DNA of 63,176 nt from an uncultured Flavobacteriaceae bacterium (lineage in GTDB: Bacteria > Bacteroidota > Bacteroidia > Flavobacteriales > Flavobacteriaceae): contig CALDUF010000004.1 in the NCBI GenBank assembly GCA_937923515.1, positions 1 to 63,176 of the forward strand, in the 5' to 3' direction. How positions within the stretch are numbered: position 1 is the first letter of the stretch; each line of letters opens with the position of its first letter. Under the pieces are notes generated by a model. That model ran no database searches. It was not told the DNA's origin and saw only the letters and a program-made list of their open reading frames with translations. Below, in pieces: positions 1-63,176 of this stretch. The position numbers and the translations under genes were made by a program.

Positions 1-660
1 TAACATTCTGTATCAGGTTCTGCAGGTTGCGAACCAGTCACGTCCCAAGAACATGTTGTGTCATTAAACGTTGCAGTTTCATAACATGCTGTTGCAGGTT
101 GTGCAGGCTGAGTTCCAGTTACGTCCCAAGAACATGTTGTATCGTTAAACGTTGCGGTTTCATAACATGCTGTTGCAGGTTCTGCAGGCTGACTTCCAGT
201 CACATCCCAAGAACATGTTGTATCATTAAATGTTGCAGTTTCATAACATTCAGTTGAAGGTTCTGCTGGCTGATTTCCAGTCACATCCCAAGAACATGTT
301 GTATCATTAAACGTTGCAGTTTCGTAACATGCTGTTGCAGGTTGTGCAGGCTGAGTTCCAGTCACATCCCAAGAACATGTTGTGTCATTAAACGTTGCAG
401 TTTCGTAACATGCTGTTGCAGGTTCTGCAGGTTGTGTACCAGTCACGTCCCAAGAACATGTTGTATCATTAAACGTTGCAGTTTCATAACATGCTGTTGC
501 AGGTTGTGCAGGCTGAGTTCCAGTTACACCCCAAGAACATGTTGTATCATTAAACGTTGCAGTTTCATAACATGCTGTTGCAGGTTGTGCAGGTTGAGTT
601 CCAGTTACTTCCCATACGCAAGAGGTGTTGTTATAGTTGGCCGTTTCCCAACATTCTAAA
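1..660 (-). repeat. 81-bp tandem repeat array coding for 27-residue Cys repeats
   Basis: The motif TCATTAAACGTTGC or a near-identical form recurs at 61, 142, 223, 304, 385, 466 and 547, exactly 81 bp apart, with a degenerate unit near 628 and a further partial unit at the left edge. On the minus strand each unit encodes a CYETATFNDTTCSWDVTG core followed by a short QPAEPAT-like linker, with two cysteines per unit. The period is a multiple of three, so copy-number change keeps the frame. The outermost unit (CWETANYNNTSCVWEVTG) is the most diverged. Similar Cys/Trp repeats are common near the C-terminus of flavobacterial secreted proteins; their function is not known to me. Confidence 0.95.
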
Positions 661-3600
661 TTTGTTGGAGCAGGTTGTTGGTTTACAGTAACAGTAGCTG
701 TTCCTGTATTAGAGCCATTATCATCAGTAACTGTTAGAATCACTGTATTTGTTCCGATATTTGCACAAGTAAATGTTGTTATATCTGTATCAAAATTAAG
801 AGTTCCAGTACCTGTGCTACCATTGTTAACAGCGTCTTCGGCAATAGTTGCATTTCCAGAAGCGTCTAAACTTACAGTAATATCTTGAGTAATCACGGTT
901 GGTGTTTCAGTAGCAACATCAGAAGTGATATTAATATAATCAATTGCCATATCTGTTCTAAATGGTGCATTACTACCATTTGTGTTTCCAACAGGGTTTT
1001 CTGGTGTTGTTCCTTTAAAACGAAGTTTTATAATTTGATTGTCATAAGATGATAAAGATATATTTCTTATATCCCAAGCGTCTGCTTGGTTAGCTTGTTG
1101 TTCACCATCTAAAGTGTCTATATTAGCCCAAGTTCCTCCAAAATCGGTACTAACTTCAACATCTAATGTACCCATGTCTGAACCATGCATATGATAACGA
1201 AAAGAGAAATTTCCATTCTCACGACCAGTTAAATCAATACAAGGACTTTCAAAGTAAACAATGCTTCCAGGTCCAGGATCCTGATTTAAAGAACCTTCAA
1301 CATACATATAAAAATTATTAGCTTCTTGAGTTGTTGGAGCACTAGGATTAAAACCACCAGTTGGTCCTGTATCAGGTGAAGGTGTTCCGTTTGAATCTCT
1401 TGTCCAGCTACCATCATCTGCTGTTCCTTGGAACCATAAACCAGTACCAGTCTCAAACGTTTCAGTGTACGGATAATTTTGAATGGCACCTTCATCACAT
1501 AAAAGTGTTGTAAAAAATCCAGAAGTTGAAAACGAAGAAGTTGAAGTACTGCAACGTGTAGCAATTTGTACCTCATATTCAGTATTAACATTTAAACCAG
1601 TAAGTGTTTGAGTATTTCCAGTAATGTCTGTTAGTGTTGTCCAAGTTGATGCACTAGATTCTCTATATCTTAAATCGTAAGTTGCAGAAGGAACAATATC
1701 CCAAGTGAGTTCAATTGAATTTGTAGCTATAGTACTTGCAGTAAATCCAGTAGGTGGTGCAGAATCATCACACGGAATAGGGAAGTTGATAATTTTGAAA
1801 TCATCAAAAATAAAACCATCAAAAGTAGTCGTTAAATCGTCTTCTCTATTCGTATCATCAGAGTCAAATCTAAAGCGAAATTGTATATTGCTTTGTCCGA
1901 ATAAAAAGCTATTGTCTTGATTATCAATTAGAATTTCTTCCATAACCCATTTATCCATACTATCGCCATCATATACAACATCTCCAATAGAAGATTGATG
2001 TTGCCCTAGTACATTTGGATTACCATTACCATAAATTGCTCTAGAGTCTTCTGTTTTAGATATGTGGAAATTAGTTAAAAGTGTAGCTGCAGGTTTATTG
2101 TAGCGTCCGCATAGTGCATTCCAACTGCTACCACCATCTGTACTAGCTTCCAGTTGTACCATATCAAAGTTTCTTTCTAAATCCCACTTCGCAAAAAATT
2201 GAATTACTGCTTGGGATGAAGACGATAAATCAATAGTTGAATTTAGAGTTATCGATTTGTTTTCGTTGTTTGTGTAAGCACCTGACGGGGAATCTGTAAT
2301 TGCTGTAGAGCCTGCATAAGCATCAGTTGTAGTTCCCCAGCTTCCTCCAGAAGTAGTCCAATTTGAAATATCAGTATCATTATCTGCAAACAGTAGGCTT
2401 GGTTGGTAATACTTTACATAATTAGCGCGGTAAATGATAAAATCGTCGTTACTTAACGTTACTTGGAATTCTATTTCTTCATTTGGTTGAATACCAGCGT
2501 TTAATGTATATGGTATATTTAAACTTCTTTGTTCAAGTTTGGTCCATCCTGTTTGTACCGATGGTGACGTCATTGACGCTATGTTTGAAGACACAGGTGT
2601 AACTGTTAGCGTAATATCGTCATAAGTTTTACCCAAATACTCAACACCAAACGTTAAGTTGCCAGATGTAGTTGTAACATCACTTGTATTAAAATCATGA
2701 AGTTTAGCGTATTTACCAGAGTGAATTACTGAAAGGAAATTCATTCTAACAGCACGTCTTGCTATTTCAGTAATTAAAGGTATGGAAGGCCAAAAATCAT
2801 CTCCGTTTTCTGGAGCAAAAGCCAAAACATCTTTACCCGAACCAGAACTAGTTTGACCACCTGAGGTAACAGGAGCGCCACCAAGCATCCAGTCATTAAT
2901 ATCTCCATTTGCCTCATAAAGTGTATTTGGAGCAGAGCCAAAAATATAGCGATTATATTCTGTTAAGTCATGACAAATTTTAGCATATTCATCTTCTCTA
3001 CCAGAATCTGTAGCTCCAGCATCTCCGTTATAAGATGATGTAACAATAGAGTTTAGACCACCATGGTGGTTTACCGAAACTTTTATATCGTGTGATGTTA
3101 TAAATTCTTGAACAATTTGTGTTTCTGGCTCAGAAGCAGCAGAAGGACCTCTATAAGTATTACTAGATGTAGTTGGTGAAGATCCAGCATTATCCCAACC
3201 CCAATAGTAATTAAAATTTCTATTTAAGTCTACCCCGCGAACATTGTTATTCGAATTTGTTGTACCATTATCCGCAACACCTGGTCTTAAGTTTTTACGT
3301 TGTAATCCACCTCCAGAAGGTGCTATAACTTCGTTCCAACGGTAGCCATCAGGGTTACTAATAGGCATAATATATATTTCTTGGTTGTCTACAATGTTCT
3401 TTATGAACGGATCTGTATTGTAATTTTCAAGTATATACCACATGAAATAGAATGTATTCATTACACTACTAATTTCACGAGCATGCATCGCACCAGTAAT
3501 TAACGTTTCTGGTTCGTTTGGCTCATCTATATCTGGGTTATCAGAAATTCTAACATAATACACTTCCTGTCCTGCCCAAGTAGTTGCTCCAGTGGTGTTA

Positions 3601-4184
3601 CCGTGCGTTTTTGTGTTTGAAGTAGATGCATCTGTTCTAACAGAAATTAGGTTTGGATACATGGTACGCATCAAATCAAGTTCTGCATAAGCCTCACTTA
3701 AGGTAAACGCGCCTCCCATACTACCTAATTTGAAGTTAGTTGGAGCAGACCAATCTATTTCGCTACACTCATCATGTTGTGTAGGGTTATTAATAGGTGC
3801 ATTTTTTAAACTCAACGTTTTATTTGCACTTAAAACAGCTCTTTTTTGTCTTGTAATATTTTGTTCTTGCCTTAATTTAGCTTTTGCTATTGGCAATTCT
3901 GATTCAAATTTATTTTTGTAGTAAGTCGTTAAATCGTCAATTAAAATAGTATACCCTATATTATTATTATCTAGTAATAATAACTCAGCATAACTTAGTT
4001 CCATTTGTAAATTATCGTTTACAAACTTTGGACCACAAGATAAATCTATACCAGCATTTTGTATATTCTGTAGCGTAAGAACAGATGGATTAGGTATAGA
4101 AACTCTTTTTGGTGTTTGCGTTTGAGAAAAACTCAATTGCGCCATTAAAATAAGTATTACACTTAAGAGGGTAATTTTTTTCAT
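1..4184 (-). CDS. Secreted M14 zinc carboxypeptidase with FN3, MAM-like and Cys-repeat modules (partial)
   Basis: The 3' end lies beyond the left edge; 1394 codons are present without a stop. The protein starts with a Sec signal peptide (about residues 1-20, ending near FSQ). A peptidase M14 domain covers about residues 150-480, with HxxE zinc ligands H234 and E237, a third ligand at H373 or H374 (VNHHGG) and the catalytic Glu at E459 (APENG). After it come a beta-rich region, an FN3-like domain (about 805-888), a MAM-like domain (about 890-1085), an HYR-like domain (about 1085-1170) and 27-residue Cys-containing repeats. It probably removes C-terminal residues from extracellular peptides. 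Size, signal peptide and modules suggest type IX secretion, but the C-terminal sorting domain is outside the window. Both zinc site and catalytic Glu are intact, so an active enzyme is likely. Confidence 0.88.
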   Translation of the reverse strand, partial: MKKITLLSVILILMAQLSFSQTQTPKRVSIPNPSVLTLQNIQNAGIDLSCGPKFVNDNLQMELSYAELLLLDNNNIGYTILIDDLTTYYKNKFESELPIAKAKLRQEQNITRQKRAVLSANKTLSLKNAPINNPTQHDECSEIDWSAPTNFKLGSMGGAFTLSEAYAELDLMRTMYPNLISVRTDASTSNTKTHGNTTGATTWAGQEVYYVRISDNPDIDEPNEPETLITGAMHAREISSVMNTFYFMWYILENYNTDPFIKNIVDNQEIYIMPISNPDGYRWNEVIAPSGGGLQRKNLRPGVADNGTTNSNNNVRGVDLNRNFNYYWGWDNAGSSPTTSSNTYRGPSAASEPETQIVQEFITSHDIKVSVNHHGGLNSIVTSSYNGDAGATDSGREDEYAKICHDLTEYNRYIFGSAPNTLYEANGDINDWMLGGAPVTSGGQTSSGSGKDVLAFAPENGDDFWPSIPLITEIARRAVRMNFLSVIHSGKYAKLHDFNTSDVTTTSGNLTFGVEYLGKTYDDITLTVTPVSSNIASMTSPSVQTGWTKLEQRSLNIPYTLNAGIQPNEEIEFQVTLSNDDFIIYRANYVKYYQPSLLFADNDTDISNWTTSGGSWGTTTDAYAGSTAITDSPSGAYTNNENKSITLNSTIDLSSSSQAVIQFFAKWDLERNFDMVQLEASTDGGSSWNALCGRYNKPAATLLTNFHISKTEDSRAIYGNGNPNVLGQHQSSIGDVVYDGDSMDKWVMEEILIDNQDNSFLFGQSNIQFRFRFDSDDTNREDDLTTTFDGFIFDDFKIINFPIPCDDSAPPTGFTASTIATNSIELTWDIVPSATYDLRYRESSASTWTTLTDITGNTQTLTGLNVNTEYEVQIATRCSTSTSSFSTSGFFTTLLCDEGAIQNYPYTETFETGTGLWFQGTADDGSWTRDSNGTPSPDTGPTGGFNPSAPTTQEANNFYMYVEGSLNQDPGPGSIVYFESPCIDLTGRENGNFSFRYHMHGSDMGTLDVEVSTDFGGTWANIDTLDGEQQANQADAWDIRNISLSSYDNQIIKLRFKGTTPENPVGNTNGSNAPFRTDMAIDYINITSDVATETPTVITQDITVSLDASGNATIAEDAVNNGSTGTGTLNFDTDITTFTCANIGTNTVILTVTDDNGSNTGTATVTVNQQPAPTNLECWETANYNNTSCVWEVTGTQPAQPATACYETATFNDTTCSWGVTGTQPAQPATACYETATFNDTTCSWDVTGTQPAEPATACYETATFNDTTCSWDVTGTQPAQPATACYETATFNDTTCSWDVTGNQPAEPSTECYETATFNDTTCSWDVTGSQPAEPATACYETATFNDTTCSWDVTGTQPAQPATACYETATFNDTTCSWDVTGSQPAEPDTEC

Positions 4185-4580
4185 CAGATTTGGGATTTAA
4201 TGAATTATGCCTGCAATATACAGTAATACACTAAAAATTTCCATGAAAAGCTATAATAATCGATTAAGTGTAATTATAAGTGAGAATAAACTTATTTTTG
4301 TTTAATTTGAAAATTGATTGTATTTTTATGTTATGTTCTGTAAATCAGTACTATAAATTCATTTTTTTGATATTTTATACAGATTTACCAATTAGCCTGT
4401 TTGTTTCGTAAATTTTATGAAATAGCTAATAAATTTAGTTACAGGTAGATATGTTTAGTTTCTACTTAAGTAATTTTTAGGCTTAAAAATGCTCTTAACA
4501 ACTAAAAAAAAATTTAAATCTCTGAAATTTTATTCTGTAGCTTATTATTAAGGATTTAAATAATAGTGACGAGTAGAAAT
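4185..4580. other. AT-rich intergenic region upstream of the M14 peptidase gene
   Basis: I see no plausible gene in this strongly A+T-rich stretch. It must hold the promoter of the minus-strand peptidase gene, but I found no canonical minus-strand TAnnTTTG box. The right end runs into the tRNA terminator. Confidence 0.6.
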
Positions 4581-4615
4581 AAAAAAACCCAAGATTTTAA
4601 ATCTTAGGTTTTTAG
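4581..4615 (-). terminator. Rho-independent terminator of tRNA-Met
   Basis: An inverted repeat (AACCCAAGATTT against AAATCTTAGGTT) is followed on the minus strand by a run of T. It lies four bases past the 3' end of the tRNA gene. A shorter T-run on the plus side could make it work in both directions. Confidence 0.8.
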
Positions 4616-4618
4616 TAG

Positions 4619-4692
4619 TAGCGAGAACGAGATTTGAACTCGTGACCTCCGGGTTATGAATCCGACGCTCTAACCAACTGAGCTACCTCGCC
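4619..4692 (-). tRNA. tRNA-Met (anticodon CAT)
   Basis: The minus strand folds as a standard 74-nt tRNA: 7-bp acceptor (GGCGAGG with TCTCGCT), D-arm GCTC/GAGC with AGTTGGTTA loop, anticodon loop TTCATAA, T-arm ACGAG/CTCGT with TTCAAAT loop, discriminator A. The 3' CCA is not encoded, as usual for Bacteroidota. The anticodon stem has one A.C mismatch next to the loop. A paired G1.U72 end and the lack of the initiator GGG/CCC anticodon stem favour the elongator. A CAT anticodon could also be a lysidine-modified tRNA-Ile2; I consider Met more likely. Confidence 0.88.
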
Positions 4693-4704
4693 ATTTTGAG
4701 GTTG

Positions 4705-4735
4705 CAAATATAAAAACAAAATTAATGTGCACAAA
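4705..4735 (-). promoter_or_regulatory. Promoter of tRNA-Met
   Basis: On the minus strand TTTG (4732-4735) is followed after exactly 19 bp by TATATTTG (4705-4712), a full match to the Bacteroidota -33/-7 consensus, 12 bp before the tRNA. Confidence 0.85.
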
Positions 4736-4740
4736 CATTA

Positions 4741-4803
4741 GTTGCTCAAAATATTTTTAAAAATAATTACGAATCTTATCAATTAATGTATATATTGAGC
4801 AAC
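4741..4803. repeat. Spaced 14-bp inverted repeat before the START-like gene
   Basis: GTTGCTCAAAATAT (4741-4754) matches the reverse complement of 4790-4803 at 13 of 14 positions, with 35 bp between arms. It could be a two-site operator or a long stem in the leader of the gene at 4824. Function unknown. Confidence 0.55.
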
Positions 4804-4823
4804 ATAAAATTTTTAATATTTTC

Positions 4824-5216
4824 ATGGACGATAAAACCAAATTTGAAATAGAATTTCCTATACAAGCTTCTCCACAACTGCTATATCAATATATATCTAC
4901 ACCTTCTGGTTTGTCAGAGTGGTTTTCAGATAATGTAAATTCTCGAGGTGAGTTATTTACTTTTATTTGGGACGATAGCGAAGAACAGGCAAAATTATTG
5001 AGTAAGAAAAGTGGAGAACGTGTTAAGTTTAGATGGGTAGAAGATGAGGAAGATGGGGCATCTTGCTATTTTGAAATTAGAATACAAGTAGATGAAATCA
5101 CCAAGGATGTATCTTTGATGGTTACAGACTTTGCTGATGACGATGAAGTAGATGAAGCTAAAATGCTTTGGGAGAATCAAATTTCTGATTTAAAACAGGT
5201 GTTAGGGTCAGCTTAA
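4824..5216 (+). CDS. START-like domain protein (SRPBCC fold)
   Basis: 130 residues, soluble, no signal peptide. The layout (an N-terminal beta strand EFPIQASPQLLYQYIS, then GLSEWFSDNV, a central strand-rich part with many acidic residues and a C-terminal amphipathic helix ending LKQVLGSA) matches the AHSA1/START-like family common in Bacteroidota. The fold forms a hydrophobic cavity, but no ligand is known to me for this subfamily. It appears monocistronic, with a terminator directly downstream. Confidence 0.8.
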   Translation: MDDKTKFEIEFPIQASPQLLYQYISTPSGLSEWFSDNVNSRGELFTFIWDDSEEQAKLLSKKSGERVKFRWVEDEEDGASCYFEIRIQVDEITKDVSLMVTDFADDDEVDEAKMLWENQISDLKQVLGSA

Positions 5217-5231
5217 AACAGCAATAAATCT

Positions 5232-5276
5232 TATATTTGTCCGCGCTTTAATTAATAAAAGTAGCGGACTTTTTTT
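5232..5276 (+). promoter_or_regulatory. Promoter of the class IV aminotransferase, nested in a terminator
   Basis: TATATTTG at 5232-5239 is a -7 box that overlaps the left arm of the terminator hairpin GTCCGC (5239-5244) / GCGGAC (5264-5269) plus T7. Transcription would start near 5244-5247, after most of the left arm. Transcripts from this promoter would therefore lack the hairpin that stops read-through from the upstream gene. Confidence 0.65.
5239..5276 (+). terminator. Terminator of the START-like gene
   Basis: GTCCGC/GCGGAC stem with inner CTTT/AAAG pairing, followed by seven T that run straight into the ATG at 5277. Confidence 0.75.
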
Positions 5277-6119
5277 ATGATAAATTTTAACGGAACACTT
5301 CTTGACGATAGCACCCATATTTCTATACATAATCGTGGTTATGCTTATGGTGATGCCCTTTTTGAAACTATTAAAGTGTCTAACAGTAAAATTTTATTTT
5401 GGGAAGACCATTATTTTAGATTAATGGCCTCAATGCGTATTATGCGCATGGCGATTCCTATGAATTTTACTATGGAATTTCTTGAAAGCCAAATAAAAGA
5501 CACCCTAGAGGCAAATCATTTTGAAAGTGGTAACGCGAGAATTAAAATTATTGTGCATAGAAATGAAGGTGGACTATATTTACCAAAGCAAAATACTATT
5601 AGTTATGTTATAAGTACAAAACCTATAGATGGTGCTACTTATAATATAACTGAAGCGTCTTACGAGGTAGATTTATTTAAAGATTATTTTGTAGCGCCAA
5701 CATTGCTCTCCACACTTAAAACCAATAACAAAGCTATTAATGTAGTAGGCAGTATTTATGCTAATGAAAATGATTTAAATAATTGTTTATTACTTAATAC
5801 AGATAAAAATGTAGTTGAAGCTTTAAATGGTAACCTGTTTTTGGTAAAAGGCACTGTTATTAAAACACCGCCGCTATCTGATGGGTGTTTAAAAGGTGTG
5901 ATGCGTACTCAAATTTTAAAGTTTGTAGAAAAGATGGAAGGTTTTGAGTTATCAGAAAGCTCAATTTCTCCTTTTGAACTTCAAAAAGCCGATGAACTTT
6001 TTATTACCAATGTTATTACAGGGGTTCAGCCTATTTCAAAATACAGAAAAAAAACGTTTAAAAATGATGTTGCTAAAACATTACTTAATTCGTTAAATAC
6101 TGTAGTAAGATTGTCTTAA
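5277..6119 (+). CDS. Class IV PLP-dependent aminotransferase (PabC/IlvE-like)
   Basis: 280 residues, typical for fold-type IV enzymes. Family features include NRGYAYGDALFETIKV near residue 19, the probable PLP lysine K152 (LKTNNKAIN), EALNGNLFLV near 181 and a C-terminal ELFITNVITGVQPI stretch. Such enzymes act as aminodeoxychorismate lyase (folate) or as branched-chain or D-amino acid aminotransferases; sequence alone does not settle the substrate. A short length and isolated position slightly favour the PabC type. The ATG directly follows a T-tract, with no Shine-Dalgarno. Its 3' end overlaps the convergent yqgE gene by 4 bp. Confidence 0.85.
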   Translation: MINFNGTLLDDSTHISIHNRGYAYGDALFETIKVSNSKILFWEDHYFRLMASMRIMRMAIPMNFTMEFLESQIKDTLEANHFESGNARIKIIVHRNEGGLYLPKQNTISYVISTKPIDGATYNITEASYEVDLFKDYFVAPTLLSTLKTNNKAINVVGSIYANENDLNNCLLLNTDKNVVEALNGNLFLVKGTVIKTPPLSDGCLKGVMRTQILKFVEKMEGFELSESSISPFELQKADELFITNVITGVQPISKYRKKTFKNDVAKTLLNSLNTVVRLS

Positions 6120-6676
6120 TTATAATTTGGATTTTCTGGAGCGTTAGACCATATACTGTATTCACCACCTAGTTCTAACATTTTTTCTTTCCAGAATGAT
6201 GCATAATCTTTTTCGATAATGTTTTTCTCATAAACGTTTTCAGAAACTAACCAAGAGTTTGCCTTAAGTTCGTCTTCTAATTGATTTGAATCCCAACCAG
6301 AATAGCCTAAAAAGAAGCGTATATCATTTTCGTTAATGGTATTATTGGTAATCAATTCTGCTACTTTTTTAAAATCGCCGCCCCAAAATATACCAAGCGA
6401 AATTTCTATACTATCTGGTATTAATTCTGGTACTTTATGTATAAAATAGAGGTTGTCTTGTTCTACGGGACCTCCATTATAAACCTTAAATGCAGCTTCT
6501 ACTTCTGGAATTAAATCTTTAATAGTATATTCTAAAGGTTTGTTTAATATAAAACCTATGGAACCATCTGCAGTATGATCTGCTAATAAAACAATGGAGC
6601 GATTAAAAGATACATCTCCAATTATGGCAGGTTCTGCAATTAACAAATCACCTTTTTTTGGGGTTGTGCTCGTCAT
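6116..6676 (-). CDS. yqgE: YqgE/AlgH family protein
   Basis: 186 residues, close to the family size. Diagnostic stretches are KGDLLIAEPAIIGDVSFNRS, VLLADHTADGSIGFILNKPL, the YNGGPVEQDNLYFIH turn and FFLGYSGWDSNQLEDEL. The family is soluble with an unclear role (AlgH was named from alginate regulation in Pseudomonas). It lies downstream of the HU gene on the same strand, but a strong terminator separates them, so it probably has its own promoter. Confidence 0.9.
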   Translation of the reverse strand: MTSTTPKKGDLLIAEPAIIGDVSFNRSIVLLADHTADGSIGFILNKPLEYTIKDLIPEVEAAFKVYNGGPVEQDNLYFIHKVPELIPDSIEISLGIFWGGDFKKVAELITNNTINENDIRFFLGYSGWDSNQLEDELKANSWLVSENVYEKNIIEKDYASFWKEKMLELGGEYSIWSNAPENPNYN

Positions 6677-6743
6677 ATTTAAATTTAATTAACAATTAAA
6701 TCTAAGGTTATTTTACAAGAAAAGCAACTTTTAGAGCTGGGAT

Positions 6744-6778
6744 AAAAAAAATGCCTTCCGCTAGGGAAGGCATTTTTC
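6744..6778 (-). terminator. Terminator of the HU gene
   Basis: Perfect 9-bp stem ATGCCTTCC (6751-6759) / GGAAGGCAT (6765-6773), flanked by A7 on the left (T7 on the minus strand) and T5 on the right. It lies between the HU stop and yqgE. Confidence 0.9.
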
Positions 6779-6798
6779 TATGTTTTTTAAACTAATAA

Positions 6799-7071
6799 TT
6801 AGTTTACAGCACTTGATAAATCAGATCCAGCTTTAAACTTAACAACGTTTTTAGCTTTAATTTTGATAGTCGCACCAGTTTGTGGGTTTCTTCCTTCTCT
6901 AGCAGATCTTTTAGAAACTGACCAAGAACCAAAACCAACTAAAGAAACTCTGTTTCCTTTTTGTAAAGCACCTTCAATTTCTATAAGTGCACACTCTAAA
7001 GCTTTTTTTGCAGCTGCTTTAGTGATTCCTGCGTGTTCTGCCATTGCATCGATTAAATCTGTTTTGTTCAT
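6799..7071 (-). CDS. HU-family DNA-binding protein
   Basis: 90 residues, the canonical HU/IHF size. It starts MNKTDLIDAMAEHAG, has the KKALECALIEIEGAL helix, the GFGSWSVSKRSAREGRNPQTG beta-arm signature with the conserved Pro at the tip, and a KIKAKNVVKFKAG tail. It bends and compacts DNA as a nucleoid protein. It is monocistronic, with a full-consensus promoter and a strong terminator, which fits abundant expression. Confidence 0.96.
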   Translation of the reverse strand: MNKTDLIDAMAEHAGITKAAAKKALECALIEIEGALQKGNRVSLVGFGSWSVSKRSAREGRNPQTGATIKIKAKNVVKFKAGSDLSSAVN

Positions 7072-7125
7072 AATTTAAATTTTAATTATTAATAAATTGG
7101 TTAAACTTTTTTGTTAAATCCTTTA

Positions 7126-7155
7126 CAAATTTATACGGATTATGCTTTCATGCAA
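7126..7155 (-). promoter_or_regulatory. Promoter of the HU gene
   Basis: Minus-strand TTG (7153-7155), 19-bp spacer, TAAATTTG (7126-7133), followed by a leader of about 50 nt to the HU start codon. Confidence 0.8.
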
Positions 7156-7259
7156 GTAATAGCAAGGGAAATACAGGGTTTTGTTGATAACTTATAGCAT
7201 TTGTTAATAAAGGAACTGTCTTTTATCGAGGTTTTGGCAAAATGAGTAATACTAAGGGT

Positions 7260-8207
7260 TTAGCGCATTTTAGCCTCCTTTTCAAAATTATATCCGTTTA
7301 AGAGTGATACTGCATCCATTAGTTTCTTTCCAGGAAGTTTAAGCTTGGTAATATTTATGTAACCTCCCTTTACCGAAACTTTAAGTGTTTTTTTTGTAAA
7401 TACGATTAATCCAATAGCATTATTGTGAGATTCAATTTCCTTTTCAGCTTCATATAGCTTTATATCTAAGGTGTCATTACCATTTATAAGTTCGCACCAA
7501 GCGGCAGGGTATGGGCTTAAACCTCTAATTTTATTATAAATAGAATCCATACTAGCATTCCAATCAATCTTACAATTGTGTTTGTTTAACTTGTAAGCGG
7601 TTTTAATGTCGTTATTTTCAATTTGCGGTGTTGTGGCTACATTACCTGTTTTAATAGCTTCTACGGTTTTTAAAACCAAAGTGCTACCTGTATGCATAAG
7701 TTTATCATGAAGACTTCCTGCATTTTCATTACTATCAATAGGTATTTCTTTTTGAAATATCATTTCGCCTGTATCAATTTTTTCGTCGATAAAAAACGTA
7801 GAAACTCCAGTTTTGGTTTCACCATTAATTATAGCCCAATTAATAGGTGCGGCACCACGATAGTTTGGTAGCAGAGAGGCGTGCAAGTTAAACGTACCAA
7901 ACTCTGGCATTTGCCATACTACTTTTGGTAACATTCTAAATGCTACAACAATTTGCAGGTTAGCTTTAAGTGCTTTTAAATCATCTAAAAATTCTTCATT
8001 TTTAAGATTGGTAGGTTGTAAAATGGTTAAATCTGCTTTTTTTGCATACAATTTTACAGCGCTTTCATTTAGTCTTCTACCTCTACCTGCTGGTTTATCT
8101 GGGGCCGTAATAACGCCTACAATATTATAATTACGTTCTACTAATGTTTTAAGGGTAGCCACAGCAAAATCTGGAGTGCCCATAAATACAATTCTTAAAT
8201 CCCTCAT
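7260..8207 (-). CDS. fmt: Methionyl-tRNA formyltransferase
   Basis: 315 residues, the usual length. It formylates Met-tRNAfMet with 10-formyl-THF for initiation. Visible features: Rossmann start RIVFMGTPDFAVATL, the folate-loop region APDKPAGRGRRL, the catalytic NLHASLLPNYRGAAPINWAI block, the DTGEMI motif and a C-terminal OB-like domain containing LSPYPAAW. It overlaps recQ upstream by 4 bp (ATGA type), so the two are translationally coupled. Confidence 0.97.
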   Translation of the reverse strand: MRDLRIVFMGTPDFAVATLKTLVERNYNIVGVITAPDKPAGRGRRLNESAVKLYAKKADLTILQPTNLKNEEFLDDLKALKANLQIVVAFRMLPKVVWQMPEFGTFNLHASLLPNYRGAAPINWAIINGETKTGVSTFFIDEKIDTGEMIFQKEIPIDSNENAGSLHDKLMHTGSTLVLKTVEAIKTGNVATTPQIENNDIKTAYKLNKHNCKIDWNASMDSIYNKIRGLSPYPAAWCELINGNDTLDIKLYEAEKEIESHNNAIGLIVFTKKTLKVSVKGGYINITKLKLPGKKLMDAVSLLNGYNFEKEAKMR

Positions 8208-10111
8208 ATATGACTTAGTTTATATGTGTTTTTTTTGGTGATGGTTACAATTTCGTGTTCTAAAAGTTGTTTTAAAACACGTTTTACATCGCTTTCTTCT
8301 GCAGAGAGTAATTTGGTTATTTCTCTTGAAGATTTATCGCCGTTTTCTAAAATTTTAATAATGTCATGTTTTAGATTAGATGGCTTTTTATGATGTGGTT
8401 TTTTTTTATTTTGAATACAAACAGAACATATACCGCAAGGTTTAGGATGTTGCTCGCCAAAATAATGCAAAAGTTGCATGCTTTTGCAAATAGCTTCATT
8501 ATTAATATAATCTATAACAGCCTTTACTTGCTTTGCTTTGAGTGTGTTTTGCTGTTTGATAATAGGTGCAATTCTATGTATTGTTTTTTCATCTTCTCGT
8601 GGTGATATAAAGCTTATTTGAGCATCAGTTTTAGAATGATTTAATGTAAGTATTTCTGCAGATGCAAGTTGTTTTAATTTTTCAATCAAATCATGCTCAG
8701 ATATTGAAGCTTTATCTGCAATTTTAGAGGTGTTAATATCTACTTCATGATCAAAAATACCACCATAGGATCGCAAGATGACTTTAACAGGAATCTCATA
8801 TTCTGGATGCTTGTTAATATAATTAAATATGGATGTGTTGGTTGTTGTGAATTTAACTAAAACCTTGTTTTTAAACTTTTTAGATAATGAAATAATACTG
8901 TTTCTATCTAAAACGGTAAGTACGTTATAGCATACAATATTGTTAAATTTATAGATGTTACAAAAATGACTAAAATCAAAATCAAATGTTAAGTTAACAC
9001 CTTCTCCGTAAGATATTTGAAAATAGTTACATAGCTTTCTATACACCTGTTTTACGGTATCTACAGAAGGCAGTATGTTTAAAAATTGATTTTTTACTGA
9101 AACTTCATCGTTTTTATTTTTTAGTATTATAGCGAACGCTTTATCGGTGCTTCTACCTGCTCTTCCAGCTTCTTGAAAATAACTTTCAATACTCTCTGGT
9201 AAATTTAAATGAATTACTGTTTTTACATCAGGTTTGTCAATACCCATACCAAAGGCATTTGTGGCTACCATAACTTGGTTTTTGTTATGTATCCAACTAT
9301 CCATATTGTTGGTTTTTAAAGTGTCATTTAATCCGCCATGGTAAAAGGTAGCTGTTATGCCTTTAGTGCTTAAAAAAGTACTCACCTCTATAGTTGCTTT
9401 TCTGTTTCGCACATAAACTATTGATGCACCTTGGTACTTTTTTAATATGGTTTCTAAACGGTAGTATTTATCTTCTTCATGCAATACCATGTAGCCCAAA
9501 TTAGTTCTAAAAAACGATTGTTTAACCACCTTTGGTTTAATAAAATCTAGTTGATGTATGATGTCTTCAACTATTTTTGGCTTTGCAGTAGCCGTTAAAG
9601 CAATACAGTTTACAGATGGGTGTAACTGTCGCAATGCTTTAATATTGCTATAGGCAGGTCTAAAATCATTTCCCCATTGCGAAATGCAGTGCGCTTCATC
9701 AACTGCAATAAGATTTACATGCATTTGTTTAATTCTGTCTTGTACCAACTCTTGTTGTAAACGCTCTGGCGATAGGTATAAAAACTTATAGTTTCCATAA
9801 ATACAATTATCTAAAAGTGTATCCAACTCGGTTTTAGAAATACCACTGGTTATAGCCAATGCTTTTATGCCTTTATTATTTAGGTTTTGTACTTGGTCTT
9901 TCATTAGCGCAATTAAAGGCGACACCACAATACAAATACCTTCTTTTATAAGCGCTGGTATTTGAAAACATATAGATTTTCCACCACCTGTTGGCATAAG
10001 CGTAAACACGTCTTCACCGTCTAAAACAGCCTGTATTATAGCTTCTTGTTGCCCTCTAAACGTGGTAAACTTCCAGTAGCGCTCTAATATATTTATAGGG
10101 TGTAAACTCAC
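8204..10111 (-). CDS. recQ: ATP-dependent DNA helicase RecQ
   Basis: 635 residues. Superfamily 2 helicase motifs are intact: Walker A PTGGGKS at 40-46, DEAH at 138-141 followed by CISQWGNDFRP, LTATA, and motif VI region QEAGRAGR. A zinc subdomain is formed by C542, C559, C562 and C565, followed by a short winged-helix-like tail. No HRDC domain is present. It unwinds recombination and fork intermediates. Its start shares one base with the stop of the upstream ATPase gene and its end overlaps fmt. Confidence 0.95.
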   Translation of the reverse strand: MSLHPINILERYWKFTTFRGQQEAIIQAVLDGEDVFTLMPTGGGKSICFQIPALIKEGICIVVSPLIALMKDQVQNLNNKGIKALAITSGISKTELDTLLDNCIYGNYKFLYLSPERLQQELVQDRIKQMHVNLIAVDEAHCISQWGNDFRPAYSNIKALRQLHPSVNCIALTATAKPKIVEDIIHQLDFIKPKVVKQSFFRTNLGYMVLHEEDKYYRLETILKKYQGASIVYVRNRKATIEVSTFLSTKGITATFYHGGLNDTLKTNNMDSWIHNKNQVMVATNAFGMGIDKPDVKTVIHLNLPESIESYFQEAGRAGRSTDKAFAIILKNKNDEVSVKNQFLNILPSVDTVKQVYRKLCNYFQISYGEGVNLTFDFDFSHFCNIYKFNNIVCYNVLTVLDRNSIISLSKKFKNKVLVKFTTTNTSIFNYINKHPEYEIPVKVILRSYGGIFDHEVDINTSKIADKASISEHDLIEKLKQLASAEILTLNHSKTDAQISFISPREDEKTIHRIAPIIKQQNTLKAKQVKAVIDYINNEAICKSMQLLHYFGEQHPKPCGICSVCIQNKKKPHHKKPSNLKHDIIKILENGDKSSREITKLLSAEESDVKRVLKQLLEHEIVTITKKNTYKLSHI

Positions 10112-10650
10112 TATAGGTTTAGTGTATTTATAATAAAATTAGTACGTTCTGTAATACTACCAAATGGCACATCAATTGGTGTGTAATTATAACTTGTATA
10201 AGTTTTTAGAAGGTATTGGTGTATTTTTTTGGCTTGCGAAAAACTTTCATAACGCTCATTATCAGGTGTGTAAATAGCCTTCCAAGGTTTGCAAATAAAA
10301 ACGGTGTCATAATTAAATTTTTTAGACGCTGTTATAAAACTATCAGGATAATTGTCTCCAATATAATCCATATAGGCTAAAACATCAGGTATGCCTCTAT
10401 CAAAAAAAACAACATCGGTATTAAGTGATTCAGCTGTTTTAAATTGTTGCAGGCGTCCTTCTAAAAGTAACTCACTAAATAGTAATGGCTTTGTTAAAAA
10501 AAGTTGATCTATGCCTTTTTTTTGCGCCTCTAATGTTACGTCTCTAGAAATTTCTTCTAAACAAGTGTAGTTTTTTTCTAAAAGCGCATTTATAATGGTG
10601 GATTTCCCTGTTCCAGGACCGCCAGTAATAACTATTTTTTTTGGGTTCAA
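10111..10650 (-). CDS. P-loop AAA-type ATPase/kinase-like protein
   Basis: 179 residues. The N-terminus IVITGGPGTGKSTIINALL is a clear Walker A, and VVFFDRGIPDVLAYMDY looks like the lid/Walker B region of NadR-kinase-like AAA proteins. It probably phosphorylates or hydrolyses a nucleotide-linked substrate, but the substrate cannot be told. It is the first gene of the ATPase-recQ-fmt operon (one-base overlap with recQ). Confidence 0.8.
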   Translation of the reverse strand: MNPKKIVITGGPGTGKSTIINALLEKNYTCLEEISRDVTLEAQKKGIDQLFLTKPLLFSELLLEGRLQQFKTAESLNTDVVFFDRGIPDVLAYMDYIGDNYPDSFITASKKFNYDTVFICKPWKAIYTPDNERYESFSQAKKIHQYLLKTYTSYNYTPIDVPFGSITERTNFIINTLNL

Positions 10651-10715
10651 TACAAATTCATTTTGAATGTAAAATTCGTAATTTAACTCTTATAAAAAAA
10701 ATGGAAACGAAAGCT

Positions 10716-10723
10716 TATATTTG
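10716..10723 (+). promoter_or_regulatory. -7 box before the DUF493 gene
   Basis: TATATTTG, 18 bp before the ATG at 10742. Because an upstream in-frame TTG (10721) lies inside this box, the ATG is the credible start. Confidence 0.65.
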
Positions 10724-10741
10724 CAGCTCAAAAAAGGGATT

Positions 10742-11035
10742 ATGAGCGATACTCCAAATCAAGATGAATTTTACGAAAAGCTAAAAGGGCAGTTGTTAGA
10801 CACTGCAATGTGGCCCAGTGCATATTTGTATAAATTTATAATTAAAACAAACACTGCAGAAATTAAAAAGATAGAAACACTTTTTAATAATATGGGCGCA
10901 GTAATTAATACTGTGGCCTCTAAAAATGGTAAATATACCAGCCTTTCTATTAACGTACGGATGAAAAATCCAGACGAAGTTATAGCAAAATATAAAGAAG
11001 TTGCCGAAAAGGTTGATGGGGTTATAAGTCTTTAG
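10742..11035 (+). CDS. DUF493 family protein (YbeD-like)
   Basis: 97 residues from the ATG at 10742. The sequence TAEIKKIETLFNNMGAVINTVASKNGKYTSLS with a closing EKVDGVISL matches the DUF493/UPF0250 ferredoxin-like fold, which resembles ACT-type regulatory domains. In other bacteria YbeD is linked to lipoate or glycine metabolism regulation; nothing nearby confirms that here. A short gap separates it from the DUF4290 gene. Confidence 0.82.
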   Translation: MSDTPNQDEFYEKLKGQLLDTAMWPSAYLYKFIIKTNTAEIKKIETLFNNMGAVINTVASKNGKYTSLSINVRMKNPDEVIAKYKEVAEKVDGVISL

Positions 11036-11090
11036 TTTTTTTTCGTATTTTGCGGTTTACTTCATAGAATTTTAATACTACACTTTTATT

Positions 11091-11741
11091 TTGATTGATA
11101 ATTTAGAATACAATACAGAGCGGGAACATTTGATTATTCCTGAGTATGGGCGTCATCTTCAAAAAATGATTAACCATGCAAAAACTAGGGAAACAAAGGA
11201 AGAACGCGAAAAATTAGCTAAAGCTATAATTTCGGTTATGGGTAATTTACAACCCCATTTGCGCGATGTTGCAGATTTTCAACATAAATTATGGGATCAA
11301 TTATTTATTATGTCTAATTTCGAATTAGATGTAGAATCGCCGTATCCAAAACCGTCTAAAGAAGTACTTTCTGAACGACCAGAATCTTTAGAGTATCCAC
11401 AAAATCATCCTAAATACCGTTTTTACGGTAATAACATCAAAACAATGATTGATGTTGCTAACACTTGGGAAGAGGGCGAGTTAAAAGAAGCCTTGCTCTA
11501 TACAATTGCAAACCACATGAAAAAGTGTTTTTTAAATTGGAATAAAGATACAGTTGAGGATATTGTAATTTTTGATCATTTGTATGAGCTTTCAAACGGA
11601 AAAATAGATTTAAGAAATTCTGATGAAGATTTATCAGATTCTAATAGCCTAATGCGTTCTAAAAGCAAGTACAGCAATAGCAACAATAACAATAATAAAA
11701 AGAAGAAGAATTCTAATAATCGTCAAAGAAAACGTTACTAA
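11091..11741 (+). CDS. DUF4290 domain protein
   Basis: 216 residues from a TTG start; no in-frame ATG lies near the conserved N-terminus (NLEYNTEREHLIIPEYGRHL). The N-terminal 150 residues match DUF4290, a Bacteroidota-specific helical domain that usually sits directly before murA, as here (8-bp gap). The last about 35 residues are low-complexity, rich in Ser, Asn, Lys and Arg (SNNNNNKKKKNS), probably disordered and possibly nucleic-acid binding. Function unknown; the constant linkage to murA hints at a cell-wall role. Confidence 0.85.
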   Translation: MIDNLEYNTEREHLIIPEYGRHLQKMINHAKTRETKEEREKLAKAIISVMGNLQPHLRDVADFQHKLWDQLFIMSNFELDVESPYPKPSKEVLSERPESLEYPQNHPKYRFYGNNIKTMIDVANTWEEGELKEALLYTIANHMKKCFLNWNKDTVEDIVIFDHLYELSNGKIDLRNSDEDLSDSNSLMRSKSKYSNSNNNNNKKKKNSNNRQRKRY

Positions 11742-11749
11742 GTTTACCT

Positions 11750-13057
11750 ATGGGAACATTTAAAATTGAAGGAGGTCATCAGCTAAAAGGCAGCATACAA
11801 CCTCAAGGCGCTAAGAATGAAGCACTTCAAATTCTATGCGCAGTTTTGCTCACACCAGAGAAAGTTACCATTACCAATATTCCAGATATTATAGATGTTA
11901 ATAAACTAATAAGTTTATTGAAAAAACTTGGTGTTAAGGTAGAAAAACAAGCAAAAGGTACATATACATTTCAAGCGGATAATGTTGATTTAAATTATTT
12001 AGAATCTGATCAATTTAAAATTGATGGCCGTGGTTTACGCGGTTCTATAATGATTGTAGGACCTTTATTAGCACGTTTTGGTAGAGGTTATATTCCTAAA
12101 CCAGGTGGTGATAAAATTGGGCGTCGCCGTTTAGATACACATTTTGAAGGTTTAATAAAATTAGGCGCAAAATTTGGTTACAGTAAAGAGGATCAGTTTT
12201 ATGGTGTTGAAGCTAAAAAACTAAAAGGTACTTATATGTTGCTTGAAGAAGCATCAGTAACTGGTACTGCAAATATTGTAATGGCTGCGGTTTTAGCTGA
12301 AGGGCAAACCACCATATACAATGCTGCTTGCGAACCTTACTTACAGCAATTATGTAAGATGTTAAATAGAATGGGTGCCAAAATTAGTGGCGTAGGTTCT
12401 AACATGTTAATTATTGATGGTGTAGAAAACTTAGGTGGTACAGAGCACAAGATGCTTCCTGATATGATAGAAATTGGCAGTTGGATTGGTTTAGCTGCTA
12501 TGACTAAAAGCGAACTTACCATAAAAAATGTAAGCTGGAACGATTTAGGCGTTATACCAAATGTGTTTAGAAAATTAGGTATTACTGTTGAAAAGCAAGG
12601 TGACGATATTCATATTCCTGCACATACTGATGGCTACGAAATTCAAAATTTTATAGATGGTTCTATTCTTACCATATCAGATGCACCATGGCCAGGATTT
12701 ACCCCCGATTTATTGAGTATTATTCTGGTAGTGGCTACACAAGCTAGAGGCAGCGTGTTAATACACCAAAAAATGTTTGAGAGTCGTTTGTTTTTTGTTG
12801 ATAAACTAATTGATATGGGGGCTAAAATTATACTTTGTGATCCGCATCGCGCTACGGTAATTGGTCATGATTTTAAATCAACTTTAAAAGCTACAACCAT
12901 GACGTCTCCTGATATTAGAGCAGGAGTTTCGTTATTAATTGCGGCATTATCTGCAAAAGGCACTTCAACCATTCAAAATATTGAGCAGATTGATCGTGGT
13001 TACGAAAATATAGATGAACGTTTACGTGCCATTGGCGCTAAAATTGTGCGTGTATAA
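11750..13057 (+). CDS. murA: UDP-N-acetylglucosamine 1-carboxyvinyltransferase, Asp-type
   Basis: 435 residues, full length. MurA transfers enolpyruvate from PEP to UDP-GlcNAc, the first committed step of peptidoglycan synthesis. The catalytic Lys is K22 (QGAKNEAL). The loop that carries Cys115 in E. coli reads PGGDKIGRRRLD here, so Asp (D121) replaces the cysteine to which fosfomycin binds. C-to-D enzymes in other bacteria are active and fosfomycin-insensitive. The conserved C-terminal RGYENIDERLRAIGA is present. It is probably cotranscribed with the DUF4290 gene and ends at a hairpin terminator. Confidence 0.96.
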   Translation: MGTFKIEGGHQLKGSIQPQGAKNEALQILCAVLLTPEKVTITNIPDIIDVNKLISLLKKLGVKVEKQAKGTYTFQADNVDLNYLESDQFKIDGRGLRGSIMIVGPLLARFGRGYIPKPGGDKIGRRRLDTHFEGLIKLGAKFGYSKEDQFYGVEAKKLKGTYMLLEEASVTGTANIVMAAVLAEGQTTIYNAACEPYLQQLCKMLNRMGAKISGVGSNMLIIDGVENLGGTEHKMLPDMIEIGSWIGLAAMTKSELTIKNVSWNDLGVIPNVFRKLGITVEKQGDDIHIPAHTDGYEIQNFIDGSILTISDAPWPGFTPDLLSIILVVATQARGSVLIHQKMFESRLFFVDKLIDMGAKIILCDPHRATVIGHDFKSTLKATTMTSPDIRAGVSLLIAALSAKGTSTIQNIEQIDRGYENIDERLRAIGAKIVRV

Positions 13058-13088
13058 TTTAATTTGTGTAATACATTTAATTAACATC

Positions 13089-13124
13089 AATAAGTTGAGG
13101 TAAAACTTATTATTCTATTTTTTT
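13089..13124 (+). terminator. Probable terminator of murA
   Basis: AATAAGTT (13089-13096) / AACTTATT (13104-13111) stem, with a T-run at 13118-13124. The stem is AT-rich and so weak. Confidence 0.55.
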
Positions 13125-13314
13125 ACAATTGTAATATGTATTGCTTCTCATGTAAAATATAAATGAGTAATACTGCGACAGCCAGAATTTTAATAAAATA
13201 TACAAAACGTGCCAAAAGTCATTAATAAAATCATATCCAGATATTATTTTATTCATTAAAACTAAAATCAAATTTTAAAACACTGTATCTTTAAAGAAAG
13301 ATAGAATTTTAAAT

Positions 13315-14586
13315 ATGAAAAAAGCATTATGGGCTATTTTTGTGATATTAATAGTTTGCTTAGTTTTAGTGTATTGGTCTACGCATACCACATTAAAAAA
13401 GTTTGATACCTGTAGCTTACTAAATGGAAAGGCTATGGATAGTGTGGACTTTAAAAAACACGATTCTGTACTTATTATTCCTAACGATTTATACAAAAGT
13501 AATGCGGTAAAAAACCTGATACAAGGAGAGCAATATAGGAAGGCTTGGTCTACACCGGTAAAATTTCCTATTTTATTTTTAGATACGCTTTACGGAGGTG
13601 TAAAAATTCTTGAAACAGGTGGTGGTAAACAAACCCACTCTTTAGATATACAGGATAAAAATGGGATAATATATTCGATGAGAAGTATAAATAAAAATCC
13701 AAAACCATTAATTCCTGATGCACTAAAAGTTTTAGGTTTAGAGAATATAGTTGTTGATGGTATTTCATCGCAACACCCTTACGGCGCATTGTTGGCAGCT
13801 AAACTTGCAGATGCAATACAGGTGCTACATACAAATCCAAATGCATATTTTTTACCTAAACAACCAATTTTGGGAGATTATAATTCCAAATATGGAAATC
13901 GATTATTTCTGTTAGAATATGAAACTGAAGGTAAAACCAATTGGACGAGTTACAGTAACGTTCTTGAAATTATGGATACTGACGATTTGCAAGAATTGAA
14001 GGCAAAACACGGGGATAGAGTATGCATAAATAAAGCAGAATTTATAAAAGTAAGACTGTTTGATATGGTAATAGGTGATTGGGATAGACACGGTAAACAA
14101 TGGGGCTGGATTATAGAACAGAAAGATAGTAATTACGTAGCGCACCCGCTTGCAGGAGACAGGGATAATGCGTTTTTTAATATTGATGGACTCATACCAC
14201 TTTTGGCATCAAGCAAATATATCACCCCAGAGTTGAGGCCTTTTGAAAAGGACATAGAATTCTTTACAGGATTGGTTTATAATATTGACAGGTATTTTTT
14301 AATAAATACAGAGGCTTCGTTATTCGTAGCGCAGGCAAAACAAATTCAAAAACAACTAACTGATGAAAAAATTGATGCGGCATTTCGCGTTTGGCCAACA
14401 TCAATTTCAAAATTGCATCAAGAAGAAATTTCAGAAAAAATTAAAAGTAGGCGAGACAATTTAATTGTATATGCACAAAATTTTAAACGTATAATAGACG
14501 AACTTGGGATGCTAGACGAACCAGTTGTAGGTTCAGAGGATATTAATTTGCCTGAGCATTTGGCAAAATGTTTTGAGTGCGATTAG
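13315..14586 (+). CDS. Membrane-anchored kinase-like protein (stand-alone)
   Basis: 423 residues with one N-terminal transmembrane anchor (about 5-21) and the rest predicted outside the cytoplasm. I cannot name a family with certainty. Three stretches look like an atypical protein-kinase fold: a Gly-rich turn ETGGGKQTHSL (100-110), a catalytic-loop-like IGDWDRHG (253-260) and a metal-loop-like GDRDNAFF (281-288), reminiscent of Fam20C, CotH or HipA kinases. From memory, similar sequence occurs as a module inside large Bacteroidota metallophosphoesterase/surface-antigen proteins; here it stands alone. It has its own intergenic regions on both sides. Function unknown. Confidence 0.6.
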   Translation: MKKALWAIFVILIVCLVLVYWSTHTTLKKFDTCSLLNGKAMDSVDFKKHDSVLIIPNDLYKSNAVKNLIQGEQYRKAWSTPVKFPILFLDTLYGGVKILETGGGKQTHSLDIQDKNGIIYSMRSINKNPKPLIPDALKVLGLENIVVDGISSQHPYGALLAAKLADAIQVLHTNPNAYFLPKQPILGDYNSKYGNRLFLLEYETEGKTNWTSYSNVLEIMDTDDLQELKAKHGDRVCINKAEFIKVRLFDMVIGDWDRHGKQWGWIIEQKDSNYVAHPLAGDRDNAFFNIDGLIPLLASSKYITPELRPFEKDIEFFTGLVYNIDRYFLINTEASLFVAQAKQIQKQLTDEKIDAAFRVWPTSISKLHQEEISEKIKSRRDNLIVYAQNFKRIIDELGMLDEPVVGSEDINLPEHLAKCFECD

Positions 14587-14698
14587 AGTTTATGCGTTTA
14601 CATTAGTATACTTCAAAGTAAAGTAACGCACCAATGCTAAATATTATACGTAAATTTATTATATTAAATTTCTAAGTACAACGTAAATAACTTTAACT

Positions 14699-15589
14699 AT
14701 GAAGATATTTAAACTATTATTTTTTGCATTACTACTTTTTTCAATCACATCATCTTGTGAGGAACGTAAAAAGCAACATAAAGCAACTCTTGTTGTTGAA
14801 AAAGCAACCCCGTCTTTAGAGTTTTTATGGGAAACAGACTCATTACTTACAACCTGCGAAGCTGTAATATTTGATGATGCCTCTCAAACTATTTATGTCG
14901 CAAACGTAAACAACGCTCCCTGGAGTAAAGATAATAACGGATTTATTTCTACTCTAAATACTAAAGGAGAGATTACTAATTTAAAATGGGTTGAGGGGTT
15001 AAGTGGCCCAAAAGGAATGGGTATTTTAAATGGAAAACTTTATGTAAATGATATAGACAATGTTGTTGAAATAGATATGGTTACGGGTGAGATAACTCAC
15101 AAGTATCAAGTAAGTGGCACGCCACATGTAAACGATATTACTACATCAAAAGAGGCTGTGTACATTTCGGGTTCAAACTCTGATGCGATTTATAAGCTTG
15201 CAAATAATGAAATTACTCAAATTGCTCAAGATAGCTTAGGGCGCTTAAATGGGTTGCTACATCAAAAAGAAGGTATTTATTATGCCACATTTGCCACACA
15301 TAACTTTGGAGTGTATAACGAAACCAACAATACGTTTAAAACTTTAACTACAGATATTGGGTTAGGCGATGGTATTGTAAGATTAGAAAATAACGATTTT
15401 ATAGTTTCTAGCTGGAAAGGTGAGCTGTTTTATATTAATAGTGAAAACTGGAGTAAAACCCAACTCTTAGATACAAGAGCAAAAAATAGTAATGCTGCAG
15501 ATATTGCATACATACCAACTACGCAAACCTTACTAGTACCAACTTTTTTTAATAATCGTGTTGTAGCCTATAAGGTAAAATTTAATTAA
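14699..15589 (+). CDS. Lipoprotein with SMP-30/NHL-like beta-propeller
   Basis: 296 residues. The N-terminus is a lipoprotein signal (ITSSC, lipidated Cys about 20). The remainder shows repeated short strand units (AVIFDDASQTIYVANV, GMGILNGKLYVNDIDNVVEID, LNGLLHQKEGIYYATF, GDGIVRLENNDFIVSSW) typical of SMP-30/gluconolactonase-like six-bladed propellers. It is likely a periplasmic or outer-membrane lipoprotein that binds or hydrolyses a small molecule. Substrate unknown. The B12 riboswitch promoter begins just after its stop codon. Confidence 0.75.
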   Translation: MKIFKLLFFALLLFSITSSCEERKKQHKATLVVEKATPSLEFLWETDSLLTTCEAVIFDDASQTIYVANVNNAPWSKDNNGFISTLNTKGEITNLKWVEGLSGPKGMGILNGKLYVNDIDNVVEIDMVTGEITHKYQVSGTPHVNDITTSKEAVYISGSNSDAIYKLANNEITQIAQDSLGRLNGLLHQKEGIYYATFATHNFGVYNETNNTFKTLTTDIGLGDGIVRLENNDFIVSSWKGELFYINSENWSKTQLLDTRAKNSNAADIAYIPTTQTLLVPTFFNNRVVAYKVKFN

Positions 15590-15623
15590 AATTGATATAC
15601 AATAGCATTAATTTTTAATTCAA

Positions 15624-15631
15624 TACCTTTG
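15624..15631 (+). promoter_or_regulatory. -7 box of the riboswitch transcript
   Basis: TACCTTTG lies immediately before the 5' end of the cobalamin riboswitch, placing the transcription start a few bases into its P1 stem. Confidence 0.7.
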
Positions 15632-15632
15632 C

Positions 15633-15771
15633 ATTTTAGGGTTTAGCTTATTGCTAAGCAATTAGGAATCATGTTAAAATCATGAGCTGTCGCGCAACTG
15701 TAATTAGTTATTATAACTATAAGCCAGATACTATCCTTAAAAAATGATAATGCTTTCGCGATAAAAAAGCT
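15633..15771 (+). promoter_or_regulatory. Cobalamin riboswitch
   Basis: The core motif GCTGTCGCGCAACTGTAAT (15686-15704) matches the family signature GCTGCCCCCGCAACTGTAA, preceded by AGGAATC and followed by AAGCCAGATAC, the B12-box region (15721 on). P1 can form between TTTTAGG (15634-15640) and CCTTAAAA (from 15735). The L5 loop TCGCG (15690-15694) is exactly complementary to CGCGA (15757-15761) in the loop of a downstream hairpin GCTTT/AAAGC (15752-15770), the expected kissing-loop partner. Both loops differ from the usual C-rich/G-rich pair but remain complementary. It should control the PAS gene at 15859; no intrinsic terminator is seen, so translational control is more likely. Confidence 0.88.
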
Positions 15772-15858
15772 AAGTCAGTTATGTATACCTTTCTTTTTAG
15801 GCTATTTTGTAGTCTGTACGTGCTTGCTTCTTTTTATTTCGAATAAAATTATAACAAA

Positions 15859-16341
15859 ATGAAAACATTTAAATTAAAAAGAGGACCATTATTAAGTTGG
15901 GATATTTACGCCACTTATTTAGCTGAACAAGCCATAAATTTTAACAAAGAGTTAGAAATAAGTGTCTTAAAAAACTTTGAAGACCAATTTAACTGGCTAA
16001 TAGATACAGAATCGCTTTTAAAGCATAGAGATTACGATGCATTGGTATTAACCAATTATAATCAAGAAATTCAATGGGTAAATAAGGGTTTCACTAGGAT
16101 GACAGGCTATCCAGCAAAATTTGCTAAAGGTAGAATGCCAAAATTTTTACAAGGCGAAGCAACCTCTAAAGCAGGTGTACGTAACATAAAATCTCATTTA
16201 AAGCGTGGTGTTGAAGTAAAAGAAACATTGGTAAACTATCGCAAAAACGGAGATACTTATAATTGCGAAATACATATTCTCCCACTAAAAGATAAAAACG
16301 AAACAATTACGCATCTTTTGGCAATGGAAAAAGTGGTTTAA
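15859..16341 (+). CDS. LOV-like PAS protein lacking the photoactive cysteine
   Basis: 160 residues, soluble, a single PAS domain (about 60-160) after a helical N-terminus (about 12-55). The PAS resembles LOV domains: WVNKGFTRMTGYPAKF, then GRMPKFLQGEAT (91-102) where LOV proteins have GRNCRFLQG, then LVNYRKNGDTYNCEI (124-138). The Asn-Cys pair is replaced by Met-Pro, so the cysteinyl-flavin adduct cannot form. The flavin-contacting Gln (Q98) and Asn (N126, N135) positions are kept, so flavin binding remains possible. No output domain is attached. It lies downstream of a cobalamin riboswitch. Its 3' end overlaps the convergent acetyltransferase gene by 35 bp. Confidence 0.78.
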   Translation: MKTFKLKRGPLLSWDIYATYLAEQAINFNKELEISVLKNFEDQFNWLIDTESLLKHRDYDALVLTNYNQEIQWVNKGFTRMTGYPAKFAKGRMPKFLQGEATSKAGVRNIKSHLKRGVEVKETLVNYRKNGDTYNCEIHILPLKDKNETITHLLAMEKVV

Positions 16342-16885
16342 AAATTTTCCATTCGTCTTTTAAAATACCATAACAGCAAGTGTTTCGTATAAAACCGTCA
16401 TTAAGTATGACATTTTTACGTAAGATGCCTTCAAGTTTGCCTCCTATTTTTTCAACAGCTTTTCTAGAAGCAATATTACGTTCGTCCACACGAAATTCAA
16501 CTTTATCCATAGGCATAACTTCAAAAGTGTGTTGCAACATTAAAAACTTCATATGCATATTTAATCCTGTACCTTGAAAATTTCTACCTATCCATGTAGC
16601 ACCAATTTCTAAAACACGGTGTTGCCAATTAATATTCATATAACGCGTTGCGCCAGCATATGTGTTTGTTGCCTTATCCCAAATAATAAAAGGAATGGCT
16701 GTAGCGTTATTTTTTTGCTGCAATGCTGTTTCTGTATACGCCTTTAAATCCTCTGGAGTATCAATTTTTGTGGGCGAATATTGTACCAATTTAGGCGTAC
16801 GCGCTACAGCTTCTAAGTAATGGTAATTCTCTAATGTAAGTGGAGATAATTTCACTCTTGTATTTTCTAATATAATCTCTTGCAT
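16307..16885 (-). CDS. GNAT acetyltransferase, RimJ/RimL type
   Basis: 192 residues. The pattern VKLSPLTLENYHYLEAVA, GATRYMNINWQHRVLEIGATWIG, NFQGTGLNMHMKFLMLQHTFE and the acetyl-CoA-proximal RVDERNIASRKAVEKIGGKLEGILRKN is characteristic of RimJ/RimL-like GNAT enzymes that acetylate amino termini or small amines. Substrate unknown. The gene is convergent with and overlaps the PAS gene, and is divergent from the thioesterase gene with a 38-bp gap. Confidence 0.88.
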   Translation of the reverse strand: MQEIILENTRVKLSPLTLENYHYLEAVARTPKLVQYSPTKIDTPEDLKAYTETALQQKNNATAIPFIIWDKATNTYAGATRYMNINWQHRVLEIGATWIGRNFQGTGLNMHMKFLMLQHTFEVMPMDKVEFRVDERNIASRKAVEKIGGKLEGILRKNVILNDGFIRNTCCYGILKDEWKIFKPLFPLPKDA

Positions 16886-16923
16886 TTCGTATTTTTACAT
16901 GGTTTAAAAATACAAAGATTTCT

Positions 16924-17349
16924 ATGCAATTATCTAAAGAAGACCTGCTAAAGCGCGCCAATGCAATCACCAAGAATACACTAATGGAAACATTAGCAAT
17001 AGAAATGGTAGATGTTGGTGATGATTTTGTTATAGGTAGAATGCCAGTTAATAGCAGAGTATACCAACCAGATGGTGTACTTCATGGTGGTGCTACAGTT
17101 GCTTTAGCAGAAACTACGGGTAGTTTTGCAGCAGAATTGTTTTTGAATAGAAAAGAGGTTTTTGTTAGAGGTATAGAAATTAGTGCAAATCACCTAAAAA
17201 GTGTTACACAAGGTTATGTTTATGCAAAAGCAACTTTTATACATAAAGGCAGAACTACACAATTATTTGAAATAAAAGTAACCGACGATGATGATAATTT
17301 GATTTCGCTTTGTAAACTCACTACAATTTCACTACCTAGAAAAAAATAA
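16924..17349 (+). CDS. Hotdog thioesterase, probable DHNA-CoA hydrolase (MenI-like)
   Basis: 141 residues with the PaaI/hotdog signature GVLHGGATVALAETTGSFAAE and a strand-rich C-terminus. These enzymes cleave acyl-CoA thioesters. It precedes menF by only 4 bp, followed by menD, so the natural role is hydrolysis of 1,4-dihydroxy-2-naphthoyl-CoA in menaquinone synthesis. That assignment rests on context; the fold itself also fits phenylacetate-type thioesterases. Confidence 0.85.
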   Translation: MQLSKEDLLKRANAITKNTLMETLAIEMVDVGDDFVIGRMPVNSRVYQPDGVLHGGATVALAETTGSFAAELFLNRKEVFVRGIEISANHLKSVTQGYVYAKATFIHKGRTTQLFEIKVTDDDDNLISLCKLTTISLPRKK

Positions 17350-17353
17350 AGCT

Positions 17354-18466
17354 TTGCAGGAACTTTTTAATCAATTAGAAATACAATATTCTAAGCATTT
17401 ACCCTTTGTTGTTTATAGGAAGCCCAATACTTTAGAAATTAAAGCGATACTGCAGAATGATGATACCGTTTATATTACTGATAACTTTGAAGAAGAAGGT
17501 TTTGTGTTTTCACCTTTTGATGATAGGGATGATACCATAATTATTCCTTTAGCAGCATCTAGCCAAGTATCAAATAGCTATTCTGATATAGCAATTGATA
17601 CAGAAGCTTCTGTTTTAGGGGACGTTTTAAATACTGATAAGGCGTTTCATATCAATTTGGTTGACAAGGGTATCTCAGAAATTAAAAAAGGAAATTTACA
17701 AAAAGTTGTACTGTCTCGTAAAGAAGAAATAACGTATAGTGGTACCGATATATTTTTAATATTTAAAAATTTAGTAGCGTCCTATAGTTCGGCATTTGCG
17801 TACTGTTGGTACCATCCTAAAGTTGGTTTATGGTTAGGCGCCACCCCAGAAACTTTATTGAAAATAGAAGGACGCCATTTTTCTATTATGGCTTTAGCTG
17901 GCACACAAGATTATTTAGGAACACTAAATGTAGAATGGCAAGATAAGGAACTTCAAGAGCAACAATATGTTACTGATTTTATTTTAGATAGTATAGCACC
18001 AACGGTTGCTGACGTTAAAGTATCAGGCGTGGAGACTGTAAAAGCTGGAAATTTATTGCATTTACGTACGTTAATAAAAGGTAACATTAACTTACAAGCG
18101 CTTAATTTAAAAACGTTGCTCCATAATTTGCATCCTACACCAGCGGTTTGTGGTTTACCAAAGGATAAAGCAAAAGCATTTATTTTGAAGCACGAAAATT
18201 ATGATAGAGCGTTTTATACAGGGTTTTTAGGAGAACTTAATTTTAATATAAAGGCAAAACCCAGAACAGGGCATCGTAATATAGAGAATAGAGCATATGC
18301 TATGGCTAAAAAAAGTACGCAACTGTATGTAAACCTGCGTTGTATGCAAATAAAGGACGGTACAGCACTACTGTATGTTGGCGGTGGTATTACAGCAACA
18401 TCACATCCTGAAAGCGAGTGGGCAGAAACTGTATCTAAGTCTCAGGTGGTTAAAAAGGTGTTATAG
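17354..18466 (+). CDS. menF: Isochorismate synthase
   Basis: 370 residues from a TTG start 4 bp after the thioesterase stop; no nearby ATG fits. It converts chorismate to isochorismate, the entry to menaquinone. Visible chorismate-binding-family blocks include KVVLSRKE, GLWLGATPETLLKI, the ALAGTQ strand, LHPTPAVCGLPKDKA and the C-terminal YVGGGITATSHPESEWAET. Position next to menD argues for a menaquinone rather than siderophore role. Confidence 0.92.
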   Translation: MQELFNQLEIQYSKHLPFVVYRKPNTLEIKAILQNDDTVYITDNFEEEGFVFSPFDDRDDTIIIPLAASSQVSNSYSDIAIDTEASVLGDVLNTDKAFHINLVDKGISEIKKGNLQKVVLSRKEEITYSGTDIFLIFKNLVASYSSAFAYCWYHPKVGLWLGATPETLLKIEGRHFSIMALAGTQDYLGTLNVEWQDKELQEQQYVTDFILDSIAPTVADVKVSGVETVKAGNLLHLRTLIKGNINLQALNLKTLLHNLHPTPAVCGLPKDKAKAFILKHENYDRAFYTGFLGELNFNIKAKPRTGHRNIENRAYAMAKKSTQLYVNLRCMQIKDGTALLYVGGGITATSHPESEWAETVSKSQVVKKVL

Positions 18467-18492
18467 GTAAATACTTTTGTTTAGCATTTCGT

Positions 18493-18500
18493 TATTTTTG
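18493..18500 (+). promoter_or_regulatory. -7 box before menD
   Basis: TATTTTTG in the menF-menD gap, 17 bp before the menD ATG; suggests menD can be transcribed on its own. Confidence 0.55.
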
Positions 18501-18517
18501 CAATAAGATTATGCTAA

Positions 18518-20278
18518 ATGATATATCCTAAAATTCCGCTAGCACAAACCGTGATTCAATTGTGCAAGGCGCAACATATTAAACACATTATTATTTCTCC
18601 TGGTAGCCGAAGTGCGCCGTTAACCATAGGCTTTACAAACGATGATTTTTTTACATGCTACAGTATTGTAGACGAACGTTGTGCTGCATTTTTTGCCATG
18701 GGTATTGCACAACAGCTTAAAGCACCAACAGCTTTGGTGTGTACATCGGGTAGTGCTTTATTAAATTATTATCCTGCGGTTGCCGAGGCGTTTTACAGTG
18801 ATATTCCATTGGTAGTATTATCGGCAGACAGACCTAAACATTTAATTGGTATAGGAGATGGGCAAACCATCAATCAAAAAAATGTTTATGAAAACCACAT
18901 ATTATATGCTGCAAACTTAAAGCTAGATATAAAAGATGAAAAGCATATACCAAGTGATAATGAATTGCCTATACTAAAGAATTTAGAAAATAAACTTGAA
19001 CGATTTTTGGGTTTACAAAAAGATATTCAAGAATATAACGAGCAGGAAATTAATATGGCACTTAATGTAGCAGCTTTAAAACAGGGGCCTGTTCATATAA
19101 ATATACCTTTTGATGAACCGCTTTATGAAACGGTTGATGCCTTATCGGTAACGCCAAAACATAGAGAAATCAAATATCATAAAAACACGATTGAAGCGCA
19201 TGAACTGAAAGCTTGTGTGGATGACTGGAGTGCTGCATCTAAGAAACTGATTTTGGTAGGTGTAAATCATCCCAACGAAATTGATGCGAAATGGTTTGAA
19301 GAATTAGCACACGACGATAGTGTGATTGTATTTACTGAAACCACATCAAACTTACATCATAAAAGTTTTTTTCCAAGTATAGACCAAATAATTGCGCCGT
19401 TAACAGAAGAGGAACTTAAGGGCTTACAGCCAGATATTTTACTAACGTTTGGTGGCTTAGTAGTGTCTAAAAAAATTAAGGCATTACTTAGAAAATTTAA
19501 GCCAAAAGCACATTGGCATATTGATGAAAAGAAAGCTAATGATACCTTTTTTAGCTTAACAAAACATATTGAAGTTACGCCACAAGCGTTTTTTGAAAGC
19601 TTTTTGCCAAAATTAACGCATTACAAAAAAAGTGATTTTAGAACGTTTTGGCAAAAAATAAAAAAGCACCGTTTACAAAAGCATGAGCAGTATATTAACG
19701 ATATTCCGTTTAGCGATTTTAAAGCATTTGCTGGGGTTGTAGAAGCTATACCAAACCATACCATATTACAAGTAGGCAACAGTTCTGCCATTAGGTATAC
19801 CCAATTATTTGATATTAATAAAACGGTTGAAATATATTGTAATAGAGGTACTAGCGGTATTGATGGTAGCACATCTACAGCTATAGGTTGCGCCTCTATT
19901 AATACAAAAGCTACTACATTTATTACTGGCGATTTAAGCTTTTTTTACGATAGTAATGCCTTGTGGAATAATTATATACCTAACTCTTTTAGAATTATTA
20001 TAATTAATAATGAAGGTGGTGGAATTTTTAGAATTTTACCAGGACATAAAAATACAGAGAACTTTGATACCTATTTTGAAACGCGCCACAACTTAACTGC
20101 ACAGCATTTATGTGATATGTTTAATTTTGATTATGTTTCTGTTTCAGATAATGAAGCCTTAAAGCTTGCATTGCTAGAGTTCTATAATCCTTCTGATAAA
20201 CCTAAGATTTTAGAGGTTTTTACACCACCAAAACGTAACGACGAGATACTTTTAGAGTATTTTAATTACATTAAGTAA
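18518..20278 (+). CDS. menD: SEPHCHC synthase MenD
   Basis: 586 residues. This ThDP-dependent enzyme joins isochorismate and 2-oxoglutarate to form SEPHCHC in menaquinone synthesis. Features: IISPGSRSAPLTIGF near the N-terminus, DERCAAFFAMGIAQ, ALVCTSGSALLNYYPAVAEA, the YCNRGTSGIDGSTSTAIG block and the ThDP/Mg motif GDLSFFYDSNALWN followed by IIIINNEGGGIF. Length is usual for the family. It follows menF by 51 bp. Confidence 0.96.
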   Translation: MIYPKIPLAQTVIQLCKAQHIKHIIISPGSRSAPLTIGFTNDDFFTCYSIVDERCAAFFAMGIAQQLKAPTALVCTSGSALLNYYPAVAEAFYSDIPLVVLSADRPKHLIGIGDGQTINQKNVYENHILYAANLKLDIKDEKHIPSDNELPILKNLENKLERFLGLQKDIQEYNEQEINMALNVAALKQGPVHINIPFDEPLYETVDALSVTPKHREIKYHKNTIEAHELKACVDDWSAASKKLILVGVNHPNEIDAKWFEELAHDDSVIVFTETTSNLHHKSFFPSIDQIIAPLTEEELKGLQPDILLTFGGLVVSKKIKALLRKFKPKAHWHIDEKKANDTFFSLTKHIEVTPQAFFESFLPKLTHYKKSDFRTFWQKIKKHRLQKHEQYINDIPFSDFKAFAGVVEAIPNHTILQVGNSSAIRYTQLFDINKTVEIYCNRGTSGIDGSTSTAIGCASINTKATTFITGDLSFFYDSNALWNNYIPNSFRIIIINNEGGGIFRILPGHKNTENFDTYFETRHNLTAQHLCDMFNFDYVSVSDNEALKLALLEFYNPSDKPKILEVFTPPKRNDEILLEYFNYIK

Positions 20279-20363
20279 AGTTTATGTGACTTACCATAAG
20301 ATAACGTGTCTAAAAATTGAGTATATTTAAACTTAATATTAACCTTAAAAAAACAAATTTATC

Positions 20364-20702
20364 ATGAGTAAACGTGACGAACTTATTACAAAGTATGCAT
20401 CTGATTTAAAAGACAAATGTGGTATAAACCCAGATATGGATTTATTAAAGAAAGTTACTATTGGTTGCGGACCATCTATTTATAATGCTGATGCTGCAAC
20501 GGTTTCAGGATCAGATGCTAAGGAGTTGGCTACTGTAAAAAATAACTTTTTAATTAAAAAATTAGGACTTAGTGATGGCCCTAAATTAGATGAGGCAATT
20601 GCATCTGTAATTGAAACTTACGGAAAATCTAATCGTAATAAGTACAGAGCTGTAGTATATTATATGTTAACTAAGCACTTTGGTAAGGAGTCTATTTACT
20701 AG
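20364..20702 (+). CDS. DUF2853 family protein
   Basis: 112 residues, soluble. MSKRDELITKYASDLKDKCG, the VTIGCGPSIYNADAATVSGS stretch and KYRAVVYYMLTKHFGKES match DUF2853, a small helical family of unknown function found in Bacteroidota and Proteobacteria. It follows menD on the same strand after 85 bp and is probably a separate unit. Confidence 0.85.
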   Translation: MSKRDELITKYASDLKDKCGINPDMDLLKKVTIGCGPSIYNADAATVSGSDAKELATVKNNFLIKKLGLSDGPKLDEAIASVIETYGKSNRNKYRAVVYYMLTKHFGKESIY

Positions 20703-20814
20703 AATTCTATTTATATAAATTACTAAGCGTTACATTTTTGTAGCGCTTTTTTTTGTGCTGTAAGTTGCTGAAAAACTAAAACCATATGTAAGTAACGGAT
20801 GCTAGCAGGTGGTT

Positions 20815-20896
20815 GCGCAAGGGATTGAATGGCATGTTTAAAATCCCCGACGTAGGAGGGATTGAGTAATGAAAGCCCGACCCTTTAGGGTTGCGC
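20815..20896 (+). ncRNA. Structured repeat element, copy 1
   Basis: The ends GCGCAA (20815-20820) and TTGCGC (20891-20896) can pair to close an 82-nt unit. Inside are GGGATTGAATGGCATG, a hairpin with AATCCC/GGGATT arms, the conserved block AAAGCCCGACCC and the hairpin ACCCTTTAGGGT. A second unit at 30313-30463 shares this order. I recall many similar sequences between flavobacterial genes; it may correspond to an Rfam family such as Flavo-1, which I cannot verify. Strand is chosen by the orientation of the conserved blocks. Confidence 0.6.
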
Positions 20897-20920
20897 CAAA
20901 ATAATAAAGTGTTACCTTTG
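20891..20920 (+). promoter_or_regulatory. Promoter of the S1-domain gene
   Basis: TTG (20891-20893), 19-bp spacer, TACCTTTG (20913-20920), then the ATG only 6 nt further on. The -33 part lies within the 3' arm of the repeat element. The predicted mRNA has almost no leader. Confidence 0.75.
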
Positions 20921-20926
20921 CTTACT

Positions 20927-21757
20927 ATGAAATTAGGAGAGATAAATACCTTAGAAATACTTAGAGAGACTGACCATGGCATCTATTTAATTGATGCTGA
21001 AGATGAAGAAGTATTATTGCCCAATAGATATGTGCCAGAAGCGTTTAAAATTTGGGATAAAATTGATGTTTTTGTGTATTTGGATAACGAGGAGCGCCTT
21101 GTTGCCACTACCGACATGCCGTATATTAAAAAGGGTGAATTTGCGCTGTTGCGATGTAACCAAGTTACAGATTTTGGTGCTTTTTTAGATTGGGGTTTGG
21201 TGAAGGAGTTGTTTTGTCCGTTTAAGGAACAGGCTTTTAAAATGAAACCTGGTGGTTGGTATTTGGTGCATTGTTACCTTGATGAAAAAACGGAGCGTTT
21301 GGTGGCATCTAGCAAAACAAATAGATTTTTAGATAATAGGGATTTAACGGTAGATCAGTTTGAGGAGGTAGATTTAATTGCGTCTCACCCTTCTGATATT
21401 GGATGGAATGTTATTGTAAATAAAAAACATACTGGCCTAATCTATAAAGACAATATATTTAAAGATATAAGTGTTGGTGATAGGTTACAGGGTGTTGTAA
21501 AAAAGATACGACCTGGTAATAAGTTGGATATTTCTTTAGAAAAAATAGGGTTTAGAAATATAGAGCCTAATGCGCAGCGCATTTTACGAGAATTGGAAGA
21601 TAATGATGGGGTTTTAAATTTAACCGATAAATCTAATCCTGAGGCCATAAAGGCACAACTAGAAATGAGTAAAAAAAGTTTTAAAAAGGCGGTTGGTACT
21701 TTATATAAACAACGACAAATTGAGATTAAGCCAAATGGTATTTATTTAGTAAAATAA
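20927..21757 (+). CDS. S1-type RNA-binding protein (CvfB-like)
   Basis: 276 residues from the ATG at 20927. A longer reading from a TTG at 20891 is rejected because that TTG lies in the repeat element and promoter. The protein has tandem OB/S1-like domains: MKLGEINTLEILRETDHGIYL, KGEFALLRCNQVTDFGAFLDWGLVKELFCPF, and GDRLQGVVKKIRPGNKLDISLE, with a winged-helix-like C-terminus (ILRELEDNDGVLNLTDKS). This layout matches CvfB-type proteins, which bind RNA; the exact role is unknown. Confidence 0.88.
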   Translation: MKLGEINTLEILRETDHGIYLIDAEDEEVLLPNRYVPEAFKIWDKIDVFVYLDNEERLVATTDMPYIKKGEFALLRCNQVTDFGAFLDWGLVKELFCPFKEQAFKMKPGGWYLVHCYLDEKTERLVASSKTNRFLDNRDLTVDQFEEVDLIASHPSDIGWNVIVNKKHTGLIYKDNIFKDISVGDRLQGVVKKIRPGNKLDISLEKIGFRNIEPNAQRILRELEDNDGVLNLTDKSNPEAIKAQLEMSKKSFKKAVGTLYKQRQIEIKPNGIYLVK

Positions 21758-21781
21758 ACATACTGTACTTAATAAAATTAG

Positions 21782-21811
21782 AAAGCTGAACGTATTAAAG
21801 TTCAGCTTTTC
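21782..21811 (+). terminator. Terminator between the S1 and SpoIIAA-like genes
   Basis: Perfect 10-bp stem AAAGCTGAAC/GTTCAGCTTT with a T-rich tail; placed between two convergent genes and may act in both directions. Confidence 0.8.
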
Positions 21812-21863
21812 ATTTTGTAATACAACTGGTGTATTACAGTTACTCAGGGATTGTATTTTTAAA

Positions 21864-22292
21864 TTAATTTAACGAGAATAGTTTACTTTTTTTTACAGTA
21901 TTATAAACGTTATTAATGGCATCGTAAATAGTATCGTGGTCTACTTTTTCTGCTTCGCAGAAACTACTTTCTATAGTTGCATTCATTTTAGATGCTGCAT
22001 CATGACCTACTACGCCATAAGATTTTAAATTTTTTAAAGTTGCTTTGTATTTGGCAGTGTCTAATAAATCTACAGAATAAGAGTTTATTCTGTTAGCAAC
22101 GACACCAAAGGGCCTAATTTCTCCAAAATAGGCTTTTAATTCGTTGAGAATTACTGGAGCATTTTTAATGTTAAAATGTATGCCTTCATTAAGTTCAATT
22201 ACAGCAATGTGATTGAAAAAAAATATGTTGCCAAGTTTATTTTGTACGAAAGCAACGATTTGATTTGATAAATCAGATTCAATTATTTTCAT
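21864..22292 (-). CDS. SpoIIAA/STAS-like protein
   Basis: 142 residues, no signal peptide. Alternating strands and helices (IVAFVQNKLGNIFFFNHIAVIELNEG, then ELKAYFGEIRPFGVVANRINSYSVDLLD) resemble the SpoIIAA-like/STAS fold found as small stand-alone proteins in Bacteroidota. No serine-phosphorylation site can be assigned. The neighbours give no functional clue. It is convergent with the S1 gene across a shared terminator. Confidence 0.6.
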   Translation of the reverse strand: MKIIESDLSNQIVAFVQNKLGNIFFFNHIAVIELNEGIHFNIKNAPVILNELKAYFGEIRPFGVVANRINSYSVDLLDTAKYKATLKNLKSYGVVGHDAASKMNATIESSFCEAEKVDHDTIYDAINNVYNTVKKSKLFSLN

Positions 22293-22678
22293 TTGTTTGC
22301 AATTTTATTCTAGTTGCGCTAGATGGGTTAAAATTTAATCTGTCAATTTCTTTAAGTTATTTGTATGACACATTACATAAAATTTGGTCACAAGTTTCTG
22401 CTTTTAATACATGTATTTACAGATGTAAAAGTACTATGCATGCATAACAATTAAAAGTTAAATACCTAAAAATCATATTTTTATAGTTTTTTTATAAAAA
22501 TTGAAAAAGAATAGTAAAAGTGTGTTACTTGCAGACTTATTATTAAAATTATTAAGAATAGACAGGGGGTTTTATTAATAATTTGAGAATGCAAAAAGTG
22601 TTAAAATTTCCAATTATTTTGAAAAATAGATTTTAAGAAGGCTTAAAAAAGCTATTTCAAATTAGTTATTTTTGCAAA
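22293..22678. other. AT-rich intergenic region before mnmE
   Basis: This region separates two divergent genes. I see the mnmE -7 box at its right end and no convincing small ORF, hairpin or repeat elsewhere. Confidence 0.6.
22667..22674 (+). promoter_or_regulatory. -7 box of mnmE
   Basis: TATTTTTG, ending only 4 bp before the mnmE ATG, which predicts a leaderless transcript. No good -33 box is visible. Confidence 0.65.
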
Positions 22679-24067
22679 ATGATATTAAAAGATACTATTG
22701 TAGCTTTAGCAACACCAGCAGGAGCAGGAGCCATTGCTGTAATTAGGTTGTCTGGAGAAGATGCGATTTCTATTGTAGAAAAACAGTTTAAATCGGTTTC
22801 TGGAAAAGTGTTGCGTAAACAACCTACACATACCATTCATCTTGGACATATTATTAATGGTGCTATTACTTTAGATGAAGTTTTGGTATCTGTTTTTAAA
22901 AACCCAAATTCTTACACGGGTGAAGATGTTGTTGAAATATCATGTCATGGCTCTCAATACATCCAACAGGAAATTATACAAATATTTTTACGAAAAGGGT
23001 GCAGGATGGCTACGGCTGGAGAATTTACCTTACGCGCATTTTTAAATGCAAAGTTAGATTTGTCTCAGGCAGAAGCTGTTGCAGATTTGATTTCTAGTGA
23101 TAATGAAGCGTCTCACCAAATAGCAATGCAACAAATGCGCGGTGGGTTTTCTTCTGAAATTGCTAAACTTCGTGAAGAACTTTTAAATTTTGCATCTCTT
23201 ATTGAGTTGGAGCTAGATTTTGCAGAAGAAGATGTGGAATTTGCAGATAGAACACAATTTAAAGATTTAGTTAACCGCATCACTTTTGTATTAAAACGAT
23301 TGATAGATTCTTTTGCAGTGGGAAATGTTATTAAAAATGGTATTCCTGTGGCTATCGTTGGCGAACCAAATGTTGGGAAATCTACTCTTTTAAATGCACT
23401 GTTGAATGAAGAGCGCGCTATAGTTTCAGAAATTGCGGGTACAACGCGCGATACGATTGAGGACGAAATAGCCATAGGCGGCATAGGCTTTAGATTTATT
23501 GATACTGCGGGTATTCGAGAAACCAAAGATGTTGTAGAACGTATTGGTATTAAAAAAACTTTTGAGAAAATAGACCAAGCCCAAGTTGTTGTTTATTTAT
23601 TTGATAGTTCAAATGCAACTGAAAACCTAAAGTTGATTCAAATAGAAATAGAAAAGATTAAAAATAAATATCCGTTAAAACCACTTCTTGTTATCGCTAA
23701 TAAAGTGGATACGTTATCTGATAACGCAAAAAAAACTTTAACATCTAAAATTAAAGACATAGAATTATTGTCGGCAAAAACGGGCACTGGTGTAGAGCAT
23801 CTTAAGGATAAATTAGTATCATTTGTTAATACAGGAGCTCTAAGAAATAATGATACTATCGTAACCAATTCACGACACTACGATGCGTTATTAAAAGCTT
23901 TTGAAGAGGTAAACAAAGTAAAACAAGGTTTGGATTCTGGTTTATCTGGAGATTTGTTAGCGATAGATATTCGTCAGGCTTTATATCACTTTGGTGAAAT
24001 AACAGGAGAGATTACCAATGATGATTTGCTTGGAAACATTTTTGCTAATTTTTGTATTGGGAAGTAA
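22679..24067 (+). CDS. mnmE: tRNA uridine-5-carboxymethylaminomethyl modification GTPase MnmE
   Basis: 462 residues, full length. With MnmG it modifies U34 of certain tRNAs. The N-terminal folate-binding domain starts DTIVALATPAGAGAIAVIRLSG. The G domain shows G1 GEPNVGKS (228-235), TTRD, DTAG (275-278) and NKVD. The C-terminal helical domain ends FCIGK, carrying the catalytic cysteine (C459). ATG at 22679 gives the conserved N-terminus exactly, so the very short leader is not a start-site error. Confidence 0.97.
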   Translation: MILKDTIVALATPAGAGAIAVIRLSGEDAISIVEKQFKSVSGKVLRKQPTHTIHLGHIINGAITLDEVLVSVFKNPNSYTGEDVVEISCHGSQYIQQEIIQIFLRKGCRMATAGEFTLRAFLNAKLDLSQAEAVADLISSDNEASHQIAMQQMRGGFSSEIAKLREELLNFASLIELELDFAEEDVEFADRTQFKDLVNRITFVLKRLIDSFAVGNVIKNGIPVAIVGEPNVGKSTLLNALLNEERAIVSEIAGTTRDTIEDEIAIGGIGFRFIDTAGIRETKDVVERIGIKKTFEKIDQAQVVVYLFDSSNATENLKLIQIEIEKIKNKYPLKPLLVIANKVDTLSDNAKKTLTSKIKDIELLSAKTGTGVEHLKDKLVSFVNTGALRNNDTIVTNSRHYDALLKAFEEVNKVKQGLDSGLSGDLLAIDIRQALYHFGEITGEITNDDLLGNIFANFCIGK

Positions 24068-24078
24068 TAACATGAACT

Positions 24079-24459
24079 TTACTGAGTACAACTACTACAT
24101 TGGCCTTGTATAAACAAGCTGGCAGAATCTATTTTGTAATTTTTTATTGAAGGTAGCGTAAAACTTACTGATAAACATTCTACTGCTCCACAAGTTTTGC
24201 ATTGAAAATGTGGATGAACATCATTATGAGTATCATGAGAACAATTATGACATTTCGCATACCATTTAAGTCCACTTTTTCCAATAAAGGAATGTATAAT
24301 ACCATCGTCTTTAAGTTTATCTAAGATACGGTAAACAGTAGTTTTGTTCATTTGTAATTCTAATAATTTAACCAATTCTACAACAGAAATAGCTTTTTTA
24401 TTGTCATCGAAAATACCAATTAACGTTTTAACTTGTTTGGTTTGTCTTGTAATGCCCAT
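24079..24459 (-). CDS. Fur-family metalloregulator (probable Zur)
   Basis: 126 residues from the ATG at 24459; a TTG further upstream would place the start inside the promoter. It has an N-terminal winged helix (VELVKLLELQMNKTTVYRILDKLKDDGI), the Fur motif VHPHFQCKTCG with Cys pairs C87/C90 and C121/C124 for structural zinc, and an extra Cys pair C70/C73. Fur, Zur and PerR share this build; the divergent MerC-like gene and the type of palindromic operator favour Zur. It probably represses itself and its neighbour when metal is plentiful. Confidence 0.85.
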   Translation of the reverse strand: MGITRQTKQVKTLIGIFDDNKKAISVVELVKLLELQMNKTTVYRILDKLKDDGIIHSFIGKSGLKWYAKCHNCSHDTHNDVHPHFQCKTCGAVECLSVSFTLPSIKNYKIDSASLFIQGQCSSCTQ

Positions 24460-24463
24460 GATA

Positions 24464-24471
24464 CAAATATA
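24464..24471 (-). promoter_or_regulatory. -7 box of the fur-type gene
   Basis: Minus-strand TATATTTG, ending 4 bp before the ATG, so the mRNA would be leaderless. Operator 1 starts at its upstream edge. Confidence 0.7.
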
Positions 24472-24489
24472 ATGCAACTTTGTTGCATT
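24471..24489. promoter_or_regulatory. Fur/Zur-type operator 1
   Basis: Palindrome AATGCAACTTTGTTGCATT, arms AATGCAAC/GTTGCATT around TTT. It fills the spacer between the -33 and -7 positions of the regulator's own promoter, an ideal place for autorepression. Confidence 0.78.
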
Positions 24490-24509
24490 ATAAAAAAAAG
24501 GATAGTATT

Positions 24510-24528
24510 ATTGCAACTTAGTTGCATT
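24510..24528. promoter_or_regulatory. Fur/Zur-type operator 2
   Basis: ATTGCAACTTAGTTGCATT matches operator 1 at 17 of 19 positions, with centres 39 bp apart. It overlaps the likely -7 region (TGCATTTG, 24523-24530) of the divergent merC-like gene. Confidence 0.75.
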
Positions 24529-24538
24529 TGTATTTAAT

Positions 24539-24937
24539 ATGATATTTTCTTTCACTAAATCTGATACCATAGGAGTGCTATCTAGTGGTTTTTGCTTGCT
24601 ACATTGTCTTGCCACACCTTTTTTGTTTGTAACTCAAACGCGTATTTCGCACTGTTGCGATTTAAAGCCGATGTGGTGGTCTAGTATCGATTTTATTTTT
24701 CTGGTTATTTCGGCTGTTGCTATATATAGAACAGTAACAAATACTACAAAAAAGTGGATGAAAATAGCGCTGTGGGTAAACTGGTTTTTACTCTTATTTT
24801 TTATTAGTAATGAAAATTCGAAATGGTTATATATACCAGAGCACTTTATTTATTTCCCAGCATTGAGTTTAATATTTTTACACGCTTATAATAGTGCGTA
24901 TTGCCAATGTAAAAAGAAGGGTTGTTGTGTTAATTAA
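24539..24937 (+). CDS. MerC-domain membrane protein
   Basis: 132 residues with about four transmembrane helices. It has the MerC-type CLLHC motif at 19-23 in the first helix, a second pair ISHCCDLK, and a Cys-rich tail (CQCKKKGCC). MerC proteins carry mercuric ions in mercury operons, but Bacteroidota homologues sit beside Fur/Zur regulators, as here, which suggests zinc or another soft metal. No other mer gene is present. The divergent regulator is 79 bp away across two operators. Confidence 0.85.
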   Translation: MIFSFTKSDTIGVLSSGFCLLHCLATPFLFVTQTRISHCCDLKPMWWSSIDFIFLVISAVAIYRTVTNTTKKWMKIALWVNWFLLLFFISNENSKWLYIPEHFIYFPALSLIFLHAYNSAYCQCKKKGCCVN

Positions 24938-25284
24938 TACTGCACTAATATCATAAATGTTAGTTTTTTGTTCACTTTAATGAAGTAAGTAGTTGTTTAA
25001 TTATTAACCTTGCTTGCATTTGGATATGTTAGATTTAAAGAATTTGATTCAAATTAATTTTTCTGTTAATACTAATTATAAGTAGCTGAAAAACAAATTA
25101 CTGATTGTTGCAGAGGTATTAATTTTGAATTTACCTATTTGAAAAATTGAAATAAATAAAAACTACTTAAACAAAAAGCTCGTAAGCATAATTATATTAG
25201 CACAAACAAAATATAATATCTCAAGCCAAAATTTAAATCACTGTTTGAGTTGTTTGAGCAGAAATTTAGTTAAAAGTATTTCTT
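24938..25284. other. Intergenic region before the TonB-dependent receptor
   Basis: AT-rich, with no credible ORF. I see no TGCAAC-N3-GTTGCA palindrome here, only isolated GTTGCA half-sites, and no clear TAnnTTTG box. A short direct repeat (GTTTGAGTTGTTTGAGC, near 25243-25259) lies just before the receptor. Confidence 0.55.
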
Positions 25285-27522
25285 ATGATTAAAAATACAT
25301 TGATAATACTATTATGTGTATTCGGGATATCCATTACAACTGCACACGAACTTAATGGTACAGTAATTTCAGAAGACAATGAAAAACCAATACAAGGTGT
25401 TGGAGTTTACAACAAAAGTTCTGGTGCATATACCTATACGAATGTATCGGGTTACTTTGAGATTGATGACATATCGGTAGGTGATATTATATACTTTTAT
25501 CAGTTAGGTTATAAAAATTATGAGTTAACTATTGATGCATCCCATCTAGACAGCACTATTAAAGTTATTATGGAAATATCATCTGCATCCTTAGATCAAG
25601 TTTTAATTGTTTCTAAAGTAAATGTGTTGAGTAGCTTTGTTGATGTAGATTTAAAAACAAGTCCTGTAAAATCCTCACAGGACATCCTAAGAAAAATACC
25701 AGGATTAATCATCGGTCAACATGCTGGTGGTGGTAAAGCAGAACAGATTTTTTTAAGAGGTTTTGATATCGATCATGGTACTGATATTGCTATTGATGTT
25801 GATGGTATGCCTGTAAATATGGTATCGCACGCTCATGGGCAAGGGTATGCCGATATGCATTTTATAATACCAGAAACTATTGAAAATTTAGATTTCGGAA
25901 AAGGGTCTTACTACGCAGATAAAGGTAATTTTAATACTGCTGGATATGTAGATATTAAAACAAAAAAAACAATAGATAAAAATAGTATTTCTGTTGAAGC
26001 TGGCCAGTTTAATACAATACGCGCCATGAGCATGCTTAAAATATGGGATGGTGAAAATAGTAACGCCTATGTAGCTAGTGAAATGAATGTAACAGATGGG
26101 GTTTTTGATTCTCCTCAAAATTTTAATCGTTTGAATATTATGGGGCGTTATAATTATAATAATTATAAAGATCAAGAATTTAACTTGTCGCTTTCGCATT
26201 TTCAAAGTAAGTGGGATGCTTCAGGACAAATACCACAAAGAGCTGTAGACCAAGGTTTAATTGGTAGATTTGGTGCCATTGACGATACTGAAGGTGGTAA
26301 TACTAGTAGAACCAATATTTGGATAAACCATATAAAACATTTAGATGAACACGCAAGTATTTCATCTTCAGCATATGTTACCAACTACGATTTTGAGTTG
26401 TTTTCAAACTTTACATTTTTTTTAGAAGATCCTGTAAATGCAGATCAAATACGTCAGTTTGAAGAGCGCACAATTATTGGAGCAAAAAGTGTTTTTGAAG
26501 AATCTTTTCATTTAGAGGATCACGACCAGCAACTAAAATATCGTGTAGGTATTGGGTTTCGTTATGATGATGTGAACGATGTACAATTATCTAGAACAAA
26601 AAACAGAAAGGAGTTGTTAGAACGTTTAGCCTTTGGTAATGTAGATGAGCTTAATGCGTTTTCATTTGCAGATCTTAATTATAAATTTAAAAAGTGGACG
26701 TTTAATCCAGGGCTACGTTTAGATTATTTTACGTTTGATTATGAAGATTTATTATCTGAAACTTATGATAGTAGGAGCGAAGATAAAGTACTATTAAGCC
26801 CAAAATTAAACTTTATATACTCGTCATCTCCAAAAGCCCAATATTTTTTAAAGACAGGTTTAGGCTATCACTCTAATGATACACGAGTTGTAACAGCACA
26901 AAGCGGTGAACAAATTTTACCAACAGCTGTAAGTACAGATTTAGGAACGATATTAAAACCAACAGATAAACTGGTGATTAATGCAGCTTTGTGGTCCTTG
27001 TTTTTACAACAAGAATTTGTGTATGTTGGTGATGCAGCTATTTTAGAACCTAGCGGAAAAACTGCGCGCTATGGTGTAGATTTTGGTTTGAGATATCAAA
27101 TAGCAGATTGGCTCTATTTTAATACCGATGTAAATTACACTTATGCAAGAAGTACAGAAGAGCCAAACGGACAAGATTTTATACCCTTAGCTCCAGATTT
27201 AACCTCGGCAGGAGGATTTACAGCGAATAATTTGGGGAATTTTTCTGGAGGCATAAGCTATCGTTACATTAAAGATCGTCCTGCTAATGAAGATAATTCT
27301 ATTGTGGCCGAAGGCTATTTTGTTACAGATTTAAACCTTAATTATAATTATAAGAATTGGACCTTTGGTTTGATAGTTGAAAATTTATTTGATGTAGATT
27401 GGAACGAAACCCAATTTGCTACCGAAAGTAGATTGATGAACGAGACAGAACCTATTGAGGAGATTCATTTTACACCTGGCGTGCCTTTCTTTTTAAGAGG
27501 AAAAGTATCGGTTAAATTTTAA
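25285..27522 (+). CDS. TonB-dependent outer-membrane receptor, possible metal uptake
   Basis: 745 residues. It has a Sec signal peptide (about 1-20), a carboxypeptidase-regulatory-like domain (about 22-95: LNGTVISEDNEKPIQGVGVY), a plug domain (KSSQDILRKIPGLIIG, then GGGKAEQIFLRGFDIDHGTDIAIDVDG in two overlapping parts) and a 22-strand-type barrel ending in Phe. The plug contains a His-rich SHAHGQGYADMHF loop that could bind metal. It imports a scarce nutrient across the outer membrane using TonB energy. Its place beside a Zur-type regulator suggests zinc, but no operator is seen upstream; a heme or siderophore substrate is not excluded. Confidence 0.85.
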   Translation: MIKNTLIILLCVFGISITTAHELNGTVISEDNEKPIQGVGVYNKSSGAYTYTNVSGYFEIDDISVGDIIYFYQLGYKNYELTIDASHLDSTIKVIMEISSASLDQVLIVSKVNVLSSFVDVDLKTSPVKSSQDILRKIPGLIIGQHAGGGKAEQIFLRGFDIDHGTDIAIDVDGMPVNMVSHAHGQGYADMHFIIPETIENLDFGKGSYYADKGNFNTAGYVDIKTKKTIDKNSISVEAGQFNTIRAMSMLKIWDGENSNAYVASEMNVTDGVFDSPQNFNRLNIMGRYNYNNYKDQEFNLSLSHFQSKWDASGQIPQRAVDQGLIGRFGAIDDTEGGNTSRTNIWINHIKHLDEHASISSSAYVTNYDFELFSNFTFFLEDPVNADQIRQFEERTIIGAKSVFEESFHLEDHDQQLKYRVGIGFRYDDVNDVQLSRTKNRKELLERLAFGNVDELNAFSFADLNYKFKKWTFNPGLRLDYFTFDYEDLLSETYDSRSEDKVLLSPKLNFIYSSSPKAQYFLKTGLGYHSNDTRVVTAQSGEQILPTAVSTDLGTILKPTDKLVINAALWSLFLQQEFVYVGDAAILEPSGKTARYGVDFGLRYQIADWLYFNTDVNYTYARSTEEPNGQDFIPLAPDLTSAGGFTANNLGNFSGGISYRYIKDRPANEDNSIVAEGYFVTDLNLNYNYKNWTFGLIVENLFDVDWNETQFATESRLMNETEPIEEIHFTPGVPFFLRGKVSVKF

Positions 27523-27542
27523 GACTATTATTAATGTAAGTT

Positions 27543-27579
27543 AAAAAAAAAGACCTCAAATGAAGCGGTCTTTTTTTTT
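27543..27579. terminator. Bidirectional terminator, receptor and cyclase genes
   Basis: AAAAAAGACC (27546-27555) / GGTCTTTTTT (27567-27576) with A-run and T-run flanks, between two convergent genes. Confidence 0.85.
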
Positions 27580-28621
27580 ATTCAATTATCTCGATTTCAA
27601 ATAATTTATCCCATCGCTTACCCGTTACAAAAATAGTGTTAGTCTCTGGGTTAAAAGCAATACCGTTTAAAACATCTAATTTATCGTGTTGAGTTACTTT
27701 ATTTCTTAGCGACGTAAAATCTATAACACCTTCTACTGCGCCGTTTTTTGGATTTATAATGGCAACACCATTACGTTGGTAACGGTTGGCGTATATTTTA
27801 CCATTAATCCATTCCATTTCATTAATCTGGCTAATTTTACCTTTGTTGGTATATACCTGTATTTTGCTTTCTTCAATTAAAGTTTCTGGGTTTAGTAACC
27901 AAATATTTTCAGTGCCATCACTTTTGTAGATATGTGTAGCGTTATGGGTTAAACCCCAACCTTCTTTACTTTCTCCGTAGCTAAAATTACTTTCTTTTTT
28001 AAAGGTATTTACATCATATACAAATCCTATTTTGGCTTTCCAAGTAAGCATGTAAATTTTATCGTTTAATACCGTTATGCCTTCACCAAAATAAGCGTCT
28101 GCTAAATCTATATTTTTTTCAACCGCTCCAGTTTTATAATTTACCTGTCTTAATTTAGATTCGCCGTTTTGTCCTGTACTCTCGTAAAGTTTGCCCTTGT
28201 AAAACTCTAAGCCTTGGGTGTAAGATGTAATGTCGTGCGGATATTCATTAATAATTTTATAATTTTTTTCACCAAGTATTTTTGGTGTTTTATTATTTAA
28301 AATGGTAACAGATGAGTTTACAACCTCGGTTTCGCCACCATTATAGTACACTTTGGCTTCAATAGGGTGTTTTCCCAACACGTGGTTTTTTAAGTTGACG
28401 GTAGCTGATACTAATGTATTATTAAGCTTATAAACTACAGAGTCTACAGTATGATTTTTAATATTTTCTATATTTAGGTTTAGTGTTTTATCTATAGAAA
28501 TATTACCCTTTGTAGCATTGGTTGTTACCCTAAAAACATTTTTTTTGGGGTTAGAGTTAGAGCCACAAGACACTATTGTTAATAATAAAGATATGACAGT
28601 GAGTAATTTATAGATTTTCAT
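27578..28621 (-). CDS. Glutaminyl-peptide cyclotransferase, lipoprotein
   Basis: 347 residues with a lipoprotein signal (LTIVSCGSNSN). An N-terminal Ig-like part (about 25-110) precedes a propeller domain whose blocks EYPHDITSYTQGLEFYKGKLYESTGQNGESKLR, split here as EYPHDITSYTQGLEF and YESTGQNGESKLR, plus EGITVLNDKIYMLTWK and LNGIAFNPETNTIFVTGKRWDKLFE mark the plant/bacterial-type glutamine cyclotransferase. It turns N-terminal Gln into pyroglutamate, likely on exported proteins in the periplasm. Many type IX-secreted proteins begin with Gln after signal cleavage, which fits the large secreted proteins at both window ends. Confidence 0.9.
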   Translation of the reverse strand: MKIYKLLTVISLLLTIVSCGSNSNPKKNVFRVTTNATKGNISIDKTLNLNIENIKNHTVDSVVYKLNNTLVSATVNLKNHVLGKHPIEAKVYYNGGETEVVNSSVTILNNKTPKILGEKNYKIINEYPHDITSYTQGLEFYKGKLYESTGQNGESKLRQVNYKTGAVEKNIDLADAYFGEGITVLNDKIYMLTWKAKIGFVYDVNTFKKESNFSYGESKEGWGLTHNATHIYKSDGTENIWLLNPETLIEESKIQVYTNKGKISQINEMEWINGKIYANRYQRNGVAIINPKNGAVEGVIDFTSLRNKVTQHDKLDVLNGIAFNPETNTIFVTGKRWDKLFEIEIIE

Positions 28622-28675
28622 TGGTACATGTAATTTTGGTCGAATATATTTATTAAAAATCGGTTTAAAAAATCA

Positions 28676-28705
28676 TTGTGAAAATTTTAAAAGATTGTAT
28701 CTTTG
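28676..28705 (+). promoter_or_regulatory. Promoter of SRP RNA
   Basis: TTG (28676-28678), 19-bp spacer, TATCTTTG (28698-28705), a few bases before the RNA. Confidence 0.85.
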
Positions 28706-28708
28706 CAG

Positions 28709-28806
28709 CCGGCAAGTCCTACACAACTAGCTCCTGTTGAATCCTCCAGGGCGGGAACGCAGCAAAGGTATACGGTTGTAGCAGTGTGATGTAGGTAGCT
28801 TGCCTT
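28709..28806 (+). ncRNA. ffs: Signal recognition particle RNA (4.5S type)
   Basis: A roughly 98-nt hairpin RNA. Its ends GGCAAG (28711-28716) and CTTGCC (28799-28804) pair, followed by CCTACA/TGTAGG. The apical part CCAGGGCGGGAACGCAGCA is the conserved Ffh-binding helix with its GGAA-type loop. A consensus promoter precedes it and a run of seven T follows. With Ffh it directs ribosomes making membrane proteins to the membrane. Confidence 0.93.
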
Positions 28807-28940
28807 TTTTTGTACACTACATTTAAATCTTGAAAACACTAATGTATCAAGATTTTTTGTTTCGCAAAGCATTCCCCACAAAGGTGGGCATCTTCAAAAA
28901 ATTATTATTGTATTTTTAAACGCAAAAAATTCTAAAAAGC

Positions 28941-29744
28941 ATGTCTAAAGTCGTTTTAATAACTGGCGGATCTTCAGGAATTGGTAAATCTATTGGAGCG
29001 TATCTTCATGGTAAAGGATTTAAGGTGTACGGTACAAGTAGAAATCCAAACGCCTATACCAATAGTGTATTTCCCTTGCTTGCCTTAGATGTTAAAGATT
29101 TAGATTCTATTACAAATGCTGTAGCTGACGTGTTGAAGCAAGAACAACGTTTAGATGTACTTATAAACAATGCCGGTGCTGGAATTACGGGGCCTATTGA
29201 GGAAATTCCTGAGGCAGAAATTAAAGCCAATTTTGACACTAACTTTTTTGGTCCTATAAAGGTTATAAAATCGGTGTTACCGCAAATGCGAAAGCAGCAA
29301 TCGGGTTTAATTATAAACATCACTTCAATTGCAGGATATATGGGCTTGCCTTATCGTGGTGTTTATAGTGCTAGTAAAGGTGCATTAGAGTTAATTACAG
29401 AAGCATTTAGAATGGAACTTAAGCCATTTAATATAGACATGACCAATGTGGCTCCAGGTGATTTTGCAACCAATATAGCCGCAGGCCGTTACCACGCACC
29501 GTTGTTAGATAAATCGCCCTACAATAGTAGTTACAGTAAGTCTTTAGAATTAATGAATACCCATGTTGATGCTGGTGGCAATCCAGATGTGATGGCCAAG
29601 GCTGTACATAACATTATAATGACTAAAAACCCAAAAATTCATTATAAAGTAGGAGCGTTTATGCAAAAGTTTTCTATTGTATTAAAACGCATACTTCCTG
29701 ATAGGGTTTATGAAAAGCTATTGATGAATCATTACAAGTTATAA
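28941..29744 (+). CDS. Short-chain dehydrogenase/reductase
   Basis: 267 residues. Classical SDR: TGGSSGIGKSIGAYL cofactor motif, NNAGAG, catalytic Ser in NITSIAGYMG and YSASKGALE. The basic residues after the second strand (GTSRNPNAY) suggest NADP(H). Substrate unknown; similar proteins act on fatty-acid or steroid-like carbonyls. It is followed by a small lipoprotein gene after 44 bp. Confidence 0.9.
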   Translation: MSKVVLITGGSSGIGKSIGAYLHGKGFKVYGTSRNPNAYTNSVFPLLALDVKDLDSITNAVADVLKQEQRLDVLINNAGAGITGPIEEIPEAEIKANFDTNFFGPIKVIKSVLPQMRKQQSGLIINITSIAGYMGLPYRGVYSASKGALELITEAFRMELKPFNIDMTNVAPGDFATNIAAGRYHAPLLDKSPYNSSYSKSLELMNTHVDAGGNPDVMAKAVHNIIMTKNPKIHYKVGAFMQKFSIVLKRILPDRVYEKLLMNHYKL

Positions 29745-29788
29745 GCTTTGGTATACTATTTGTGATTTGCTAGCACAAAAGTAACCCT

Positions 29789-30208
29789 ATGTATAAAAAA
29801 ACCATTATTCCCTCAGTTTTCGCCTTGTTCTTTATTGTAACCGGCTGTCAAGATATTTTAGAATGTGTTATAAATAGAAAACCTGTAATAACCGATAAGC
29901 GTTTAAATACCGCTAGGTTTAATCAAACATATTTTGATAAGTTAACTGCACAAATACAAAATGAGCATAGAGATGACGCTTACTATTACGATTATTATTT
30001 AACTGGCGATTTACCAAATGGTATAGAGGTATTTTTTGATTTTAGAGATGTATTTATAGAAGGCATACCTAGAGAGCGTGGGCGTTACAGATTTACAATT
30101 CATTTAAGTGTAGCACAAATTGATGACTATTGTGAAAACGATTTGAATGATTGTGATGGCCTTTGCGAAGAAAGCACTTCTAGAACTTATATTTTAACAG
30201 TGAATTAG
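29789..30208 (+). CDS. Lipoprotein with Ig-like (He_PIG-like) fold
   Basis: 139 residues with a lipoprotein signal (FFIVTGCQD). The segment GDLPNGIEVFFDFRDVFIEG followed by IPRERGRYRFTIHLSV follows the pattern of putative-Ig domains (LPPGL...I.GTP...G.YTFTV). Six cysteines besides the lipid anchor, several in a late CENDLNDCDGLCEES cluster, could form disulfides or bind metal. Function unknown; probably surface or periplasmic. Confidence 0.7.
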   Translation: MYKKTIIPSVFALFFIVTGCQDILECVINRKPVITDKRLNTARFNQTYFDKLTAQIQNEHRDDAYYYDYYLTGDLPNGIEVFFDFRDVFIEGIPRERGRYRFTIHLSVAQIDDYCENDLNDCDGLCEESTSRTYILTVN

Positions 30209-30312
30209 GGTATTCTTTTCTTTTACTCGCCTGCTGCGAAAACTTTTAGCAACTTGTTGATAGATTTTATAAAAAGGTAACATAGTAACAGCCTTAATAT
30301 TGTAAATTCGCT

Positions 30313-30463
30313 GCGTTAGGGATAGTAGCGGCATCCTTTTGTTTTTAGGTATTGCGTTGTTTATATTTTACAACCATGCCACTATTTTATTAAGGTTTTC
30401 TGCCTGTGAGGAAATTACAAAAACAAAAGATATAGCGGATAGCCCGACCCGACAGGGAAACGC
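30313..30463 (+). ncRNA. Structured repeat element, copy 2
   Basis: Outer stem GCGTT (30313-30317) / AACGC (30459-30463). Inside are GGGATAGTAGCGGCAT, a long hairpin of TCCTTTTGTTTTT against AAAAACAAAAGAT with a large loop, then GATATAGCGGATAGCCCGACCC in pieces GATATAGCGG and AGCCCGACCC, and a CCC-GACA-GGG hairpin. Same block order as the copy at 20815. It fills most of the 307-bp gap between the lipoprotein and the aldolase gene; I saw no ORF there. Confidence 0.6.
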
Positions 30464-30515
30464 CCAAACATTTAAAATAAAGTAAATTAAGTGAAATCTA
30501 TATAATTACAAATAC

Positions 30516-31169
30516 ATGAAATTTTTTATTGATACTGCAAACCTAGACCAAATAAAAGAAGCTCAAGATATGGGTGTGTTAGATGGTGTGACTACAAACC
30601 CATCGTTAATGGCTAAAGAGGGCATTACTGGGCACGATAATATTATGAAACATTATGTTGATATTTGTAATATTGTGGATGGTGATGTGAGTGCTGAGGT
30701 AATTTCTACCGATGTTGAAGGCATGATTAAAGAAGGTGAGGCTTTGGCTGAATTACACGAGCAAATTGTGGTAAAACTACCTATGATTAAGGCTGGTGTT
30801 AAGGCATGTAAATATTTTTCTACTAAGGGGATAAAAACCAATGTAACTTTGGTGTTTTCTGCAGGACAAGCATTATTGGCAGCTAAGGCGGGTGCTACTT
30901 ATGTATCGCCGTTTTTAGGACGTTTAGATGATATTTCTACTGATGGTTTGAATTTGATTTCTGAAATTCGCCATATTTACGATAATTATGGTTTTGAAAC
31001 ACAAATTTTATCTGCTTCTGTACGCCATACCATGCACGTGATTGATTGTGCTAAAATAGGATCGGATGTGATGACAGGGCCATTAAGTTCTATTGAAGGT
31101 TTATTAAAACATCCTTTAACTGATATTGGTTTAGCTAAATTTTTAGAAGATTACAAAAAGGGTAACTAA
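30516..31169 (+). CDS. fsa: Transaldolase-type aldolase (fructose-6-phosphate aldolase family)
   Basis: 217 residues, the short transaldolase/FSA length. [29 protein letters not shown], the Schiff-base lysine K87 (VVKLPM), [15 protein letters not shown] and SPFLGRLDD are diagnostic. Short members act either as true transaldolase (pentose phosphate pathway) or as fructose-6-phosphate aldolase; in Bacteroidota transaldolase activity is plausible. Monocistronic, with a strong terminator downstream. Confidence 0.92.
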
Positions 31170-31191
31170 AGCAGTTTAGTTACTAAAGCAT

Positions 31192-31230
31192 AAAAAAGGC
31201 GCACTGCTAAATTTAGTAGTGCGCCTTTTA
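31192..31230. terminator. Bidirectional terminator after the aldolase gene
   Basis: AAAAGGCGCACT/AGTGCGCCTTTT 12-bp stem with a TAA/TTA inner part, between convergent genes. Confidence 0.9.
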
Positions 31231-31249
31231 ATTTTAAAGCAAAGGTTTT

Positions 31250-31870
31250 TTAAGACTTTTTTTGCTTATTAATTTCGTCTTGCAGCTGGCGTCTTACTTT
31301 TTGTTCACGCTCTAACGCTGTTTTTCTATGCTCATCAAACTCTTCTTCTATTTCGGCAAGACTCTTTTTTGCTTGTTTGGTTACCGTATTACTGTTTTTA
31401 AACTTGTAGATAAAGAATAACAGAAATGCTAATAAGCCTGCAATTATTGCCCAAAGCAAGGTGTTGTAGCCAGCTTTACTCATTTGTAAACCAAATAAGG
31501 ACATGCTGTCTTTTTCGGTATTGGTTTGATCTAAATCTGATTGGGTTTTAGTGAGATTCCCTTTTAATTGATTGATCTCGTTTGCCTGTGTTTTTACTAC
31601 AGCTTGCGTTTCGTTTAGGTCTTTTTTAATGGCTTTTAATGAATCTCTAACATGATTTCTTAACGTGAGTAACCATGCTGTTTTTACTGCTTCGTAAGGT
31701 TGCCCATTAGTGCCTTTAAAATTTCCAGATTTTCTGAAAACAAATTCAAATTGGTTGTCTATTGTGCCGTTATTTAATGATAATGTTTCTTGTTGTGGTG
31801 CGGTTTGTGCTAGCGAGATGCCAAAAACACATACACAAATTATAGTAATAAGGTACTTTGAGGAATTCAT
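31250..31870 (-). CDS. Exported coiled-coil protein with one transmembrane helix
   Basis: 206 residues: signal peptide (about 1-21, ISLAQ), a short globular part (LSLNNGTIDNQFEFVFRKSGNF), a heptad-rich coiled coil (about 75-125), one transmembrane helix (LLWAIIAGLLAFLLFFIYKF) and a charged, cytoplasmic-facing helix to the end. Homologues in Flavobacteria are often mislabelled tRNA (guanine-N1)-methyltransferase; nothing here resembles that enzyme. Function unknown, probably envelope structural. Confidence 0.75.
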   Translation of the reverse strand: MNSSKYLITIICVCVFGISLAQTAPQQETLSLNNGTIDNQFEFVFRKSGNFKGTNGQPYEAVKTAWLLTLRNHVRDSLKAIKKDLNETQAVVKTQANEINQLKGNLTKTQSDLDQTNTEKDSMSLFGLQMSKAGYNTLLWAIIAGLLAFLLFFIYKFKNSNTVTKQAKKSLAEIEEEFDEHRKTALEREQKVRRQLQDEINKQKKS

Positions 31871-32006
31871 TTGGTAGTTTTAAATAGGTTAACTAATGGT
31901 ACGAAAATATAAAATAAAGTTTAAAAACACGGTTATTTGTTAAAATAGCCTCGGTAATTTGAGGCTATCCAGTAACATTTACGCTAAAAACTAATATTTG
32001 GACGTT

Positions 32007-33455
32007 TTAATAATAAGTGAAGCGTCTTACTTTCGAAATATATTTTGCTAACCTTATAACTTGGTGGCTATACCCAAACTCATTATCGTACCACACATAA
32101 AGTATAACGTTTTTACCATCTTTACGAACTATAGTAGCTTTACTATCGTAAATTGATGGTGCGGAACACCCTACGATATCGCTAGATACCAATTCGTCAT
32201 TAAGTTCGTATTTTATCTGTTCTACCAAATCGCCTTCTAAGGCATATTTTTTAATGGTAGCATTTATGGCGTTTAGGCTTGTTTTTCTATCTAATTCTAA
32301 ATTTAAAATGGCTAAAGAGCCGTTTGGTACAGGAACCCGTATGGCGTTAGAAGTCAATTTATCTTCTAAACTAGGTAGTGCTTTTGCCACTGCTTTTCCT
32401 GCGCCAGTTTCTGTAATAACCATATTAAGTGCTGCTGCGCGACCACGGCGGTATTTGTTATGAAAATTATCCACTAAATTCTGGTCGTTAGTGTAGGCAT
32501 GAATGGTTTCTAAATGGCCGCTTTTAACACCGTAAGAATCTTCGATAGCTTTTAAAATAGGGGTAATGGCATTTGTTGTACAAGATGCTGCCGAAAAAAT
32601 ATGAAGTGTGTCTGGGTCGTACTGTTGGTGGTTTACACCGTGTACAATGTTAGGAATTTCTTTTCCTGGTGCAGTAAGCAATACTTTTGAAACGCCTTTG
32701 GCTATCAAGTGTCTAGATAAGGCTTCTTTATCTCTAAAAGCGCCTGTATTATCAATAACTAATGCATTATCAATACCATATTCTGTATAGTCTATGGTTT
32801 CTGGCGCATTGGCGGTAATCATTTTTATAGTGGTACCGTTTACTATAAGTGCATTATCTTTTTCATTAACAGAAACAGTTCCTGAAAATGCACCGTGTAT
32901 GGAATCATTTATTAGTAATGAAGCTCTTTTATGAAGTATTTTGGGAGTGATTGTGCCTCTGGTAACAATTGCTCTTAGTCTTAATTGATTGCCTTTGCCT
33001 GTTTTTGCCATCAATTCTCTAGCCACCAAACGCCCAATTCTTCCAAAGCCATATAAAACAACGTCTTTTGGTGCTATAGTTTTGCCATTGCTGGCATCTT
33101 TAATTTTATGGGCAACAAAATGAAGTGCATCATCAAATTTATTATCATCAAGATGAAATTCATAAGTTAGTTTACCAATATCTAGTTTGGCCGGTGGAAT
33201 GTGAAGTTGTTTGATGGCTTTCGCAATTTCTACAGAGTCAAAAATTGAAATAGGCTTTTGTACAAATTTGCCAGCATAATCGTGCAAGTTTAAAATTTCG
33301 CTTACATTTTTATCAATCAGTTGGTTTTTAAATAGAATTACTTCTATGGCACTATCATACCATAAATCGCTAACGGTTTTAATAAATTCAACAGTCGCTT
33401 TTCTTCGATCTGCTTGAAACGCTAACTCTTTTTCATAAGTTGCATCTGTAGACAT
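32007..33455 (-). CDS. gap: Glyceraldehyde-3-phosphate dehydrogenase, long form
   Basis: 482 residues, about 140 longer than standard GAPDH. An N-terminal helical extension of about 130 residues precedes the Rossmann start YGFGRIGR (135-142). The catalytic cysteine is C292 (SAASCTTNAITP) and the C-terminal WYDNEFGYSHQVIRLA block is intact. The segment after the second strand (AIVTRGTIT) lacks the usual acidic NAD-ribose contact, so NADP use is possible. The extension occurs in Bacteroidota homologues; its role is unknown to me. A minus-strand TATTTTTG box (33486-33493) lies 31 bp upstream. Confidence 0.93.
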   Translation of the reverse strand: MSTDATYEKELAFQADRRKATVEFIKTVSDLWYDSAIEVILFKNQLIDKNVSEILNLHDYAGKFVQKPISIFDSVEIAKAIKQLHIPPAKLDIGKLTYEFHLDDNKFDDALHFVAHKIKDASNGKTIAPKDVVLYGFGRIGRLVARELMAKTGKGNQLRLRAIVTRGTITPKILHKRASLLINDSIHGAFSGTVSVNEKDNALIVNGTTIKMITANAPETIDYTEYGIDNALVIDNTGAFRDKEALSRHLIAKGVSKVLLTAPGKEIPNIVHGVNHQQYDPDTLHIFSAASCTTNAITPILKAIEDSYGVKSGHLETIHAYTNDQNLVDNFHNKYRRGRAAALNMVITETGAGKAVAKALPSLEDKLTSNAIRVPVPNGSLAILNLELDRKTSLNAINATIKKYALEGDLVEQIKYELNDELVSSDIVGCSAPSIYDSKATIVRKDGKNVILYVWYDNEFGYSHQVIRLAKYISKVRRFTYY

Positions 33456-33485
33456 TTTTTTAGGTTTAGTGAGTTTTTAGTGTAA

Positions 33486-33493
33486 CAAAAATA
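33486..33493 (-). promoter_or_regulatory. -7 box of the GAPDH gene
   Basis: Minus-strand TATTTTTG, 30 bp before the start codon; -33 box unclear. Confidence 0.55.
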
Positions 33494-33527
33494 TCATATT
33501 TCAAACGTTTTCGTAAGCTATTTTAAC

Positions 33528-33561
33528 AAAAAAACACGCCTTTGGTAAAAGGCGTGTTTTT
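33528..33561 (-). terminator. Terminator of the LVIVD lipoprotein pair
   Basis: AACACGCCTTT/AAAGGCGTGTT stem (33533-33558) with A7 at left, T7 on the minus strand. Confidence 0.85.
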
Positions 33562-33592
33562 AATCTATATATTTCAAAAAAAAAAGAACTTG

Positions 33593-34324
33593 TTAGATAC
33601 TTATAGTACTTAATAAACTTGTATTTGTAATGTCGTTTTTATTAAGTGCAAATTGATTAAGGGTGTTATTTCCAACTGTGATAACTTTATCATTTATTAT
33701 AATAACGTCAAACGCAGCGGTGTTAATGCTGTGTACTAGTTTAGAGTTTTCAGGGTCTGAGATATCAAAAATCTTAACTTCATCGTCGCACACAAACAGG
33801 TATTTACCGTAAAGTCCCATACCTTTTGGTGCTAATAAATTGCGCTGCGAAATCAATATTGGGTTTGTAAGATCTTTTATATCGTAAATTTGTAGCGCGC
33901 TAATATCGGTACCGCAACCTAAGCTTGTATCTAATGTAACAAATGCATGTGTATCGTTTGCAATTACTGGGTCGCATGCTGTAAAATGTTGTACAGCACT
34001 TAATTGTTTTGGGGCTTCAGGATTAACAGTATCATAAATAAACATGCCGTTTCTAGAGCCTATGTACAAAACATTTTTGTAGCTAATTAGTGTTTCGATA
34101 TCAAAACCTATAAATACAGTATTTACTAAAACAGGATTGTTTGTTGTGCTGATATTAAACACGTTTAAGTTTTGATTATCTACTGTATATAAATAATCGT
34201 TTAAAATGGTAAATGTTGCCAAAGAGCCGCCTTGACCAACATCAAGCGCTGCGTCGTTAGAGCTAATATCATCGTTACAAGATGTTATTGTGAATGCGAT
34301 AAGTATAAAGATATATTTTTTCAT
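33593..34324 (-). CDS. LVIVD-repeat lipoprotein
   Basis: 243 residues with a lipoprotein signal (FTITSCNDD). Repeated blade-like units such as LATFTILNDYLYTVDNQNLNVFNI, LISYKNVLYIGSRNGMFIYD, and GLYGKYLFVCDDEVKIFDISDPENSKLV match LVIVD repeats, which form beta-propellers on the surface of Bacteroidota. Role unknown. It lies 7 bp after a second, related lipoprotein gene, so the two are cotranscribed. Confidence 0.8.
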   Translation of the reverse strand: MKKYIFILIAFTITSCNDDISSNDAALDVGQGGSLATFTILNDYLYTVDNQNLNVFNISTTNNPVLVNTVFIGFDIETLISYKNVLYIGSRNGMFIYDTVNPEAPKQLSAVQHFTACDPVIANDTHAFVTLDTSLGCGTDISALQIYDIKDLTNPILISQRNLLAPKGMGLYGKYLFVCDDEVKIFDISDPENSKLVHSINTAAFDVIIINDKVITVGNNTLNQFALNKNDITNTSLLSTISI

Positions 34325-34331
34325 GGTATGT

Positions 34332-34847
34332 TTAGTTTTTTAAAATCCAATCTACAACTACTTCGTCTGGCGCTAAATCTGCTTTAAAGCCATCTGGTGA
34401 GAATAACTCAGGAAACACACCTTCTACACGTTTTGTTACTATAACTTCATTAAATGTATTATTAAATGTAATTGCAATTAAATCTACCAAGTTATTTACA
34501 AATAAAACATCACCCTTAATTGAAACATCGGTAGAGCCAATAACTTTTAAAAATTTCAGTTTTACAGGGTTTTCTGGGTTGGTATTATCGTAAATATGAA
34601 ATCCTTTATTAGGTTCGTTTATAAACAAAAAATTGTCTTTTACATAAATTTTACCCATAACCTCTTGTTTTTGAGGAGGCATGAGTGTTACTGAAGTATT
34701 AAAAATCTCTCGCTTAACGATGACAGGGTCGTAGCTTTCTACGATGTAATCTACATCATCAGGAGAACTGCCTCCAAAATAAATACAGGAGGAAAGGAGC
34801 AAGGTAATACATAATAATAGTAGTGGTTTGTGTTTCAAGGTGGTCAT
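34332..34847 (-). CDS. Lipoprotein, partner of the LVIVD protein
   Basis: 171 residues with a lipoprotein signal (LLLSSCIYFGG). The stretch KIYVKDNFLFINEPNKGFHI followed by YDNTNPENPVKLKFL has the LVIVD-like form seen in the downstream gene, so it is probably a short propeller fragment or companion. First gene of a two-gene unit. Function unknown. Confidence 0.7.
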   Translation of the reverse strand: MTTLKHKPLLLLCITLLLSSCIYFGGSSPDDVDYIVESYDPVIVKREIFNTSVTLMPPQKQEVMGKIYVKDNFLFINEPNKGFHIYDNTNPENPVKLKFLKVIGSTDVSIKGDVLFVNNLVDLIAITFNNTFNEVIVTKRVEGVFPELFSPDGFKADLAPDEVVVDWILKN

Positions 34848-34901
34848 ATCATCGTTTTTTATTTAAGATGCTATAATTAAAAAAGGTTGCGTGGTAGTAA
34901 C

Positions 34902-34932
34902 AAAAAAAACCCTCAAAAAAAGAGGGTTTTAC
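34902..34932 (-). terminator. Terminator of the DegP-type protease gene
   Basis: AAAACCCTC/GAGGGTTTT stem with A-run upstream (T-run on the minus strand), 25 bp after the protease stop codon. Confidence 0.85.
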
Positions 34933-34956
34933 TTATAATTGGGTGTGTTTTATGTA

Positions 34957-36366
34957 TTACCTGAAATAATGACTCTCTTTTTCGCCATTAGCATTTATAA
35001 GTTCTAAAATAACAGGCTCGTTAGATGCTTTGTTTTTAAAAGCCTTCACCGCATCATCAACATTAATTATTTTAATACCGTTTATTTTTGTAATAATAGC
35101 ACCTTTATCTACACCGTTTTGTTTCCAATAGTTTGCAATTTGAGCATTGCTATCTAGCGCTACAATTTTAACACCATGTTTAGCACCATACTTTTTTAAA
35201 TCTGTTGGTTTTGCATTTTTAATTTCTCCAATTAATGGTATAACTGCTGTTGTGTTTCTTACTAAAGTTATAGCAACGGATTTTAAATCGCCGTCTCTAG
35301 AATAGCTTACATTAACAATATCTCCAGGACTTTTAGTGTTTAAGTAACCACTTAAGTCTGCAAATTTTGAAATGATAACATTATCAATTTTTTTAATAAT
35401 ATCGCCTTTTTGTAAACCTGCCTTTTCAGCGCCTGAGTCTTCAGTTACACTATCAATATAAAACCCTTGAGTATCCTCTACGTCTAAATCTTGAGCAGTT
35501 TTACTATTTAATGCGCCTCCTAACACGCCTAAAATGCCGTTTTGTACATTACCAAACTCCATAATGTCGTTAACAACTTTTCTGGCAATATTACTTGGTA
35601 CTGCAAATGAGTATCCTACGTAAGATCCTGTTTGCGAAGATATTGCTGTGTTAATGCCTATTAACTCTCCATTGGTGTTAACCAAAGCACCACCAGAATT
35701 TCCTGGATTTACAGCGGCATCAGTTTGTATAAAAGATTGTGATGCATCGCCAGATAAATCTCTAGCCTTTGCACTTATTATTCCAGCAGTAACGGTTGAT
35801 GTAAGATTAAACGGGTTGCCTACAGCAAGTACCCATTCTCCAATTTTTGCATTATCAGAATCCCCAAAAGTTACTACAGGTAATGCTTCATCAGCTTCAA
35901 TTTTTAAAAGCGCGATATCTGTTTTAGGATCAGTACCTACAATTTCAGCTTTGTACGTTTTGTTATTGTTTAAGGTTACTGAAAGTTCCTGAGACTTATC
36001 AATAACGTGGTTGTTTGTAATAATGTAACCATCAGGTGTAATAATCACTCCAGAACCCGTACCCAATTGCGCACGCTGCGGGCTTCTACCTAAAAACAAG
36101 TCTTCAAAAGTCATACGTCCTCTACTAAGCGTTACATTTTTTACGTGCACTACAGCATTTACCGTGTTTTCTGCGGCAGTTGTAAAATCTGGTGTTTCAT
36201 AAGGTTTGTAAACAGCAGTATTAGATGTTGTAGGAATTAAACCAGATTGCTTTTCAACGGTATCAACAATCAGAGTTTTTTCTTCCTCTATATACAATTT
36301 ATAAGCACCTAAAGTTAACATACCACCAAGAGCCGAAACGAATACTAAGGTTAAGATCTTCTTCAT
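34957..36366 (-). CDS. DegP/HtrA-type serine protease
   Basis: 469 residues, periplasmic, with an N-terminal signal/anchor (about 4-22). The catalytic triad is H120 (TNNHVID), D150 (TDIALLKI) and S224 (GNSGGAL). Two PDZ domains follow: about 285-370 (GILGVLGG... KAGLQKGDIIKKIDN) and about 385-465 (ending EPVILELINANGEKE). It degrades or refolds damaged envelope proteins. Divergent from dapF across a 125-bp region; no sigma-E-like motif is recognisable. Confidence 0.95.
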   Translation of the reverse strand: MKKILTLVFVSALGGMLTLGAYKLYIEEEKTLIVDTVEKQSGLIPTTSNTAVYKPYETPDFTTAAENTVNAVVHVKNVTLSRGRMTFEDLFLGRSPQRAQLGTGSGVIITPDGYIITNNHVIDKSQELSVTLNNNKTYKAEIVGTDPKTDIALLKIEADEALPVVTFGDSDNAKIGEWVLAVGNPFNLTSTVTAGIISAKARDLSGDASQSFIQTDAAVNPGNSGGALVNTNGELIGINTAISSQTGSYVGYSFAVPSNIARKVVNDIMEFGNVQNGILGVLGGALNSKTAQDLDVEDTQGFYIDSVTEDSGAEKAGLQKGDIIKKIDNVIISKFADLSGYLNTKSPGDIVNVSYSRDGDLKSVAITLVRNTTAVIPLIGEIKNAKPTDLKKYGAKHGVKIVALDSNAQIANYWKQNGVDKGAIITKINGIKIINVDDAVKAFKNKASNEPVILELINANGEKESHYFR

Positions 36367-36473
36367 AATTTTAGTTTTAGATATATAAATTAACGATTAA
36401 AATTAAGTATTTATTGAATTTGAAATTCAACTTTAACGACGATTTAACAATCAAAAAAACGTTATAATATTCA

Positions 36474-36481
36474 TATCTTTG
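36474..36481 (+). promoter_or_regulatory. -7 box of the dapF operon
   Basis: TATCTTTG, ending 10 bp before the dapF ATG, so the leader would be very short. Confidence 0.65.
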
Positions 36482-36491
36482 TCTCCTAATT

Positions 36492-37265
36492 ATGGAACAA
36501 AAATTTTACAAATACCAAGGTACTGGAAACGATTTTGTAATGATTGATAATCGTTTACAAACATTCGACAAAAATAATACCAAATTAGTAGCACACCTTT
36601 GTGACAGACGTTTTGGCATAGGTGGTGACGGGTTAATTCTTCTTGAAAATCATGATACATGCGATTTTAAGATGGTATATTATAATGCCGACGGTAATGA
36701 GAGTACCATGTGTGGTAATGGTGGGCGTTGTTTGGTAGCGTTTGCAAGACAATTAGGTGTTATAACTAATACCGCAGTTTTTGAAGCTATTGATGGTTTA
36801 CATCATGCTGAAATTAATGAGGATATTGTAAGGTTACAAATGCAAAACGTATCTGCTATTGATAAAAAAGAACACCATGTGTTTTTAGACACGGGTTCGC
36901 CTCATCATGTACAATTTGAAGATGCTATTGCCGATTTTGATATTAAAACAAAAGGTGCTAGCATACGCTATGGTGCACCATACCATGCTGCAGGATCAAA
37001 CGTTAATTTTGTAAAAAAAATAGCAGATAATGCATATCGTGTAAGAACTTACGAGCGCGGTGTTGAAGATGAAACATTGTCATGCGGTACAGGTGTTACA
37101 GCCGTTGCTATAGCAATGCATGCCACTAACCAAACTAGCAACACTGTAATAGATTTAAAGGTTGAGGGTGGCGATTTACAAGTTTCTTTTGATGTTAAGG
37201 ATGGTGTTTATACTAATGTTTGGTTAATAGGGCCAGCTAAATATGTATTTGAAGGTAGTATATGA
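36492..37265 (+). CDS. dapF: Diaminopimelate epimerase
   Basis: 257 residues. It converts LL- to meso-diaminopimelate for peptidoglycan and lysine. Both catalytic cysteines are present: C74 (TMCGNGGRC) and C198 (LSCGTGVTA). QGTGNDFVMID at the N-terminus and FGIGGDGLILLE are also conserved. It heads a four-gene operon, overlapping the next gene by 4 bp (ATGA). Confidence 0.96.
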   Translation: MEQKFYKYQGTGNDFVMIDNRLQTFDKNNTKLVAHLCDRRFGIGGDGLILLENHDTCDFKMVYYNADGNESTMCGNGGRCLVAFARQLGVITNTAVFEAIDGLHHAEINEDIVRLQMQNVSAIDKKEHHVFLDTGSPHHVQFEDAIADFDIKTKGASIRYGAPYHAAGSNVNFVKKIADNAYRVRTYERGVEDETLSCGTGVTAVAIAMHATNQTSNTVIDLKVEGGDLQVSFDVKDGVYTNVWLIGPAKYVFEGSI

Positions 37266-37786
37266 AAACCCTAAAAGGCCAACATATCACACTAAGAGCG
37301 CTTGAGCCAGAAGATTTAGAATTTGTTCTTGCTGTTGAAAATGATGAGCGTATTTGGCACCTTAGCAACACACAAGTACCATTTTCTAGATTTGTTATTA
37401 AACATTATTTAGAAAATGCGCATAAAGACATTTTTGAGGTAAAGCAATTGCGCTTAGTTATTACTGACACAACAGAAACGCCTTTAGGACTCATAGATTT
37501 ATTTGATTTCGATTTTAAAAATAAAAGGGCAGGAGTTGGTATCATCATAAAAGAGGCTTCAAATAGAGATAAAGGGTATGGTTTTGAGGCTTTAAAAATG
37601 TTAATAGCTTATAGTTTTAAACATTTAGGTTTACATCAGCTATATTGTAATATTTCAGAAGACAATATAGCGAGTCTTAAACTATTTCAAAAGCTAGGAT
37701 TTAAAGAGGTAGGTTTAAAAAAAGATTGGAATTTAAACAACGGCGCCTACAACAACGAATATTTATTACAACTTATAAAACAATAA
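37262..37786 (+). CDS. GNAT acetyltransferase
   Basis: 174 residues. ITLRALEPEDLEFVLAVEND at the start, RAGVGIIIKEASNRDKGYGFEALKML containing the acetyl-CoA loop in two parts (GVGIIIKEAS, NRDKGYGFEAL) and NISEDNIASLKLFQKLGFKEVG near the end place it in the RimJ/SpeG-like GNAT group. Substrate unknown. It sits between dapF and mltG with a 4-bp overlap and no gap, so a cell-wall link is possible but unproven. Confidence 0.88.
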   Translation: MKTLKGQHITLRALEPEDLEFVLAVENDERIWHLSNTQVPFSRFVIKHYLENAHKDIFEVKQLRLVITDTTETPLGLIDLFDFDFKNKRAGVGIIIKEASNRDKGYGFEALKMLIAYSFKHLGLHQLYCNISEDNIASLKLFQKLGFKEVGLKKDWNLNNGAYNNEYLLQLIKQ

Positions 37787-38830
37787 ATGTACATTAAAAA
37801 GATACTTTGGGCTATTGCAATTATTGGTTTAGTTGCTGCAGGAATTTTTGCATATTATGTGTATGGCGCGATGTTGGCACCAAATACAAATTTTAATAAT
37901 GATGAAGCTTATGTCTATATAAAATCAACTGACAGCTATGAGGATGTTAGAGCCCAACTAGAACCTTTATTGAAGGATATTGATAAATTTGATATTCTGG
38001 CAAAACAAAAAAAATACACTGGCAATATTAAATCTGGTAAATATGCTATTAAAAAAGGCATGAGTAATAATGATATTATAAACTCTATTCGAAGCCGTAA
38101 TATACCTGTAAATGTATCTTTTAATAATCAAAATTCATTAGAAAAATTGGCAGGAAGAGTAGCAAGTCAAATTGAAGCTGATAGCTTGTCTTTATTAAAG
38201 GCCATGACAGATGCTAGCTTTTTAAAACAAAATAATTTTAAAACTGAAACTGCTCTAGGAATGTATTTACCAAATAGTTATGAATTTTATTGGGATACTT
38301 CTGCAGAAACGTTTAGAGATAGAATGTTAAAGGAATACAAGCGTTTTTGGACTGATGCAAGAATTGCAAAAGCCAATGCTTTTGGGTTAGCGCAAGATCA
38401 AGTTATAGCTTTGGCCTCTATTGTTTATGAAGAATCTAAAGAGCGCTCTGAACAGCCTAGAATTGCAGGTGTATATATAAATAGATTGCGTATTGGTATG
38501 CCACTACAAGCAGATCCTACACTAAAGTTTGCGGCGTATAAATTGCCTAAATATAAAAATACAGTCATAAAACGTGTGCTAAATGTGCATAAGGATATTG
38601 TATCGCCTTACAACACCTATAAAAATAGAGGTTTGCCTCCAGGGTTAATTGCAATGCCTGATATATCAGCAATTAAGGCTGTATTAAATTATGAAAAGCA
38701 CAACTATCTTTATTTTGCTGCAGATGCTAACCGTTTTGGGTATCACAAATTTGCAAAAACGCTAGCACAACATAACGTTAATGCCAGAGCATACCATCGT
38801 TATTTATCTCAACAAGGCATTACCAAATAA
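37787..38830 (+). CDS. mltG: Endolytic peptidoglycan transglycosylase MltG
   Basis: 347 residues: a single N-terminal membrane anchor (about 5-27), a LysM-like region, then the YceG/MltG domain with MYLPNSYEFYW, the catalytic-Glu motif ASIVYEESKERSEQPRIAGV, GMPLQADPTLKFA and SPYNTYKNRGLPPGLI. It cuts nascent glycan strands inside the chain and limits their length. It immediately follows the GNAT gene and overlaps the next gene by 1 bp. Confidence 0.95.
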   Translation: MYIKKILWAIAIIGLVAAGIFAYYVYGAMLAPNTNFNNDEAYVYIKSTDSYEDVRAQLEPLLKDIDKFDILAKQKKYTGNIKSGKYAIKKGMSNNDIINSIRSRNIPVNVSFNNQNSLEKLAGRVASQIEADSLSLLKAMTDASFLKQNNFKTETALGMYLPNSYEFYWDTSAETFRDRMLKEYKRFWTDARIAKANAFGLAQDQVIALASIVYEESKERSEQPRIAGVYINRLRIGMPLQADPTLKFAAYKLPKYKNTVIKRVLNVHKDIVSPYNTYKNRGLPPGLIAMPDISAIKAVLNYEKHNYLYFAADANRFGYHKFAKTLAQHNVNARAYHRYLSQQGITK

Positions 38831-39735
38831 TGTTGCGCGGTGGAGGTTATATAGCGATTTTTTGTTGTATTTCGGTATTTGGTTTTTCTCAATCTACATT
38901 ACAAGACTTTTTAACACCAAGCGATAGTTTAAATATCTCTCGTAGAAATACGGTAGTTATTTCTGAAGTTGCTTTAGCTAGTGCAGCCTTAATTGGTTTA
39001 AACGAATTATGGTATGCAGATTTTGAGCGGTCAAAATTTCAAACTATAAATGATAATGCCGAATGGCTGCAAATGGATAAAGTTGGGCATGTGTTTTCGG
39101 CATATCAAATAGGTAGGCAGGGTGCAAACCTTTTACATTGGAGTGGCGTTAGTAAAAAAGACCAATTGCTATATGGTGCCACTTTAGGTTTTGGGTTTCT
39201 AACCGCTGTAGAAGTTTTAGATGGCTACTCTAGTGAATGGGGATTTTCTTGGGGAGATATTGGCGCTAACGCCCTTGGAACAGGATTGTATATTTCTCAA
39301 GAATTGTTTTGGGATGAGCAACGTATTGACGTAAAATTTAGTTTTATGCCAACAAAGTATGCTGATTTACGACCAGATAAACTTGGAGCATCATTTTTAG
39401 AGCAAGTTTTAAAAGATTACAACGGTCAAACCTATTGGTTGAGTTGTAATGCGCATGCGTTTTTTAAAGACAGTAAAATTCCAAGATGGCTTAATATTGC
39501 TTTTGGCTACGGAGGCGAGGGTATGCTTAGCGGTATTGAAGTTGCTGACAATCAATTGTTAACAAAAAACCAACGCTACAGACAGTATTTTATAAGTTTG
39601 GATGTAAATTTGACCAAAATTAGAACTAATTCAGCATTGTTAAAGTCAATTTTTAATATTTTCAATATGATAAAAGTACCGTTCCCTTCTTTAGAAATTA
39701 ATAAAAATGGAGCTGTTTTTCATCTATTGCGTTAA
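38830..39735 (+). CDS. DUF2279 family exported protein (YfiM-like)
   Basis: 301 residues with a signal peptide (about 1-20, VFGFSQ). The segment MDKVGHVFSAYQIGRQGANL, the helix-like YGATLGFGFLTAVEVLDGYSSEWGFSWGD block and DIGANALGTGLYI are the DUF2279 core found in the YfiM lipoprotein. Probably an outer-membrane or periplasmic protein; function unknown. Last gene of the dapF operon. Confidence 0.82.
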   Translation: MLRGGGYIAIFCCISVFGFSQSTLQDFLTPSDSLNISRRNTVVISEVALASAALIGLNELWYADFERSKFQTINDNAEWLQMDKVGHVFSAYQIGRQGANLLHWSGVSKKDQLLYGATLGFGFLTAVEVLDGYSSEWGFSWGDIGANALGTGLYISQELFWDEQRIDVKFSFMPTKYADLRPDKLGASFLEQVLKDYNGQTYWLSCNAHAFFKDSKIPRWLNIAFGYGGEGMLSGIEVADNQLLTKNQRYRQYFISLDVNLTKIRTNSALLKSIFNIFNMIKVPFPSLEINKNGAVFHLLR

Positions 39736-39760
39736 TAGAAATTGTACTTAAACGATTAAT

Positions 39761-39791
39761 TTTGAAATAATTAAAAAATTGCTTAATTTTG
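39761..39791 (+). promoter_or_regulatory. Promoter of the lysozyme-like gene
   Basis: TTTG (39761-39764), 19-bp spacer, TAATTTTG (39784-39791), a full consensus match. Confidence 0.8.
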
Positions 39792-39849
39792 CACGCTGAA
39801 ATTTTCAAGCATGTTTACTTAGTAATTTTGCTGAAGAAATTTAAAATTT

Positions 39850-40515
39850 ATGGTAAAAAATATTGCAAGTTATCTAGTATTAGTACTTACAATATGTGTA
39901 CTATTACAACTATCATTTTCTAATAATGAAGTGATAGACTTAAGTAAGTATTCTACAGATGGTTTAGATTTAAACTATACTGTAGGCCACGAAACAAACA
40001 TCAAAGATAATTTTGAAACTTCAAAAGCGCATTACAAAACGTTTTCACCGTTTTTAGGTAAATCTTTTGTAGGATTTAAAGAAGCTATAGCTTTTAAAGA
40101 ATCTGGTGGCAATTATGCTACTATTAATACCTACGGTTATTTAGGAAAGTATCAATTTGGTAAATCTACATTACAATTAATTGGTGTAAGAAACATTCAA
40201 AACTTTTTAAATAATCCAAAACTTCAAGAAAAAGCATTTATTGCAAATGCACAACGTAACAAGTGGATATTGCGTAGAGATATTAATAGATTTGTTGGAA
40301 AGCGTGTTAATGGCGTTTTAGTAACAGAGTCTGGCATTTTGGCTGCAGCGCATTTAGCAGGACCAGGAAGTGTAAAAAAGTATTTAAGAAGTTACGGTTT
40401 AGATAATTTCTCGGATGGTTATGGTACAACAATTTCAAATTACATGAAACGATTTTCTGGATACGATACTTCGTTTTTAAAACCAAATAAAAAAGCAAAA
40501 GTTTCTGCACTTTAA
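39850..40515 (+). CDS. Exported lysozyme-like/transglycosylase-like protein
   Basis: 221 residues with an N-terminal signal anchor (about 5-24). GFKEAIAFKESGGNYATINTYGYLGKYQFGKSTL, read in parts as AIAFKESGGNYATINTYG and YLGKYQFGKSTL, resembles the catalytic-Glu region of transglycosylases (ESGG followed by G.YQF), and ILAAAHLAGPGSVKKYL fits the C-terminal lobe. Likely a peptidoglycan-cleaving enzyme in the periplasm. It has its own consensus promoter and a terminator lying inside the convergent neighbour gene. Confidence 0.78.
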   Translation: MVKNIASYLVLVLTICVLLQLSFSNNEVIDLSKYSTDGLDLNYTVGHETNIKDNFETSKAHYKTFSPFLGKSFVGFKEAIAFKESGGNYATINTYGYLGKYQFGKSTLQLIGVRNIQNFLNNPKLQEKAFIANAQRNKWILRRDINRFVGKRVNGVLVTESGILAAAHLAGPGSVKKYLRSYGLDNFSDGYGTTISNYMKRFSGYDTSFLKPNKKAKVSAL

Positions 40516-40528
40516 ATTGTAATTGCAT

Positions 40529-41245
40529 TTAACTTTTATGAATAATAAAAATGGTAGGTCTCTTGTGGAGATCTACTTTTTTTTTGCTCCAAACTTTGGT
40601 TGGTAGGGTTTTAATAAATTCAGTTGGTAAGGTAATATCACAAGCTACGCAAACCAAGGTATCTGGCGATGTATAGCTACAAATGTCTTCTAACATCTTA
40701 TTGTTTCGGTACGGTGTTTCAATAAATATTTGCGATTGATTTTGTTCAAACGAAATACGTTCTAACCGTTTTATTTCTTTTTTTCTTTCACCTTTATCTA
40801 TGGGTAAGTAACCGTTAAAGGTAAAGCGTTGCCCATTTAAGCCAGAACTCATCATTGCCATTAAAATCGAAGAAGGGCCAACTAACGGTACCACTTGTAT
40901 ATCTTTTTCGTGCGCTAGCTTTACAACTTCGGCACCAGGATCTGCTACACCAGGGCAGCCCGCCTCAGATAGTAAACCAACATCTTTTCCTGCTAAACAC
41001 GGATTTAAAAATTCTGGTAGCTCCACGCTTTGCGTAAATTTATTTAGCAAAAATATTTCTAAGGAGGGTTGGGAGGTTGTTGGACTGATTTTTTTTATAA
41101 ACCTACGTGCAGTTTTTTCATTTTCAACTATAAATATTGAGACGTTTTCAATTACTTCTTTAACTGTATAGGGTAGTACTTCAAGTGGTGCATTATCACC
41201 TAACGTGGTAGGTATTAAATATAGTTTTCCAAGTTTAGTTTGCAT
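40529..41245 (-). CDS. Tetrapyrrole-methylase-fold methyltransferase, RsmI-like
   Basis: 238 residues. LGKLYLIPTTLGD, VGLLSEAGCPGVADPGAEVV, PLVGPSSILMAMMSSGLNGQ, FIETPYRNNKML and DLHKRPTIFII are typical of RsmI-like SAM-dependent methyltransferases, which 2'-O-methylate C1402 of 16S rRNA. It is shorter than the E. coli enzyme and lacks its C-terminal domain, as in Bacteroidota homologues, so target identity is an inference. It is third in the dnaA-LMW phosphatase-methylase series on the minus strand. Confidence 0.85.
   Translation of the reverse strand: MQTKLGKLYLIPTTLGDNAPLEVLPYTVKEVIENVSIFIVENEKTARRFIKKISPTTSQPSLEIFLLNKFTQSVELPEFLNPCLAGKDVGLLSEAGCPGVADPGAEVVKLAHEKDIQVVPLVGPSSILMAMMSSGLNGQRFTFNGYLPIDKGERKKEIKRLERISFEQNQSQIFIETPYRNNKMLEDICSYTSPDTLVCVACDITLPTEFIKTLPTKVWSKKKVDLHKRPTIFIIHKS
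40554..40585 (+). terminator. Terminator of the lysozyme-like gene, inside the convergent CDS
   Basis: GTAGGTCTC (40554-40562) / GAGATCTAC (40568-40576), one G.T pair, followed by nine T (40577-40585). It lies within the 3' coding part of the RsmI-like gene, where it encodes KKKVDLHKRPT on the minus strand. Confidence 0.75.
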
Positions 41246-41264
41246 AAATGCTTTAATATAAAAT

Positions 41265-41717
41265 TTAAATTAATTTTTTAGCAAGCTCGCTACAGGCTGT
41301 ATCAAGCATTTTATATACGTTTTCAAAACCTTGAACTCCGCCATAATAAGGATCTGGAACGCTAAGGTTTTCACTTGGCGTAATTTCGTTAAGTATAAGT
41401 TTAACTTTAGATGTATCTATATCGTTTTTAGCGATTTTTAAAATATTAGTATGATTTGATGTGTCCATCGCATATATAATATCAAAATCAACAAAATCTT
41501 TTCTAGTGAATTGTCGTGCGCGTTGGTTAGAAATATCTATGCCGTATTTTTTTGCTACAGCTATAGAACGCGCATCAGGTGTATTGCCCACATGATACGC
41601 ACCGGTTCCTGCAGAATCTATAGTAAATTTATCTTCAGGAAGTTTAGATTTAAGAATACCTTCAGCTAATGGAGAGCGACAAATATTGCCTAAACACACC
41701 ATTAAAATCTTTGTCAT
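41265..41717 (-). CDS. Low-molecular-weight protein-tyrosine phosphatase
   Basis: 150 residues. The active-site P-loop CLGNICRSP starts at C8, and the catalytic Asp lies in the VPDPYYGG motif near the C-terminus. It removes phosphate from tyrosine, or possibly arginine, in proteins; such enzymes often control capsule or exopolysaccharide kinases, though none is encoded nearby. It lies 12 bp after dnaA and 19 bp before the RsmI-like gene. Confidence 0.94.
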   Translation of the reverse strand: MTKILMVCLGNICRSPLAEGILKSKLPEDKFTIDSAGTGAYHVGNTPDARSIAVAKKYGIDISNQRARQFTRKDFVDFDIIYAMDTSNHTNILKIAKNDIDTSKVKLILNEITPSENLSVPDPYYGGVQGFENVYKMLDTACSELAKKLI

Positions 41718-41729
41718 TTTAGAGTAAAT

Positions 41730-43157
41730 TTAAACAGAAAGTTTTTTAGAAATATCTTCAACATATTTTCTAAACTGTTTGTCGGTAGACGATAGGTTGT
41801 CAACAGTTTTACAAGCATGCAGTACTGTAGCATGATCTCGCTTACCAATTTGAGAACCAATACTAGCCAAAGATGCTTTTGTCATTTTTTTAGCAAAAAA
41901 CATGGCTAATTGTCTTGCTTGTACAATGTGACGTTTTCTTGTTTTGGATTGTAGCGTATCAACATCCATTTGGAAATAATCAGAGACTACCTTTTGTATG
42001 TAATCAATAGAGACTTCACGTTTAGTATTCTTAACAAATTTTTCAACTATTTGTTTTGCTAAATCAATTGTTATCTCTTTTCGGTTGAAAGAAGACTGCG
42101 CAATTAAAGAAATAATAGCACCTTCTAATTCACGTACATTTGTTTTAATATTTTTAGCAACATAATCTACAATATCATCAGGCATTTCTACACCATCCCT
42201 ATATAGTTTATTTTTAAGAATTGAAACACGAGTTTCAAAATCTGGATGTTGTAATTCAGCCGATAATCCCCATTTAAAACGCGATAGCAAGCGTTGCTCA
42301 ATATCTTGCATATCTACAGGAGCTTTATCACTCGTTAAAATAACCTGCTTTCCGTTTTGGTGTAAGTGGTTAAAAATATGGAAGAATACGTCTTGCGTTC
42401 CAGATTTTCCTGATAAAAACTGCACATCATCAATTATTAAAACATCAATGATTTGATAAAAGTGAATAAAGTCGTTACGGTTATTCTTTTTTACAGAATC
42501 TATATATTGCTGTGTAAACTTTTCAGCAGAAATATAAAGTACCGTTTTCTCAGGGTATTTATCTTTAATGTCAACGCCAATTGCGTGCGCTAAATGCGTT
42601 TTTCCTAAGCCTACACCTCCAAAAATTAATAATGGATTAAACGATGTGCCGCCGGGTTTAGCCGCAACAGCTAATCCTGCACTTCTGGCTAATCTGTTAG
42701 AATCTCCTTCCAGAAAGTTTTCAAAACTATAATTAGGATTTAATTGAGATTCAATTTTAATATTTCTAATTCCAGGAATTACAAAAGGGTTCTTTAATTC
42801 TGGACTTTTATTATTTAATGGAATATCTACTTCTTGCGATTTTACTGATGTTCTATTAGAACTTGGTATTTTTTCAGTAAACGGTTGTTTATTGCCATAG
42901 GTATTTTCCATTTTAATAATGTATACCAATTTGGCAGTTTCACCCAACTCTTTGGTTAAGGCAACTTTTAATATTTTAACGTAGTGTTCTTCTAACCACT
43001 CATAAAAGAATTTACTAGGTACCTGAATGCTTAAAGCATTATCTTGGAGTTTTACTGCGATAATTGGCTCAAACCATGTTTTATAAGCTTGCGGCTGGAT
43101 ATTATCCTTTATAAAATTAAGACAGTTATTCCAAACCGATTGCGCAGTTGTACTCAT
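41730..43157 (-). CDS. dnaA: Chromosomal replication initiator DnaA
   Basis: 475 residues with all four domains: an N-terminal oligomerisation domain (VWNNCLNFIKDNIQPQAYKTWFEP, read in parts), a linker (about 90-140), the AAA+ domain with Walker A GGVGLGKTHLAHAIG and Walker B VLIIDDVQFLSG, and domain IV with RDHATVLHACKTV for DnaA-box binding. It opens the origin. No cluster of TTATCCACA boxes is seen near it in this window, so oriC is probably elsewhere. A near-consensus CATATTTG box (minus strand, 43230-43237) may be its promoter. Confidence 0.98.
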   Translation of the reverse strand: MSTTAQSVWNNCLNFIKDNIQPQAYKTWFEPIIAVKLQDNALSIQVPSKFFYEWLEEHYVKILKVALTKELGETAKLVYIIKMENTYGNKQPFTEKIPSSNRTSVKSQEVDIPLNNKSPELKNPFVIPGIRNIKIESQLNPNYSFENFLEGDSNRLARSAGLAVAAKPGGTSFNPLLIFGGVGLGKTHLAHAIGVDIKDKYPEKTVLYISAEKFTQQYIDSVKKNNRNDFIHFYQIIDVLIIDDVQFLSGKSGTQDVFFHIFNHLHQNGKQVILTSDKAPVDMQDIEQRLLSRFKWGLSAELQHPDFETRVSILKNKLYRDGVEMPDDIVDYVAKNIKTNVRELEGAIISLIAQSSFNRKEITIDLAKQIVEKFVKNTKREVSIDYIQKVVSDYFQMDVDTLQSKTRKRHIVQARQLAMFFAKKMTKASLASIGSQIGKRDHATVLHACKTVDNLSSTDKQFRKYVEDISKKLSV

Positions 43158-43342
43158 TTAATTAGATTCTAGATTTTGGTTAGTGTTTTTTAAGAGTATA
43201 GTCTCTTTAATCCCCGTTTAGTTGCGAGGCAAATATGTGAACAAAATTCTAAAAAAAAAAATCGAAATGTATTGAATTTCTAGAAATTTTTCCCCATGTT
43301 TACCTACAAGCCGAAACTACAAAAAAATATTGATATAAAGCT

Positions 43343-43738
43343 ATGATAATCGATGAAATACAAATTAGGGTGAGGTATGGTGAAACAGACCAAATGGGGG
43401 TGGTATATCATGGTAACTACGCATTATACCTAGAAATGGGGAGAATTGAGTGGTTGCGAAAACTTGGGATTTCTTACAAAAAAATGGAAGAAAATGGTAT
43501 TATGTTACCTGTAGTTTCATTACATATAAATTATAAAAAATCAGCGGGTTATGACGATCTAATTAATGTTAAAACTCAACTAAAAAGTAGGCCTAATGCT
43601 AAGATTGAATTTGAGTACGAAATTACTAATGAAAAAGGAGAAATTTTAACTACTGCTAGTACAACTTTAGTGTTTATTGATACGAAAACTAATAGACCAA
43701 CAAAGGCACCGAATTATATTTTAGATTTGATAGATTAG
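43343..43738 (+). CDS. YbgC/FadM-type acyl-CoA thioesterase
   Basis: 131 residues, hotdog fold. RVRYGETDQMGVVYHGNYALYLE carries the catalytic Asp and HGN motif of the 4-hydroxybenzoyl-CoA thioesterase family. It hydrolyses acyl-CoA or acyl-ACP thioesters; substrate unknown. It is divergent from dnaA, with 185 bp between, and convergent with the YigZ gene. Confidence 0.9.
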   Translation: MIIDEIQIRVRYGETDQMGVVYHGNYALYLEMGRIEWLRKLGISYKKMEENGIMLPVVSLHINYKKSAGYDDLINVKTQLKSRPNAKIEFEYEITNEKGEILTTASTTLVFIDTKTNRPTKAPNYILDLID

Positions 43739-43745
43739 TGAATTT

Positions 43746-44357
43746 TTAAATTTCTTTGATAGTTACACCATAATTAGCGTCAAAAATTTTAAAAATAGTT
43801 TCGGCTAATCGTTTTCTAACAGCAATTATTATGATGCAACTTAATTCTAGTTGTTGATGTACTATTGTTAGATTTTTTTCTTTAATAACGCGCATTACAG
43901 TATTCATGTTCTTATATTCAAAAGCAATTGAAAACTCAATATTTATTGTCTTTTCAACAATTTTACATGATTCTAATGCAAGTTGCGCTGTGGTTTTGTA
44001 AGCTTGTATTAAGCCACCCACACCAAGTTTTACACCGCCAAAGTATCTCACTACTATAATTAAAGTATTGGTTACATCAAAAGATTGAATTTGCCCGTAA
44101 ATTGGCATACCTGCAGTATTATTAGGTTCGCCATCATCATTAACACGAAATTTTGTCTGAGACGTTCCTATTTGGTATGCATAGCACCAATGTCTTGCTG
44201 CATGATGTTCTTTTTTTACAGCCTCTAAATGTTGTTTTACATCGGTTTCGTTTAAAACAGGATATACAAAGCCAAAAAACTTACTATTTTTCTCTTTGTA
44301 CAATATGTTTGTTATGGCTTTACTAATAGTTTTGTATGTATCCTTGGTAGCACTCAA
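43746..44357 (-). CDS. YigZ/IMPACT family protein
   Basis: 203 residues. The N-terminal domain has EKNSKFFGFVYPVLNE, KKEHHAARHWCYAYQIG, NDDGEPNNTAGMPIYGQI and VVRYFGGVKLGVGGLIQAY, the UPF0029/IMPACT signature; the C-terminal DUF1949 ferredoxin-like domain follows. Function is not settled (nucleic-acid or ribosome-associated roles have been suggested). Last gene of the LEA-ribD-HAD-yigZ operon, 3 bp after the HAD gene. Confidence 0.92.
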   Translation of the reverse strand: MSATKDTYKTISKAITNILYKEKNSKFFGFVYPVLNETDVKQHLEAVKKEHHAARHWCYAYQIGTSQTKFRVNDDGEPNNTAGMPIYGQIQSFDVTNTLIIVVRYFGGVKLGVGGLIQAYKTTAQLALESCKIVEKTINIEFSIAFEYKNMNTVMRVIKEKNLTIVHQQLELSCIIIIAVRKRLAETIFKIFDANYGVTIKEI

Positions 44358-44360
44358 ACT

Positions 44361-44972
44361 TTAAAACAGATGTTTTTGTTTAGTAAATAAATTTACTACA
44401 TCTTCTTTATAAGGTGTAATGTGCCATGTTTTTAGCCCTAATTGGTTTGCAGTATTTATATTATCAGCGTTATCATCAATAAAAAGGCATGATTCTGCTT
44501 TTAAATTATTGGTATTTAAAACAAATTCAAAAATATCAGCATTTGGTTTTCTTAGATTAATTTCATGCGATAAATAAAACACATCAAAAGCGTTTTTAAA
44601 AGTTTCATAAAAGGCGATATGCTCTTTTACCCAGTCTATGTGTAATGCATTTGTATTGCTGAGTAGTATGAGTTTAAATTTGTTTTCAGCCTTTAAGCGT
44701 AGTAAAAAATCCAAGCGATGTTGCGGAATATCTATTAAAATACTATTCCATAAATTTACCAAAGTTTCTTGAGTTAAATGCGGAAACTTTTTTGCGTAAA
44801 AACGTATAAAATCATCGGTTGAAATAGCGCCAACTTCATACCGCTCGTTTATTTCGATAATATCTTGAGATAGAGCATTAATACCTAAAGTTTCTAACGT
44901 AGTTTTTAGTCCGTTTTCTAAATCTAGATCAATAAATACATTACCAAAATCAAAAATAAGGGTATTAATCAT
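44361..44972 (-). CDS. HAD-superfamily hydrolase
   Basis: 203 residues. IFDFGNVFIDLD carries the nucleophile Asp (D8), LILLSNTNALHIDW is motif II, RKPNADIFE motif III and FIDDNADNINTA motif IV, the HAD-IA pattern of small-molecule phosphatases and epoxide-hydrolase N-domains. The neighbour ribD (8-bp overlap) raises the possibility that it is the missing phosphatase of riboflavin synthesis acting on the ribD product; that is inference. Confidence 0.88.
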   Translation of the reverse strand: MINTLIFDFGNVFIDLDLENGLKTTLETLGINALSQDIIEINERYEVGAISTDDFIRFYAKKFPHLTQETLVNLWNSILIDIPQHRLDFLLRLKAENKFKLILLSNTNALHIDWVKEHIAFYETFKNAFDVFYLSHEINLRKPNADIFEFVLNTNNLKAESCLFIDDNADNINTANQLGLKTWHITPYKEDVVNLFTKQKHLF

Positions 44973-45969
44973 GTTTATATATTTTTAATATATCGCTGTG
45001 AATTTGTGTTTCTAAGATTAATTGTCCTTTTAATTTTGGTGCTTTCACTCCTGTATTAAATAAAGTGTTTCCTGAGAATATGCGTGCTTCATCCCAAAGG
45101 TTTTCATCTATAAACCTTTGCAGTGTTTTAGCACCACCTTCAATAATAACAGAGGTAACGTTGTTTTTAAATAAGGTATCACAAATTTCTTTTGCTAAAG
45201 GTTTATCAAAATCAATGTTGCTGCTATCTAAAACTATGGTTGTAGCTTGGTTACTAAAAACAGCTAGTTTTTTTGATAATATATTGGTTTTGTCAATAAC
45301 AATTCTAGTAGGGTTTGCACCTGTCCAATCTCTTACCGTTAAACTTGGGTTGTCTTCTAAAACAGTGTTAGTGCCCACTAAAATGGCTTGTTCTTCAGCA
45401 CGCCATTTATGCACTAATTGTCTTGATAGTGCATTGGTTATCCAAACTGGTGTTTTTGTGTCTTTAGTTTCAGGAGCTATAAAACCATCTAGGGTTTGTG
45501 CCCATTTCAAAATAACATAAGGGCGTTTTTTATTATGAAACGTAAAAAAACGATTATGGTGCGCTTTACAGGCGTCTTCTAAAACGCCAACAGTAACCGT
45601 AACACCAGCTTTAGTTAATTTTTTTATGCCTTTTCCTGCCACTTGTACATTATCATCAATGCAACCAATAACTACTTTAGGTATATTGTATTTTACTATT
45701 AAATCGCTACAAGGTGGTGTTTTCCCATAGTGCGAACACGGTTCGAGCGTTACGTAAAGTGTAGCTTGTTTTAATAGGCTTTTGTTTGTTACAGCATTTA
45801 TTGCATTTACTTCGGCATGATTGCCGCCATATGCGCTTGTATAACCTTCACTTATAATCTTACGGTCTATAACAATTACACAGCCTACCATGGGGTTTGG
45901 TCTTGTGATGCCTAAACCATTTTTTGCAATTTCTAAACAGCGTTTTATGTAAAATTCGTGTGTTGTCAA
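44965..45969 (-). CDS. ribD: Riboflavin biosynthesis deaminase/reductase RibD
   Basis: 334 residues, bifunctional. The deaminase domain has zinc ligands H51 (HAE), C78 and C87 (PCSHYGKTPPC). The reductase domain includes ILKWAQTLDGFIA, ILVGTNTVLEDNPSLTVR and VIIEGGAKTLQRFID. It carries out the second and third steps of riboflavin synthesis. It lies 3 bp downstream of a lipoprotein gene and overlaps the HAD gene by 8 bp. Confidence 0.96.
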   Translation of the reverse strand: MTTHEFYIKRCLEIAKNGLGITRPNPMVGCVIVIDRKIISEGYTSAYGGNHAEVNAINAVTNKSLLKQATLYVTLEPCSHYGKTPPCSDLIVKYNIPKVVIGCIDDNVQVAGKGIKKLTKAGVTVTVGVLEDACKAHHNRFFTFHNKKRPYVILKWAQTLDGFIAPETKDTKTPVWITNALSRQLVHKWRAEEQAILVGTNTVLEDNPSLTVRDWTGANPTRIVIDKTNILSKKLAVFSNQATTIVLDSSNIDFDKPLAKEICDTLFKNNVTSVIIEGGAKTLQRFIDENLWDEARIFSGNTLFNTGVKAPKLKGQLILETQIHSDILKIYKHD

Positions 45970-45972
45970 ACG

Positions 45973-46458
45973 TTATAATTTAATTTTCACATCTTGAATT
46001 TCATCTACGTCATATTTATATGAAAACCCTAAGGCTTTATAAACAATATCGCCTTTGTAGTGTACTTTTATGTTTTTACTAAACAAGCTTCCTATAAGCC
46101 CGCCAATAGATTTGCCGCTTATTAGACTATCTACTGGTATCGTTGCTGTTAACGGAATTGAAAATTCTTTTTTTGCTGGTACTTTAAAGCTTTTGCTCGA
46201 TACAAAACCAACTTCGTTATCGTTCACATAAATTTTAATAGCATCGGTTTTAAGTTCGCCACCAATATCGTTAGGGTTTATAAATAAAGCATCGGCAGTA
46301 ACAACAATATTTTTAGAGTTAGATGTTATAACTTTCATGTTTTCAACATTAATAAAAAGTGGTTTTTCGTTCACTTTACAGTTAAAAAAAGTACAACTTA
46401 TTGTTAATAATAATAAAACGTGTTTGGTTTGCTTTTTTAAGAATTGCTGTATCTTCAC
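45973..46458 (-). CDS. LEA14/WHy-domain lipoprotein
   Basis: 161 residues from a GTG start with a lipoprotein signal (CTFFNCKVNEK). The body, LFINVENMKVITSNSKNIVVTADALFINPND followed by VPAKKEFSIPLTATIPVDSLI (read in parts), matches the late-embryogenesis-abundant type 2/WHy beta-sandwich found in stress proteins and in bacterial lipoproteins. Function unknown. First gene of the ribD operon; the opposite GNAT gene starts only 22 bp away. Confidence 0.75.
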   Translation of the reverse strand: MKIQQFLKKQTKHVLLLLTISCTFFNCKVNEKPLFINVENMKVITSNSKNIVVTADALFINPNDIGGELKTDAIKIYVNDNEVGFVSSKSFKVPAKKEFSIPLTATIPVDSLISGKSIGGLIGSLFSKNIKVHYKGDIVYKALGFSYKYDVDEIQDVKIKL

Positions 46459-46480
46459 TTTTGTAAAAAGATTGATTAAA

Positions 46481-46968
46481 GTGAGTAAAGATACTATAGT
46501 TATTCGAGAAATACGGCCTGAAGATAATGCGCCTTTAGAAGCCGTAATTAGAGGGTGTTTTCACGAATTTAAAATTCCTTTAGAAGGTACTGCTTTTGAA
46601 GACCCAGAGACAAAATTGATGTATGAATCCTACCAAAACAGCAATGATGTGTATTATGTAATTGATATGAATGGAACGGTTTTAGGCGGCGCAGGTATAA
46701 AACCATTAGCTGATTTTGAAGGCAATGTATGTGAGTTGCAAAAAATGTATTTTTCGCCTAAAATTCGCGGTAAGGGTTTTGGTAAACAATTATTTGAAAC
46801 CTGTTTAAAAGCTGCTAAAGATTTAGGATACAGCAGGTGTTATATAGAATCTGCGCCACAGTTAAAAGCCGCTATACATATTTATGAAAGTTTTGGTTTT
46901 AAACATTTAAATGGTGCGTTAGGAAATACGGGACACTTTTCGTGTGGTGTTTGGATGATCAAGGATTT

Positions 46969-46972
<4 letters not shown>
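46481..46972 (+). CDS. GNAT acetyltransferase
   Basis: 163 residues from the GTG at 46481; an open frame extends further upstream, but that part overlaps the divergent lipoprotein gene and has no GNAT character. VIREIRPEDNAPLEAVIRGC, CELQKMYFSPKIRGKGFGKQLFETCL (read in parts) and HIYESFGFKHLNG are clear GNAT blocks. Substrate unknown. Its stop overlaps the start of prmC (ATGA), which suggests coupled translation. Confidence 0.85.
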
Positions 46973-49820
<2,848 letters not shown>

Positions 49821-49866
49821 ATATCGGCAAAACACACTTATATTCGACACGCAACTTATAATTGCT

Positions 49867-49874
49867 TACATTTG
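49867..49874 (+). promoter_or_regulatory. -7 box before the membrane protein gene
   Basis: TACATTTG, 23 bp before the ATG at 49898. Confidence 0.55.
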
Positions 49875-49897
49875 TATTGTAACCGGATGTTGTTATA

Positions 49898-50602
49898 ATG
49901 CGTAACCCTAAAATTTTAGCTGTAGTAATAGGTGCAATTTATGTGCTTTTTTTGCATTTTTTGTACTCTAACAATATACCTTACGCACAAAATACTAGTG
50001 CATTAATTATACCCTTGATAGCGCTAGCTTATTTTTGTCATGTTGATAAAAAATCTGTGTTTTTTACCCTTTTTTTAATGCTGTATTCTCTATCTGAGTT
50101 ATTGGGCTTTTTTTATCATTTAATGCCAGAGTCCTTGGATTATATAGTAGGTAATGGCTTGTATGTTTTGGCTTTTGTAGCTTTAACCATAGAGATATCT
50201 AGGAATTTGTCATTAATACACATCATTAAAAAATATTGGTTTTCAATAATTATACTTATTCTGCTAAATTGCTATATCACTTATATTCTTATTGAAGTTG
50301 TGTATCCTGAATTCTATTTAGAATTTGAATATTTTTTAGAGTTGATTTATGATATTTCGATGTTAATGGTGTTATCTTTTGCGCTTTTAAAATATTTGAA
50401 TAGCGGTAGCGAAAAAGCATTTTATTTTCTAGTGGGTGCTATTTGTATTGTGTTTAGTGATGTTTTAAATGTTGCTTATCTGTATGTATCTAAACAAAAA
50501 GTTTTCAGTGTTCTCATCGTTTCATTAGATTTAATTGGGTTTTATTTCTTTTATGCTCAAGCTAAATTGCGATATAGAAAGAAGAAAGAAGTTATGTTTT
50601 AA
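49898..50602 (+). CDS. Polytopic membrane protein, unknown (YhhN-like)
   Basis: 234 residues with about seven or eight hydrophobic segments (ILAVVIGAIYVLFLHFLY, ALIIPLIALAYFCHV, FFTLFLMLYSLSELLGFFY, and others). The even helix spacing resembles YhhN/lysoplasmalogenase-like proteins, but I see no conserved catalytic residues and cannot assign it. Its 3' end overlaps the convergent DoxX-like gene by 11 bp. Confidence 0.65.
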   Translation: MRNPKILAVVIGAIYVLFLHFLYSNNIPYAQNTSALIIPLIALAYFCHVDKKSVFFTLFLMLYSLSELLGFFYHLMPESLDYIVGNGLYVLAFVALTIEISRNLSLIHIIKKYWFSIIILILLNCYITYILIEVVYPEFYLEFEYFLELIYDISMLMVLSFALLKYLNSGSEKAFYFLVGAICIVFSDVLNVAYLYVSKQKVFSVLIVSLDLIGFYFFYAQAKLRYRKKKEVMF

Positions 50603-50978
50603 AGTTTCTCAAAAACGGGATGTCTTTTTTGTAAATAAAAGCAAGTGTTGCAGACATTAAAAACGTAAGTATAGCCATTGCGAATAATAGTCCGCCATCG
50701 CCCTTTATATCTATGCCTAAATTAGTTAAATGCATTATTATAGCGCCACTCATCACACCCAACGCTATAAGTGCGCCTGCCCAAGCTGTTTTTCTGATAA
50801 GTAATAGTATACTGGCAATTAGTTCTATAATTCCAATACCAATCCTTCCGTAAGGTTCTAAACCTACAGTTTTAAAAATATAAACACTATCAGGATGTGC
50901 AAAAAATTTAAATCTCAACGTTTGTATAAGTACTACTGCAACAATAATTCGTAACGCTAAGGGTATAAACTTTTTCAT
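50592..50978 (-). CDS. DoxX-family membrane protein
   Basis: 128 residues, four transmembrane helices. ALRIIVAVVLIQTLRFKFFAHPD, GRIGIGIIELIASILLLI and AGALIALGVMSGAIIMHL are typical of small DoxX proteins, which are often linked to thiol or quinone redox processes. No partner enzyme is adjacent. Convergent 11-bp overlap with the preceding gene. Confidence 0.8.
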   Translation of the reverse strand: MKKFIPLALRIIVAVVLIQTLRFKFFAHPDSVYIFKTVGLEPYGRIGIGIIELIASILLLIRKTAWAGALIALGVMSGAIIMHLTNLGIDIKGDGGLLFAMAILTFLMSATLAFIYKKDIPFLRNFKT

Positions 50979-51042
50979 TATATTTTGGTTTAGTGTTTAT
51001 TAAAGGTAACTAGAGCAGAAACATATTAAACACGTTAGTAAA

Positions 51043-51963
51043 CTATACAATAATTGCGGTGCCATCAGCAATTTTGCTTTTATCGGCATCAAAATAAAAA
51101 TCTATTTTACCAAGGTAAAGGCCATAACAGCCTACTTGGTTTACTAAAACATTTTTGTCTTCAATATTCTTTACAATGGTAGGTTTTGGTAAAAATGTAT
51201 GTGTGTGTCCGCCAATTATCAAATCAATATCCTTCGTAACTTCCGCAAGTTTCAAATCGCATATTTTATCAGGATCATTTTTATAATTGTAACCCAAATG
51301 CGACAAACATATTACTAAATCGCACTGTTCATCTTGCTTTAAAATACGGGTCATATCTTGAGAGATTTCTATAGGATCAAGATACTTAGTTTCTTTATAA
51401 AGTTTTTGCTCTACCAAGCCCTCAAGTGCAATACCTAGACCAAAAACCCCAATTTTAATTCCCGCTTTATTAAATATACGGTACGGTTTTACATGGGTAT
51501 CCATAAGGGTATTAGAAAAGTCGTAATTTGCAGACACAAATCCAAAATTTGCATGTGGCAATTGGGCATATAATCCATCAATACCATTGTCAAAATCATG
51601 ATTACCAATAGTTGCTAAATCGTACTTTAGTTTACTCATGAGTTTAAACTCTAATTCGCCGCCATAATAATTAAAATAGGGCGTACCTTGAAAAATATCG
51701 CCCGCATCAAGCAATAGGGTATTAGTATTTTGGTTTCTTATATTTTCAATTAAAGTAGCACGACGTGCCACACCGCCTTTATTTGCATTTCTGCCTTCAT
51801 CTGGTCCAAAAGTATCAATGTGGCTATGCACATCATTAGTGTGCAATATGGTGATTTTTGTAGCTTTAGGTTTTGTGGTAAAAGACTGCAACCCTAAGCT
51901 GCCAGCCGCAGCCAAAGCTGTTGTTCCAACAGATACTTTTTTAATAAAATCGCTTCTCTTCAT
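51043..51963 (-). CDS. Metallophosphoesterase half of a split 5'-nucleotidase
   Basis: 306 residues with an export signal (about 1-27; KRSDFIKK before a hydrophobic stretch, Tat-like but with KR rather than RR). Calcineurin-type metal motifs are complete: HTNDVHSH, DAGDIFQGT, IGNHDFDNG, and GGHTHTF. It corresponds to the N-terminal catalytic domain of UshA-type nucleotidases and stops where their C-terminal domain would start. The gene 3 bp upstream encodes that missing domain. Likely hydrolyses nucleotides or sugar phosphates outside the cytoplasm. Confidence 0.9.
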   Translation of the reverse strand: MKRSDFIKKVSVGTTALAAAGSLGLQSFTTKPKATKITILHTNDVHSHIDTFGPDEGRNANKGGVARRATLIENIRNQNTNTLLLDAGDIFQGTPYFNYYGGELEFKLMSKLKYDLATIGNHDFDNGIDGLYAQLPHANFGFVSANYDFSNTLMDTHVKPYRIFNKAGIKIGVFGLGIALEGLVEQKLYKETKYLDPIEISQDMTRILKQDEQCDLVICLSHLGYNYKNDPDKICDLKLAEVTKDIDLIIGGHTHTFLPKPTIVKNIEDKNVLVNQVGCYGLYLGKIDFYFDADKSKIADGTAIIV

Positions 51964-51966
51964 AAG

Positions 51967-52746
51967 TTATTTAATTATAAACCTATCATCAATTACAGGG
52001 TTAATCGTATCTGTTTTTTTAAAATAATCAATCATGGCATTTCTTATTTTATAATCTAAATCGTAAAACCCTTCGTTGGGTTGAAAAAACGTCATATTAT
52101 CGCCTCTGTTAAACAAATAATCGCTAGTAGCAAAATAGTAAGTTGCATTGGGTTTAATTTCAGAATTGTTTATGGTGGTGTTAATTACATTGTAATCTTT
52201 ATCAATAGTAATTTTAAGACCAGCAATAGGGTGTGCTCGTTTTTTGCTTACCAAAAAACTTACAATCTCATTAATTTTGTTGCCTTTTAATGCAACCACT
52301 ACAATTTTATTTTCAAAAGGCATCACATTGTAAGCAGTTCTTGCACTTACGGCACCTTTTGGTATGTCGCTTCTAATACCGCCATGGTTTAAAACAACCG
52401 CATCTATGGTGTTGCCCGTTCTTTTATTAAAGATAGGGTTTGCTTCGGTTAAAATAATATCTGCCATTAAATTTCCAATAGCTGTGTTTAAAACACCATC
52501 GTTTTTAGAATATGTGTTTACGGCATAACACAAAACGCTATCCAAATCTCGTTCAATACGGTTTTTGTAAGGTGCTATAAATGTTTCAATCTCAGTATTT
52601 GGTGCAACTTTGGTGTTAATATCTATGCGTTGGCCCTCAATTTTATTTAAGTATAGCTTTTCTTTTTTACAACTAAAAGCTACAAGTAAAATGCATATTG
52701 ATATACTTAGTTTAAATGTGGTAGAATTTACCATAATAAATTTCAT
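51967..52746 (-). CDS. 5'-nucleotidase C-terminal domain lipoprotein
   Basis: 259 residues with a lipoprotein-type signal (LLVAFSCKKEK). AIGNLMADIILTEA, VVLNHGGIRSDIPKG, and FATSDYLFNRGDNMTFF are the substrate-binding motifs of the 5'-nucleotidase C-terminal domain. No metallophosphoesterase motif is present; that half is the next gene, 3 bp downstream. The start could be 52746 or 52734. The two products probably assemble, with this part anchoring the pair to a membrane. Confidence 0.88.
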   Translation of the reverse strand: MKFIMVNSTTFKLSISICILLVAFSCKKEKLYLNKIEGQRIDINTKVAPNTEIETFIAPYKNRIERDLDSVLCYAVNTYSKNDGVLNTAIGNLMADIILTEANPIFNKRTGNTIDAVVLNHGGIRSDIPKGAVSARTAYNVMPFENKIVVVALKGNKINEIVSFLVSKKRAHPIAGLKITIDKDYNVINTTINNSEIKPNATYYFATSDYLFNRGDNMTFFQPNEGFYDLDYKIRNAMIDYFKKTDTINPVIDDRFIIK

Positions 52747-52768
52747 TAAAATTTGAATGTACTTTTGC

Positions 52769-52776
52769 TACCTTTG
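52769..52776 (+). promoter_or_regulatory. -7 box of the DUF6913-dapA-Kir unit
   Basis: TACCTTTG, 18 bp before the ATG at 52795. Confidence 0.65.
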
Positions 52777-52794
52777 CGCAAAGTGTAAATTTAA

Positions 52795-53313
52795 ATGATT
52801 TTAAAAGCTTTTAAGGAAAAATCAAATAAAAAGTATTTGAACAAATTATTATCGCAACGTGAAGTGAACGTTAGCGATAATAAGGTTAAGAGCTTAGGTG
52901 TTATCTTAAATTTTGATGAGATTGAAGATTTTAATGCCTTTAATGTATTGGCATCTCGCTTAAAAATTCATGCAAACAAAATAAAAGTAGTTGCATTTAC
53001 TAAAGACGTAAAGAGCCATGGTAGTTCTTGGGATGCATGTTTTAATCCAAAAGATTTTGGGTGGAGCGGTAATGTGAAACACGTAGAATTGCAAACGTTT
53101 TTAAATGAACCTTTTGATGTTTTAGTAAGTTATTACACAAAAGCACATTTAGAATTAAAATTATTAACTGCCTTGTCTAAATCTCAATTTAAAATCGGAA
53201 TTTTGCAAAGCGAAGCACGACTAAACGACCTTATCATAAAAACAGATATTAATGAAATTGATGTGTTTAGTAATGAAGTTGAAAAATATTTAACAGTATT
53301 AAATAAAATTTAA
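52795..53313 (+). CDS. DUF6913-like protein
   Basis: 172 residues, soluble. The sequence [21 protein letters not shown], the aromatic [13 protein letters not shown] and [19 protein letters not shown] look like a small alpha/beta protein that in Flavobacteria commonly precedes dapA; I believe it is DUF6913. Function unknown. It ends 1 bp before dapA, so the two are cotranscribed. Confidence 0.7.
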
Positions 53314-53314
53314 A

Positions 53315-54193
53315 ATGAACAGTAGGTTTCTTGGAACTGGAGTTGCACTAGTAACACCTTTTAAGAGTGATTTAAGTGTAGACTATGATGCGCTTAAGGC
53401 CATAGTTGAATTCAATATTGAAAATGGCGTAGAGTATTTAGTAATATCTGGCACAACTGCTGAAAGTGTTACCATAACAAAACAAGAAAAAGAAGATATT
53501 ACAAAAGCTATTATCGCTATTAACAAAGGGCGCGTACCTTTAGTTTTAGGTATTGGAGGAAACAATACTGCTGCTGTTATTGAAGAAATAAAATGTACAG
53601 ATTTAAGTGATATTGATGCTATTCTATCGGTATCACCATATTACACAAAACCAACTCAAGAAGGCGTTTATCACCATTTTAAAGCGATTTCAGAAGCATG
53701 TCCTATCGATATTATGTTGTATAATGTACCAGGTAGAACATCTAAAAACATAGAGCCAGATACCATTATTCGCTTAGCAAACGATTTTAAAAACATTATT
53801 GCTGTAAAAGAAGCTGGTAACAGTACCTATCAATATCTACAATTATTAAAAAATAAACCAGAAGACTTTTTAGTTATTTCTGGAGATGATGATTTGGCAT
53901 TAGGTGTAACGCTCGCAGGAGGTTCTGGAGTAATATCTGTTATAGGTCAGGCATTTCCAAAGGAATTTTCAGAAATGATTCGATTAGGGTTAAAAGGCGA
54001 TGCCAAATCTGCTTACAAATTGCACTTCCGTTTAATGGATGGGATTGATTATATTTTTGAAGAAAATAACCCAGCAGGTATAAAAGCGGTTTTTGAAGCA
54101 CTAGAGTTATGCTCTGCTGCGGTAAGATTACCTTTAGTTCAAGCTTCAGATGCGTTGAAATCAAAAATATCTGAGTTTGTAAAACAATTTTAG
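53315..54193 (+). CDS. dapA: 4-hydroxy-tetrahydrodipicolinate synthase
   Basis: 292 residues. It condenses pyruvate with aspartate semialdehyde, the first step toward DAP and lysine. The Schiff-base lysine is K165 (AVKEAGNS), the catalytic tyrosine is Y136 (LYNVPGRT) and GTTAES binds pyruvate. Second gene of a three-gene unit. Together with dapF at 36.5 kb it supplies meso-DAP for the wall. Confidence 0.96.
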
Positions 54194-54194
54194 T

Positions 54195-55118
54195 TTGGGT
54201 AAAAAAATAAAAGATCCAGGTATTGGTAATACTTCTGCAGCACATGTAGGACGACTTATTAATGACAATGGCGCTTTTAATGTAGTGCATAAAAATAAAT
54301 CAAAGCGATTTTCTGAAGCCTACAATTACCTAATAAATATGTCTTGGGGACATTTTTTTGTGCTCTCCTTTATTTCATACACAGTTGCAAATATTTTATT
54401 TGCAGGTTTATATTTAGTTACTGGTATTAATGAAATAACTGCTACTACAGGAAATGTATATCAAGATTTTTTAAATGCTTTCTTCTTTTCATCACAAACA
54501 TTTACCACACTTGGTTATGGGGCAATGGCGCCATCTGGGGTAGCAAGCGGTATTATATCTTCAATAGAGGCGTTTATTGGGCTTATGTTTTTTGCTTTTG
54601 CTACAGGTTTACTTTACGGACGTTTTTCTAAACCAAGAGCCGCAATTCGGTTTTCAGAACATCTTATTTTAAATGAATTGAAAGCACACAAAGCACTGAT
54701 GTTTAGAATTGAAAATGATAGAAGAAGCACAATGATTCAACCCAAAGTTTCTGTTACACTTAAATTATCAAAGAAAAATAGAAAAGGAAATTACGTAAAC
54801 GATTTTTATAATTTAGAATTAGAACGCAGAACTATTAATTATTTGCCTACAACTTGGACTATAGTTCATAAAATTGATGAAAACAGCCCGCTATCACACT
54901 TTTTTGAAGACAATATTAAGAGCCTACAGGGCGAATTTATAGTTATGGTAAGTTATTATGATGAATCTTTCAATCAAGAAGTTCATCAAATGTACTCTTA
55001 TTTGCTAAAAGATGTTAAGTTACACTACAGGTTTTTAAAAACGTACTATTACAATGAAAAAGGCCAAATGGTACTAGATCATAAGCTTTTCAATGCCATA
55101 GAATCAACTAAAAGTTAA
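54195..55118 (+). CDS. Inward-rectifier-type (KirBac-like) potassium channel
   Basis: 307 residues from a TTG start, 1 bp after dapA. TM1 is about residues 52-76, the pore helix and filter TTLGYGAMAP cover 104-113 (TLGYG at 105-109), TM2 is about 119-141, and the cytoplasmic C-terminal part is the Kir immunoglobulin-like domain (VSVTLKLSKKNRKGNYVNDF, NYLPTTWTIVHKIDENSPL). It forms a tetrameric K+ channel in the inner membrane. Its coupling to dapA looks positional rather than functional. Confidence 0.92.
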   Translation: MGKKIKDPGIGNTSAAHVGRLINDNGAFNVVHKNKSKRFSEAYNYLINMSWGHFFVLSFISYTVANILFAGLYLVTGINEITATTGNVYQDFLNAFFFSSQTFTTLGYGAMAPSGVASGIISSIEAFIGLMFFAFATGLLYGRFSKPRAAIRFSEHLILNELKAHKALMFRIENDRRSTMIQPKVSVTLKLSKKNRKGNYVNDFYNLELERRTINYLPTTWTIVHKIDENSPLSHFFEDNIKSLQGEFIVMVSYYDESFNQEVHQMYSYLLKDVKLHYRFLKTYYYNEKGQMVLDHKLFNAIESTKS

Positions 55119-55201
55119 ATATAACTTAAACCTTGTTATTGCTACAATCGAAGAATTATTTTAGCCTTGAAATAATATTTTTTAATTACGTTTAATAAAT
55201 G

Positions 55202-55209
55202 TAATTTTG
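55202..55209 (+). promoter_or_regulatory. -7 box of the bamD operon
   Basis: TAATTTTG, 16 bp before the bamD ATG. Confidence 0.6.
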
Positions 55210-55225
55210 CACCTTGTAAAAATTT

Positions 55226-56047
55226 ATGAAGCATTTTTTTAGCATATTAGTTTTAGTCTGCACTTTAAATTCATGTAGCCAATATCAAAAGATTTTAAAA
55301 TCTGAAGATGTAGCGCTTAAATTCAAAGTAGGAGATTCTCTTTTTCAACAAGGCAAATATGAAAAAGCTAATAGGTTATTTGCTCAAATAGTACCCAAAT
55401 ATAAGGGAAAGCCACAAGCACAAAAATTGATGTATTTGTATTCTAAATCCTTTTATGAAATGAGGGATTATTATGTATCTGCTTATCAATTTGAGCGTTT
55501 TGTAGCGAGTTACCCAGAGAGTGAAAAAAAGGCTGAAGCTGCTTTTTTAAGTGCCAAAAGTTATTACAAATTATCTCCTGTGTATTCTAAAGAACAAAAA
55601 GAAACCAGAGATGCTATAGAAAAATTGCAAGAGTTTATAAATGTGCATCCAAACTCTGAGTATGTAAGTGAGGCTAATGTACTTATTAAGGAGCTAGATT
55701 TTAAACTTGAAAAAAAGGCTTTTGAAATTGCAAAACAGTACGATCATATATCTGATTACAAGGCGTCTATAAAATCATTTGATAATTTTATTTTCCAGTT
55801 TCCTGGATCAACCTTACGAGAAGAAGCATTGTTTTATAGATTAGACGCCGCTTATAAATTGGCCATTAATAGTTTAGAATATAAAAGAGGTACTTTAGTG
55901 CCTTTAAGAAAACCGCGTTTAGAGCAAGCTAAAGAATATTTTAATGTATTTAAGAAAGCTTATGCAAATTCTGAGTATCTTGCAGAGGCTGAAGAGATGG
56001 CAACAACACTAGATGAAGAAATACAAACGTACAGCGCTAAAAGTTAA
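55226..56047 (+). CDS. bamD: Outer-membrane assembly lipoprotein BamD
   Basis: 273 residues with a lipoprotein signal (CTLNSCSQY, lipidated C17). Five TPR-like repeats are visible, such as KVGDSLFQQGKYEKANRLFAQI, DYYVSAYQFERFVASYPESEKKAEAAFLSA (read in parts) and SIKSFDNFIFQFPGSTLREEA. BamD works with BamA to insert beta-barrel proteins. Operon order bamD-rpoZ-coaBC-DUF4835, with 9-10 bp gaps and one overlap. Confidence 0.93.
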   Translation: MKHFFSILVLVCTLNSCSQYQKILKSEDVALKFKVGDSLFQQGKYEKANRLFAQIVPKYKGKPQAQKLMYLYSKSFYEMRDYYVSAYQFERFVASYPESEKKAEAAFLSAKSYYKLSPVYSKEQKETRDAIEKLQEFINVHPNSEYVSEANVLIKELDFKLEKKAFEIAKQYDHISDYKASIKSFDNFIFQFPGSTLREEALFYRLDAAYKLAINSLEYKRGTLVPLRKPRLEQAKEYFNVFKKAYANSEYLAEAEEMATTLDEEIQTYSAKS

Positions 56048-56056
56048 TATATAATT

Positions 56057-56383
56057 ATGGATTTAAAGAAAACTACTGCTCCAGTAAATACGGTAACGTA
56101 TGATAGAAATCAAGTAGATGAGCCAACAGAAAACATCTACGAGGCAATATCTATCATATCTAGAAGAGCAGAACAAATCAATACAGAGATTAAAAAAGAA
56201 CTCATTGATAAGTTAGAAGAATTTGCTACTTACAATGATAGTTTAGAAGAAATCTTTGAAAATAAAGAACAAATTGAGGTGTCAAAATTTTACGAAAAAT
56301 TGCCAAAACCTCACGCTTTAGCTGTTCAAGAATGGCTAACTGATAAAATTTACTTTAGACATACTGAGGAAGACGCTCAGTAA
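56057..56383 (+). CDS. rpoZ: RNA polymerase omega subunit
   Basis: 108 residues. NTVTYDRNQVDEPTENIYEAISIISRRAEQIN (read in parts) is the Bacteroidota form of the omega domain, with the EAISIISRRAEQI helix. It helps assemble RNA polymerase. It lies between bamD and coaBC, a common place in this phylum. Confidence 0.88.
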   Translation: MDLKKTTAPVNTVTYDRNQVDEPTENIYEAISIISRRAEQINTEIKKELIDKLEEFATYNDSLEEIFENKEQIEVSKFYEKLPKPHALAVQEWLTDKIYFRHTEEDAQ

Positions 56384-56393
56384 GCACTATTAT

Positions 56394-57605
56394 ATGAGTA
56401 TACTAAGCGGCAAACACGTTCTGTTAGGCATTACTGCAGGTATTGCCGCTTATAAAACAGCTTCACTAGTTAGACTATTTATAAAATCTGGAGCCAAGGT
56501 TAAAGTTGTAATGACGCCAGCTTCCAAAGATTTTATAACACCACTTACCTTATCAACACTTTCTAAAAACCCAGTGCATTCTTCGTTTACAAATGAAGAT
56601 GATGATGACGCTGTGTGGAATAACCATGTAGAATTAGGCCTTTGGGCAGATTTATTTGTAATAGCTCCTGCTACAGCAAACACCATGTCTAAAATGGCTA
56701 ATGGTGCTTCAGATAATTTATTAATGGCTACATATTTATCAGCTAAATGCCCAGTGTATTTTGCTCCTGCAATGGATTTAGATATGTACAAACATGCCTC
56801 CACAAAAGCATCTTTTGATGCCTTAACATCATTTGGCAATATTATGATTCCTGCAACCAGTGGCGAATTGGCTAGCGGTTTGGTAGGTGAAGGTAGAATG
56901 GCAGAACCCGAAGATATTGTTTCATTCATTGAAAATGATATTTTAGATAAGCTTCCTCTAAAAGGAAAAACAGTATTAATTACAGCTGGACCCACTTATG
57001 AAGCTATAGATCCTGTACGTTTTATAGGAAACCATTCTAGCGGAAAAATGGGGTTTGAAATAGCAAAAGCATCTGCAAACTTAGGTGCCCAAGTTATATT
57101 AATAACAGGGCCAACACATCAGCACATATCACATAGTTTAATACAAGTAATTCCTGTAACTAGTGCCGATGAGATGTATAATGAAGTGCATAACTACTAT
57201 AAAGATGTTACAATTGCTATACTTTCTGCAGCTGTTGCAGATTTCACTCCAAAGGATGTAGCACTTCAAAAAATTAAAAAGAAATCTGATACTTTAACAC
57301 TAGAGTTAACACGTACAAAAGATATTTTAGCATCATTAGGCGATACTAAGAAGCATCAATTTTTAGTTGGTTTTGCGTTAGAAACGAATAATGAACTTGA
57401 AAATGCAACACAGAAATTAAAAAAGAAAAACTTAAATTTAATTGTTTTAAATTCGTTGCAAGATAAAGGTGCCGGTTTTAAAGGCGATACAAATAAAGTA
57501 ACGTTTATAGATAATAAAAATAGTGTAAAAGAGTTTCAATTAAAGTCTAAAGCTGCAGTGGCGGTAGATTTATTAAACGAAATTGTAAAACATATCCATG
57601 CGTAG
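56394..57605 (+). CDS. coaBC: Phosphopantothenoylcysteine decarboxylase/synthase CoaBC
   Basis: 403 residues, bifunctional. The N-terminal flavin-dependent CoaC half has VLLGITAGIAAYKTASLVRLF in parts, the catalytic His in WNNHVELGLWADL, and PAMDLDMYKHAST. The CoaB half begins KTVLITAGPTYEAIDPVRFIGN and contains SSGKMGFEIAKA and KIKKKSDTLTLELTRTKDIL in parts. It makes 4'-phosphopantetheine for CoA. It overlaps the next gene by 8 bp. Confidence 0.96.
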   Translation: MSILSGKHVLLGITAGIAAYKTASLVRLFIKSGAKVKVVMTPASKDFITPLTLSTLSKNPVHSSFTNEDDDDAVWNNHVELGLWADLFVIAPATANTMSKMANGASDNLLMATYLSAKCPVYFAPAMDLDMYKHASTKASFDALTSFGNIMIPATSGELASGLVGEGRMAEPEDIVSFIENDILDKLPLKGKTVLITAGPTYEAIDPVRFIGNHSSGKMGFEIAKASANLGAQVILITGPTHQHISHSLIQVIPVTSADEMYNEVHNYYKDVTIAILSAAVADFTPKDVALQKIKKKSDTLTLELTRTKDILASLGDTKKHQFLVGFALETNNELENATQKLKKKNLNLIVLNSLQDKGAGFKGDTNKVTFIDNKNSVKEFQLKSKAAVAVDLLNEIVKHIHA

Positions 57606-58485
57606 TTTTTTAATTATTCTAGTATTTAGTTTTAGTACTTTAAGTTTTGCACAAGAGCTTAATTGTACCGTTGTTGTTAATGCGCAACAAACGGGTAACG
57701 AAAATTTGCAAATTTTTAAAAATTTAGAAAAACAACTTACCGAGTTTATAAATAACACAAAGTGGACAGATAAAACATTTGCGTCTCAGGAATTGATTAA
57801 CTGTAGTATGAATATTGTGATTTCTCAATACAGTGGCGAAACGTTTCAGGCTACCTTGCAAGTACAATCTTCTAGACCTATATACGGGTCTTCATATAGC
57901 TCACCAATTTATAATTTAAATGATAAAGATTTTACATTTAGGTATTTAGAGTTTCAAAATTTGATATATAATCCAACACAATATACTTCAAATTTAATCT
58001 CAGTATTAGCATTTCATGTGTATATGATTTTGGCTTTAGATGCTGATTCTTATGAAAAAAATGGAGGAGAAGCATATTACAAACAAGCACAAACTATTTT
58101 AAATTATTCGCAACAAGAAAATTTTAGAGGTTGGAAGTTAGAGGATGGTTTACAAACCAGGTTTATTTTAATTGATAATGTATTATCAACTACATTTAAA
58201 GAATATAGAAACGTAATTTATAACTACCACAGACTTGGTTTAGATGAAATGAGTAACGATCTTAAAAAAGGAAAATCTGAAATAGCGTCAAGTTTAACTA
58301 AGTTTAAAGACATGAATGCAAGAAGACCAAACTCTTTTTTACTTCGTACCTTTTTTGATGCTAAAGCTGATGAAATTGAGCAAGTATTTACCGATGGTCC
58401 TCAAGTAAACATTGCTAATCTTAAAGATGTGTTACAAAAAGTAGCACCACTACACGCTGCTAAGTGGCGAAATATCACGTTTTAA
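57598..58485 (+). CDS. DUF4835 family exported protein
   Basis: 295 residues with a signal peptide (about 1-17, LSFAQ). ELNCTVVVNAQQTGNENLQIF, NTKWTDKTFASQELINCSMNI, FRYLEFQNLIYNPTQYTSNLISVLAFHVYMIL (read in parts) and SFLLRTFFDAKADEIEQVF are the DUF4835 core. The family is constant in this operon across Flavobacteria, suggesting an envelope role beside BamD. Function unknown. Confidence 0.88.
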   Translation: MRSFLIILVFSFSTLSFAQELNCTVVVNAQQTGNENLQIFKNLEKQLTEFINNTKWTDKTFASQELINCSMNIVISQYSGETFQATLQVQSSRPIYGSSYSSPIYNLNDKDFTFRYLEFQNLIYNPTQYTSNLISVLAFHVYMILALDADSYEKNGGEAYYKQAQTILNYSQQENFRGWKLEDGLQTRFILIDNVLSTTFKEYRNVIYNYHRLGLDEMSNDLKKGKSEIASSLTKFKDMNARRPNSFLLRTFFDAKADEIEQVFTDGPQVNIANLKDVLQKVAPLHAAKWRNITF

Positions 58486-58623
58486 TTACATAATTTTACG
58501 TTTTAATGTGCTTCATGTATCTTGGGTTACATAGGTCGTGTAAATAATTCAATTTCGGTTTTTACATCCCATCAGCAAATTCCTAATTACCTTATAAAGC
58601 AACAAATGTTTGTAGAAATTCTC

Positions 58624-58631
58624 TATTTTTG
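58624..58631 (+). promoter_or_regulatory. -7 box of recN
   Basis: TATTTTTG, 44 bp before the recN ATG. Confidence 0.6.
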
Positions 58632-58675
58632 CTTAGCGTACTAAATGCAAATTACTGTAAACCGAATATTAAACT

Positions 58676-60328
58676 ATGCTGTTATCATTAACCATAAAAA
58701 ATTATGCATTAATAGATCACCTTCAGGTAGATTTTAATGATGGTTTTACTATTATTACTGGTGAAACAGGTGCGGGAAAATCTATATTATTAGGCGGTTT
58801 ATCATTAATTCTTGGAAAACGTGCAGATTTAAGTAGTTTACGAGACAAGGATTCAAAATGTATTATTGAAGCTGTTTTTAATATTGCTAATTACAACTTG
58901 CAATCACTTTTTAAGGCCGAAGATTTAGATTATGAATCTCAAACCATTATAAGAAGAGAAATTTTACCATCAGGCAAATCTAGAGCCTTTGTAAACGATT
59001 CTCCTGTAAACTTAAGCAGTTTACAATTACTTGGTGAACGTTTAATTGATGTACATTCTCAGCATCAAACATTGCAATTAACGCAAAACGATTTTCAATT
59101 TCAAGTCATTGATGCATTAGCCAAAAATCAAAAAGAACTAGTTGCGTTTAGCACATATTTAACCAACTATAAACGTTTGAAGCAAGAGCTTTCTGAACTT
59201 TTAACATTGAAGTCTGAAGCTATAAAAGAGTACGATTACAATACATTTTTATTACATGAATTGGTTGAGGCTAATTTGGTAGATGGTGATCTAGAATCGC
59301 TCGAAGAAGAATATGAAACACTCAATAATATTGAAGATATAAAAGAACGTTTGTCTGAAGCATATCAATTATTAAGCGATGAGCAAATTGGGGCAATATC
59401 TACAATTACCAATTTAAAAAATACCTTTCAAAAATTAGCAGAGGTTTCAAAAAATTACCAAGACTTATACGAACGGATAAATAGCTGTTTGATAGAAGTT
59501 GATGATATTTATTCTGAAGTTGACGTTTTACAAGGTGACTTAGAGGCAGACCCAAACAGATTAGCCGTTGTAAATTCTAAGTTGCAAACCTTAAATAGTT
59601 TATTACAGAAACATCAGGTAGCAACAGTTACAGAGCTTATAACAATTAAAGCGGCTTTAACCGATAAAGTTGCAGTTACCGATAATTTAGACGACACCAT
59701 TCAGCTTAAAGAAAACGAAATTCTAGAATTAGAAAGTCAACTAAATACCTTAGCTCATAAAATACATAAAAAGCGAGTTACTGCTATACCTAATTTAATA
59801 AAACGATTACAATCTATTTTACTAGACTTGGGCATGCCCAATGCTCAATTTAAGTTTGAATTAATTGAAACAGATAGTTATTTTTCAAACGGAAAAGATG
59901 CCTTGTCGTTTTTATTTTCAGCAAATAAAGGCGGCGATTTTAACGCGTTGAAAAAAGCAGCATCAGGTGGTGAATTGTCTAGAATTATGTTAGCCATAAA
60001 ATTGGTGCTTTCAGAATACACACAATTACCAACAATAATGTTTGATGAGATAGATACTGGGGTTTCTGGTGAAATATCAAATAAAATGGGCGACATTATG
60101 TTACAAATGAGTAAAAATATGCAAGTGTTTTCCATAACGCATTTGCCACAAATTGCTGCAAAAGGACATTCGCATTTTAAAGTCTATAAAGCGGATGTAG
60201 ATAATATTACACAAACTAACTTAATTAAGTTGCATCATGACGATCGTATCGTAGAAATTGCACATATGTTAGGCGGCTCAGATTTATCAACCTCTGCAAT
60301 AGCACATGCCAAAGAATTACTTAATTAA
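58676..60328 (+). CDS. recN: DNA repair protein RecN
   Basis: 550 residues, SMC-like. Walker A GETGAGKS (29-36) follows LTIKNYALIDHLQVDF. A long coiled-coil region covers about 150-370. The C-terminal half has the ABC signature ASGGELSRIMLAIKL, Walker B PTIMFDEIDTGVSG and the H-loop ITHLPQIAAKGH. It acts in double-strand-break repair with RecA. Confidence 0.96.
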   Translation: MLLSLTIKNYALIDHLQVDFNDGFTIITGETGAGKSILLGGLSLILGKRADLSSLRDKDSKCIIEAVFNIANYNLQSLFKAEDLDYESQTIIRREILPSGKSRAFVNDSPVNLSSLQLLGERLIDVHSQHQTLQLTQNDFQFQVIDALAKNQKELVAFSTYLTNYKRLKQELSELLTLKSEAIKEYDYNTFLLHELVEANLVDGDLESLEEEYETLNNIEDIKERLSEAYQLLSDEQIGAISTITNLKNTFQKLAEVSKNYQDLYERINSCLIEVDDIYSEVDVLQGDLEADPNRLAVVNSKLQTLNSLLQKHQVATVTELITIKAALTDKVAVTDNLDDTIQLKENEILELESQLNTLAHKIHKKRVTAIPNLIKRLQSILLDLGMPNAQFKFELIETDSYFSNGKDALSFLFSANKGGDFNALKKAASGGELSRIMLAIKLVLSEYTQLPTIMFDEIDTGVSGEISNKMGDIMLQMSKNMQVFSITHLPQIAAKGHSHFKVYKADVDNITQTNLIKLHHDDRIVEIAHMLGGSDLSTSAIAHAKELLN

Positions 60329-60358
60329 AAAATAAACAATATAAAGTTGAAAGTTTAG

Positions 60359-60366
60359 TACTTTTG
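60359..60366 (+). promoter_or_regulatory. -7 box of fabI
   Basis: TACTTTTG, 38 bp before the fabI ATG. Confidence 0.6.
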
Positions 60367-60404
60367 GCGCATAATATAAATTGAAATAATAACTGAATAG
60401 TAGT

Positions 60405-61220
60405 ATGGCTTATAATTTATTAAAAGGAAAAAAAGGAATTATTTTTGGCGCACTAGACGAAAACTCTATTGCATGGAAAACTGCAGAAAGAGCACATGAA
60501 GAAGGAGCAGAGTTTGTATTAACAAACGCACCTATAGCCATGAGAATGGGAACTATAAAAGATTTAGCTGCAAAAACAGGGTCTCAAATTATTCCTGCAG
60601 ATGCCACTTCTATGGAAGACTTAGAGAATTTGATTGAGCAATCTATGGAAATTTTAGGTGGTAAAATAGATTTTGTATTGCATTCTATTGGTATGTCTGT
60701 AAATGTTAGAAAAGGTAAATTGTATACAGATCCTAAATATGATTTTACAACCAAAGGTTGGGACGTTTCGGCGGTATCTTTCCATAAAGTAATGAATGTC
60801 TTATATAATAAAGAGGCGATGAGTGAGTGGGGTAGTATAGTTGCTCTTACCTACATGGCAGCACAACGTGTTTTTCCAGACTATAATGACATGGCAGACA
60901 ATAAAGCTTATTTAGAGAGTATCGCGCGTAGTTTTGGATATTTCTTTGGTAGAGATCACAAGGTAAGAGTTAATACCATTTCTCAATCTCCAACACCAAC
61001 TACTGCTGGTAGTGGTGTAAAAGGATTTGATGGGTTTTTAGCTTATGCAGATAAAATGTCTCCACTAGGAAATGCCACTGCATTAGAATGTGCAGATTAT
61101 ACCATTTCATTATTCTCAGATCTAACTAAAAAAGTAACCTTACAGAACTTATTTCATGACGGTGGTTTTTCTAACATGGGAGTAAGTGACGCTGTTATGG
61201 ATAAATTTATTGAAGAATAG
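60405..61220 (+). CDS. fabI: Enoyl-[ACP] reductase FabI
   Basis: 271 residues. KGKKGIIFGALDENSIAWKT is the FabI-type NAD-binding start, with LHSIGMSV, the catalytic region LTYMAAQRVFPDYNDMADNK (Tyr and Lys spaced as in FabI) and a tail DAVMDKFIEE. It carries out the last step of fatty-acid elongation and is the usual triclosan target. Monocistronic, with its own promoter and a strong terminator. Confidence 0.95.
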   Translation: MAYNLLKGKKGIIFGALDENSIAWKTAERAHEEGAEFVLTNAPIAMRMGTIKDLAAKTGSQIIPADATSMEDLENLIEQSMEILGGKIDFVLHSIGMSVNVRKGKLYTDPKYDFTTKGWDVSAVSFHKVMNVLYNKEAMSEWGSIVALTYMAAQRVFPDYNDMADNKAYLESIARSFGYFFGRDHKVRVNTISQSPTPTTAGSGVKGFDGFLAYADKMSPLGNATALECADYTISLFSDLTKKVTLQNLFHDGGFSNMGVSDAVMDKFIEE

Positions 61221-61243
61221 TTAATATATTATCTTAATAATAT

Positions 61244-61282
61244 AAATAGGTTTTGATTTTATTAATCAAAACCTATTTTTTA
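61244..61282 (+). terminator. Terminator of fabI
   Basis: Perfect 15-bp arms AAATAGGTTTTGATT / AATCAAAACCTATTT around a short loop, followed by T6. Confidence 0.92.
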
Positions 61283-61407
61283 TGTGATATAGTTAAAAAA
61301 CATTGTATTCTACTTATAATTATTACTTGTTTTGTGAAATTTATAGTAAATAGTGTAACTTAGCTTTTTAACACAATTTTAAGATATTAACCAAAATTAC
61401 CTATTTT

Positions 61408-63176
61408 ATGAAAAAAATTACTTTACTATTATTATTAATAACTTCACTATCCTCAGCTCAGGTTTTAATTGGTAGTGGAGACGATGGTGATGGTTTTAAT
61501 AGCCCACCTATATCTCCCTATTATGGGTATTCTTTCTCTCAATCTATTTATTTAGCTTCAGAGATAGGTACTAGTGGGGATATTACCTCAATTGAATATG
61601 CCTTGAATACAGGATCAGATTTTTCAACTGCAGATGATAATGTTGACGTATGGATAGGTCATACAGCTAAAACAGCTTTTGATACTACAGCAGATTGGGT
61701 TGATGTTTCCTCTTTAACTCATGTGCTTATAGACGGAACAGTTACTGTAGCCAATGATATATTAACAATTACATTTAGTTCACCTTTTACCTATAATGGA
61801 ACAGATAATTTAGTTGTAGCGATAGATGCGAATGAGTCAGGTTATGGTAGTTCATCGGATTATGTATTATCAACAAATGGTCCAACAGCAGGTTTAACTT
61901 TAGATCAAAAATCTGATACTACAAACTCTGATCCAACTGAACCAGCAACCGGGACACTTAGGCAAAACAGAGGTAATATTACTTTTAATGGAATTACACA
62001 ATCATGTCCGACACCAACTAACCTTGAAGTTACATTTAACTCTACTACAGAAGTTCAAGTATCCTGGACAGCCGGAGCTTCAGAAACTGAATGGACTTAT
62101 GAATACGGACCTACAGGTTTTACCCAAGGAGATGGAATTATTACAATTACAGGACCAAATAATACAATCACTCTTGGTGGATTATCAGGTTCTTATGATA
62201 TTTATGTTCAAGCAAATTGTGCTGGAACTAGTGGCGATAGTGCTTGGATCTCTATTTCTTGGACAATGCCACCAGTTAATGATACGATGTCTGGAGCAAT
62301 CCCTATTACTCCAAATCCACAAGGAACAGGATGTAATGCAGCACAATTTACACTAAATTTTTCTACCGATGGAACTACTGATAGTGGAATGGATGGTACT
62401 TGTAATACAACAGACACTGGTTTAGATCAGTTTTTTACTTGGACAGCTACAACAGAAGGATTGCTATGGAACGATAGTTCTCCTGGAAACCCAGGAATTA
62501 TAATTAGAGATACAGCTGGTAATGAAATTGCCTGTGCAGAAACTTTTGCAACAGATAATACCACTCTATCAGGATGGGATATTGGAGATGATTTGATTAT
62601 TCAAATTTATGATTTTGGAACATCTGTTTCTGATGTAGCATTTTGTCTAGAAGAATATACACCTCCAGCACCTATTGTCCCTAATTATAACGAAACATTT
62701 GATTCATTCTCGTTCCTTCCGGATACTTGGACGGAAGCCTCTGGTGCTTATGGAACTCCTACAGGTTCATCAGGAAGTTTTGCTGGTGATGATTTTATAA
62801 ATGACGCCTCTCACGTAAATGGTCAATCAGCAAGAATTAATATTTATGGATCATCTATCGATGAATATTTAATTTCTCCAGTATTTAATCTTTCAGGAGG
62901 TACTTATTACCTAAATTATGATATAGCATTAACTGAGTGGAATGATACAACTTCAGCCACATTAGGTTCAGATGATTATTTAGCTTTACTGGTTACTGAA
63001 GACGGAGGTTCTTCATGGCAAGAGCTCTCTAGATGGGATGCAAGTACAGAAATAAGTAATGAAGGGCAATCAGCTACAGAATTTACTTTGAGTGGTTATG
63101 GTGCTGAAGTTCAATTTGCTTTTTATGCAAATTCCGGATCTAGTGATTCAGGTATAGACAATGATTTATTCATTGA
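61408..63176 (+). CDS. Large secreted modular protein (partial)
   Basis: 589 complete codons, open to the right edge. A Sec signal peptide (about 1-18, LSSAQ) is followed by a beta-sandwich region with repeated acidic residues (SGDDGDGFNSPP), an FN3-like domain (CPTPTNLEVTFNSTTEVQVSW, in parts), a domain beginning near GAIPITPNPQGTGCNAAQF that resembles bacterial pre-peptidase C-like modules, and a MAM/choice-of-anchor-J-like domain (NYNETFDSFSFLPDTWTEA, in parts). No enzymatic motif is visible yet. Probably secreted by the type IX system; the sorting domain would lie beyond the window. Confidence 0.85.
   Translation, partial: MKKITLLLLLITSLSSAQVLIGSGDDGDGFNSPPISPYYGYSFSQSIYLASEIGTSGDITSIEYALNTGSDFSTADDNVDVWIGHTAKTAFDTTADWVDVSSLTHVLIDGTVTVANDILTITFSSPFTYNGTDNLVVAIDANESGYGSSSDYVLSTNGPTAGLTLDQKSDTTNSDPTEPATGTLRQNRGNITFNGITQSCPTPTNLEVTFNSTTEVQVSWTAGASETEWTYEYGPTGFTQGDGIITITGPNNTITLGGLSGSYDIYVQANCAGTSGDSAWISISWTMPPVNDTMSGAIPITPNPQGTGCNAAQFTLNFSTDGTTDSGMDGTCNTTDTGLDQFFTWTATTEGLLWNDSSPGNPGIIIRDTAGNEIACAETFATDNTTLSGWDIGDDLIIQIYDFGTSVSDVAFCLEEYTPPAPIVPNYNETFDSFSFLPDTWTEASGAYGTPTGSSGSFAGDDFINDASHVNGQSARINIYGSSIDEYLISPVFNLSGGTYYLNYDIALTEWNDTTSATLGSDDYLALLVTEDGGSSWQELSRWDASTEISNEGQSATEFTLSGYGAEVQFAFYANSGSSDSGIDNDLFI

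Follow-up and report, generated by a model that had tools for sequence, protein, structure and literature searches.

A cobalamin riboswitch that may place a stand-alone PAS protein under B12 control in Flavobacteriaceae

Cobalamin riboswitches are expected to control the import of B12, its synthesis or its replacement. In the genome of an uncultured Flavobacteriaceae bacterium (assembly GCA_937923515.1), an RNA of this kind precedes a gene for a small PAS protein. This arrangement raises the questions of whether the RNA is a genuine and working riboswitch, what kind of protein it controls and how that protein might be connected to B12. The locus is part of a stretch of 63,176 nucleotides (positions 1 to 63,176 of the forward strand of contig CALDUF010000004.1), called the window below, to which all coordinates without a prefix refer.

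The RNA matches the Rfam cobalamin riboswitch model RF00174 at 15622-15753 on the forward strand with 53.6 bits (E 1.6e-10) against a gathering score of 31.5, and this covariance-model check bears out the complete cobalamin riboswitch that a first-pass annotation had read from the letters. The match covers model positions 1-189, with the P6 arm as a large deletion, i.e. it is the short form of the family; our own model, R1, places the aptamer at 15632-15755. The aptamer stems covary: in an alignment of 16 sequences, 88.2% of the cells pair, compared to 24-49% when the partners are slid, and there are 33 double-change cells, compared to 12.8 ± 2.6 after shuffling. In the same 16 sequences, double changes occur in 12 of the 28 aptamer pairs, and one helix (3 pairs) never varies. 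The L5 letters TCGCG (15690-15694, forward strand) are complementary to the letters CGCGA (15757-15761) in L13, the loop of the P13 hairpin (15752-15770, forward strand), exactly where the first-pass annotation had located both sides of a kissing loop. The predicted kissing pair is thus CGCG with CGCG. The other cobalamin riboswitch of the same genome has UUCCCGC in L5 and CUCUCGGGU after the aptamer, which gives CCCG with CGGG, so the window pair is indeed unusual yet complementary, as had been claimed. The L13 letters CGCG are kept in 26 of 28 related leaders (the exceptions are L046 and L052) and, being nearly invariant within the group, the kissing pair contributes no covariation.

The adenosylcobalamin class II model RF01689 does not include the window riboswitch among its matches at E 0.001, and a class II identity for the window RNA was dropped for this reason. 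The same model scores direct-pair relatives in genomes G005, G006 and G028 at 27-28 bits, below its cut-off of 36.5. The window RNA shares with RF00174 riboswitches the core stems, the core letters, the predicted L5-L13 kissing loop and the placement in a 5' leader downstream of a promoter box, and it belongs to the same class as the genome's other riboswitch; it departs from the norm in its short P6 arm and in having CGCG in place of the CCCG/CGGG kissing pair. As judged from its sequence, it is a real, conserved B12 riboswitch of an RNA class that is already known.

Directly 5' of the aptamer is the sequence TACCTTTG (15624-15631, forward strand), a sigmaA-type -7 box of the form TAnnTTTG, a motif that the available part of PMC9723704 gives as the sigmaA -7 consensus of F. 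psychrophilum. The motif was assigned by its enrichment among 28 riboswitch leaders (that of the window, those of the 26 direct loci described below and that of L011): it is found within -30 to +6 of the aptamer start in 22 of the 28, compared to 21 of 840 background windows. The first-pass annotation began the riboswitch at 15624. The letters 15624-15631 are more likely to be the promoter box than RNA, and the rest of that delineation stands.

The leaders also tend to fold around the start codon. When the last 60 nt of each leader and 15 nt of coding sequence were compared to shuffles, the 28 riboswitch leaders had a mean z of -1.31, with 12 of 28 below -1.5, as z scores that are not independent because the leaders are related; in 11 control leaders, from PAS genes that have no riboswitch directly upstream, the mean z was +0.47 and none of the 11 fell below -1.5. 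The arms of the start-codon hairpin vary between lineages yet remain complementary. Pairing between the 3' side of P13 and the 5' arm of the hairpin has a mean z of -1.34, with nine leaders at 0.05 or below, among 26 leaders that are again related and non-independent; L052 and the window, which has no such hairpin in that test, were left out of this comparison.

The window leader itself folds no better than its shuffles in the fixed-window test (z +0.58) or when its 239 nt (15632-15870) are folded whole (z -0.71). Its start hairpin shows up only with more coding sequence, as a proposed 5' arm (15829-15844, forward strand) and a 3' arm inside the coding sequence (15867-15882, forward strand), which form a hairpin enclosing the start codon with an arm pairing energy of -5.4 kcal/mol (0.039 of 2000 shuffles); the region 15825-15890 folds at -9.3 kcal/mol. 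A proposed anti-sequestor, composed of L13 and the 3' side of P13 (15755-15767, forward strand; 13 nt, 85% complementary), can pair with 15831-15843 and is a rival of the kissing loop. This pairing, whose energy of -7.4 kcal/mol is equalled or surpassed by a fraction of 0.0045 of 2000 shuffles (uncorrected), is one of ten inverted repeats listed. The unconstrained fold of the window leader already includes the start hairpin, and the energies therefore do not establish switching. The two mutually exclusive pairings, start hairpin and anti-sequestor, nevertheless suggest a translational switch that B12 turns off. With B12 bound, L13 would kiss L5 and leave 15831-15843 free for the start-codon hairpin, and translation would stop; with no B12, L13 would pair with 15831-15843 and the start would be open. 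A corrinoid riboswitch that activates is known from the available part of PMC10653944, which makes repression in the present case uncertain.

The controlled gene (15859-16341, forward strand; open reading frame and domain match) encodes a protein of 160 residues (160 codons). It looks like a single-gene unit, the next gene being a convergent GNAT acetyltransferase gene (16307-16885, reverse strand; open reading frame and domain match) that overlaps the end of the PAS gene. The protein contains one PAS domain, a PAS/LOV-fold domain at residues 60-155 (16036-16323, forward strand), matched by PF13426 (residues 60-153; 47.6 bits, cut-off 27) and PF00989 (residues 60-155). Its AlphaFold2 model (mean pLDDT 91.8) consists of an N-terminal helix (residues 11-44) and a PAS fold. 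The best 50 of 549 Foldseek matches (E up to 0.001) are all LOV domains, LOV-derived proteins or LOV fusions, and the best sequence matches are LOV kinases and YtvA-type proteins, so the description as a one-domain "LOV-like" PAS protein was right for the fold. A viral fold library gave generic PAS or kinase matches, none of them close.

The PAS protein shares with LOV blue-light receptors (YtvA, LOV histidine kinases) the fold, the overall sequence and residues G91, F96, L97, Q98 and N126; of the ten LOV-conserved residues listed in the available part of PMC4682037, five are kept. Unlike these receptors, it has no output domain and carries Pro94 (16138-16140, forward strand, placed by alignment) instead of the photoactive, adduct-forming Cys (GRMPKFLQ in the window compared to GRNCRFLQ), Cys136 (16264-16266, forward strand) for the second flavin Asn, and Glu157 for the flavin Gln. 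Pro94, Cys136, Glu157 and Asn126 are invariant in all 44 aligned relatives; among 90 short-ORF rows, which come from overlapping loci, Ala occurs at position 94 in two and Leu at position 136 in two, leaving Cys136 in 88. Pro at position 94 was at one point taken as the trace of a "lost" LOV Cys. This idea was dropped: long PAS proteins of related genomes (ORFs of at least 260 aa) often have Pro at 94 as well, and sometimes Glu at 157, and only Cys136 is distinctive. Cys at 136 is absent from all 18 rows of such long proteins, four of which have a gap at this position, and the two true LOVs among them read C-Q-N-N-Q. Cys136 is thus a mark of the short PAS family.

The nearest functional precedent for such a domain is BAT-LOV*, which likewise has Pro at the adduct position. 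According to the available part of Yee et al. 2015 (PMC4682037), BAT-LOV* binds flavin, is inefficiently photoreduced and is easily reduced by chemical means. It came from a search for proteins in which the other conserved LOV residues are kept, whereas two flavin contacts are changed in the window protein, and it belongs to a large regulator that also has an HTH module, whereas the window domain stands alone.

The pairing of riboswitch and PAS gene recurs among relatives, as a flavobacterial survey proposed in the first-pass annotation was meant to establish. RF00174 finds a riboswitch directly upstream of the related gene in 22 of 41 named loci, at a distance of 90-143 nt from the PAS gene, and R1 finds one in 26 of the 41. 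R1 is based on 16 sequences; 15 of these come from the 41 loci, and for them it is not independent. Of the loci that R1 contributes, L057 has RF00174 support too (as L008), and L049, L050 and L052 are found by R1 alone, none of them having been used in building it; L052 has a low R1 score (52.7 bits) and no clear L13. The remaining 15 loci comprise five with a riboswitch farther upstream in an operon, nine in which none was found and one (L074) that encodes an 810-aa protein outside the family. In a separate set of relatives, 22 genomes with short PAS proteins split into eight with direct pairs, five with receptor operons and nine with neither. Direct pairs are also found in two further families of the class (genomes G363 and G447), in two of the 16 genomes examined among the matches listed; the other 14 have no riboswitch beside the PAS gene. 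Inside the direct clade, the riboswitch was apparently lost before L034 and L047.

The conserved adjacency, the promoter box and the start-codon hairpins argue for a functional riboswitch and support the view that it is under selection and no relic, in line with the working sensor put forward in the first-pass annotation. A recent loss of a transport gene between riboswitch and PAS gene, which that annotation had named as a contrary scenario, was rejected, since riboswitch and PAS gene are directly paired in all of the 26 loci. An ancient loss, in which the direct arrangement arose from a receptor operon, may have taken place, as a BtuB-type receptor gene lies between riboswitch and PAS gene in other lineages.

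These receptor operons are L071, L073, L075-L079 and L119. L075-L079 come from five genomes of the same genus, and three of them also contain a beta-propeller gene. A B12-receptor model is the best NCBIfam match, each time below its cut-off, for the receptors of L073 (Ferruginibacter), L119, L075, L076 and L077, the last three being those of L075-L079 that were scanned, and it is the second among the NCBIfam matches for the receptor of L071 (Croceivirga). In two Christiangramia loci the gene order is nrdB-nrdA-PAS (L069 and L070); the L069 riboswitch scores 30.6 bits with RF00174, below the cut-off, and the one in front of the L070 operon (L070:2118-2214) passes RF01689 with 39.1 bits (cut-off 36.5), unlike the window RNA. 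Operons with a riboswitch, metE and the PAS gene are found in Rhabdobacter L072, with a thioesterase gene in between, and in L120. The same riboswitch class, presumably with the same direction of control, thus governs metE, nrdAB and btuB operons and the window gene, but in the window the controlled gene is a stand-alone PAS gene with no enzyme or transporter beside it. A tree of 63 PAS proteins needs 10 changes between contexts, with L073 entered as "none" (it is really receptor-linked) and L100 as metE (it really has no riboswitch nearby). In L100, a 431-codon MetE-like ORF of about half the usual length (reverse strand 5350-6645) is found just before the PAS gene, which is followed by genes for a small Cys-rich protein and a thioesterase-like protein. 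In genome G032, two tandem cobalamin riboswitch matches (G032:C1:1441014-1441364; 38.7 and 29.5 bits, the second below the cut-off) are located just upstream of metE (1438527-1440809) on the same strand.

The link to B12 has a limit, which becomes plain when 299 sampled genomes of the family are counted. At E 1e-28, 75 of them have a match, and 73 of the 75 have a short PAS protein. In 14 of these 73 (12 direct, 2 in operons), a same-strand riboswitch is located no more than 3 kb upstream, and two more genomes, G045 and G681 (the contig of L050), are linked by other evidence, which brings the number to 16 of 73; the count omits one RF00174 match below its cut-off. At this sensitivity, 57 of the 73 short-PAS genomes have no cobalamin riboswitch linked to the PAS gene. 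An Rfam recheck of 23 of the 57 unlinked neighbourhoods (including G012, G020, G029, G037, G047, G057, L122 and L123) found none upstream, mostly over about 6 kb (2.6 kb in L109). L122 and L123 have riboswitches about 7 kb downstream of the PAS gene, which in L123 are two cobalamin riboswitches placed back to back on opposite strands (13770-13972, reverse, and 14103-14289, forward). B12 control of the short PAS protein is therefore recurrent but not universal, and the unlinked genomes imply that the protein has a role independent of B12 control.

A YciA-like thioesterase gene follows the PAS gene directly, with overlapping ends, in eight loci (L065, L069, L088, L098, L109, L115, L118 and L122). 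The other seven thioesterases are 67-92% identical to that of L065, and the match to the YciA model is below its cut-off. Four of the eight loci are linked to a riboswitch. L109 (reverse strand 2548-3497), L115, L118 and L122 form a conserved two-gene unit of PAS protein and YciA-like acyl-CoA thioesterase (78-85% identical to that of L065), which in the first three has no riboswitch and in L122 only the one 7 kb downstream. The thioesterase was rejected as a partner in the window genome, where a close homologue is absent and the best match is 37% identical.

The genome of the window (2.71 Mb, 87.6% complete) contains one other cobalamin riboswitch. It precedes a BtuB-type TonB receptor gene, whose best NCBIfam match is the B12-receptor model (below cut-off) and which diverges from a unit that contains a BtuC-type permease gene. 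The B12 enzymes encoded include MetH and two mutases, namely methylmalonyl-CoA mutase and a fused one of the IcmF type, which scores below cut-off in a partial stretch; MetE has no match in the 87.6% of the genome that is covered; with B12 enzymes present and no MetE match, the host probably depends on imported B12. Elsewhere in the window, a Flavo-1 RNA, a described small RNA, is found at 30305-30453 (forward strand; 55.3 bits, cut-off 42), a small SRP RNA of the Bacteroidales type at 28703-28809 (forward strand; 99.4 bits), and, at 24539-27522 (forward strand), a gene for a MerC-like membrane protein with a TonB-dependent receptor gene behind it, which may together serve metal uptake.

How the PAS protein is connected to B12 could be explained in several ways. 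The first-pass annotation had entertained a B12-light link, in which the PAS protein is a blue-light sensor that the riboswitch couples to photolabile coenzyme B12. The LOV fold speaks for it, as does BAT-LOV*, a natural LOV-like domain with Pro for Cys that binds flavin (available part of PMC4682037). Yet in the window protein the adduct Cys and two flavin-binding residues have given way to Pro94, Cys136 and Glu157, half of the ten LOV-conserved residues listed there are gone, and RF01689 does not recover the window riboswitch at E 0.001. Nor was a CarH-sized protein found in the genome, at its 87.6% completeness: its three PF02310 matches are MetH and two acyl-CoA mutases, and the PAS protein matches neither the MerR HTH nor the B12-binding domain by which CarH is recognized. 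With these replacements, the PAS protein does not belong to the adduct-forming LOV photoreceptors. A light link is very improbable, and this tempting but weak hypothesis was set aside. It is also improbable, if slightly less remote, that the PAS protein handles B12 itself by processing the imported corrinoid, e.g. as a flavin-based cobalamin reductase or a chaperone. Such a function would account for the PAS genes in receptor operons, and the invariant Cys136 speaks for it, but the PAS gene also occurs in metE and nrdBA operons, which serve life without B12, and there is no B12-binding family among the matches of the protein.

The least probable account is that the riboswitch was left behind when a receptor or another gene was lost and now drives the PAS gene by accident. 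The receptor genes found between riboswitch and PAS gene in other lineages and the seeming losses before L034 and L047 agree with it, whereas the tight spacing in the 22 RF00174 loci, the covariation of the aptamer, the retention of the L13 letters and of the promoter box (22 of 28 leaders) and the start hairpins do not. A better contender, possible though rather unlikely, is that regulation was captured without a shared function. The PAS protein would then sense metabolism or redox state in general, in some cases with an acyl-CoA thioesterase as its companion, and some lineages would have acquired B12 riboswitches for a useful signal, with the protein not acting on B12 metabolism. The 57 unlinked genomes and the PAS-thioesterase pairs that lack an upstream riboswitch are in its favour, but the repeated association with different genes of B12 scarcity (BtuB-type receptor, metE and nrdBA), in addition to direct control, is hard to explain without a B12-related benefit.

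Regulation of the PAS gene by the B12 riboswitch is, on the comparative evidence, well supported. The reading that we prefer, with modest confidence, is that a cobalamin riboswitch with its own promoter acts as a B12-repressed translational switch and releases a stand-alone PAS signalling protein when B12 is low. The protein would be made alongside the B12 importer under the genome's other riboswitch. Less certainly, it would be a cytosolic sensor or adaptor without an output domain of its own; its putative ligand may be a flavin serving as redox cofactor, or else some small metabolite affected by stalled B12 enzymes, and the signal may pass to a partner via the conserved N-terminal PLxxWDIY helix. 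The YciA-like thioesterase encoded alongside is a candidate partner in some lineages. A broader and more doubtful proposal, which we offer tentatively, is that the short PAS proteins of Bacteroidota serve the B12 regulon as a signalling arm. Induced through the riboswitch once B12 is exhausted, the cytosolic sensor would read the redox state or a backed-up acyl metabolite and adjust metabolism to life without the B12-dependent mutases and methionine synthase, in some lineages via the co-encoded acyl-CoA thioesterase. If this is true, a B12 riboswitch feeds a second, protein-based sensing step.

The novelty would lie in the target: the same riboswitch class appears repeatedly to govern a sensor-type protein, in place of the transport, synthesis or replacement enzymes that are the norm for RF00174. 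The first-pass annotation had called such a target unusual, and the sensor-type PAS protein directly downstream, an arrangement that recurs in other Bacteroidota, supports that view. In the accessible parts of the open-access literature on riboswitches and PAS proteins, a scope outside which most subscription journals fall, no description of a PAS protein under the control of a cobalamin riboswitch was found. The riboswitch, the PAS protein, its invariant Cys136 and, in some lineages, the thioesterase offer entry points for tests. In Bacteroidota, the supply of B12 may govern more than transport and replacement enzymes; if this is confirmed, bacteria that depend on B12 would answer its scarcity with a signalling response.
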